From the NCBI GenBank assembly GCA_019240655.1, contig JAFAXX010000109.1:1-33162 (forward strand): 33,162 nt of DNA. Direction: 5' to 3'. This stretch comes from Solirubrobacterales bacterium (GTDB lineage: Bacteria; Actinomycetota; Thermoleophilia; Solirubrobacterales; Solirubrobacteraceae). The notes under the pieces were generated by a model. The model saw only the letters and a program-made list of their open reading frames with translations, did no database searches and was not told the origin of the DNA. A program made the translations under genes and the position numbers. How positions within the stretch are numbered: position 1 is the stretch's first letter; the number at the start of each line of letters is the position of its first letter. This document shows positions 1 to 33,162 of this stretch, one piece after another.

Positions 1-621
1 CGGAACGCGCTCGCGGACGGCGTCGAGCACGGCGATCGCGTTGCTGATCGCGTAGGCGATCTCCTGCACCGGCGTCGCGCCCGCTTCCTGCAGGTGGTAG
101 GAGCAGATGTTGATCGGGTTCCACTTCGGGACATGGCGGACCGTGTAGGCGATCGTGTCGGCGATCAGCCGCATGCTCGGGCCGGGAGGGAAGGCGTAGG
201 TGCCCCGGCTCAGGTACTCCTTGAGGATGTCGTTCTGCGTGGTGCCCTGGAGCTTCTCCGGGGCCACGCCATGGTCCTCGGCGGCGACGACGTACAGCGC
301 CAGCAGCCACGCCGCGGTGGCGTTGATCGTCATCGAGGTGTTCATCTGATCGAGTGGGATGCCGTCGAGCAGGGTCAGCATGTCGCCCTTGTGAGCGATC
401 GAGACGCCGACCTTGCCGACTTCGCCGCGGGCTAGCTCGTGCCCGGGGTCATAGCCGGTCTGGGTCGGCAGATCGAAGGCGATCGACAGGCCGGTCTGGC
501 CCTTTTCGAGGTTGCGGCGGTAGAGCTCGTTGGAGCGCCGCGCGTCGGAGTGCCCGGCGTAGGTGCGCATCAGCCAGGGGCGGTCGCGCTCGGGCAGGCG
601 CGGAGGCGAAAGCTCCGACAT
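1..621 (-). CDS. meaA: MeaA-type acyl-CoA mutase (ethylmalonyl-CoA mutase family), 5' part
   Basis: Partial gene; 207 codons are visible and the rest lies beyond the left edge. It belongs to the B12-dependent methylmalonyl-CoA mutase superfamily: RPWLMRTYAGHS (residues 14-25), FDLPTQTGYD (49-58) and further in QLQ-type core signatures such as NICSYHLQEAGATPVQEIAYA. The protein begins only 13 residues before RPW, without the long N-terminal extension of classical methylmalonyl-CoA mutase large subunits. It also reads PTQTGYD where those read ATHRGYD. From memory both traits fit MeaA/Ecm, which converts ethylmalonyl-CoA to methylsuccinyl-CoA. The crotonyl-CoA carboxylase/reductase at 8462-9712 supports this reading. 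I prefer ATG 621 over ATG 630 because a TACAAT box (634-629) sits 7 nt before 621 and actually overlaps the 630 codon. An isobutyryl- or methylmalonyl-CoA mutase remains possible without the C-terminal B12 domain in view. Confidence 0.82.
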   Translation of the reverse strand, partial: MSELSPPRLPERDRPWLMRTYAGHSDARRSNELYRRNLEKGQTGLSIAFDLPTQTGYDPGHELARGEVGKVGVSIAHKGDMLTLLDGIPLDQMNTSMTINATAAWLLALYVVAAEDHGVAPEKLQGTTQNDILKEYLSRGTYAFPPGPSMRLIADTIAYTVRHVPKWNPINICSYHLQEAGATPVQEIAYAISNAIAVLDAVRERVP

Positions 622-628
622 GCGGGGC

Positions 629-681
629 ATTGTAAGTGTGCAAGGAACCGTGTGGGCTGTCTGGATAGGGTTCGGTAACGT
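629..681. promoter_or_regulatory. Divergent leaderless-type -10 boxes of meaA and the divIVA-like gene
   Basis: On the minus strand TACAAT (634-629) lies 7 nt before ATG 621. On the plus strand TAACGT (676-681) lies 7 nt before ATG 689. Both fit TANNNT close to the start codon, as in actinobacterial leaderless transcripts. No convincing -35 hexamer or Shine-Dalgarno sequence is visible for either gene. The promoter assignment is inference. Confidence 0.45.
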
Positions 682-688
682 CAACCCC

Positions 689-1489
689 ATGCCCGATCAA
701 AGCTCAGCTTCCACGGAGCACGCCCTGATCCAGGAGATCACCGCTCCGCTGGCCACACTGCCCGATGACCCGGTCCAGGTCACCGCCGACGCCGACTTTC
801 CGGTCGTGCTGCGCGGGTATGACCGGATCGCGGTCGACGCCTACGTGAGGAAAACGAGCCAGCTGGTCGCCGAACTGCAGGCGACGCGATCGCCTGAAGC
901 GGCGGTCCGCCGTGCGCTCGAGCGCGTAGGCGAGGAAGTCGCAGGCATCCTGCAGCGGGCCCACGACACCGCCGCTCGGATCACGACCCACTCCCGCGCC
1001 GAGGCGGAGGACCGACTGGAGAAGGCCCGTCGGGAGGCGGCCCAGATCGTCGCTGCAGCCACGACCCGCGTCAAGGAGCTCGACGCCGAGACCGAACGGG
1101 TCTGGGCCGAGCGCCACCGGCTCGTCGAGGACGCCCGGGAGCTGGCCCGCCAGCTCCACGGGCTGGCCGACTCGGCCACCGACCGCTTCCCGGCCGCCGA
1201 GGAGCCCGAGGCCGATGCCGAGGCTGAGGCGGGCCCCGCGCCCGGCGCGTATGACCAGGACGCGGTGGGCGAGGACCTCGAGCCGACGGACGAGCCCCTG
1301 CCCGGCGCGCCAGCGTCCACGGGCGCGGGAGGACTTCCCGGCGCGGCTCGCGTACCCGGCACGGCAGAGCCCGGGCCCGAGGGCCCGGACAGCCGGGCGG
1401 GTAGCCGAGCCGACGACGACGATCCGGTCGAGCCCGAATCCTCCACTGCGCTGCGGCCGCTCGATACGCCGCCGGAGGCACGGCCCTGA
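689..1489 (+). CDS. DivIVA-domain coiled-coil protein
   Basis: 266 aa. Residues about 28-60 contain the DivIVA N-terminal signature (FPVVLRGYDRIAVDAYV), which in Wag31/SepIVA-type proteins binds membrane or the growth pole. Residues about 65-160 are rich in Ala, Glu and Arg with heptad-like spacing, which predicts a long coiled coil. From about 165 on the tail is acidic, Pro/Gly-rich and probably disordered. There is no catalytic motif. I infer a cytoplasmic, membrane-associated scaffold for growth or division. ATG 689 is chosen over the longer upstream reading because the DivIVA box then lies at the usual distance from the N terminus and a TAACGT box precedes it by 7 nt. The MBL hydrolase begins 11 bp downstream, so the two are probably co-transcribed. 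Confidence 0.75.
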   Translation: MPDQSSASTEHALIQEITAPLATLPDDPVQVTADADFPVVLRGYDRIAVDAYVRKTSQLVAELQATRSPEAAVRRALERVGEEVAGILQRAHDTAARITTHSRAEAEDRLEKARREAAQIVAAATTRVKELDAETERVWAERHRLVEDARELARQLHGLADSATDRFPAAEEPEADAEAEAGPAPGAYDQDAVGEDLEPTDEPLPGAPASTGAGGLPGAARVPGTAEPGPEGPDSRAGSRADDDDPVEPESSTALRPLDTPPEARP

Positions 1490-1500
1490 CGCCGGGCGGC

Positions 1501-2337
1501 ATGCGGGTCATCGATCTCCTTCATCTCGGTCGTGCACGGGTGATCGGCGCCTGGGAGGTCGACGACATACTGATCGACCCGGGCCCGACCTCCTGCCTGC
1601 CCACGCTGCTCGAGGCACTCGGCGACCGCCCCCCGCGAGCCCTGCTGCTGACCCACATCCACCTCGATCACGCCGGGGCCACCGGCTCGCTGGTGGAGCG
1701 CTGGCCCGAGCTTCCGGTCTACGTTCACGAGGTGGGCGTACCGCACCTGGTCGACCCGGCCCGCCTGCTCGAGAGCGCCCGCCGCCTCTACGGAGACGAC
1801 ATGGACCGCCTGTGGGGCGAGGTGCGCCCGGTCCCCGAGGCGCGGATCTGCCCCCTGCAAGGCGGTGAGCGCCTGCTCTCCGGCGCCTTCGAGGTTGCCT
1901 ACACGCCCGGCCACGCCTCCCACCACGTCTCCTACCGCCACGACGGCACTGCGTTCGTCGGCGACGTCGGTGGGGTGCGGACCTCCGAGGGCGGCCCCGT
2001 CATCCCGCCGACCCCGCCCCCGGAGGTGGACGTGGAGGCGTGGCACGAGTCGATCGAGCGGGTCCGCGCCTGGCGCCCAGAGCGCCTGGCCATCACCCAC
2101 TTCGGCGCCGGCGAGCAGGTCGAGGCGCAGCTGGCCGAGCTCTCACGCCGGCTCGACGACTACGCCGAGCGCGTCCGCGACCAGGACGCCGAGACGTTCA
2201 TCGCCGGTGTGCAGGCGGAGATCGTGAGCGGCGCCGGTGCCGACCAGCTCGACACCTACCGCCAGGCCGCGCCGCCCGAGCAGCTCTACGCCGGCCTCGA
2301 GCGTTACTGGAAGAAACGGGCTGACCCGGCGCGCTAG
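1501..2337 (+). CDS. Metallo-beta-lactamase-fold hydrolase
   Basis: 278 aa. The family zinc motif HxHxDH is present (THIHLDHAG, about residues 51-59), with a further metal His in YTPGHASHH (about 139-147), an Asp in FVGDVGG (about 157) and a C-terminal His in AITHFG (about 199). Together these make a complete binuclear MBL site of the glyoxalase II-like branch. Length is normal for a single-domain MBL protein. No signal peptide is visible, so it is probably cytoplasmic. Possible reactions include thioester or lactone hydrolysis, but the sequence does not decide the substrate. It lies 11 bp after the DivIVA-like gene and 23 bp before clpS, in the same direction. Confidence 0.85.
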   Translation: MRVIDLLHLGRARVIGAWEVDDILIDPGPTSCLPTLLEALGDRPPRALLLTHIHLDHAGATGSLVERWPELPVYVHEVGVPHLVDPARLLESARRLYGDDMDRLWGEVRPVPEARICPLQGGERLLSGAFEVAYTPGHASHHVSYRHDGTAFVGDVGGVRTSEGGPVIPPTPPPEVDVEAWHESIERVRAWRPERLAITHFGAGEQVEAQLAELSRRLDDYAERVRDQDAETFIAGVQAEIVSGAGADQLDTYRQAAPPEQLYAGLERYWKKRADPAR

Positions 2338-2345
2338 CGGCGCGG

Positions 2346-2351
2346 TATCCT
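2346..2351 (+). promoter_or_regulatory. -10 box (TATCCT) for a leaderless clpS transcript
   Basis: TATCCT ends 9 nt before ATG 2361. It sits in the 23-bp gap behind the MBL gene, so clpS could have its own start site besides read-through from upstream. The identical hexamer at the same distance precedes the binding-protein gene at 19864. Confidence 0.35.
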
Positions 2352-2360
2352 GGGCGGCCG

Positions 2361-2648
2361 ATGTCGCAGACCATTGAGCTGCCCCGAGTGGGCGGACCTG
2401 GCAGCGGCCTGGGTGGGATGTGGCGAGTCGTGGTGTTGAACGACGACTTCAACACCTTCGACCACGTGGCGGAGACCCTGGCCCGGGTGATCCCGGGCGT
2501 GACCCTCGCCGAGGGCTACCGGTTCGCCGACCGAATTCACAACACCGGCTGCGCGATCGTCTGGAGCGGCTCGCGAGACGACGCCGAGGCCTACTGGCGC
2601 CAGCTCGACGAGGCCGGATTGACGATGGCGCCGCTCGAGGGCTCATAG
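2361..2648 (+). CDS. clpS: ATP-dependent Clp protease adaptor ClpS
   Basis: 95 aa. The core matches ClpS: VVVLNDDFNTFDHVAETL (about residues 24-41) holds the conserved NDD-[FY]-x-[TP] binding-pocket loop, and the IH (about 59-60) and Ala-rich helix positions follow. ClpS docks on the ClpA/ClpC N domain and delivers substrates bearing N-degron residues (Leu, Phe, Trp, Tyr) to ClpP. The first ~19 residues form a Gly/Pro-rich, flexible N-terminal extension, as ClpS needs to engage the unfoldase. No Clp ATPase lies nearby. The start is supported by the N-extension length and a -10-like TATCCT. Confidence 0.88.
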   Translation: MSQTIELPRVGGPGSGLGGMWRVVVLNDDFNTFDHVAETLARVIPGVTLAEGYRFADRIHNTGCAIVWSGSRDDAEAYWRQLDEAGLTMAPLEGS

Positions 2649-2689
2649 CTCCTAGCGTGCCTCGCTCTCGTGGGGGGCCTCGCTTCGTT

Positions 2690-2778
2690 GGGGGCCTCGT
2701 CCCGTTAGGGGGCCTCGTCCCGTTAGGGGGCCTCGTCCCGTTAGGGGGCCTCGTCCCGTTAGGGGGCCTCGTCCCGTA
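2690..2778. repeat. 18-bp tandem repeat, five copies
   Basis: The unit GGGGGCCTCGTCCCGTTA is repeated perfectly at 2690-2707, 2708-2725, 2726-2743 and 2744-2761. A fifth copy (2762-2778) lacks one T. Diverged units flank it: GGGGGCCTCGCTTCGTT just upstream (about 2673-2689) and GGGGCCTCGCTTTCGG just downstream (from 2779). The GGGCCTCGCT core recurs in the palindrome at 25232-25300. There are no unique spacers between units, so it is not a CRISPR array. Confidence 0.95.
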
Positions 2779-2948
2779 GGGGCCTCGCTTTCGGAGCTCG
2801 CCAGCGAGCTCTTGCCGGAGCTGGAGACGCGGCGAACCGCTGAGCGCGTGCAGAAAGTGGCGATATAGGCAACAAACTGCACAGTGTGCGATATGTGTTA
2901 GGCCCTCGAACACCGCCTCGTTCGGCGGCGTCGCCACCCCGCACTCGG

Positions 2949-2970
2949 CCGGCGGCGACGACGCCGCCGG
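2949..2970 (-). terminator. Perfect 9-bp hairpin next to the desaturase stop codon
   Basis: CCGGCGGCG (2949-2957) pairs with CGCCGCCGG (2962-2970) across the loop ACGA. It directly abuts the stop codon of the minus-strand desaturase gene (stop at 2971-2973). A second hairpin (CCGCC/GGCGG, 2913-2928) lies farther downstream. There is no U-tract, which is common in high-GC actinobacteria. Terminator function is inferred from position. Confidence 0.5.
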
Positions 2971-3936
2971 TCAGCGTTGGCGATCTCCGTCGGGCCGGCG
3001 AGCGAGGCCCGCGGACGCCGGGCGAAGCCCGGCCCCACTCAACACGCGGCTCGGGAGCGCCTTCGCGCGCTGGCGCTCGGGGGTGACCCGCACCACGTTC
3101 CAGACCACTCCGAGCTTCTCAAGCAGCGCGATCAGCAGACCGGTCGGGTCGGCCATGCGCTCCCACCGCCTCAGGCCGTGAAACGCCGAGGTCGGGAACG
3201 CGTGGTGGTTGTGGTGCCAGGCCTCGCCCATCGAGAACGGAGCCAGCCAGAACACGTTGCGTGATTCGTCCTCGATCGCGAAGCGGCGGCGGCCGAAGAA
3301 ATGGCAGACGGAGTTGATCGACCAGGTGACGTGGTGGAGCAGGAAGACCCGCACGAACCCGCCCCAGAGCAGGGCGGTGAGGGCGGTCCCGAGCCCGCCG
3401 CCGACCACCCAGCCGAGGGCGAACGGGATCATGAAGCCGGCGACCACCCACAGCCAGAACAGCTTGTCGATCGCCCGCATCGCTCCGTCCTTGACGAGGT
3501 CGGGGGCGAAGCGCTCGCGCTCGGCGGTGCCGACGGTCTCGAACAGCCAGCCCATGTGGGCGTGCCACAGGCCCTTGACGCCGCCCCAGAACCCGGGACC
3601 GCTCAGGTGAGGCGAGTGCGGATCGCCGTCTTGGTCGGTGAAGGCGTGGTGCTTGCGGTGGTCGGCCACCCACGTGATCACCGAGCCCTCCACCGCCATC
3701 GAGCCGAGGACCGCAATGATCGCCCGGAACGACCGCGAGCTCTCGAACGCGCGGTGGGTGAACATCCGGTGGTAGCCCAGCGTCACGCCGAACGCGGTGA
3801 GCATGTACAGGCCGATGAGCAGGCAGAGCTCGAGGGGGCCGATGGCGCGGTTCCACAGCAGCGCGACCGCGACGATGACGCCGACGAGCGGCAGCGGGAC
3901 TCCGATGAGGTTGATGATCTTGTGGGCTCGGGACAT
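2971..3936 (-). CDS. Membrane fatty acid desaturase (acyl-CoA delta-9 type)
   Basis: 321 aa. It carries the three histidine boxes of integral-membrane di-iron desaturases: HRMFTH (56-61), HRKHH (93-97) and HHNHH (241-245). Hydrophobic segments at about 10-28, 36-55, 160-178 and 180-200 fit the usual four-helix topology with the histidine clusters facing the cytoplasm. The family inserts a cis double bond into acyl-CoA or lipid-bound acyl chains using O2 and reduced ferredoxin or a similar donor. The last ~30 residues are Arg/Ala-rich and not conserved. ATG 3936 is preferred over a much longer upstream reading that would run antisense through the regulator gene, and a TATCGT box (3949-3944) lies 7 nt before it. 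It is divergent from the PucR-type regulator at 4023. Confidence 0.9.
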   Translation of the reverse strand: MSRAHKIINLIGVPLPLVGVIVAVALLWNRAIGPLELCLLIGLYMLTAFGVTLGYHRMFTHRAFESSRSFRAIIAVLGSMAVEGSVITWVADHRKHHAFTDQDGDPHSPHLSGPGFWGGVKGLWHAHMGWLFETVGTAERERFAPDLVKDGAMRAIDKLFWLWVVAGFMIPFALGWVVGGGLGTALTALLWGGFVRVFLLHHVTWSINSVCHFFGRRRFAIEDESRNVFWLAPFSMGEAWHHNHHAFPTSAFHGLRRWERMADPTGLLIALLEKLGVVWNVVRVTPERQRAKALPSRVLSGAGLRPASAGLARRPDGDRQR

Positions 3937-3943
3937 GGCAGCA

Positions 3944-4011
3944 ACGATACGTAGCCAGAGCGCGAATTTCTTCGCCTCCTGCCACGAGCGACCGGCGAGA
4001 ACTTGTATGGT
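3944..4011. promoter_or_regulatory. Divergent promoter region with inverted repeat (desaturase / PucR-type regulator)
   Basis: The 86-bp gap carries TATCGT on the minus strand (3949-3944), 7 nt from the desaturase ATG. On the plus strand TATGGT (4006-4011) lies 11 nt from ATG 4023. Between them sits the inverted repeat GCGAA-TTTC-TTCGC (3962-3975), a plausible operator for the neighbouring regulator. The operator role is inference. Confidence 0.35.
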
Positions 4012-4022
4012 CTGCACAAGGA

Positions 4023-5183
4023 ATGGCCAAGCAGCCCTGGCATGAGCTGCCGCCGGAGATCGCCGGGCTGCTGCGGCCGTGGCTCCCGCAGCTGGCCGAC
4101 GAGATGATTGAGGCGGTCCGCGGCATCCCGGCGTACTCCCGGCCGATGGAGGGGCCATTCGGGAAGGGCGTACGGGCCGGGGTCGAGGCGGCCCTCCGGC
4201 ACTTCCTGGCCGAGATCGAGGAATCCGGTGCGGTGGCCCGCGACGACGTCTACCGTGTTCTCGGGCGGGGCGAGATGCGGGCGGGGCGGAGCCTCGATGC
4301 GCTGCTGAGCGCGTATCGCATCGGGGCCCGGGTGGCCTGGCGGCGGTTCGCGGCGATCGGCGTCGAGCACGGCGTGCCGCCGGGCACGCTCTACCGGCTG
4401 GCCGAATCGCTGTTCGCCTACATCGACGTGCTCTCGGCCGAGTCGGCCGAGGGTCACGCACTCGAGCAATCGGCGGCGGCCGGCGAGCTCCAGCTCCACC
4501 GCCGCCGGCTCGTCCGCCTGCTGGTGCGCGAGCCGCCGGCCGATCCCGAGGCGATCGAGGCGCTGGCCGCGGAGGCCGACTGGCCGCTGCCGAGGGCGGT
4601 GGCGGTGGTGGCGATCGGCGGTCGGGGGCGGGCCGCCGCAGCCTCGCATCTCCCCGCGGACGCGCTCGCCGAGACTTTCGGGGAGATCGACTGCGCGGTC
4701 GTCCCGGATCCCGACGGCCCGGGGCGGCGGGGGGCGATCGAGCGCGCGGTGGCCGGCGCCGGGGCCTCGGCGGGGCTGGGCACGACGGTGGCATGGCCCG
4801 AGGCGGCGGTGAGCTTCCGCCGCGCGGAGGCCGCCCTCGGGCTGGCCGCGGGCGCTCCGGGGCTCATCGTGGCCCGCGAGCGCGTGGGCGAGCTCCTGCT
4901 ACGGGCCGACTCGCGGCTGGCCGGCGAGCTGGCCGCCGACCGCCTGGCGCCGCTAGCCGGGCTGTCGGCCGGGGCCCGGGCGCGGCTCACCGAGACGCTC
5001 CGGGCGTGGCTCGGCGAACAGGGACGGCTCGGGCCGGTGGCGGCCCGGCTCGGGGTCCATCCGCAGACCGCCCGCTACCGGCTCACGCGGTTGCGGGAGC
5101 TGTTCGGCGAGGCGCTGGACGACCCCGAGCAGCGGTTCTGGCTCGAGCTGGCGCTCCGGCTGCAAGCCACGGGGCCTACCTGA
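4023..5183 (+). CDS. PucR/CdaR-type transcriptional regulator
   Basis: 386 aa. The C-terminal HTH of the PucR family is clear: LGPVAARLGVHPQTARYRL (about residues 338-356) followed by TRLRELFG and an acidic stretch. The N-terminal half (about 1-160) is helical and resembles the sensor domain of actinobacterial CdaR/PucR-like regulators. The middle (about 180-290) looks like the GGDEF-related linker of that family, without a GGDEF motif. Its ligand is unknown. Divergence from the desaturase across 86 bp suggests it controls that gene, perhaps reading membrane or lipid state. ATG 4023 is preceded by CAAGGA almost adjacent to it. Confidence 0.8.
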   Translation: MAKQPWHELPPEIAGLLRPWLPQLADEMIEAVRGIPAYSRPMEGPFGKGVRAGVEAALRHFLAEIEESGAVARDDVYRVLGRGEMRAGRSLDALLSAYRIGARVAWRRFAAIGVEHGVPPGTLYRLAESLFAYIDVLSAESAEGHALEQSAAAGELQLHRRRLVRLLVREPPADPEAIEALAAEADWPLPRAVAVVAIGGRGRAAAASHLPADALAETFGEIDCAVVPDPDGPGRRGAIERAVAGAGASAGLGTTVAWPEAAVSFRRAEAALGLAAGAPGLIVARERVGELLLRADSRLAGELAADRLAPLAGLSAGARARLTETLRAWLGEQGRLGPVAARLGVHPQTARYRLTRLRELFGEALDDPEQRFWLELALRLQATGPT

Positions 5184-5191
5184 GGTAGCGC

Positions 5192-5226
5192 CGCGTCACA
5201 TTGCTTGGTGCATGGATGTGATCGCG
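5192..5226. terminator. Hairpin between convergent genes
   Basis: CGCGTCACAT (5192-5201) pairs with ATGTGATCGCG (5216-5226) with a one-base bulge. It lies just after the regulator stop (5183) and just after the stop of the convergent gene ending at 5237, so it could terminate both. No U-tract is present. Confidence 0.4.
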
Positions 5227-5236
5227 CGGGGAGGGG

Positions 5237-5893
5237 TCAGGCGGATGGCGGTGTCGCGCCGCCGAGCCCGGTGGCCGGCGGCGGCACGGGCGGCGGCTGC
5301 GCGTCCAGCGGCTGCACGGCCGGCGGCTGCACGGCCGGCGGCTGCACGTCCGGCGGCTGCGCGTCCAGCGGCTGCGCGTCGAGCGGCTGGACGGCGGGCG
5401 CGACCGCTTCAGTATTAGTGTCTTGCTGACGGGCGCGGCGGCGCTTGAACAGGGCGGCGCCGAGACCTGCCGCGGCGGCGACCCCGAGCGATCCCGTCGT
5501 GGCGCCAAGTCGGCCCGGGTTCCTCACGGAGCGCCCGCGACTGGAGGGCGGCTGGTTCTTGCGCGGGCGGAGGCTTGAGAGGGCCCCGCCCAATGCGCCG
5601 GTCAGTCCACCGCCGTCACTCTGCGTCCTGGTGCGCTTTCTTGCGATGCCCAGGCCGTCGCCGCTCGCCCGCCGGCTCTGGTCGCGCTTCATGTAGCCGG
5701 CCAGCCCACCGCCGCTCGAGGTTTGCGACTTGCCGGGGCGCGTCGCACTGCCCCGCCCACTTCCGCTGGCGGAGCGGGTCATCGACGGCCACCGTCCGGG
5801 CGGCGTGCTCGCGCCGCGCGCCCGCGGCACTCCCCGTGTGCCGCCGGCACGAGTGCGAGGCTCGGTCTTGCCTGATTTGCTCGTTCTCGGCAT
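5237..5893 (-). CDS. Basic low-complexity protein with pentapeptide-type repeats
   Basis: 218 aa, family not recognised. The N-terminal ~140 residues are very rich in Ser, Gly, Arg, Lys and Thr (pI clearly basic) and contain two similar segments, SGGGLAGYMKR and DGGGLTGALGG. A short hydrophobic stretch (about 132-147, GSLGVAAAAGLGAALF) is followed by KRRRAR, like a single membrane anchor with a positive stop-transfer. Residues 168-202 are seven 5-residue units of the type (V/A)QP(L/P)(D/A). A good ribosome-binding site, GGAGAG, precedes ATG 5893. It is the last gene of the minus-strand envelope/stress cluster. Composition and repeats are unlike the enzymes nearby. Confidence 0.6.
   Translation of the reverse strand: MPRTSKSGKTEPRTRAGGTRGVPRARGASTPPGRWPSMTRSASGSGRGSATRPGKSQTSSGGGLAGYMKRDQSRRASGDGLGIARKRTRTQSDGGGLTGALGGALSSLRPRKNQPPSSRGRSVRNPGRLGATTGSLGVAAAAGLGAALFKRRRARQQDTNTEAVAPAVQPLDAQPLDAQPPDVQPPAVQPPAVQPLDAQPPPVPPPATGLGGATPPSA
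5288..5392. repeat. 15-bp coding tandem repeat, seven units
   Basis: Seven 15-bp units encode (V/A)QP(L/P)(D/A) in the gene at 5237-5893 (residues 168-202). On the plus strand the core reads GGCTGCACGGCCGGC with variants. Copies differ by point changes, so expansion is not very recent. Confidence 0.85.
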
Positions 5894-5947
5894 GGGTCAC
5901 TCTCCGATCCTTCGGTTCGGGTCCACCGCGGCATAGGCTCGTAGTGG

Positions 5948-6544
5948 CTATTGCGAGACTGTCCGTCTGACGTCCTGAGCGCTCTCCTGGGCGCTTGACT
6001 TCAGCTCGTCGCCGTGATGCTGAGCGCTCTGCTGAGCCGTGTCTTTGATGTCCGAGGCGGCCTGCTTGGCGCTTTCAGTCGCCGTCTGCGCGGTCTCTTG
6101 AGCCACCTGCCGTCCGCGCTCGAGCGCCTCCTGGCCGGTCTGCCGGACCTGCTCCTTGACCTGGTCGGCGACGGGCCCCAGCTGCTCGTCCTCGACCCGG
6201 GTCGACGGGACCAGCATGCCGGCCAGAAACCCGAGTGCAGCCGCCCCGACGGCCAGGCCGAGCGGGTTCTCCTGCACCATCCCGACGGCCTGCCTCCCGG
6301 CGCGCTTGACGTCGCGGACGTCGGGCGTGGCGTCCGAGAACTGCGCGCCCGCGCCGCTCACGGTATCGGAGATCTGCGCGCCGGCCCCGGTGATCTTCTC
6401 CCTGACACCCTGCACCTTGTCGCTTATCGACTCCCTCGCTCGCGCGGGCACGTCCGCCTTGTAGCCGATGGCGTCGACCGTCTCGCCCATGCGCTCGCGC
6501 GTCTGCTCTATTTGCTCCCGGATGGCAGCCGGTTCTTCGCCCAT
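5948..6544 (-). CDS. DUF3618-type protein with LEA-like C-terminal helices
   Basis: 198 aa. The N terminus has the DUF3618 pattern (IREQIEQTRERMGETVDAIGYKADV, about residues 8-32 in two overlapping parts), followed by an amphipathic helix. One hydrophobic segment is present (about 93-111, NPLGLAVGAAALGFLAGML). The C-terminal half (about 120-198) consists of charged/Ala/Gln 11-mer-like repeats (QTATESAKQAASDIKD and similar) resembling LEA proteins. In other actinobacteria such proteins sit beside DUF1469 holin-like genes, as here. Role unknown; I infer a membrane-anchored envelope or desiccation-stress protein. A strong site, AAGGAGG, lies before ATG 6544. The start overlaps the 3' end of the upstream gene by 37 bp, so translation is probably coupled. 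Confidence 0.78.
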   Translation of the reverse strand: MGEEPAAIREQIEQTRERMGETVDAIGYKADVPARARESISDKVQGVREKITGAGAQISDTVSGAGAQFSDATPDVRDVKRAGRQAVGMVQENPLGLAVGAAALGFLAGMLVPSTRVEDEQLGPVADQVKEQVRQTGQEALERGRQVAQETAQTATESAKQAASDIKDTAQQSAQHHGDELKSSAQESAQDVRRTVSQ

Positions 6545-6933
6545 TGCACGTCCTCCTTCATGGTTTCCACAGTTTGCTCAGGCACTGGCGGAGTGGCCTC
6601 TGAGATCCGCTGCTTGCCGGTCAGCGCCAGTACACCCGCCACCGCGGCGTACACCACGGTCACGATCAAGGCCGCCAGCCATACGTCCATCGCCTTGCCC
6701 AGCAAGGCGATCACGCACGCGCTGAGCGTGCCGAGGGCCAGCAGCGTGGCGATCCCGGCGCCGCCGAACATGCCGGCGCCGACGCCGGCTCGCTTGCCCT
6801 TCTCGGTCATCTCCGCCTGCGCGAGCTGCAGCTCCTGGCGGACAAGCGTCGAGAGCTCGGCCGAAAGCTCCTTGAACAGCTCTCCCATCGACTGCTCGCG
6901 CAGCCGGGGATCGGGGTCGTTCACCTGCGCCAT
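6508..6933 (-). CDS. Phage-holin-family membrane protein (DUF1469-like)
   Basis: 141 aa. The amphipathic N-terminal helix SMGELFKELSAELSTLVRQEL (residues 15-35, in two parts) and the following QAEMTEKGKRAG match the actinobacterial holin superfamily III / DUF1469 signature. Two transmembrane segments follow (about 50-76 and 84-106). There is no phage context, and in this family the holin name is a fold label rather than a lysis function. It lies 3 bp after the gene at 6937-7770 and overlaps the DUF3618 gene. It probably works with them at the membrane. Confidence 0.8.
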   Translation of the reverse strand: MAQVNDPDPRLREQSMGELFKELSAELSTLVRQELQLAQAEMTEKGKRAGVGAGMFGGAGIATLLALGTLSACVIALLGKAMDVWLAALIVTVVYAAVAGVLALTGKQRISEATPPVPEQTVETMKEDVQWAKNRLPSGSK

Positions 6934-6936
6934 GGC

Positions 6937-7770
6937 TCAGACCTCGGAGCTGCGCCGGCGCCGCGGGGCCGGTTCGCGGCTGGTCGGGGAGGCGCCCGGT
7001 GCGGTTTCCGCGCCTGGGCTCGCTGGCGGCGTTGGCTCAAGCGGCGTCGTCGGCGACAGATCGGCGGTCACCTCGGCGCCGCCGGCCGGAGGAACCGTAG
7101 AGGTGCCGATATCGTCGCCAAGGCCGGAATATTCGCCGGTGCCGGAATACCGGGCGGCGCCGGAGAACTCGCCCGCGCCGGAATACCCGCCGGCGCCGGA
7201 ATACCCGCCGGCTCCGGAATACGCGCCCGCGCCGGAATATTCGCCGGCGCCGCGATACCCGCCCGCGCCGGTGTAAGGCCCAGGCCCCGAGGGCCGCCCC
7301 GGCACCGGCACCGCCTCGCGCCCGTAGGGACGGCGGGCCGCGTACCGCTGGCTGCTCGACGCCTTCAAGAATCGGGATGCGGCAAAGCCGAGCGCCATGG
7401 CGCCGCCGGCCACCACCCACGGCCGGCGCCGTCCGAAGTCCTCGGCGTCGGCGAGCAGCGCGTCGCTGTCCTTATCGCGCAGATAGCCGCCCACCCGCTC
7501 GGCGTACTGCGCGAGCCGGTCGGCCGCGTTGGCGGGTCCGTCTTTGCCCTGCTCACGTAGCGACTGGCCTACCGAGCGAAGGTCCGACGCCTGGTCGTTG
7601 ATCTGCCGGGCGACCTGAGAGGAGCGCTCGTCGATCTGCTCACGCAGCTTGCCCTTCGCCTGGGTGGCCGCCTCCTCCACGGCCTCCTGGGCTTGGCCGG
7701 CGACCTGCTGCGCTCGCTCCTGTGGCCCGTCACCGACTCGTTGGCCGGCGGCCGATGTTCCCGTGCTCAT
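6937..7770 (-). CDS. Membrane-anchored protein with hexapeptide YSGAGx repeats
   Basis: 277 aa. Residues about 15-70 form a charged Ala/Gln-rich helix (QVAGQAQEAVEEAATQAKGK and on). DFGRRRPWVVAGGAMALGFAASRFLK (about 111-136) is a single short hydrophobic anchor with basic flanks, a layout seen in small actinobacterial proteins encoded beside DUF3618/holin-like genes. Residues 166-219 are nine perfect-length hexapeptides (Y/F)(S/T/R)GxGx. The tail is Pro/Ala-rich and ends in RRRRSS. The start at 7770 is fixed by GAGGAGGACTTC directly before ATG; longer readings lack a site. It heads the cluster, and a sigma-B-like promoter lies about 140 bp upstream. Confidence 0.72.
   Translation of the reverse strand: MSTGTSAAGQRVGDGPQERAQQVAGQAQEAVEEAATQAKGKLREQIDERSSQVARQINDQASDLRSVGQSLREQGKDGPANAADRLAQYAERVGGYLRDKDSDALLADAEDFGRRRPWVVAGGAMALGFAASRFLKASSSQRYAARRPYGREAVPVPGRPSGPGPYTGAGGYRGAGEYSGAGAYSGAGGYSGAGGYSGAGEFSGAARYSGTGEYSGLGDDIGTSTVPPAGGAEVTADLSPTTPLEPTPPASPGAETAPGASPTSREPAPRRRRSSEV
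7114..7275. repeat. 18-bp coding tandem repeat, nine units
   Basis: Nine 18-bp units encode the hexapeptide YSGAGx in the gene at 6937-7770. Variation is mainly at the third and sixth residue of each unit. On the plus strand the units read like GCCGGAATACCCGCCGGC. Confidence 0.9.
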
Positions 7771-7909
7771 GAAGTCCTCCTCGGTGGTGGTCTCTATCAC
7801 GGCTGCAGAGCACCGCGTCTTCGGCACGCTGAAGCCAGCTGGCCCGTTCCTGGTGGTGTCACGCTCCCCGGCGGTCAGCCGCCGCCACAATCCTGATGGC
7901 AACTCCTTG

Positions 7910-7934
7910 TTACCCGCCCGCGAGGGTGGATAAC
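7910..7934 (-). promoter_or_regulatory. Possible sigma-B/sigma-F type promoter of the envelope/stress cluster
   Basis: On the minus strand GTTA (7934-7931) is followed after exactly 15 nt by GGGTAA (7915-7910). This is close to the general-stress consensus GTTT-N14-16-GGGTA known from SigB and mycobacterial SigF. It would give a leader of about 130 nt before ATG 7770. The remaining non-coding DNA between the cluster and 8095 shows no gene. Confidence 0.4.
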
Positions 7935-8071
7935 TCGATTTGTCGTAGGCAATTCCGCATGGCTCGTGCCGTCGACTCGTCACGCCGACGCAGGCGAGCC
8001 GGCCCGCGCATCCCTACGCCCGGACTCCCCGATCGCCGGACCCTTCGCCCTCGCGGAAGGCGTGAGCCGGC

Positions 8072-8086
8072 GGGCGCGGGGCGCCC
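8072..8086 (-). terminator. GC hairpin after the ccr-linked small gene
   Basis: GGGCGC (8072-8077) pairs perfectly with GCGCCC (8081-8086) over a 3-nt loop. It lies about 10 nt past the stop codon of the gene ending at 8096. A terminator role is inferred from position; there is no U-tract. Confidence 0.4.
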
Positions 8087-8095
8087 AACCGAGGC

Positions 8096-8458
8096 CTACA
8101 CCGCCGCCTGCGGCTCGGGGCTGGGCTCGGGCTCGAGCTCGCCGGTCGCGACCTGCGGCCCGAGCGCGCCGGCGGCGAGCTCGTCGTGCCAGATGTAGGT
8201 GACCGGGATCTGGAAGCGGCCCGAGTTGCGGCGGCGGAACTCCATCATCTCGGGGCCGTCCCAGTAGCGGTACCAGTCGGTCTTCGACTCGAACCACGCC
8301 ATCTGGGTGATCCGGTAGCGGTCGTCGCGCGAGCGGTGCACGGAGTACTGCGTGGCCCCGTAGCGGAGCGCCAGCGGCGCCGCCTGCGCCACCTCGAGCG
8401 CCAAGGCTTCCTGACGCAGCACGGTCGCGTACCAGGGGATCCAGACGACGCCCGCCAT
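8096..8458 (-). CDS. Small conserved-looking protein, possible dimeric alpha/beta-barrel fold
   Basis: 120 aa, family not firmly recognised. Residues about 8-95 alternate helix and strand (YATVLRQEALALEVAQ, then QYSVHRSRDDRYRITQMAWFE, then DWYRYWDGPEMMEFRR) in the order expected of antibiotic-monooxygenase/NIPSNAP-like dimeric barrels, with many Trp and Tyr in the strands. The last ~25 residues (Glu/Pro/Ala-rich) look disordered. It starts 3 bp after the stop of crotonyl-CoA carboxylase/reductase and must be co-transcribed with it. This suggests an accessory role in that metabolism, although no catalytic residue can be named. Confidence 0.65.
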   Translation of the reverse strand: MAGVVWIPWYATVLRQEALALEVAQAAPLALRYGATQYSVHRSRDDRYRITQMAWFESKTDWYRYWDGPEMMEFRRRNSGRFQIPVTYIWHDELAAGALGPQVATGELEPEPSPEPQAAV

Positions 8459-8461
8459 GGC

Positions 8462-9712
8462 CTATGCCCCCACCTCGGCGCGGATCGCGCCGGGGCCCTC
8501 GGCGGTCCTGCCCTGACCTTCCGCGTCGGCGCCGACGAGGATCGCGATCTTGCCGAGGTGCTTGTTGTCGCGCAGGAGCTGGTGCGCCTCCGCGACCTTG
8601 TCAAAGCTCATCGTCTGCCACAGCACTGGGCGGATCTTCGACTCCTCGATCAGCTCATTGGCCTTGGTCGCCTCCCAGGCGTTGGCGAAATGCGAACCGA
8701 CGATCTCCTTCTGTCGCATCCACAGATAGCGCACATCGAAGTCGAGCTGATACCCCGAGGTGGCGCCGCAGATCACCACCTTGCCGAACGGCTTGACACA
8801 CAGCACCGAGGTGGGAAAGGTGGCCTTGCCGACGTGCTCGAAGACGACGTCCGGAGGGCCGCCGAGAACGTTCTCGACCGCCTTGCAGAACCGGCGGGAT
8901 TCCTTGAAGCGCGCCCGTTCCTCCTCGATCGACTCGCCGCCGCGGCGCATCATCCCCGCGAACTCCGAGCGGTCGATGTAGCCGGTCGCGCCGAGCTGCT
9001 CCACCAGATCGCCCTTCTCGGTGCTCGAGACCACGCCGACGCAGTCCGCGCCGGTGAGCGCGCACAGCTGGGTGGCGAACACGCCGAGCCCGCCGGCCGC
9101 GCCCCAGATCAGCACCCGGTGGCCGGCCTGCAGCCTGCAGCGATCGATCAGCATCCGGTAGGCGGTGAAGTAGGTGAGCCCGTAGGCGGCGGCGTCCTCC
9201 CAGGAGAGGTGCTTGGGCTTGTTGAGCAGCTGCTGCGCCTGGACCTTGCAGAACTGGGCGAACGAGCCCCAGCTGGTCTCGTAGCCCCAGATCTGCTGGC
9301 TCGGCGCGGCCAGCGGGTCGAGTCCATGCACCTCCGGATCCTCGTAGGAGGACTGGTTGCAGTGGATCACCACCTCGTCGCCCGGCTGCCAGCGAGTGAC
9401 CCCCGGGCCGACCTTCCACACGATCCCCGAGGCGTCCGAGCCGCCGATGTGGTGATCCTCGTTGGGGTGGTAGCGGAACACCGATACAGGCTCGCCGAGG
9501 GCCGCCCAGACGTTGTTGAAGTTGACCCCGGCCGCCATCACGCGGACGATCACCTCGAAGGCGCCGGGCTCCGGGACCTCCATTTCCTCGAGCTGGAAGG
9601 CCTCGGTCGGCTCGCCCTCGCGCTCCTGGCGGATCACCCAGGCGGCCATCGTCGGCGGCAGCTCGCCCGGTTCCGTCTCGACATATGCGACTTGGCTGAG
9701 ATCGACGGCCAC
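8462..9712 (-). CDS. ccr: Crotonyl-CoA carboxylase/reductase
   Basis: 416 aa from the GTG start, an MDR-superfamily protein. It catalyses NADPH-dependent reductive carboxylation of crotonyl-CoA to ethylmalonyl-CoA. The nucleotide-binding GAAGGLG is at 204-210. Positions I recall as the CO2 pocket of the Kitasatospora enzyme (Asn, Phe-Glu, His) have counterparts here: AGVNFNNVW (61-69), GYET (143-146, Tyr for Phe, as I remember in the Rhodobacter enzyme) and SHFAN (His341). Family-typical IWGYETxxGSFAQF and RYLWMRQKxIxGSHFAN stretches separate it from simple enoyl reductases. GTG 9712 is chosen because GGAAGG lies 6 nt upstream; longer readings to ATG 9766 or 9817 have no such site and add an unconserved Arg/Pro-rich leader. 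Works with the mutase at 1-621. Confidence 0.9.
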   Translation of the reverse strand: MAVDLSQVAYVETEPGELPPTMAAWVIRQEREGEPTEAFQLEEMEVPEPGAFEVIVRVMAAGVNFNNVWAALGEPVSVFRYHPNEDHHIGGSDASGIVWKVGPGVTRWQPGDEVVIHCNQSSYEDPEVHGLDPLAAPSQQIWGYETSWGSFAQFCKVQAQQLLNKPKHLSWEDAAAYGLTYFTAYRMLIDRCRLQAGHRVLIWGAAGGLGVFATQLCALTGADCVGVVSSTEKGDLVEQLGATGYIDRSEFAGMMRRGGESIEEERARFKESRRFCKAVENVLGGPPDVVFEHVGKATFPTSVLCVKPFGKVVICGATSGYQLDFDVRYLWMRQKEIVGSHFANAWEATKANELIEESKIRPVLWQTMSFDKVAEAHQLLRDNKHLGKIAILVGADAEGQGRTAEGPGAIRAEVGA

Positions 9713-9764
9713 GTCCAACCTTCCGTTCGCGGGATACGGGTTCACGGCGCGCGCCGGCAGGCGC

Positions 9765-9801
9765 ATCGTACCGGCGCGCGATCCCGCGATCGTACCGGCG
9801 C
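9765..9801 (-). repeat. 13-bp direct repeats upstream of ccr
   Basis: ATCGTACCGGCGC occurs at 9765-9777 and again at 9789-9801 (24 bp apart start to start). On the ccr strand each reads GCGCCGGTACGAT, ending in a TACGAT hexamer that resembles a -10 box. A TTGACA sequence lies farther upstream (9837-9832), overlapping the neighbouring transporter's stop region. They may be promoter elements or regulator sites for ccr; no function can be assigned. Confidence 0.5.
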
Positions 9802-9824
9802 CCGGCGAGGGGCGCATCCGTAAG

Positions 9825-11444
9825 CTACACGGCTGTCAACTCGGGTGCCGGCTCCTGGCTTGCGGCCGCCGGCTCGCCGCTCTCGCCCGCCGGCTTCGCC
9901 TGCGCGGCCTCGGGACGGCGCTTTTTCTCGACCAGCCACCAGGCCAGCCCGGCCCCGCACAGGGTCACCGCCCCGCCGATTCCGAGCCCGGTGCCGAGCG
10001 CGGAGACAAACGCCTCACGGACCGCCACCACGATCTGCGCCGTGGCGGCGTGCCCCGAACCCGTGGGGGCGCCCCCGGCACCGAGCGAGTTGGCGATCGC
10101 CGCGCGTGCCGAGGCGGGCAGTTGCGGCAGGCGCTGATCGAGCTGCGAGCGCCCGAGCGTGGTGATCAGCGCGCCCATGACGGCGACGCCGAACGTCCCG
10201 CCGACCATGCGGCTCATCGCCAGCACGCCAGACGCCGCTCCGGCCTTGGTGCGGTCGACCGAGTTCATCGCGGCGGTGCTCATCGGCGACATCACGAGCC
10301 CGATTCCGATCCCCATCAGGATGAAGCCGGGGAGCAGGCGCAGATAGGTGGTGTGGACGGTGAGCCCGATCGCCTGGACGAAGATCGCCGCCGAGACCGT
10401 GATCAGGCCGGTCGTCACGAGCGGACGCGGCCCGAGACGGTCGGTCAGGCGACCGGCCAGCGGCCCCATGACGACCAGCAGCAGCGTCGAGGGCAGGAAG
10501 CGCAGGCCGGCCTGGAGCGGCGAGTAGCCGAGGATGTTCTGCATGTATAGGGCGAGGAAGAAGAACTGGGCCAGCATCGCGAAGCTGACGAAGAACCCCA
10601 CCAGGATCGAGCCCAGGTACGTGCGCGAGCGGAAGAAATTGAAGTTCACCATCGGCGCCTTGACGCGGTGCTCGATGATCGGGAAGGCGGCCAGGGCCAC
10701 CGCGGCCACCGCCAGCAGCCCGATTACACGCGACGAGCCCCAGTGCCAGCTGTTCCCTTCGACCAGCGCCAGCACGAGCGCGGTGAGGCCGACCGTGATC
10801 GCAGCGATGCCGGGAAAGTCGACCGTCTTGTCGACGGTCTCATCGCGCGAGTCCCGCGCCGCGAACAGCGTCACCGCAACGGCGACCACGGCGATCGGGG
10901 GATTGATCCAGAAGATTGCCCGCCAGCTCACCGACTCGGTCAGGAAGCCGCCCAGCACCGGGCCGATCGCCAGCGCGAGCGCGCTGACGCCCGCCCATGT
11001 GCCGATCGCGGTGCCGCGCTGCTCCGGCGGGAACGCCTGGGTAATGATCGACAGCGTCGCCGGCATCATGAACGCCGCGCCGACGCCCTGGAAGGCGCGG
11101 AAGACGACCAGCGCGGTATCGCTGGGCGCGAAGCCGATCAGCGCACTCGAGGCCGCAAACACGACCACGCCGAACAGGAACAGCTTGCGCCGCCCGAAGA
11201 TGTCGCCGAGTCGGCCACCGGTCACCATCAGCACCGCGAAGGTCAGCGTGTAGGCGTTCACCGTCCACTCGAGCGCGGACAGCGAGGCGTGCAGGTCGCG
11301 CTGAATCGACGGCAGCGCGACGTTCACGACGGTGTTGTCGAGCATCACCATGAACAGCGCGAAGCACATCGCCGCCAGCGTCCACCAGCGGCTGTTCTCC
11401 TCGGTTATCAGGCGATGTCGGTGAGCCATGATGCGATCGGTCAT
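9825..11444 (-). CDS. MFS multidrug exporter, DHA2 (EmrB/QacA) family
   Basis: 539 aa with about 14 transmembrane segments. Motif D1, LDNTVVNVALPSI (about residues 35-47), and motif A, GGRLGDIFGRRK (about 76-87), are typical of the 14-TMS DHA2 drug:H+ antiporters, as is motif C-like AIGPVLGGFLTE (about 158-169). The C terminus (about 500-539) is a charged cytoplasmic tail. It is encoded 4 bp overlapped (ATGA) with the upstream MarR gene, so the two form a regulator/exporter operon. The substrate is probably a hydrophobic or cationic toxic compound; the sequence cannot say which. Confidence 0.9.
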   Translation of the reverse strand: MTDRIMAHRHRLITEENSRWWTLAAMCFALFMVMLDNTVVNVALPSIQRDLHASLSALEWTVNAYTLTFAVLMVTGGRLGDIFGRRKLFLFGVVVFAASSALIGFAPSDTALVVFRAFQGVGAAFMMPATLSIITQAFPPEQRGTAIGTWAGVSALALAIGPVLGGFLTESVSWRAIFWINPPIAVVAVAVTLFAARDSRDETVDKTVDFPGIAAITVGLTALVLALVEGNSWHWGSSRVIGLLAVAAVALAAFPIIEHRVKAPMVNFNFFRSRTYLGSILVGFFVSFAMLAQFFFLALYMQNILGYSPLQAGLRFLPSTLLLVVMGPLAGRLTDRLGPRPLVTTGLITVSAAIFVQAIGLTVHTTYLRLLPGFILMGIGIGLVMSPMSTAAMNSVDRTKAGAASGVLAMSRMVGGTFGVAVMGALITTLGRSQLDQRLPQLPASARAAIANSLGAGGAPTGSGHAATAQIVVAVREAFVSALGTGLGIGGAVTLCGAGLAWWLVEKKRRPEAAQAKPAGESGEPAAASQEPAPELTAV

Positions 11445-11977
11445 ACATCCTCCAGGCGGCAGGCCGCCACGTCGGGCCGCTCCAGCAGCTGCGACAGCGC
11501 TATGGCGAGGGCACGACGCTCGGCGTCGGTCAAAGATTCGGTGAACTTCGTGAGCCCGTTCAGGCGGGCGGCGTTGAGGCGACGGATCACAGCGCGTCCT
11601 GCGGGGGTGACCCGGACGCGCTTCATCCGCCGGTCCTCGGCGTCCTCGTGGCGCTCGACGAAGCCTCGGCGGACGAGGTCGTCGACCATCCGGCTGGCCG
11701 CCGGCAGCGACACGTGCACCCGCTCCGCGCCCTCCTTCAGCGTGATCTCCCGGGGCTCCTCATCCAGGTGGTGGAGGAGCTTGATCTGCGTCAGGGACAG
11801 ATCGAGCGCGTCCACCGCCTCGAACAGATCGGAATTGCAGTCCTTGTGGAGATGGACGACGAGCGCATACAGCTCGTCGGCGAGGTCGGCAGCGGCAACC
11901 GTCCCGGCAGTCGCCGGGGGAGCCTGGGGGCCGGGATGGTTCCCAGAATGGGCGGTGGTCTCAGCGGCGGAGGTCAT
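11441..11977 (-). CDS. MarR-family transcriptional regulator
   Basis: 178 aa from ATG 11977. The winged helix is complete: ITLKEGAERVHVSLPAASRMVDDLVRRGFV (recognition-helix part PAASRMVDDLVRRG) and the wing HEDAEDRRMKRVRVTPAG with the family's D-x-R-R. The N-terminal ~30 residues are Pro/Ala/Gly-rich and unconserved. Upstream readings (ATG 12004, TTG 12037) are less likely because they place the start within or before the palindromic operator region. It probably represses its own operon with the DHA2 exporter and is released by the exported compound, as is usual for MarR/exporter pairs. Confidence 0.85.
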   Translation of the reverse strand: MTSAAETTAHSGNHPGPQAPPATAGTVAAADLADELYALVVHLHKDCNSDLFEAVDALDLSLTQIKLLHHLDEEPREITLKEGAERVHVSLPAASRMVDDLVRRGFVERHEDAEDRRMKRVRVTPAGRAVIRRLNAARLNGLTKFTESLTDAERRALAIALSQLLERPDVAACRLEDV

Positions 11978-11993
11978 AGTCGAAGAACCGGTG

Positions 11994-12037
11994 CTTGCAC
12001 GCATGCAAGTATTGCACATCCAGCGTTGATTGCGCAA
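11994..12037 (-). promoter_or_regulatory. Palindromic operator region of the marR-exporter operon
   Basis: CTTGCA-CGCA-TGCAAG (11994-12009) is a perfect 6-bp inverted repeat, and TTGCGCAA (12030-12037) is a perfect 8-bp palindrome. Another TTGCA lies between them at 12012-12016. On the minus strand TTGCGC and AATACT sit about 18 bp apart like -35/-10 elements, placing the 16-bp palindrome at the likely start site. This is typical for an autorepressed MarR promoter. Confidence 0.5.
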
Positions 12038-12179
12038 GTGACTTTGGGCGATCGTGCTCTGGCGCTCCCCCTGCCGGGCGCGATGAGTATGGACGCGAGC
12101 TAGGGTCGCGGGCCGGTAGGGGTCGCGCGAAGCGCGTACGACTGGCTGGGATCGCGGGCGGCACGAGTACGACGCTGGG

Positions 12180-12185
12180 TAGGAT
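12180..12185 (+). promoter_or_regulatory. -10 box (TAGGAT) for a leaderless aminotransferase transcript
   Basis: TAGGAT ends 7 nt before ATG 12193, and no Shine-Dalgarno site is nearby. It supports this ATG as the authentic start of the aminotransferase frame. Confidence 0.35.
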
Positions 12186-12192
12186 CGGGGCG

Positions 12193-13395
12193 ATGATCAA
12201 GCGCGCCCGGCGGATGGAGTCGGTACGCGGCTTCGGCATCGATCGGGTGGCGGCGGCGGCGGCGGACACCTCGCCGCGGTCGGGTCGGCCCGTACTGCGG
12301 CTCGAGAACCTGGACACGAATCTGCCCCTGCCGCCACAGGCGCTGGCGGAAACGATCGCCGGGCTCGCCACACCGCCGGCGAACAGCTGGCTGCCGTTCA
12401 CCGGGGACCTCGATCTGCGCGCGGCGGTCTCTGCGTTCACCGCCGACCGCGCCGGCCACCGCTACGACCCGGAGCGCGAGATCGTGATCACCAGCGGCGG
12501 CATGGAGGGGCTACTCGACGTCGCCCTCGCCCTCGTCGATCCTGACGACGAGGTGGTGGTCACCGACCCGACCTATGCGGGCTTCGTCAACCGGGTGCGG
12601 CTGGCCGGCGGGATCCCTTGATTCGTCCCGTGGCGGGTCGGCGACGGTGAGTGGCGGCTCGATCGCGACGCGCTGCTGGCGGCCGTCGGCGGGCGGACGA
12701 AGGCAATGCTGCTGATGAGCCCATCAATGCCCTCCGGCGGATGGTTGGACGAGGGGGATTGGCAGCTCGTGTGCGGGCTGTGCCGGGATCACGGGCTGGT
12801 GCTGGTCTACGACGCTGCGATGGAGCGGTTGCTGTTCGACGGGCGACCGCTGCTGCACCCGCTGCAGTTCGAGGGGATGGTCGACCGCACGGTCGTGATC
12901 GGCTCGCTGTCCAAGGAGCACCGCATGATTGGCTGGCGGGTGGGGTGGGTGTGCGGGCCCACGAGCACAATCGAAGACGTGGGCTGGGTGCACGTATACA
13001 ACACGACGATGCCAACGGCGATCGCGCGCGCGGCAGCGAACGCCGTGCTCCGGGGCGACCAGGGCCATGTCGAGGAGTGCGTGGAGGAGCTCGAGCGCCG
13101 TCGTGACTGCATCCTCGACTGTCTCGCCGGCTGGCCCGTAATACGACCCGCCGGCGGGTGGTCGATGTTGCTCGACGTCGCTGCGCTTGGCTTCACGCCC
13201 GAGGAGGCATCCCGGGTCCTGCTCGAGCAGTCGGGGATCGCGGCCACCGGGATGACCGGTTGGGGCGACGCGGTTGCGTCTCGTTGCATCCGCCTGGTGT
13301 TCAGCGCCGAACCGCTGGAGCGTCTGCGCGAGCTCCCGGAGCGGCTGGCCGGCACCCCCCTCGCGGCGGCCGCCGAACGGCATCGCTCGGCCTGA
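12193..13395 (+). pseudogene. PLP-dependent aminotransferase (fold type I) interrupted by an in-frame TGA
   Basis: One reading frame of 401 codons has a single TGA at 12619-12621 (codon 143). Upstream: TSGGMEGLLDVALALVDPDD (about 102-121) and DPTYAGF, the usual PLP-phosphate and substrate-loop region. Downstream, in the same frame: SPSMPSGG (the NPxNPTG equivalent), VYDAAME (PLP-pyridine Asp) and SLSKEHRMIGWRVGW, whose Lys241 (codon 12913-12915) is the Schiff-base lysine. The frame then runs to a normal stop at 13393-13395. Protein identity continues smoothly across the TGA, which looks like CGA (Arg) changed by one transition. Recent nonsense mutation, sequencing error or read-through are all possible. 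If really split, the upstream part alone lacks the catalytic lysine. Substrate unknown; aspartate/aromatic-type class I. Confidence 0.82.
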
Positions 13396-13662
13396 TCAGA
13401 CCAACCTGCGCTCGCGCCGACCGCGGCAGCTCTGGCAGGAATACAACGTGAACGAGCGCGGGGCCGGCTCGCCGCCTTGCATGTTGTGGTTGAAATGGGT
13501 TGGAGGGGGCGCGACGCGCTCGGGCGCGGCGACTCGCCGCCGGGCGTCGGAGCGTCGCCGGGGGCCTCGGTGCTGCTCGTGCCATGGGCCCGGTGTTGCT
13601 CGTGCCATCAGCCCCGGCGCCCGGCCCCCGGCGCAAGACCGAATCGGCGACCGCCGCCAACC

Positions 13663-14160
13663 CTACGGCCGCAGCAGACTGTGCGACGGCGGTCGGTCGG
13701 GACCGACGTGGACTACGGACGGCCGGATCGCCGAGCCGGCCGCGCCCGGCGATGTGCCGCCGCCGGCGATCGCGCCGGTGGAGATCGGATAGTCGCCGGC
13801 GGACGCGAGCTCGACGGTGATCTGCGCCGTCCCCTGTGGGTTTATCGGGCCGGTGCGAGCGAGTTCTGGCGTCCCGCCCGCGCCCGCCGTCCCGCCCGCG
13901 CCCGCCGCGCCGCCCGCGCCCGCCGCGCCGCCCGCGCCGATGCTCAGGGACTGCGCTTCGTCGGCCTGGTTGGTGATCGTGAAGACCACCAGACCGGCGC
14001 CCACGGCGGCCGGCGACACCGACACGCGGGAATTGTCGATGTAGACGGAGATGTTCACCGACTCGGCGGGTGTCGGCCGGTTGGCGTAGGTCCCGGTGCT
14101 CCCGCAGGCGGGCACGAGCAGTACCCCCGCCGCCAGCACTCCGATTGTCATCCTCCGCAT
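13663..14160 (-). CDS. Putative lipoprotein with Gly/Ala repeats
   Basis: 165 aa from ATG 14160. MRRMTIGVLAAGVLLVPAC is a lipoprotein signal peptide with lipobox LVPAC (Cys19), so the mature protein is probably lipid-anchored outside the membrane. About residues 35-75 form a small beta-rich domain (VNISVYIDNSRVSVSP, then AGLVVFTITNQ) reminiscent of cupredoxin-like folds, but no His/Cys/Met copper-ligand set is visible. Residues 75-98 are four hexapeptides GAGG(A/T)x. A second beta part (GTAQITVELASAGDY) and a Pro/Gly-rich tail follow. An alternative ATG at 14187 adds nine polar residues before the signal peptide. Function not recognised. Confidence 0.6.
   Translation of the reverse strand: MRRMTIGVLAAGVLLVPACGSTGTYANRPTPAESVNISVYIDNSRVSVSPAAVGAGLVVFTITNQADEAQSLSIGAGGAAGAGGAAGAGGTAGAGGTPELARTGPINPQGTAQITVELASAGDYPISTGAIAGGGTSPGAAGSAIRPSVVHVGPDRPPSHSLLRP
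13867..13938. repeat. 18-bp coding tandem repeat, four units
   Basis: Four 18-bp units encode GAGGAA, GAGGAA, GAGGTA and GAGGTP in the lipoprotein gene at 13663-14160. On the plus strand the units read like CGCCCGCGCCCGCCGCGC. Confidence 0.85.
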
Positions 14161-14341
14161 GCTCACGCGACTCGAGTCCGAAACCACTGCGCTGGTGGCT
14201 GTCGTCCGGAACCCCGATCCCGCGAGCGCACCGCGTTCGGTGACCGCACCGGCGGAACCCTAGACGACGGCAGGCGCTCGTGCGTCCTGGATTACACGAA
14301 ACGATGACAGGCCGTCGGCTCGGCGGCCACGGCGGCTGTGA

Positions 14342-14548
14342 TCAGGCCGAATCGGTGCGGGCGAGCGATTGCCGACGGCGCTCGAGCCGGCGCAGCTCGC
14401 CCTGGAGCGTCGACCAGGACTCCGCTTCAACGCGCTCGTACTCCTCGCCGTGGAGATCGCGCACGCTGTCGCTGTACGTTCTCCACGCGAGCCGGGTCCC
14501 GGCATCGAGTTCGCGAAGCTCCTTGGCGTCATGGGTGGTGGCAGTCAC
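14342..14548 (-). CDS. Small charged helical protein
   Basis: 68 aa from a GTG start. AAGGAG lies 7 nt before the GTG, which is the main reason to accept it as a gene; other small frames here have no such site. The sequence is highly charged and helical (LRELDAGTRLAWRTYSDSV, then ERVEAESWSTLQGELRRLERRRQ), with no Cys or membrane segment. No family recognised. It lies between the lipoprotein gene and the divergent nuclease gene. Confidence 0.55.
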   Translation of the reverse strand: MTATTHDAKELRELDAGTRLAWRTYSDSVRDLHGEEYERVEAESWSTLQGELRRLERRRQSLARTDSA

Positions 14549-14727
14549 GTCACGACTCCTTCCATCGGTCCGCTGAAGCCGATCCTACCGGGCGCACCGG
14601 TCATCAACCCGTAGCGGCCGGTGCGCGGGCCCTGAGGTGGGGCAAAGGCGCCCGCCGGCGCGCGAGCTGCAAGCCGGTATGCATGCCGTCCGCGGGTGGG
14701 CGTATCACGCGTCGCTTGGAGCTGCTC

Positions 14728-16518
14728 GTGCACCCGATCGCCACGGCGGAGTTCCTGGTCGTCGACACCGAGACGAATGGGCTCGCGCGCGAGGATTGCG
14801 AGCTCACCGAGGTCGGCACCGTACTGGTCGGCGGCGGCGAGCTGCACGATCGTTGGGCCTCGCTGTCGCGCTGCCAGGCGCCGCTGCGGCGCGGCATCCA
14901 GCGGTTCACCGGGATCACGCAGTCGATGGTCGACGCCGCGCCCCCGCTCGAGGAGATCATCCCGATCGTCGACCGAAATCTCCGTAACCGGGTGATGGTG
15001 GCCCATAACGCGCCGTTCGATCGGCGCGTCCTGCGCCAGGCGTTCGAACGCGCGGGCATGGCATGGCCGAATCCGCCGGTGATCTGCACCGCGGCGCTGG
15101 CGCGGTCGCTGTTGCCGCTGCAGCGGGCTCGGGGCCTGAGCGCACTAGCGGGCGCGCTCGGGGTCGAGTTTCACGCCGTCCACCGCGCGCTGGCCGACGC
15201 CGAGACGTGCGCTCGCGTGCTCTGCGCCCTGCTCCCCAAGCTGTGCGCCAACGCGGTGACGATCGCCGACGCGCTCGCTCTATTGCGGCCCAAGCGTCCC
15301 CGTAGGCCGACGCGGCGCCGGGTCGCCGCGATCGCCGAGCCGCCCAAGCTCGAATTCGCCGAGCTGCCGCGGGACCCCGGCGTCTACCTGTTCCGGGACA
15401 GCGGCGGCCGGACGCTGTACGTCGGCAAGTCGGTCTCGATCCGCAGCCGGGCGCGGGCCCACTTCGCGCCCTCGAGCTCGCCCGCGGACTGGACGAGCCA
15501 AGCCTCGGTCGTCGACTACCGGGCGACCAACTCGGAGCTCGGCGCGCTGGTGCTGGAGAACCGGCTGATCAAGGCGCTCCGCCCGCCGGGCAACATCCGC
15601 CTGGCCCGGCGCGACGAACGGCTGATCTACATCCGCTGCCGCCTCGACATCCCGTTCCCGATCCTCGAGGTCGCCGCGGATCCGGCGCCCGGGCGCGCGG
15701 TGACGATCGGGCCGCTCGCCGGCCGCCGGCAGGCCCTCGAGCTGGTCGAGCAGCTCGACTCGCTGTTCGGGCTGCGCCACTGCGGCCGCCGCCTGCCCCG
15801 GCGGGAGCATCCCTCCGCCTACGGGCAGATGGGACGGTGCCTGTCGCCGTGCCTGGGGGACCTCGATCCGAACCTCTATCGCCGGCGGCTCGACGACGCG
15901 CTGCGTTTGTTCACCGGTGACGCCCGCGGGCGCCTGCTCGAGCACGTCGAGGCGCAGATGCGCCGCGCGGCCGCGGAGCAGAGATATGAGCGGGCGATCT
16001 GGCTGCGCCGACGCGCGCGGCGACTGCGGGCGCTGCTCGGACGACTCGACGGCGTGCTCGAGGCGCTCCACGCCCGGCCCCGCCTGATCATCGCCGCGCA
16101 TCCGGTGCAACCCAAGTACGACGCGTTCTGGCTGGCCGGCGGGCGGCTGGTCGACTGCGGGCCGTTACCGCCTCAGGGCGAGCTCGTCGCGCGGACCGAC
16201 GCCGCGCTGGCCGGCGGCGGACGCGCCGACGACCTCGGCGCGCACCTGCCGCCGGAGGAGATCGACGAGGTGCGGATCGTCGAGACCTACCTCGCCTCGC
16301 ATTCCGATGTGGCTCAGCTCCCGCTCGCGCCCCCGCCCAGCCGCGAGCAGCTCGAGCGGTTCGCTCGCGAGTACGGTCAGGTGAACGGCAGCTCGACGAC
16401 CTCGGCACTGACCGGCTCGGAGCCGACCTGGACCTCCGTGCCGGGAGGCGCCTCGCGCCGCACCAGGGCGAGGGCGATCGGCCCGAACCGGGGCGACTGG
16501 ATGGCGCTGCCGATCTGA
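14728..16518 (+). CDS. DnaQ-like 3'-5' exonuclease fused to GIY-YIG/UvrC-type nuclease
   Basis: 596 aa. Domain 1 (about 8-170) is a DEDDh exonuclease: VVDTETNG (Asp13, Glu15), AHNAPFD (Asp98) and HRALADAE (His152, Asp157). Domain 2 (about 210-300) is GIY-YIG: GVY (218-220), LYVGK (230-234) and catalytic Glu277 in LVLENRLIK. It is followed by a UvrC-like Cys region (Cys352, Cys371, Cys375) and a UVR-type helix pair (about 408-440). The layout is like mycobacterial Rv2191-type fusions. It probably makes a DNA incision and trims the end during repair. GTG 14728 has GGAG 6 nt upstream and starts 12 residues before the first catalytic Asp; ATG 14683 is the alternative. The last 142 bp overlap the convergent ygfZ. 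Confidence 0.85.
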   Translation: MHPIATAEFLVVDTETNGLAREDCELTEVGTVLVGGGELHDRWASLSRCQAPLRRGIQRFTGITQSMVDAAPPLEEIIPIVDRNLRNRVMVAHNAPFDRRVLRQAFERAGMAWPNPPVICTAALARSLLPLQRARGLSALAGALGVEFHAVHRALADAETCARVLCALLPKLCANAVTIADALALLRPKRPRRPTRRRVAAIAEPPKLEFAELPRDPGVYLFRDSGGRTLYVGKSVSIRSRARAHFAPSSSPADWTSQASVVDYRATNSELGALVLENRLIKALRPPGNIRLARRDERLIYIRCRLDIPFPILEVAADPAPGRAVTIGPLAGRRQALELVEQLDSLFGLRHCGRRLPRREHPSAYGQMGRCLSPCLGDLDPNLYRRRLDDALRLFTGDARGRLLEHVEAQMRRAAAEQRYERAIWLRRRARRLRALLGRLDGVLEALHARPRLIIAAHPVQPKYDAFWLAGGRLVDCGPLPPQGELVARTDAALAGGGRADDLGAHLPPEEIDEVRIVETYLASHSDVAQLPLAPPPSREQLERFAREYGQVNGSSTTSALTGSEPTWTSVPGGASRRTRARAIGPNRGDWMALPI

Positions 16519-17327
16519 CCGACCGCCCGTCCATCGTGGACGATCGGTGCCCCTGGCGGCACTGGAGCGGCGCACCGCAGCCCGCGCAGGTGGCGGTTGG
16601 GCTTGCCGCGGTAGTGAAGCCTCGCGACGGTCTCTTGCCCGACGTAACAGCCCTTGGAGAACGACACCGCTCGGGGGTTCAACCCGGCCTCCTGTGGGAT
16701 CACCGAGTCGTCGAGGTCGACTCCGTAGCGGGGCCTTCCCCGCTCAACGCGGAGGCACTCGGCAACCGCCTCGGAGACCGGCTCGGCGCCGCGGTGCGCC
16801 AGCGCGGTGAGCAGCGCTCCGGTGTCGGCGGACTCGCAGAGAAGGTCGAGGCCCACGTCGGTCCGGATTGCCCGCACCGGCAAGCCCGCCACCGACGCCG
16901 GTGAGTGAGCGTGCTCGGCGGCGGCCGGCGCCGCGCCGTCGAGCCGGGAATCGGCCGCGGGCCCGATCACCGAGACCAACCCCCGCTCGAGCGTTCGCTT
17001 GTGCAGCGCCACGTCGTAGCCGAGGCTGAAACGGCGAATCATGTTGAACAGCCCCTGGAGCGCCACTCGCTCGGTGTCGAGCAGGAGCTCATCGCCGGCG
17101 TCGAGAATCCGCAGATCGCCGAGCATCTTCCCCTTCGGGGTCAGGAAAGCGGCGTAGCAGCCGGACCCGGGCGAGAGCGCTTCCACCTCGTTGGTTACCT
17201 GCCCCTGCAGGAACCTCTTGGCGTCCGCCCCGGAGAGCGCGAGCTTGCCTCGCTCCGAGCGGTCGAGCGCCCCACAGCTCTCGGTCGCCAGTCGGTACTC
17301 GGAGGTCTCGGCGGTGATCGAACTCAT
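16377..17327 (-). CDS. ygfZ: Folate-binding YgfZ/GcvT-like protein
   Basis: 316 aa. The family signature KGCYVGQE (225-232, with Cys227) and the following TVARLHYRGKPNRHLRGL are diagnostic. The N-terminal part (about 20-120) is the GcvT-like tetrahydrofolate-binding fold (LSGADAKRFLQGQVTNEV), and the end is a C-terminal barrel. YgfZ proteins use folate to help repair or assemble Fe-S clusters in enzymes such as MiaB. That fits neighbours with Fe-S clusters (FbiC). A TATCCT box (17344-17339) lies 11 nt before ATG 17327. It is divergent from the DtxR-like regulator and convergent with the nuclease fusion, which runs 142 bp into its 3' end. Confidence 0.88.
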   Translation of the reverse strand: MSSITAETSEYRLATESCGALDRSERGKLALSGADAKRFLQGQVTNEVEALSPGSGCYAAFLTPKGKMLGDLRILDAGDELLLDTERVALQGLFNMIRRFSLGYDVALHKRTLERGLVSVIGPAADSRLDGAAPAAAEHAHSPASVAGLPVRAIRTDVGLDLLCESADTGALLTALAHRGAEPVSEAVAECLRVERGRPRYGVDLDDSVIPQEAGLNPRAVSFSKGCYVGQETVARLHYRGKPNRHLRGLRCAAPVPPGAPIVHDGRAVGQIGSAIQSPRFGPIALALVRREAPPGTEVQVGSEPVSAEVVELPFT

Positions 17328-17374
17328 CGCAAGGGCACAGGATAGGCCCTGCCAAATCGCCCCCGAAAGGCCGG

Positions 17375-17398
17375 GTTTAGGCGTACCATAAACTTGCT
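17375..17398 (+). promoter_or_regulatory. DtxR/MntR-type operator and -10 box before the regulator gene
   Basis: GTTTAGG-CGTA-CC-A-TAAAC (17375-17393) is an inverted repeat with arms GTTTAGG/CCTAAAC apart from one extra A. It resembles the metal-box consensus of DtxR-family repressors. TACCAT (17384-17389) inside it would be a -10 box 9 nt before the GTG start at 17399, so repressor binding would block the promoter. Autoregulation is inferred. Confidence 0.5.
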
Positions 17399-18088
17399 GT
17401 GTCGGAACCGGAGAGCATCACCGCACGCTCCTCGGCGGTGCAGGACTACGCGAAGGCGATCTACGCGCTCGAGCTGCGCGCCGGGGCGGCGGTGAGCACC
17501 AACGCGCTGGCCGAGCGGCTCGGCGTGACACCGGCGTCGGCGTCGGGCATGGTCAAGCGCCTCGGCGAGCTCGGCCTGGTCGAGCACCGTCCTTACCGGG
17601 GCGTCTCGCTGACCGACCACGGCCGCCGCGTCGCGCTCGAGGTGATGCGTCACCACCGGCTGCTCGAGCTGTACCTGTTCGAGACTCTGGGGGTGCCGTG
17701 GGACCGGGTCCACGCGGAAGCCGAGGTGCTCGAGCACGTCCTCTCGGAGGAGCTCGAGGAGCTGATCGCTGCGAAGCTCGGTCACCCGACTCACGATCCC
17801 CATGGCGACCCGATCCCCACTCGCGAGCTGACCATCGAAGAGGGCCCCGCCGTCAGCCTGCAGACCCTCGAGGTCGGGGCCCGCGGCCGGTTCGCCCGGA
17901 TCTCGGACTCCGATCCGGATATGCTCCGCTTCCTGGCCGAGCGCGGGATCGCGCCCGGGGACGACCTCGAGGTGGTCGACAAGCAGCCGTTCGACGGCCC
18001 GCTGTTCGTTCGCTTCGGCGACAGCGTGCATGTGCTCGGCGGGGCGCTGGCGCGGGCCATGCGCGTCGAGGTCGATAGGCTGCGCTGA
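17399..18088 (+). CDS. DtxR/MntR-family metal-dependent transcriptional regulator
   Basis: 229 aa, GTG start. The N-terminal winged helix (about 14-70) contains VSTNALAERLGVTPASASGMVKRL. The dimerisation/metal domain has MRHHRLLELYLFETLG, VHAEAEVLEHVLSEE and LGHPTHDPHGDPIP, with the His and Glu ligands expected for the family. About residues 150-228 form an SH3-like FeoA-type domain. Length is that of three-domain IdeR/DtxR/MntR members. Whether it senses Fe or Mn cannot be settled from sequence. It is followed after 2 bp by 18091-18453, so it heads a small operon. The metal-box-like repeat before its start suggests autoregulation. Confidence 0.85.
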   Translation: MSEPESITARSSAVQDYAKAIYALELRAGAAVSTNALAERLGVTPASASGMVKRLGELGLVEHRPYRGVSLTDHGRRVALEVMRHHRLLELYLFETLGVPWDRVHAEAEVLEHVLSEELEELIAAKLGHPTHDPHGDPIPTRELTIEEGPAVSLQTLEVGARGRFARISDSDPDMLRFLAERGIAPGDDLEVVDKQPFDGPLFVRFGDSVHVLGGALARAMRVEVDRLR

Positions 18089-18090
18089 GC

Positions 18091-18453
18091 ATGGCCCTCG
18101 CGGACACCTTTCAGGAGATCGTCGACTCGCTGCCGGACGACTGGACCGACCTCGAGCTCGACCTGCGGATCTTCGACGAGCGGCGGTATATCGACGCCGC
18201 GGTGTTGCTGGTCGTCTGCTACCCGCAGCCCTACTCGAAGTACGACTGGCACTGGCGCATCCTCGTCGCGCACCGCTTCGGGCACGCGGCGGCGGTGCCG
18301 GCGGTGCACACCGCGCTCAAGCTGCTCGACGAGGCCGCCATCGCCGGCGAGCTGGCCGTGCGGGAGGTCCGCACGGGACGGGCCGAGGTCGTGCCGATGT
18401 GGGGCAGACCGGAGTCGGTGCGCCAGGAGTTCAGGCGGATGCGCGCTCAGTAG
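18091..18453 (+). CDS. Unrecognised small protein in the metal-regulator operon
   Basis: 120 aa. I do not recognise the family. It is predicted alpha/beta (LELDLRIFDERRYIDAAVLLVVCYPQPY, then WHWRILVAHRFGHAAAVPAVHTAL) with a cluster of aromatic residues and His/Trp around 50-62 (KYDWHWR). No membrane segment and no signal peptide. It starts 2 bp after the stop of the DtxR-type gene, so it is translationally linked to it. Metal handling is a guess from position only. Confidence 0.6.
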   Translation: MALADTFQEIVDSLPDDWTDLELDLRIFDERRYIDAAVLLVVCYPQPYSKYDWHWRILVAHRFGHAAAVPAVHTALKLLDEAAIAGELAVREVRTGRAEVVPMWGRPESVRQEFRRMRAQ

Positions 18454-18457
18454 CCAC

Positions 18458-18814
18458 GTGGCCCAGGTCCTCGCGTTCATCCCCGACCTGCTGTTCGGCT
18501 CGAACGTCGTCGGGGCGCTGCGCGCTTGCGGCCACGAACCGGTACTGGTGTCGGATCCCGAGCGGCTGTCCGAGGACCTGATCCGGGCCGACGCCCTGAT
18601 CGTGGATTTGACCGCCGACGCGGACGAGCGGATCGAGCAGGTCCGCGCGCGCTCTCGTCCCGAAGTGCCGACGCTCGCCTTCTACTCCCACGTCGAGAAT
18701 GAGGTCCGCGCGCGGGCCTTGGAAGCCGGCTTCGATGTGGTCGTTCCTCGCTCGCGGATGGCCCGGGAGGGGCCGGCCCTGGTCGATCGGCTACTGGACT
18801 CGCGCGGAGGTTGA
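18458..18814 (+). CDS. Response-regulator-receiver-like protein without output domain
   Basis: 118 aa, GTG start, 4 bp after the previous gene. The pattern is CheY-like: hydrophobic strand VLAFIPDLLF, central LIVDLT with the presumed phospho-acceptor Asp near 49, then TLAFYS and VVVPRS. The usual double acid after strand 1 is missing and the strand-5 Lys position appears as Arg/Ser. It may therefore be a non-phosphorylated pseudo-receiver. No output domain follows. Last gene of the mntR-type operon. Confidence 0.6.
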   Translation: MAQVLAFIPDLLFGSNVVGALRACGHEPVLVSDPERLSEDLIRADALIVDLTADADERIEQVRARSRPEVPTLAFYSHVENEVRARALEAGFDVVVPRSRMAREGPALVDRLLDSRGG

Positions 18815-18838
18815 CGTGTCGCCTCGGCCACCCGCGGT

Positions 18839-19864
18839 TCACCTGTCGCCGCCGCCACCCGCGGCCGGCATTCCCGCGCGCCGGGCCGCGGCGGCGTAGG
18901 CGGGATCGAACATGCTCGGGACGTCGGGGGGGCGCGAGACGATCCCGAAGCGTGCCTCCCAGGCCGACCACCGGTGCAGCACTCCGGAGTCGAGCGTGCC
19001 GATCGCGCCGTCCGGCGCCCTGAACGCTGGCAGCAGGGCGCTCAGCTGCGCCGCGACCAGCTTCGGGTCGAGACCGGGCACGAGCGACTCGAGGTCGGCC
19101 GCGCTCCGGCGTGGATCGGTGAGCGTAAACGCGTAGCCCTCGACGAGCGTCCTCACCAGCGCGGCGGCCACGCTCCCGTTCCGGCGCAGGCTCTGCGCCG
19201 ACGTGCACAGCACGAGCTCGGGGTATGCCGGTGCGCCGTAGCGGTCGACTCGGAAGCTGTGAAAGCCGCGGCTGCGCGCCGACAGGGCGACCCCCTCGTC
19301 GCTCCAGAACGCGGTGGCGGCGGACACGCGAGCGGCCAGGAGATCGGCCACCGCGTTGAAGCCGATCGTGATCGTCTTCACCCGCGCGGGATCGCCGCCC
19401 GCGCCGGCGACGGTCGAGCGCAGTACCGCGGTGTCGCTGGGGACGCCGGTGATTCCGACGGTCCGCCCTTCGAGCTCACGCGGGCTCCGAATCCCCGCGC
19501 CGGCGATGACCGCGGCCAGCGGACGCTCGACCAGCGCCATGATCCCGACGATCTCCTCGCCGCGCGCGCGGGCGAGGGCGAGGTCGTGGATGTCGAGCAC
19601 GGCGAAGTCGACCCGATCTGACTCGAGCAGCTTGACCGCGTCGGTCGTGGCGGAGGGGACGACCACGTGCAGGCGCAGGCGGTTGGCGCGATCGAGGTGA
19701 CGGGCGATGGCCGCGTAGATCCCCGCGTGCACGGCGTTGGGGGTGAAGTCGAGGACCACGCTGGCGTCGCGCGGCGCGGGCACAGCCGCCGGACCGCGGC
19801 CGGCGCCGCAGGCGGCGCAGAGCAACGCCGCGATCAGAGCCAGGGAGGCCGCCGGGAGGCGCAT
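18839..19864 (-). CDS. ThiY/NMT1-like ABC transporter substrate-binding lipoprotein
   Basis: 341 aa. MRLPAASLALIAALLCAAC is a lipoprotein signal with lipobox LCAAC (Cys19). Mature protein: LDFTPNAVHAGIYAA (about 43-57) is the hallmark start of the NMT1/THI5-like fold (compare DWTPNTNHTG in ThiY), followed by LLESDRVDFAVLDIHDLALAR and GRTVGITGVPSDTAVLRS. The family binds pyrimidine thiamine precursors, sulfonates or similar small molecules for ABC import. No permease or ATPase gene is adjacent, so it is an orphan here. ATG 19864 is supported by TATCCT (19879-19874) 9 nt upstream; a longer reading from 19939 would overlap fbiC. Confidence 0.8.
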   Translation of the reverse strand: MRLPAASLALIAALLCAACGAGRGPAAVPAPRDASVVLDFTPNAVHAGIYAAIARHLDRANRLRLHVVVPSATTDAVKLLESDRVDFAVLDIHDLALARARGEEIVGIMALVERPLAAVIAGAGIRSPRELEGRTVGITGVPSDTAVLRSTVAGAGGDPARVKTITIGFNAVADLLAARVSAATAFWSDEGVALSARSRGFHSFRVDRYGAPAYPELVLCTSAQSLRRNGSVAAALVRTLVEGYAFTLTDPRRSAADLESLVPGLDPKLVAAQLSALLPAFRAPDGAIGTLDSGVLHRWSAWEARFGIVSRPPDVPSMFDPAYAAAARRAGMPAAGGGGDR

Positions 19865-19873
19865 CGGCGGCGC

Positions 19874-19893
19874 AGGATAGGGGTCCGTAGAAT
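19874..19893. promoter_or_regulatory. Overlapping divergent -10 boxes (binding protein / fbiC)
   Basis: In a 40-bp divergent gap, TATCCT on the minus strand (19879-19874) is 9 nt from ATG 19864. TAGAAT on the plus strand (19888-19893) is 11 nt from ATG 19905. The two promoters would overlap physically, so the genes may be expressed in competition. Confidence 0.35.
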
Positions 19894-19904
19894 CCGCGGC
19901 GCGC

Positions 19905-22148
19905 ATGCGCCGCCGGGTCACCTTCAGCCGCAACCTCACGCTGTCGCTGTCGCGGACATGCCGCTGTTACTGCAAGTACTGCTCGTTTGCGACCCACCGA
20001 GCGCACCTCCACGCGCCGTCCGAGGTGGAGGAGATCCTCGACCGCGCGGTGAGCCGCCACCATGTCAAGGAGCTCCTCGTGCTGACCGGCGAGAAGCCGG
20101 AGGTCAACCCGCGCGTGGCGGAGCAACTGGCCGAGTGGGGTCACGCCGATTTCACCGGCTACGTGGCCTGGGTCTGCGAGCGCGCGCTCGAGCGCGGGAT
20201 CCTGCCCCACACGAACCTGGGCGTTCTCTCGCCCGGCGACCTGCGGCGCCTGCGCGACGTCACCGCCTCGCAGGGGCTGATGCTCGAGTCGATCTCCGAG
20301 CGGCTGATGGAGACGGTCCACGCCGGCTCGCCGAGCAAGCATCCCGCCCGGCGGCTCGAGACGATCGCCGCCGCCGGCGAGCTGAAGATCCCGTTCACGA
20401 GCGGAATCCTGGTCGGGATCGGTGAGACCGAGGAGGAGCGGATGGCCTCGCTCGAGGCGCTGGCGGCCGTGTGCGAGCGGCACGGTCACATCCAGGAGGT
20501 GATCCTCCAGAACTTCGTCCCGCACCAGAGCTATTACGGGCGCGAGCCGGCGGAGATCGCCGACGCCGCCGCCCGCGGCTACTGGCGCACCGGCGTCGGC
20601 CACGGCCCCCAACTGCCGATGCCGGCGTGGGCCTGCGCGGTGACGATCGAGGACATGAAGCGGCTCGTGGCCGAGGCCCGGCGGCTGATGCCGGAGGTCG
20701 GGATCCAGGTACCGCCGAACCTGTCGGACTGGTGGGTCGAGCTCGTCCGCGCCGGCGCCACGGACCTCGGCGGCCTCAGCGCCAACGGCGATCACATCTC
20801 CCCCGAGCATCCCTTCCCGTCGCCAACCCAGGTGCGCAAGCGCCTGCGCGCGGAGGGCGTCGCGCTGTCCGAGCGGCTGTGCGTCTACCCGGAGTACATC
20901 GACCGCGAGTGGATCGCCGAGCCCGTGCTCGACGTGATCAAGCGCTGCTACTGGTCGTTCATCCCGCGCCGGGGCTCGGGCAGGCGGGGTGGGGCCCCCG
21001 TGGCCGAGGACACCGCGCCGCGCGCGGTCGCCCGGGCCGCGAGCGGGCTTGCCCTGACCGCCGACGAGCTCACCGCGCTGTTCGCCGAGCAGCGCCCGGC
21101 GGTGATCGAGGAGATGCGCGCGGCGGCCGACGAGCTTCGCCAAGAGCTCGCCGGCGAGACCGTGACGTTCGTCGTCAACCGCAATCTCAACATCTCCAAC
21201 GTCTGCGTGGTCGGATGCGCGTTCTGCGGCTTCGGCCAGTCGCGCCGCTCCCCTGACGCCTACGAGCACTCCGAGCAGGAGTTCGCGCGGCGGGTGGAGG
21301 AGGCGGTGCAGGCGGGCGCGACCGAGCTCTGCATGCAGTCGGGAATCCACCCCGACTGGGGCCTCGAGGACTACGAGAAGTGGCTGCGCCTGGCCAAGCG
21401 GCTGGCGCCCCAGTTGCACCTGCACGCGTACTCCCCGATGGAGGTGTCGCACATGTGCGAGGTCAGCGGGCTGGCGCCGCGGGCGGTGTTCGCGCGCCTG
21501 CGCGAGGCTGGGCTCGGGTCGACGCCGGGAACCGCCGCCGAGGTGCTCCACGACGGGGTGCGGGAGCGGATCTCGCCGAACAAGCTTCCGGTCGCCCGCT
21601 GGGTCGAGATCATCGAGGCGTCGCACGCCGAGGGCATCCGCTCGACCGTGACCGTGATGTTCGGGCACATCGAGGAGCCGTGGGAGCTGGCCGAGCACAT
21701 GCGCGTGGTCCGCGAGCTGCAGGAGCGGACCGGCGGGTTCACCGAGTTCGTGCCGCTGTCGTTCATCCCCTTCCACACCCTGCTCGGTCGCACCCACGGG
21801 ATCGAGGAGATCTCACGAGAGGAGAATCTCAAGCACACCGCGGCGTTCCGGCTGGCGCTGGGGCGGACGGTCACGAACCTCCAGGCCAGCTGGGTGAAGA
21901 TGGGCCTCGACGCCGCCACCGAAGCGCTCCGCTGGGGCGTGAACGATCTCGGCGGGACGCTCATGGAGGAGTCGATCTCCCGCATGGCCGGCAGCTACCA
22001 CGGCGTCCGGCTCGAGCCGGCGGACTTGATCGCCGCGGCGCATCAGGCCGGCCGTCCGGCGGCCGAGCGAAGCACGCTGTACGAGATCCGCGGCCGCTTT
22101 CCGCTCTCACGGCCGCCCACGGAGCTGAGCCCGCGCGAGGCCGCGTGA
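19905..22148 (+). CDS. fbiC: FO synthase, CofG-CofH fusion (F420 biosynthesis)
   Basis: 747 aa with two radical-SAM modules. The first (CofG-like) carries C-x3-C-x2-C as CRCYCKYC near residues 20-27. The second (CofH-like) carries CVVGCAFC near residues 420-427, with SPMEVSHM and TPGTAAEVL stretches typical of CofH/MqnE-type enzymes. Together they join tyrosine and the pyrimidine 5-amino-6-ribitylamino-uracil into FO, the deazaflavin of coenzyme F420. A linker rich in Arg/Gly/Ala (about 355-375) joins the halves. The fused form is usual for Actinobacteria. Other F420 genes (fbiA, fbiB, cofC) are not in the window. Its stop overlaps the GTG of the kinase gene (GTGA), so translation is coupled. 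Confidence 0.95.
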   Translation: MRRRVTFSRNLTLSLSRTCRCYCKYCSFATHRAHLHAPSEVEEILDRAVSRHHVKELLVLTGEKPEVNPRVAEQLAEWGHADFTGYVAWVCERALERGILPHTNLGVLSPGDLRRLRDVTASQGLMLESISERLMETVHAGSPSKHPARRLETIAAAGELKIPFTSGILVGIGETEEERMASLEALAAVCERHGHIQEVILQNFVPHQSYYGREPAEIADAAARGYWRTGVGHGPQLPMPAWACAVTIEDMKRLVAEARRLMPEVGIQVPPNLSDWWVELVRAGATDLGGLSANGDHISPEHPFPSPTQVRKRLRAEGVALSERLCVYPEYIDREWIAEPVLDVIKRCYWSFIPRRGSGRRGGAPVAEDTAPRAVARAASGLALTADELTALFAEQRPAVIEEMRAAADELRQELAGETVTFVVNRNLNISNVCVVGCAFCGFGQSRRSPDAYEHSEQEFARRVEEAVQAGATELCMQSGIHPDWGLEDYEKWLRLAKRLAPQLHLHAYSPMEVSHMCEVSGLAPRAVFARLREAGLGSTPGTAAEVLHDGVRERISPNKLPVARWVEIIEASHAEGIRSTVTVMFGHIEEPWELAEHMRVVRELQERTGGFTEFVPLSFIPFHTLLGRTHGIEEISREENLKHTAAFRLALGRTVTNLQASWVKMGLDAATEALRWGVNDLGGTLMEESISRMAGSYHGVRLEPADLIAAAHQAGRPAAERSTLYEIRGRFPLSRPPTELSPREAA

Positions 22149-23275
22149 ACGGCAGCGGCACCGGCCACGCGCCGTCGCTGTTCGCCGGTGTCGAGCCGCT
22201 CGAGGTGTTCGTCGAGCTGCTCGCGGAGATCGACACCGACACCGCCTCGACCGAGTTCTACGACCGCATCTGCGAGGCGATCTGCCGCCTCACCACGATG
22301 CGCCGCGCGGCCATCTTCATGGCCGATGCCGCCCGTCGCCGGGTCCGCGCCGTCGGCGCGCACGGGACGTCGTTCTCCCAGCTCGCCGCGCTGCGGCCGA
22401 CGCTCGTCAATACACCAATCGCCCAGCGCGCGCTGCTCGAGGACGAGGTGGTCGTGGTCTCCGAGCGGATCGAGGAGGCGGTCCCCGCGGCCTACGCCGA
22501 GGTTCTCGGGATCACCACGCTCGTGTGCACGCCGATGAGCGCGGCCGGCCGCGCCTACGGCGTGATCTGCGCCGACCGTGGCGGTGGGCGATTCGAGCTC
22601 TCCGACGGCGAGCGGCACCTCCTGTGGACGCTCGGGAAGACCGCCGCGCTCGTCGCCACCGCGCGCAACGCCACCCGCCAGCAGGAGCGCACGCGGCGGC
22701 TGGGCGAGCGGCTCGACCTCGCCCGGGAGATCCACGAGCGCGTCCTCCAGCGGCTGTTCGGCGTGTCGCTGGCGCTGAGCGCGGAGCAGCCGCTCGACCG
22801 CGAGCAGCGCGAACGCTGCCGCTCGGAGATGCAGGAGGCGATCGGCGACTTGCGCCGCGCGCTCGAGCGTCCACTCGCGCCGCTGCCTCCGGAGACCGGC
22901 ACCACAGTGGCCGCCGAGCTCGGCCGCATCAGCGCCGCGCCCGGGCCGCCGGTGGTCGTGCACTGGCCCGGCGAGGTCACGGTCCCGCCCGACCTCGAGC
23001 CGCTCGCGCAGTCGGTGCTCGCGGAAGCGCTTCGCAACATCGCCAAGCACGCCCGGCCGTCGCGGGTCGACATCACGCTGGCCCGCGACGCGGACACATT
23101 CACGCTCGAGGTCCGCAACGACGGCGCCGCCTCCCGGCGGCGCGACGGCGGCATGGGGCTGCGCCTGGCCGCCTTCGAGGCGCTTCAGCAGGGCGGGGTC
23201 GTCGAGTTCGGCCCGGCCGGGGCGGACGGCTGGCGGGTGCGCCTGCTCGTCCCGCTGGGGCGCGAGGACGAGTGA
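22145..23275 (+). CDS. GAF-domain sensor histidine kinase (NarL-partner type)
   Basis: 376 aa, GTG start overlapping the fbiC stop. A GAF domain spans about 20-180 (AAIFMADAARRRVRAVGAHG and LVCTPMSAAGRAYGVICADRG). The dimerisation/phospho-acceptor helix has LAREIHERVLQRLFG with His197 (22733-22735). The ATPase domain (about 285-370) has EALRNIAKHA (N box), VRNDG and GGMGLRLAAFEAL. No transmembrane segment is visible, so it is a cytosolic sensor. The following response regulator starts inside its stop codon (TGATG). Coupling to fbiC suggests, but does not prove, a signal linked to FO/F420 or redox state. Confidence 0.88.
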   Translation: MNGSGTGHAPSLFAGVEPLEVFVELLAEIDTDTASTEFYDRICEAICRLTTMRRAAIFMADAARRRVRAVGAHGTSFSQLAALRPTLVNTPIAQRALLEDEVVVVSERIEEAVPAAYAEVLGITTLVCTPMSAAGRAYGVICADRGGGRFELSDGERHLLWTLGKTAALVATARNATRQQERTRRLGERLDLAREIHERVLQRLFGVSLALSAEQPLDREQRERCRSEMQEAIGDLRRALERPLAPLPPETGTTVAAELGRISAAPGPPVVVHWPGEVTVPPDLEPLAQSVLAEALRNIAKHARPSRVDITLARDADTFTLEVRNDGAASRRRDGGMGLRLAAFEALQQGGVVEFGPAGADGWRVRLLVPLGREDE

Positions 23276-23877
23276 TGGAGCCGCGCCGGCTCCGGGTCCT
23301 CGTCGTCGACGACCACGACGTCGTGCAGTGGGGCTTCCGCGTGCTGCTCGGCGAGCAGCCCTGGGTCGAGCGCTGCGTGGCCGCCCGGACCGGCCCCGAA
23401 GCGCTCGACCTGACCCGCACGTTCGAGCCGCACGTCGCTCTGGTCGATCTCTTCCTGGCCGGCGAGTCGGGCGCCGAGCTGTGCGAGTCGATCCGCCGGG
23501 TATCGCCCGGCACCCGCGTGCTGTTGATCTCCGGCGCCGGGCGGATGTCGCCGGCCGCCGCCCGCGCGGCCGGCGCCTCGGGGTTCGTCTCCAAGGACTG
23601 GGACGCCGCGGAGGTGGCGATCGCGGTGAGGCGCGTCGGGCTCGGGATGACCATGTTCGCGGCCAGGTCAGAACAACCGGCGCCACTGCTCAGCCCGCGT
23701 GAGCGCGCCGTGCTCGATTTGATCGCCGGCGGCTCGACCAACCGGGAGATCGCCGAGACGCTGTTCCTCTCGCCGCATACGGTCAAGGAGCACACGAGCT
23801 CCCTGTACCGGAAGCTGCAGGCCCGCAACCGCGCCGAGGCGGTCCAGCGCGCCCAGCGGATCGGCCTGCTCGCGTGA
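23275..23877 (+). CDS. NarL/FixJ-family response regulator
   Basis: 200 aa. The receiver domain is intact: VVDDHD (Asp12, Asp13), phospho-acceptor Asp58 in ALVDLFL and Lys107 in FVSKDW. The LuxR-type HTH (about 137-196) reads SPRERAVLDLIAGG, NREIAETLFLSPHTVKEH and SLYRKLQARNRAEAV. The start codon overlaps the kinase stop by one base (TGATG), so kinase and regulator are made in fixed proportion. Target genes are unknown. Confidence 0.92.
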   Translation: MEPRRLRVLVVDDHDVVQWGFRVLLGEQPWVERCVAARTGPEALDLTRTFEPHVALVDLFLAGESGAELCESIRRVSPGTRVLLISGAGRMSPAAARAAGASGFVSKDWDAAEVAIAVRRVGLGMTMFAARSEQPAPLLSPRERAVLDLIAGGSTNREIAETLFLSPHTVKEHTSSLYRKLQARNRAEAVQRAQRIGLLA

Positions 23878-23989
23878 ACAGCGCCGAGGCTCGAATCAGG
23901 GCCGGCAAAGTGAAAGATTCCTACCAGTCAGGAGGTTAAGTATCTATCGGCACGAAGCCGGCCAGGTACCGGGGCAGAGGAACGAAAGC

Positions 23990-25213
23990 TTGAGCTTCCT
24001 ATACATCGCGCGCCATGCCAGTGCGCACCTGAGGCTGGTCTCGCCGCCACGGAAGTGGAGCCCGTCGGCGCCGCGCTTCTATCGCCCGCCTGACCCGCTC
24101 GCCGCGGACGCGCCTGGATCGGTGATCCGGGCGGAGCCGATGGACGCGTACGTCGCTCCTGGCCTGCGCCTGCGCGTCAGGGCGTGGCGCGTTCTCTACC
24201 GCTCCACCTCGGCGACCGGAGAGCCGACCGCGGTCTCCGGGGCGGTCCTGGTCCCGCCCGGCCGGGCACGGGGGCCGCGGCCGCTGATCGGCTACGGCGT
24301 CGGCACGCACGGCATCGGCGACGCGGCGGCGCCGTCGCGGCTGCTCTCGCGCGGGCGGGAGTGGGAGGCCGGGCTGATGGCGATGCTGCTGGCCCGCGGC
24401 TGGGCGATCGCCGTGACCGACTACCAGGGCCTCGGCACCCCCGGGGACCACACCTACATGGTCGGGCGCGCGCTCGGCCCGAACGTGCTCGACGCGATGC
24501 GAGCCGCACGCGAGCTCGCTCCCACCGAGCTGCCGGTCGAAGGGCCGGCGGCGATCATCGGCTATTCGGAGGGCGGCGCGGCCGCCGCGTGGGCAGCTCA
24601 GCTGCAGCCCGAGTACGCCCCCGACGTGCCGCTTCTCGGCGTCGCCGCCGGCGCCGCAGCGGCCGACGTGGAGTCGGCGGGACCGCGTCTGGACGGCAGC
24701 TTCTTCGCCTTCTTCATCGCCTACGGGGGGATCGGCTACGCCGCGGCCTATCCCGAGCTCGACCTCGACCCCTACCTGACCCCGCCGGCACGCGGGCAGA
24801 TCGCCCAGCTGCGCCAGTCCTCGATCTTCCAGGCGATGATGTGGGGCCCTCGGTTCATGCGCGCCGCCGACCTCACCCAGCCGAACGTGCTCGAGATGCC
24901 CGCGTGGCGAGCCAGGCTGCGCGAGAATCGCCTCGGAGAGACCGCCCCGGCGGCACCGGTGCTGCTCCACCACGCCCGCCGGGACCAGATCGTGTCCTTC
25001 GCCCAGAGCGTCGGTCTCCGCGACGACTGGAGCTCGCGCGGTGGCGACGTCCGCCTGTACGTGACCCGCGGAGGCGTCGACCACCTGAGCGGGGCGCTCG
25101 CCGGCACGCCGGTGGCGCTCGACTGGATCGCCCGGCGTCTCGACGGCGCGGCGCGGAAGGTCACGCCGCCCGTCGACCTGATCGTGCCCGAGAGCGCCGA
25201 GCACGCCGCCTGA
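23990..25213 (+). CDS. LIP-type secretory lipase / alpha-beta hydrolase
   Basis: 407 aa by the TTG start. It has the alpha/beta-hydrolase nucleophile elbow GYSEGG (Ser193) with the family's preceding TDYQGLGTPGDHTY (about 143-156). Late acid and base candidates are HHARRDQIV (about 330-338) and GGVDHLSG (about 362-369). It resembles the secretory lipase (LIP) family that cleaves triacylglycerols or esters. No clear signal peptide follows the TTG, so either the protein stays inside or the start is wrong. Upstream, a strong AGGAGGT (23930-23936) has no start codon at the right distance. It ends against the bidirectional hairpin at 25232-25300. Confidence 0.8.
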   Translation: MSFLYIARHASAHLRLVSPPRKWSPSAPRFYRPPDPLAADAPGSVIRAEPMDAYVAPGLRLRVRAWRVLYRSTSATGEPTAVSGAVLVPPGRARGPRPLIGYGVGTHGIGDAAAPSRLLSRGREWEAGLMAMLLARGWAIAVTDYQGLGTPGDHTYMVGRALGPNVLDAMRAARELAPTELPVEGPAAIIGYSEGGAAAAWAAQLQPEYAPDVPLLGVAAGAAAADVESAGPRLDGSFFAFFIAYGGIGYAAAYPELDLDPYLTPPARGQIAQLRQSSIFQAMMWGPRFMRAADLTQPNVLEMPAWRARLRENRLGETAPAAPVLLHHARRDQIVSFAQSVGLRDDWSSRGGDVRLYVTRGGVDHLSGALAGTPVALDWIARRLDGAARKVTPPVDLIVPESAEHAA

Positions 25214-25231
25214 GCCCGGCGCTCCGTCACG

Positions 25232-25300
25232 GGGCCTCGCTGCGCTTGGCGCCCAGCTGATGACGCGCGGCCGCCACGGACGCCGAGCGAAGCGAGGCCC
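25232..25300. terminator. Long imperfect palindrome between convergent genes
   Basis: GGGCCTCGCTGCGCTTGGC (25232-25250) pairs with GCCGAGCGAAGCGAGGCCC (25282-25300) across 31 nt, with one mismatch and one wobble over 19 positions. It lies between the lipase stop (25213) and the stop of the convergent UbiB-like gene (25307), so a bidirectional terminator is likely. Its GGGCCTCGCT core is the same motif seen around the 18-bp array at 2690-2778. Confidence 0.6.
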
Positions 25301-25306
25301 ACCAAC

Positions 25307-26533
25307 CTACCAGCCTTCGCGCAGCGCGCCGCGGGCCAGCTCCGGCCACGCCCCGGTGGCGCCGACGAGCGCGATCGTCCCGAACAGCTGCCCGATCCCC
25401 CGGGCCGGCCACAGGTCCTCGGGCTCGAGACGTCCGCAGGCCGCGAGCTCCGCCAGCGCCTCGTCGTGCGCCGCCACGCGGTCGCGGGCGGCCAGGACCG
25501 CGGCGGAGTCGAGCCGCGCCGGCTCGGGGCCCCCGAGCTCGGCGAGCAGCGTGGTCGACAGCGCGAGCGCCTCGCCGGCGCGGGCTCGCGGCAGCCATCC
25601 CAGTCGCTCGAGCCGGTCTCCGAGGGCCTCCGCGTCCCGGGCGATGAACGCCTCGAGGGCCTCGGCGGCCAGCGCGACGCGCGCGCGGTCGACCTCCCGG
25701 GTGGCTCCGAAGTCGAGGATAGCCAGACGGCCGTCGGCGAGCACGAGGACGTCGTCGGGGTTGAGGTCGGCATGGATCATGCCCGTGGCGGGAGCGCCGA
25801 GGGCAAAGCGGACCAGGCGGGCGGCCGCCTGGTCGGGATCGCGCGCGTGCCATAGCGGAGCCCCGTCGACCCACTCGCTGACCAGGACATCCGAGCGGCA
25901 GAGCGCCATCACCGGAGGGGCGACGACCAGGAACGGGTGGCCCCGCAGCGCGCGGTGAAAGCGGCGCTGGGCCTCGGCCTCGCTCTCCAGGTCGAGCTCG
26001 GCGAGCGTGCGCTCCCGCACCTCCCGCAGCACGGCGCCGGCGTCGAGACCCGGGAACGCCGTGGCGAGGGGCGCGGCGAGCGCCTCGAGCAGAGCCAGGT
26101 CCTGGCGCAGGGCGGCGGCCAGCCCGGGGCGGAGCACCTTGATCGCGACCGGGTGGCCGCCGCGGCGCCCGACGTGCACCTGGGAGCCGGGGGTGAGGGC
26201 CACGGGGTTGCCGTCGAGCTCGTCGAGCTCTTCGGTCGGGCTGGTGCCCCAGGCGTCGCGCAGGATCCGCTCGATGCGCCGCGGCGGGAGCGGCTCGAGC
26301 GGCCGCTCGCTCGCCGCCCGCAGCTCCGCCGCGAGCCGCCGGCCGCTGCGCCCGGGCAGCCAGTCCGGGTCGATCGCCGCTGCCGCGCGGGCAAGCGCCA
26401 CCCGGCCGGTGCGAGCGGAGCGGGCCAGTCCCAGCCCGACCGCGAGCAGCGCGTCGAGGCGGCGGAGGGCGTCCTCGGCGGCCAAGCCCGCGGCGCCGGC
26501 GCTCAGCGGCCCCGGCCCGGCCGCCGCAGCCAC
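25307..26533 (-). CDS. ABC1/UbiB/AarF-like protein with degenerate kinase motifs
   Basis: 408 aa, shorter than typical UbiB (about 500-550). The UbiB-like core is recognisable: SQVHVGRRGGHPVAIKVLRPG (ATP-lysine), RERTLAELDLESEAEAQRRF (conserved Glu region), HADLNPDD (catalytic loop) and ILDFGAT (metal-binding DFG). Oddities: the KxGQ motif of the N-terminal extension is not seen, the Ala-rich loop is replaced by ALTPGS, and the catalytic-loop Asn (HADxxPGN) appears as Asp. There is no C-terminal transmembrane pair. It may be an inactive or altered ATPase in isoprenoid-lipid metabolism, but the role is unknown. ATG 26533 overlaps the upstream SDR gene by 31 bp. Confidence 0.72.
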   Translation of the reverse strand: MAAAAGPGPLSAGAAGLAAEDALRRLDALLAVGLGLARSARTGRVALARAAAAIDPDWLPGRSGRRLAAELRAASERPLEPLPPRRIERILRDAWGTSPTEELDELDGNPVALTPGSQVHVGRRGGHPVAIKVLRPGLAAALRQDLALLEALAAPLATAFPGLDAGAVLREVRERTLAELDLESEAEAQRRFHRALRGHPFLVVAPPVMALCRSDVLVSEWVDGAPLWHARDPDQAAARLVRFALGAPATGMIHADLNPDDVLVLADGRLAILDFGATREVDRARVALAAEALEAFIARDAEALGDRLERLGWLPRARAGEALALSTTLLAELGGPEPARLDSAAVLAARDRVAAHDEALAELAACGRLEPEDLWPARGIGQLFGTIALVGATGAWPELARGALREGW

Positions 26534-27354
26534 TCCATGGCGGGCAGCTTGACCGCGTGCGGAACGTAGCGGGAGGCGAGCATCGCCGTGCGCATCGGGA
26601 GGCCGGGAACGACCACGCGCTCGCCCGACTCGAGGCCCTTGACGCCGGCGCGGGCGGCATCCTGCGCCGAGATGAACGCCGTCCGCGGAACCGTCTGCTC
26701 GAAGGACCTCCCGCCCCTGGCCTCCCAGCCGGCGAGCTCCCAGAACTCGGTCTCGACCGGGCCCGGGGCGAGCGCGGTCACCGTAACCCCGGATGCGCGC
26801 ACCTCCTGGTGGATCGCCTCCGAGAAGGCGAGCACGTACGCCTTGGCGGCCGAGTATCCGGCCGAGTACGGCATCGGCTGCATGCCCGCCGTGGACGCGA
26901 TGTTGAGGATCGCGCCGCGGCCGCGCTCCACCATCGCGGGCAGGAACGCCGAGGTCAGCGCGACCACCGCTTCCACCAGCAGGCGGACCTGCTGGAGCTC
27001 CCGCGCCGGATCGGATTCGTGGAACGGGCCGCCGGTGGCGAAGCCGGCGTTGTTGACCAGGACCTCGACGGCGACGCCGAGGCCCGCGATCTGTCGTGGG
27101 AGCCTGTCACGCGTTCGCGCCTCGCTGAGATCGCAGGCGATCGCGTGCGCGCGCACTCCGTGCTCGCCCTCGAGTCGGTCGGCGAGCTCGTCGAGGCGCT
27201 CCTGGCGGCGGGCGACGAGTACCAGGTTGTGGCCGCGAGCGGCGAGCTCGCGGGCGATCGCGCCGCCGATGCCGGCGGATGCGCCGGTGACCAGCGCGGC
27301 GGACGATTGGTCGGGCTTCGGCAGGCTCACGAGCGCGGAGGTGAATTGGAGCAC
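26503..27354 (-). CDS. Short-chain dehydrogenase/reductase
   Basis: 283 aa, GTG start. Classical SDR: nucleotide-binding TGASAGIG (about 23-30), NNAG (about 101-104), and a catalytic Ser/Tyr/Lys set in NIASTAGMQPMPYSAGYSAAKAY (about 152-174, in two parts). An Arg pair after strand 2 (VARRQER) indicates NADP(H) preference. The C-terminal ~30 residues are basic. It resembles the DltE/YqjQ-like group of acyl or keto reductases, but the substrate is open. A perfect CCCCCC/GGGGGG hairpin lies just before the start (27361-27376). It is divergent from fabH and overlaps the UbiB-like gene downstream. Confidence 0.85.
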   Translation of the reverse strand: MLQFTSALVSLPKPDQSSAALVTGASAGIGGAIARELAARGHNLVLVARRQERLDELADRLEGEHGVRAHAIACDLSEARTRDRLPRQIAGLGVAVEVLVNNAGFATGGPFHESDPARELQQVRLLVEAVVALTSAFLPAMVERGRGAILNIASTAGMQPMPYSAGYSAAKAYVLAFSEAIHQEVRASGVTVTALAPGPVETEFWELAGWEARGGRSFEQTVPRTAFISAQDAARAGVKGLESGERVVVPGLPMRTAMLASRYVPHAVKLPAMEWLRRPGRGR

Positions 27355-27360
27355 ATCGCG

Positions 27361-27376
27361 CCCCCCGAACGGGGGG
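27361..27376. promoter_or_regulatory. Six-C/six-G hairpin in the SDR/fabH divergent gap
   Basis: CCCCCC (27361-27366), loop GAAC, GGGGGG (27371-27376). It begins 6 nt before the SDR start codon in the mRNA sense and would sequester that start region if transcribed. Function unknown; a simple slippage-prone stem is also possible. Confidence 0.4.
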
Positions 27377-27416
27377 AAGTCCGCAGGGCCGCTGTATCCG
27401 GCCGCGAACTCCTGCG

Positions 27417-27422
27417 TAGGCT
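27417..27422 (+). promoter_or_regulatory. -10 box (TAGGCT) for a leaderless FAS-II operon transcript
   Basis: TAGGCT ends 8 nt before ATG 27431. No clear -35 or Shine-Dalgarno site is visible. It supports the first ATG of fabH rather than the internal ATG 27506. Confidence 0.35.
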
Positions 27423-27430
27423 GAGACTAA

Positions 27431-28450
27431 ATGCGAGTTTCCGCGGCCACTGGTTCAGAGCGCGCTTCGCTCACGCTCACGACGCGCGAGGCGCGCAGCG
27501 CGGCGATGCTGTCGGTGGCTGCGGTGGTGCCCGAGGAGCGCCTGACCAGCGCCGAGCTCGCGGCTCGGCTGGGGGTGAGCGAGGCCTGGATCCTGTCGCG
27601 CACCGGTGTGCGCGAGCGGCCGGTGGCCCGCGCCGACGAGCGCCTGGCCGACTATGCCGCGCGCGCCGGCGCGGACGCGCTGCGCCGAGCCGGCGTCGAT
27701 GCCGCCGACCTCGATCTGGTCCTCGTCGGGACGATGACCCAGGACGAGCTGACGCCCAATACGGCGCCGCTGGTCGCACACGCGCTCGGGGCCGAGGGCG
27801 CCGGCGCCGTCGACCTCGGCGCCGCGTGCACGGCGTTCCTCTCCGGGGTGGCGCTCGGGGCGTCGTCGATCGAGATCGGCCGCTCAGATCACGTCCTGGT
27901 GATCGGAGCCGACTTCATCAGCCGGGTGACCGACTACGGGGACAAGCGCACCGCTCCGTTGTTCGGCGACGCCGCCGGTGCGGTCGTGCTCGGCCCGGCC
28001 GACGGCGGCAACGGTGTGATCGGGCCGATCGTGCTCGGTTCCGACGGATCCGGGGCGCCGGCGATCCAGGTCGGCCACCACGACCGCAAGGTCCGGATGG
28101 ACGGGCCCGAGGTGTACCGCCACGCGGTCGCGCGGATGACCGAGGTGACCTTCGCCGCGCTCGAGCGCGCCGGACTGTCGCTCGAGGACATCGACCTGTT
28201 CGTCTATCACCAGGCCAACGGCCGCATCCTGCGCGCGCTGGGCGAGCGGCTCGGGGTGCCAAGCGAGCGCATCGTCGACTGCATCGAGACCTTCGGCAAC
28301 TCGTCCGCGGCGACGCTCCCGGTGGGCCTGGCCGACGCTGCGCGCACCGGGCGCCTGCGAGCGGGCGCGCTCGTGCTGGTGGCGGCGTTCGGCGCCGGGT
28401 TCACGTGGGGCGGAGGCGTGATCGAGTGGGGCGGCCAGGGTGATGGCTGA
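27431..28450 (+). CDS. fabH: Beta-ketoacyl-ACP synthase III (FabH)
   Basis: 339 aa. The Cys-His-Asn triad is present: Cys133 in GAACTAFLSG, His in VYHQANGRI (about 257-265) and Asn in ETFGNSSAAT (about 286-295). FabH condenses an acyl-CoA primer with malonyl-ACP and so starts each fatty acid. The first 25 residues are rich in Thr, Ser and Arg and look like an extra leader; the conserved fold begins near residue 27. ATG 27506 is therefore a possible start, but the -10-like box favours 27431. It is the first gene of a six-gene FAS-II operon, and the stop overlaps fabG by 8 bp. Confidence 0.93.
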   Translation: MRVSAATGSERASLTLTTREARSAAMLSVAAVVPEERLTSAELAARLGVSEAWILSRTGVRERPVARADERLADYAARAGADALRRAGVDAADLDLVLVGTMTQDELTPNTAPLVAHALGAEGAGAVDLGAACTAFLSGVALGASSIEIGRSDHVLVIGADFISRVTDYGDKRTAPLFGDAAGAVVLGPADGGNGVIGPIVLGSDGSGAPAIQVGHHDRKVRMDGPEVYRHAVARMTEVTFAALERAGLSLEDIDLFVYHQANGRILRALGERLGVPSERIVDCIETFGNSSAATLPVGLADAARTGRLRAGALVLVAAFGAGFTWGGGVIEWGGQGDG

Positions 28451-29180
28451 TGCGCGTTCGGGCTGCGCGCTGGTCACCGGCGCCTCCCGCGGCATCGGCG
28501 CCGCGATCGCGCGGGCGCTGGCCCGCGACGGCTGGCCAGTCGGGGTCAATTACCGCAGCGACCGCGGCCCGGCCGACACGGTGGTGGCCGACATCGAAGG
28601 CGAGGGCGGCCGTGCCCTGGCGCTGGCCGGAGACGTGGCGGACCGCACGGCACCCGATGAGCTGTTCAGGGCGCTCGAGTCCCACTTCGGCTCGCCCGTG
28701 CTCGTGCTGGTCAACAACGCCGGCATCAACCGCGACGACCTCACCCCGTCACTCGGCGACGAGGAATGGGACGCGGTGATCGACACGGACCTGAACGCCG
28801 CGTTCCGCTTCATGCGCCGCGCGCTCAAATCGATGATGCGCGCGCGCTCGGGCCGGATCATCAACATCTCCTCGGTCTCGGGCCTGCGGGCCAATCCCGG
28901 TCAGGCCAATTACGCGGCCGCCAAGGCCGGGCTGATCGCGCTGACCAAGACCTCGGCGGTCGAGGTGGCGCGCCGCGGGGTGACGATCAACGCCGTGGCG
29001 CCGGGCGTCATCGAGACCGACATGACGGCCGAGGTCCCGACCGAGGTGCTGGCCGCGATTCCGGCCAAGCGCGTAGGCAGGCCCGAGGAGGTCGCCGCCT
29101 GCGTGCGCTTCCTGGCCTCGGAGGAGGCCAGCTACGTGACCGGTGCCGTCCTGTCCGTCGACGGCGGGCTGGCCGCATGA
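28443..29180 (+). CDS. fabG: 3-oxoacyl-ACP reductase (FabG)
   Basis: 245 aa. NADPH-binding TGASRGIG (12-19), NNAGI (91-95) and catalytic Ser144, Tyr157 and Lys161 (NYAAAK) are in place. The C terminus GAVLSVDGGL is the family ending. It reduces 3-oxoacyl-ACP in each elongation round. ATG 28443 directly follows an in-frame GTG (28440); the ATG gives the usual FabG N terminus. It overlaps fabH by 8 bp and is followed after 31 bp by acpP. Confidence 0.92.
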   Translation: MADARSGCALVTGASRGIGAAIARALARDGWPVGVNYRSDRGPADTVVADIEGEGGRALALAGDVADRTAPDELFRALESHFGSPVLVLVNNAGINRDDLTPSLGDEEWDAVIDTDLNAAFRFMRRALKSMMRARSGRIINISSVSGLRANPGQANYAAAKAGLIALTKTSAVEVARRGVTINAVAPGVIETDMTAEVPTEVLAAIPAKRVGRPEEVAACVRFLASEEASYVTGAVLSVDGGLAA

Positions 29181-29211
29181 CTGTGAATCCCTACATCGAA
29201 AAGGAGAAACC

Positions 29212-29457
29212 ATGGCAACCGTAACCGCCGATCAGGTCGAGACCCGCGTCGTCGAGACGCTCGCGAGCTTCGGCCCCGACGCCAGCCAGATCACCCGCGA
29301 GTCGAGCTTCGAGGAGCTCGACATCGATTCCCTCGACCTGGTCGAGCTCGCCCAGGTGGTCGAGGACGAGTACGGCGTCGTGCTCAAGGGCGAGGACATG
29401 AAGGAGCTCAAGACCGTCGGCGACGCCGTCGACATGATCGTCAGCCGGGCCGGGTGA
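29212..29457 (+). CDS. acpP: Acyl carrier protein
   Basis: 81 aa, acidic, helical. The 4'-phosphopantetheine attachment site is Ser40 in the motif IDSLDLVEL. The start is fixed by AAGGAG 6 nt before ATG 29212, the strongest ribosome-binding site in the operon, fitting the high amount of ACP a cell needs. An in-frame upstream reading (29143) would add 23 unconserved residues. Its 3' end (GTGA) overlaps the GTG start of fabF. Confidence 0.95.
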   Translation: MATVTADQVETRVVETLASFGPDASQITRESSFEELDIDSLDLVELAQVVEDEYGVVLKGEDMKELKTVGDAVDMIVSRAG

Positions 29458-30662
29458 AGCGACAGGTCGTCATAACCGGACTCGGCGCGGTTACGCCGCT
29501 CGGGGTCGGCGCGCCGGCGCTCCACGAGCGCTGGGCCTCGGGCGAGTGCGGGATCGTCGACGGCGCCGGCGTCTGCACGGCGTTCGAGCCGAACGAGTTC
29601 CTCTCGGTCAAGGAGGCCCGCCGGCTCGACCGCTTCTCGCAGCTGGCGCTGGTGGCGGCCGGCGAGGCGCTCGGGCAGGCCGGGTGGCTCGAGGAGCTGC
29701 CCTACGACCCGTTCCGCGCCGCCTGCCTCGTGGCCACCGGGATCGGCGGCCTGGAGACCGTCGAGAACCAGCACGACGTGATGCGCGACCGCGGGGGGAA
29801 GATGGTCTCGCCGCTCGGCATCCCCCAGTACATGCCGAACGCGGGGGCGGCGGCGATCGCGATGAAGTTCGGGCTGCGGGGTCAGAGCTACGGGATCGTC
29901 TCGGCCTGCGCCAGCGGCGCCCACGCGATCGGCCTCGCCACCCGGATGATCCAATACGCCGACGCGGACGCCGTCGTGGTGGGCGGCTCGGAGGCCACCC
30001 TGACCGAGTTCGGCTTCAGCTCGTTCGCCGCTATGCAGGCGCTGTCTGCGACCGGGATCTCACGTCCCTTCGACCTGCGTCGCGACGGCTTCGTGATGGG
30101 CGAGGGCGCCGGCATGCTCGTGCTCGAGGCGGCCGAGTGCGCCCGGGCGCGGGGGGCGGCGATCCTCGGCGAGGTGGCCGGCTACGGGTCGACCTCGGAC
30201 GCCTACCACCTGACCGCGCCGGAGCCGAGCGGGACGCCGGCCGCGCGCGCGATCGAGCTCGCCCTCGAGGACGCGGGGGTGACGCCGGCTGACGTCGCCT
30301 ACGTCAACGCCCACGGGACCTCCACGCAGCTGAACGACGCCGCCGAGACCGCGGCCCTGAAGCGGGCGCTGGGCGACGCGCGGGCCAGGCGGATCCCCGT
30401 CTCCTCGACCAAGTCCGCGATCGGCCACCTGCTCGGCGCCGCCGGAGCGGTCGAGGCGGTGGCGACGGTGCAGACGCTGAGCACCAGGATCATCCCGCCG
30501 ACCCTCGGCTACGAGGTACCCGACCCGGAGCTCGACCTCGACTACGTGCCGGGCGAGGCGCGGCCGCTGATCGTCAACGGTCACCCACCGGTGGCGATCT
30601 CGAACTCGTTCGCGTTCGGCGGTCACAACGTGGCGCTGGTGCTCCGAGGAGCCCCGGCGTGA
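29454..30662 (+). CDS. fabF: Beta-ketoacyl-ACP synthase II (FabF/KasA type)
   Basis: 402 aa, GTG start overlapping the acpP stop. The Cys-His-His triad is complete: Cys152 in SACASGAHA, His287 in NAHGTST and His325 in SAIGHLLGAAG. The C-terminal NSFAFGGHN is also present. It elongates acyl-ACP with malonyl-ACP. The order acpP-fabF-accD resembles the mycobacterial acpM-kasA-kasB-accD6 cluster. Its stop overlaps the GTG start of the carboxyltransferase gene. Confidence 0.95.
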   Translation: MKRQVVITGLGAVTPLGVGAPALHERWASGECGIVDGAGVCTAFEPNEFLSVKEARRLDRFSQLALVAAGEALGQAGWLEELPYDPFRAACLVATGIGGLETVENQHDVMRDRGGKMVSPLGIPQYMPNAGAAAIAMKFGLRGQSYGIVSACASGAHAIGLATRMIQYADADAVVVGGSEATLTEFGFSSFAAMQALSATGISRPFDLRRDGFVMGEGAGMLVLEAAECARARGAAILGEVAGYGSTSDAYHLTAPEPSGTPAARAIELALEDAGVTPADVAYVNAHGTSTQLNDAAETAALKRALGDARARRIPVSSTKSAIGHLLGAAGAVEAVATVQTLSTRIIPPTLGYEVPDPELDLDYVPGEARPLIVNGHPPVAISNSFAFGGHNVALVLRGAPA

Positions 30663-32086
30663 GCGCCACCGCGCTTCGGCCCTCGCCGCCGGCGCGCCGC
30701 CGCTCGCCGCTCGAGCGGCTCGAGGCGCTGTGCGATACCGGGAGCGTGCAGGTGCTGCGCTCACGCGTCGTCTCCTCGAAGCTCGGCGGGCGGGCCGCCG
30801 CGGGCGACGGCGTGGTCGGGGCGACCGGGCTGGTCGACGGGCGACCGATCGCCTGCTACGCGCAGGACGGCGCCTTCCTCGGCGGCTCGCTCGGGGAGCG
30901 CCATGCCGACACGGTCGTGCGGGTGCTGGAGACGGCCGGCCGCGCGCGGATTCCGGTCGTCGGCTTCGTCGAGTCGGGGGGCGCCCGGATGCAGGAGGGC
31001 ACCGCCGCGCTCGCCGGTTACGGCCGGATCTTCCGGCACACCGTCGCGCTGACCGGCGTGGTCCCGCAGATCTCGGTGGTCTCCGGGTCCTCGGCGGGCG
31101 GCGGGGCTTACTCGCCCGCGCTCACCGACCTGATCGTGATGACCGAGGACGCCGCCATGTTCCTCACCGGCCCCGGCGTCGTCCGCGAAGCGCTCGGCGA
31201 AGACATCGATGCCGCGGCCCTGGGCGGGCCGCAGGTGCACGAGCGAAACGGGGTCTGCCAGCTGGTCGCGCCCGACGAAGTGAGCGCGGCCGCGCGGGTC
31301 CGCGAGCTCCTCGGGTACCTGCCCGCGGCGGTCGGCGAGCCCGCGCCGCGCCTTGCCGCGGTCGATCCGGAGCTGGCCGATCCCGGCTCGATCGTCCCGT
31401 CCGAGCCACGGCGCAGCTATGACGTCCGGCTCGCCCTCGAGGGCATCGTCGACGCCGGCTCGCTGCTCGAGCTCTGCCCACGGTGGGCCCGCAATGTGGT
31501 CACCGCGCTTGCCCGGGTGGGCGGCCAGCCGGTGGCGATCGTCGCCAACCAGCCCCGCCACCTGGGTGGCGTGCTCGACGCCGAGGGATCGGAGAAGGCG
31601 GCCCGCTTCGTGGGCTTCGCCAATTCGTTCGGGCTCCCGCTGATCGCGGTGGTCGACACCCCGGGGTTCATGCCGGGTTCTCGCCAGGAGCGGGCCGGCG
31701 TCATCCGCCACGGCGCCGCGCTGGTCCGCGCCTTCGCCGCGGCGACGGTGCCAAAGGTGACGGTGATCCTGCGCAAGTCCTACGGCGGCGCCTACATAAC
31801 CATGAACTCCCGCGACCTCGGCGCCGACCTGGTCCTGGCGTGGCCCGATGCCGAGCTCGGGATCATGAGCGCGGCGGCCGCCGTGGGAATCGTGCACCGC
31901 CGCGAGCTGCGTCTGGCCCCCGACGCCGAGGCCGAGCGCGCGCGCCTCGCCGAGGTCTACGCCGACGAGCACCTGCGCGCCGAGGCCGCGGCGGCCGCCG
32001 GGTTCGTGGACGAGATCATCGAGCCGGGCGACACCCGGGAGCGGCTCGTCTGGGCGATGCGGACCCACGCGAGGCCGCGGCCTTGA
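30659..32086 (+). CDS. Acyl-CoA carboxylase carboxyltransferase (AccD6-like, fused beta/alpha type)
   Basis: 475 aa, GTG start in a GTGA overlap. Both crotonase-like halves are present. The N half carries the CoA-side oxyanion motif SGSSAGGGAYSPAL (about 141-154). The C half carries the biotin-side KSYGGAYITMNSRDLGAD (about 378-395). This single-chain architecture is that of AccD/PccB subunits, which move the carboxyl group from biotin to acetyl- or propionyl-CoA. Position inside the FAS-II operon points to acetyl-CoA carboxylation (malonyl-CoA supply), as with AccD6. The biotin carboxylase/carrier subunit is not in the window. Propionyl-CoA activity cannot be excluded. Confidence 0.88.
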   Translation: MSATALRPSPPARRRSPLERLEALCDTGSVQVLRSRVVSSKLGGRAAAGDGVVGATGLVDGRPIACYAQDGAFLGGSLGERHADTVVRVLETAGRARIPVVGFVESGGARMQEGTAALAGYGRIFRHTVALTGVVPQISVVSGSSAGGGAYSPALTDLIVMTEDAAMFLTGPGVVREALGEDIDAAALGGPQVHERNGVCQLVAPDEVSAAARVRELLGYLPAAVGEPAPRLAAVDPELADPGSIVPSEPRRSYDVRLALEGIVDAGSLLELCPRWARNVVTALARVGGQPVAIVANQPRHLGGVLDAEGSEKAARFVGFANSFGLPLIAVVDTPGFMPGSRQERAGVIRHGAALVRAFAAATVPKVTVILRKSYGGAYITMNSRDLGADLVLAWPDAELGIMSAAAAVGIVHRRELRLAPDAEAERARLAEVYADEHLRAEAAAAAGFVDEIIEPGDTRERLVWAMRTHARPRP

Positions 32087-32862
32087 TCCTGGAGGGCAAG
32101 CGCCTCCTGATCACGGGCGTGATCACCAAGGACTCGATCGCCTTCCACGCCGCCGAGCAGGCGCAACGGGAGGGCGCCTCGGTGGTGCTGACGAGCTTCG
32201 GCCGGGTGCGGCGGATGACCGAGCGCGCCGCCGCGCGGCTGCCCGAGCCGGTCGACGTCCTCGAGCTCGACGTCAACCGCGAGCAGGACCTGGCGGCGCT
32301 GACCGATTCCCTGCGCGAGCGCTGGGGCGGCATCGACGGCGCGCTGCACGCGATCGCCTACGCGCCCGAAGACGCGCTCGGGGGCCGGTTCATGACCGCC
32401 CCGGCGGACAGCGCCGCCCAGGCCTTCCAGACCAGCGCGTTCTCCTTGAAGGCGCTGGCCGCGGCGCTCGAGCCGCTGATGGGAGAGGGCGCGAGCATCG
32501 TCGGCATGGACTTCGACGCCACGGTGGCGTGGCCGATCTACGACTGGATGGGCGTGGCCAAGGCGGCGCTCGAATCGGTTTGCCGCTACCTGGCCCGCGA
32601 TCTCGGCCCCCGCGGGATCCGGGTCAACCTCGTCTCCGCGGGGCCGCTCGGCACCGTGGCCGCACGCGGCATCCCGGGGTTCGAGCAGTTGGCTTCGCTC
32701 TGGCAGGCGCAGGCACCGCTCGGCTGGGACGTCTCCGATCCGGGGCCGGTGGCCAGCGCGGTCTGCTTCCTGCTCTCCGACTTCGCACGGGCGATCAGCG
32801 GCGAGATCATCCACGTCGACGGTGGCTTCCACGCGGTCGGCGCGCCGTCGGCCGCCGCCTGA
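32083..32862 (+). CDS. fabI: Enoyl-ACP reductase (FabI/InhA-like)
   Basis: 259 aa from TTG 32083 (TTGA overlap with the carboxyltransferase stop). FabI features: LITGVITKDSIAFHAAE (9-25), and Tyr153/Lys160 in IYDWMGVAK with the preceding GMDFD, a stretch shared with mycobacterial InhA. The C terminus has SGEIIHVDGGFHAVG. It carries out the NADH-dependent last step of each elongation cycle. The TTG start is accepted because it gives the normal FabI N terminus (LEGKRLLITG); no ATG is available before the Rossmann motif. Last complete gene of the operon. Confidence 0.93.
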   Translation: MILEGKRLLITGVITKDSIAFHAAEQAQREGASVVLTSFGRVRRMTERAAARLPEPVDVLELDVNREQDLAALTDSLRERWGGIDGALHAIAYAPEDALGGRFMTAPADSAAQAFQTSAFSLKALAAALEPLMGEGASIVGMDFDATVAWPIYDWMGVAKAALESVCRYLARDLGPRGIRVNLVSAGPLGTVAARGIPGFEQLASLWQAQAPLGWDVSDPGPVASAVCFLLSDFARAISGEIIHVDGGFHAVGAPSAAA

Positions 32863-32869
32863 GCCGCGC

Positions 32870-33162
32870 GTGGGGCGGCTGCGCCTCGGGCAGGAGCGCG
32901 TGGCTCGGGCCTGCGCGCTCGCGGGCGCGGTCGCGATTGCCTTCTCGAGCATCCTCGTGCGCCTCAGCCACGCCTCGCCGTCGACGGCGGCGATCTTCCG
33001 CTGCGCCTACGCGCTGCCCGCGCTCGGCGCGCTCGCGGCGGAACCGCTCTACGTCCTCGCCGACACAGCGATCGTCGGGCACCTCGGCCGCCCGCAGATC
33101 GCCGCGCTCGGGCTCGCGGGAACGGTGCTGGCGGGCGCGTTCACGATCTTCAACTTCCTCAC
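32870..33162 (+). CDS. EamA/MATE chimeric transporter frame (3' truncated by window end)
   Basis: Partial; 97 codons visible from GTG 32870, 7 bp after fabI. Residues about 14-50 (AGAVAIAFSSILVRLSHASP, then TAAIFRCAYALP) read like the N terminus of an EamA/DMT permease. From about residue 48 on, ALPALGALAAEPLYVLADTAIVGHLG and AGTVLAGAFTIFNFL read like TM1-TM2 of a MATE/DinF antiporter. The frame stays open across the joint. The shared ALPALGALA stretch (33011-33043) could be the crossover point. Either a real in-frame fusion/deletion or an assembly joint between two transporter genes. An ordinary MATE gene with an odd N terminus is the alternative. Confidence 0.6.
   Translation, partial: MGRLRLGQERVARACALAGAVAIAFSSILVRLSHASPSTAAIFRCAYALPALGALAAEPLYVLADTAIVGHLGRPQIAALGLAGTVLAGAFTIFNFL

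What the first reader, a model, noticed from the sequence alone, without database searches (positions are those of the whole stretch)
32870..33162. In-frame EamA-to-MATE transporter chimera at the right edge
The visible frame starts with an EamA/DMT signature (IAFSSILVRL, TAAIFRCAYALP) and turns without a frame break into a MATE/DinF signature (AAEPLYVLADTAIVGHLG). These families are unrelated. ALPALGALA fits both at the joint, so the crossover may have used about 30 bp of shared GC-rich sequence (33011-33043). Seen: the frame and the two motif sets. Inferred: fusion by recombination, or an assembly error.
Basis: partly seen in the sequence, partly recalled or inferred. Interest (0 to 1): 0.7.

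Follow-up and report, generated by a model that had tools for sequence, protein, structure and literature searches.

The report
Assembly error at a contig end
The apparent fusion of two unrelated transporter genes is most likely an assembly mistake in the last ~150 bases of a contig: the rest of the first gene sits at the start of another contig of the same genome, and the second gene's fragment looks like it comes from a different bacterium.

Summary
The frame is real as printed: open from 32870 to the contig end, EamA-like on the left, MATE/DinF-like on the right. It is very unlikely to be a gene. The window is a whole contig (C45 of 191) and the MATE part is its last 144-153 bases. A same-genus eamA ortholog (298 aa) maps onto the window's own genome in two pieces: residues 2-50 at C45:32891-33037 (80%) and 85-294 at bases 1-633 of contig C165 (76%), with 34 residues unassembled between. 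C165 goes on to cofE, cofC and cofD, which lie next to fabI-eamA in 4 of 4 relatives compared. So eamA is very probably intact and cut by a contig break. The tail is 48/48 residues identical to dinF of three other MAGs, against at most 78% in 145 other genomes of its own family. No other MatE match was found in its genome. No second chimera appeared in the searches made. Best reading: a misassembled contig end joined at a short GC-rich word. Reads could not be mapped, so a rare strain-level fusion is not strictly excluded.

The parts
32083..32862 (+). fabI, enoyl-ACP reductase, intact; the anchor for synteny
   Evidence: NCBIfam NF005908 390.3 bits against a cut-off of 299; Pfam adh_short_C2 E 3.8e-72; 77-86% identical in 20 of 24 same-genus genomes
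32870..33018 (+). true 5' part of the eamA (DMT-type transporter) gene that follows fabI; eamA similarity fades out between 33018 and 33041
   Evidence: 80% identity to residues 2-50 of the G023 ortholog; same position after fabI in the closest relatives
33010..33039 (+). joint: GC-rich stretch encoding ALPALGALA, compatible with both genes at its left end and dinF-like on the right
   Evidence: best dinF BLAST matches begin at 33001-33016 (L107 at 33010), eamA matches end at 33026-33041; L086 (dinF) holds 33011-33039 exactly (29 b), eamA loci at most 14 b
33019..33162 (+). foreign tail: N-terminal part of a MATE/DinF gene, cut by the contig end
   Evidence: MatE residues 50-94, TIGR00797; 48 of 48 aa identical to L105, L107 and L133, DNA 126-129 of 144

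Best explanation
The last ~150 bases of contig C45 are a misassembly. The chromosome carries an ordinary, intact eamA gene after fabI; the assembler followed it up to the segment coding ALP-x-L-x-x-LA, crossed at a short GC-rich word to a dinF (MATE) gene of another bacterium in the sample, and the contig ended 120-150 bases later. The real eamA continuation was assembled separately as contig C165, which starts about 100 bases further into the same gene. The joint is in frame simply because the shared word lies in the same reading phase in both genes. Shown: eamA split over two contigs, matching synteny, the tail's closest relatives, no other MatE match found in this genome, and no second chimera in the searches made. 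Inferred: adjacency of C45 and C165, a metagenomic origin of the assembly, and the assembler step itself.
For: (1) The window is contig C45 in full and the joint is 123-152 bases from its end. (2) The eamA ortholog of G023 (298 aa) finds residues 2-50 at C45:32891-33037 (80%) and 85-294 at C165:1-633 (76%); the third and last match in the genome is 27% identical. (3) C165 continues with a PALP gene, then cofE, cofC, cofD and npdG; cofE, cofC and cofD lie next to fabI-eamA in 4 of 4 same-genus stretches compared, npdG in 3 of 4. (4) The MATE tail is 48/48 aa identical to L105, L107 and L133 and 90.2% identical in DNA to L107 over 153 bases. In the family search, 73 of 146 genomes have a match of some kind; the best tail identity listed there is 78% (G158), and in the same genus 73% (G016) and 67% (G042). 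In a tree the tail falls in a group of seven (itself and six MAG loci, support 0.887) that holds no locus from the window's family. (5) PF01554 finds no match in the window's genome, and the 95-aa frame matches only itself there. (6) No locus beside the window matches the frame end to end in 41 relatives, 146 family genomes, the 80 kept loci of genome contigs, plasmids (no match) or viral contigs (no relative).
Against: No reads were available, so coverage across the joint was not seen. The word common to both known parent families at the joint is only about 9 bases (33010-33018), and eamA loci share at most 14 consecutive bases with the window there; that is shorter than common de Bruijn word sizes (recalled: 21 or more), so either this genome's own eamA is closer to dinF here than its relatives are, or a chimeric read or a gap-closing step is needed. 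The dinF source itself is not in the searched collections (best DNA 130 of 144, L108). eamA directly after fabI is not universal in the genus: by position it is so in 7 of 20 same-genus genomes with a full fabI, one of these (G016) only 62% alike; in 8 the eamA match lies elsewhere, in 5 there was none. PF01554 would also miss other MATE pieces as short as the tail, since it did not flag the tail itself. Four of the six MAGs grouping with the tail are titled Thermoleophilia or Gaiellaceae, and Thermoleophilia also holds Solirubrobacterales, so 'another order' rests on one title (L113) and on distance, not on a shown placement.
Confidence: 0.88

Rival explanations
1. The same kind of assembly error, but within one genome: the organism has its own dinF that went unassembled, and the misjoin is between its own eamA and its own (perhaps transferred) dinF.
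For: The genome is 91.5% complete, so a dinF could be missing; 2 of the 27 other same-genus genomes have a strong MatE match (G016, G042, E below 1e-20).
Against: The tail is 48/48 identical to dinF of other MAGs but only 73% and 67% to those of G016 and G042.
Confidence: 0.08
2. A genuine eamA::dinF fusion in this genome or in some strains of the population, made by illegitimate recombination at the GC-rich joint after acquiring a dinF piece from a donor outside the family.
For: The frame stays open across the joint; horizontal transfer could explain the foreign affinity of the tail.
Against: The 3' part of the same eamA is at the start of C165, followed by its expected neighbours; the joint sits ~150 bases from a contig end; no second copy in the searches made.
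Confidence: 0.03

Closest known systems
EamA / DMT transporter (PF00892) encoded next to fabI in the closest relatives of the same genus
   Same: First ~50 residues, gene position after fabI, and the 3' part on contig C165
   Different: The window copy stops being EamA at about residue 50, where the contig goes wrong
MATE family DinF transporter (PF01554, TIGR00797) of Thermoleophilia/Actinomycetota MAGs (L105, L107, L133)
   Same: 48 of 48 residues identical
   Different: Only the first ~48 residues of the MATE core are present; the dinF start and its own upstream sequence are missing
Chimeric contigs of metagenome assemblies (PMC7299287, passages seen)
   Same: Sequence apparently from more than one genome in one contig, which the review puts down to shared sets of k-mers
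   Different: The review speaks of closely related species and of sequencing errors; here the parents look distant, and the joint happens to be in frame, so it looks like a gene fusion

Membership tests
EamA (PF00892) | EamA repeats of ~135 residues over the curated cut-off (two repeats in the ortholog) | tested here: not met
   The window frame holds only the first ~50 residues and gives no profile match; the ortholog L010 scores 77.1 bits with two stretches, and the own continuation on C165 62.8 bits with two stretches
MATE / DinF (PF01554, TIGR00797) | MatE repeats over the curated cut-off (two in the full-length dinF L107) | tested here: not met
   Only profile positions 1-45 of 161, 19.7-21.2 bits against 24.9; TIGR00797 30.2-33.3 against 147.4; L107 scores 147.4 bits with two stretches
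Genuine gene fusion | Same junction in an independent genome or strain | tested here: not met
Genuine gene fusion | The parent gene is absent or interrupted at its original locus | tested here: not met
   eamA residues 85-294 are present at C165:1-633 with the expected neighbours; 34 residues between are unassembled, so intactness is inferred
Assembly chimera | Joint near a contig end, the two sides having different genomic affinity | tested here: met
   contig end; affinity
Assembly chimera | A word shared by both parents at the joint, long enough for the assembler | tested here: inconclusive
   26-29 bases in some dinF loci, at most 14 in 14 eamA loci; the actual parents are not in hand
Assembly chimera | No reads, or a coverage drop, across the joint | not testable with these tools
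   Reads are not held

The most novel reading that the evidence does not exclude
A rare strain of this population really carries an in-frame eamA::dinF fusion, made at a microhomology of about 9-14 bases with a dinF acquired from outside its family, while the assembled majority (C45 + C165) keeps eamA intact.
Probability: 0.03. Interest if true: 0.45.

Novelty: not a real feature. Interest (0 to 1): 0.05.

Why it matters
It matters as a caution: the ends of draft contigs can carry 100-150 bases from another organism that look like a clean in-frame gene fusion. If it were true, it would be a natural fusion of two unrelated transporter families.

Tried and rejected
Whole-frame and half-frame Pfam/NCBIfam scans: the EamA half gives no match by itself, so orthologs were used instead. 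Two weak DNA matches in the own genome (C159:1436-1488, C144:485-543) were examined and rejected: they are gapped GC-rich matches, no EamA or MATE protein is visible by eye in the six frames around them, and neither contig is in the MatE or EamA lists of the own genome. The other EamA genes of the genome (17 matches) were rejected as the source of the 3' part, since only C165 matches the ortholog well. Hits that span both halves: G081 (12-94, one stop), L126 (11-95) and L136 (19-95) were translated and are ordinary dinF with unrelated upstream sequence; G033 (L050, 10-95) shows an ordinary dinF N-terminus; L182 (18-95, 47%) was not looked at. Plasmids gave no match, viral contigs no relative. 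My first Pfam try on L107 was in the wrong frame and gave nothing; the right frame gave MatE 147.4 bits. Rows dropped: orthologs were picked by motif patterns that I wrote, so orthologs with other motifs were not counted (14 distinct eamA sequences kept; 99 distinct dinF-type sequences, 60 printed). The tree used 48 dinF rows (top 45 by identity plus named extras) of 100, over 144 bases; support for tail + L107 is only 0.67, for the wider group of twelve 0.495. Kinship of the L107 genome to the window's could not be had (one search does not tell it), so lineage statements rest on record titles. Paper searches were seen as listings only; PMC7299287 as passages.

Full report
What was checked. 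The frame described is in the sequence. From GTG 32870 it stays open to the end of the window and reads through the EamA-like SSILVRLSHASPSTAAIFRCAYALP into the MATE-like AAEPLYVLADTAIVGHLG. MatE and TIGR00797 match residues 50-94 and 50-96 of the 97. The first 49 residues alone give no profile match, but window 32891-33037 is 80% identical to residues 2-50 of a 298-aa protein of a same-genus genome that scores 77.1 bits to EamA.

Where it lies. The window is the whole of contig C45 of the genome G000 (4,061,231 bases, 191 contigs, completeness 91.5, contamination 4.4), and base 33162 is the contig end. The supposed fusion is therefore the last ~290 bases of a contig, and the MATE part its last 144-153.

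What should follow fabI. Of 24 other same-genus genomes, 20 have a full fabI (77-86% identical). By position of the frame's match, eamA lies directly after fabI in 7 of the 20 (G004, G007, G018, G019, G022, G023, and a more distant copy in G016); in 8 the eamA match is elsewhere or on another contig, and in 5 there was no match. The seven include most of the closest ones by fabI. tblastn of the C165 proteins against four of these neighbourhoods (G019, G023, G004, G022) finds eamA, cofE, cofC and cofD in 4 of 4, npdG in 3 of 4, and the PALP (TrpB-like) gene in 0 of 4.

Where the rest of the gene is. A search of the own genome with the intact G023 ortholog gives three matches: residues 2-50 at C45:32891-33037 (80%), residues 85-294 at C165:1-633 (76%), and one distant paralog (27%). 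C165 opens inside eamA at its first base and goes on to a PALP gene, cofE, cofC, cofD and npdG (the names cofD and npdG are mine from recall, cofE, cofC and PALP are Pfam matches). So the gene is cut by a contig break, with 34 residues (about 102 bases) not assembled. That C45 and C165 are neighbours on the chromosome is inferred from this, not shown by reads.

Where the tail comes from. PF01554 has no match at E 0.001 in the own genome; the fragment at the end of C45 is itself too short for that search, so equally short pieces elsewhere would be missed, but the 95-aa frame also matches nothing there but itself. Of the 27 other same-genus genomes, strong MatE matches (E below 1e-20) are in 2, G016 and G042; weaker matches were not looked into. 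The tail's 48 residues are identical in 48 of 48 positions to L105, L107 and L133, with 126-129 of 144 bases the same; the best DNA match is L108, 130 of 144. Over 153 bases from 33010 it is 90.2% identical to L107. In the window's own family the best tail identity listed is 78% (G158), and in its genus 73% (G016) and 67% (G042). In a FastTree tree of 48 dinF sequences plus the tail, the tail sits with L107 (support 0.67) within a group of seven, itself included (0.887): L105, L108 and L111 are titled Thermoleophilia, L113 Gaiellaceae, L107 Actinomycetota, L114 Actinobacteria. Gaiellaceae belongs to the order Gaiellales. The window's genus contains a genome titled Solirubrobacterales: 300 bases of L087 from G043 lie in L115 letter for letter; that order is also in Thermoleophilia. 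So the tail points outside the window's family; 'another order' is likely but not shown. The true source is not in hand.

The joint. The best dinF matches to the window begin between 33001 and 33016 (L086 at 32978), eamA matches end between 33026 and 33041. In 14 of 14 distinct eamA relatives caught by my motif the residue after ALP is V (9) or L (5), not A as in the window, so the sequence is probably dinF from about 33019 onward. The longest exact word shared with the window here is 26-29 bases in two dinF loci (L105, L086), 11-20 in the other 13 tested, and 10-14 in 14 eamA loci. The shared word may be longer in the actual parents; it is not known. Being in frame needs no special explanation, because both genes read the shared word in the same phase.

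Is it seen elsewhere? Three of the widest hits were translated and are plain dinF.

Mechanism and verdict. [quoted passage not shown] it speaks of closely related species and sequencing errors, while the parents here look more distant. A misassembled contig end of either kind, between organisms (0.88) or within one (0.08), fits far better than a true fusion (0.03).

Noticed in passing
G000 contig C165 (L192:675-2072, minus strand): A PALP (TrpB-like) gene lies between eamA and cofE in this genome; tblastn did not find it in the four same-genus neighbourhoods compared, where eamA and cofE are convergent and adjacent.
   Followed up: partly
window 32083-32086: fabI seems to start with TTG overlapping the stop of the upstream carboxylase-like ORF (TTGA), an ordinary translational overlap; the carboxylase label is recalled, no profile was run.
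   Followed up: no
window 1-690, minus strand: The left contig end cuts a methylmalonyl-CoA mutase gene (Pfam 248.4 bits, residues 34-227 of 230); no sign of a chimera at that end.
   Followed up: partly
G039:C117:3302-4144: The fabI homolog of this same-order genome matches in two pieces that overlap on the query (residues 2-139 and 136-257) with lower identity in the first (62% against 78%); possibly a local insertion or an assembly problem.
   Followed up: no
G016 and G042 (same genus): Strong MatE matches are patchy in the genus: E below 1e-20 in 2 of 27 same-genus genomes besides the window's.
   Followed up: no
same-genus genomes: The eamA gene that follows fabI in the closest relatives lies elsewhere in others (about 14 kb away on the same contig in G012 and G024), so the neighbourhood has been rearranged within the genus.
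   Followed up: no
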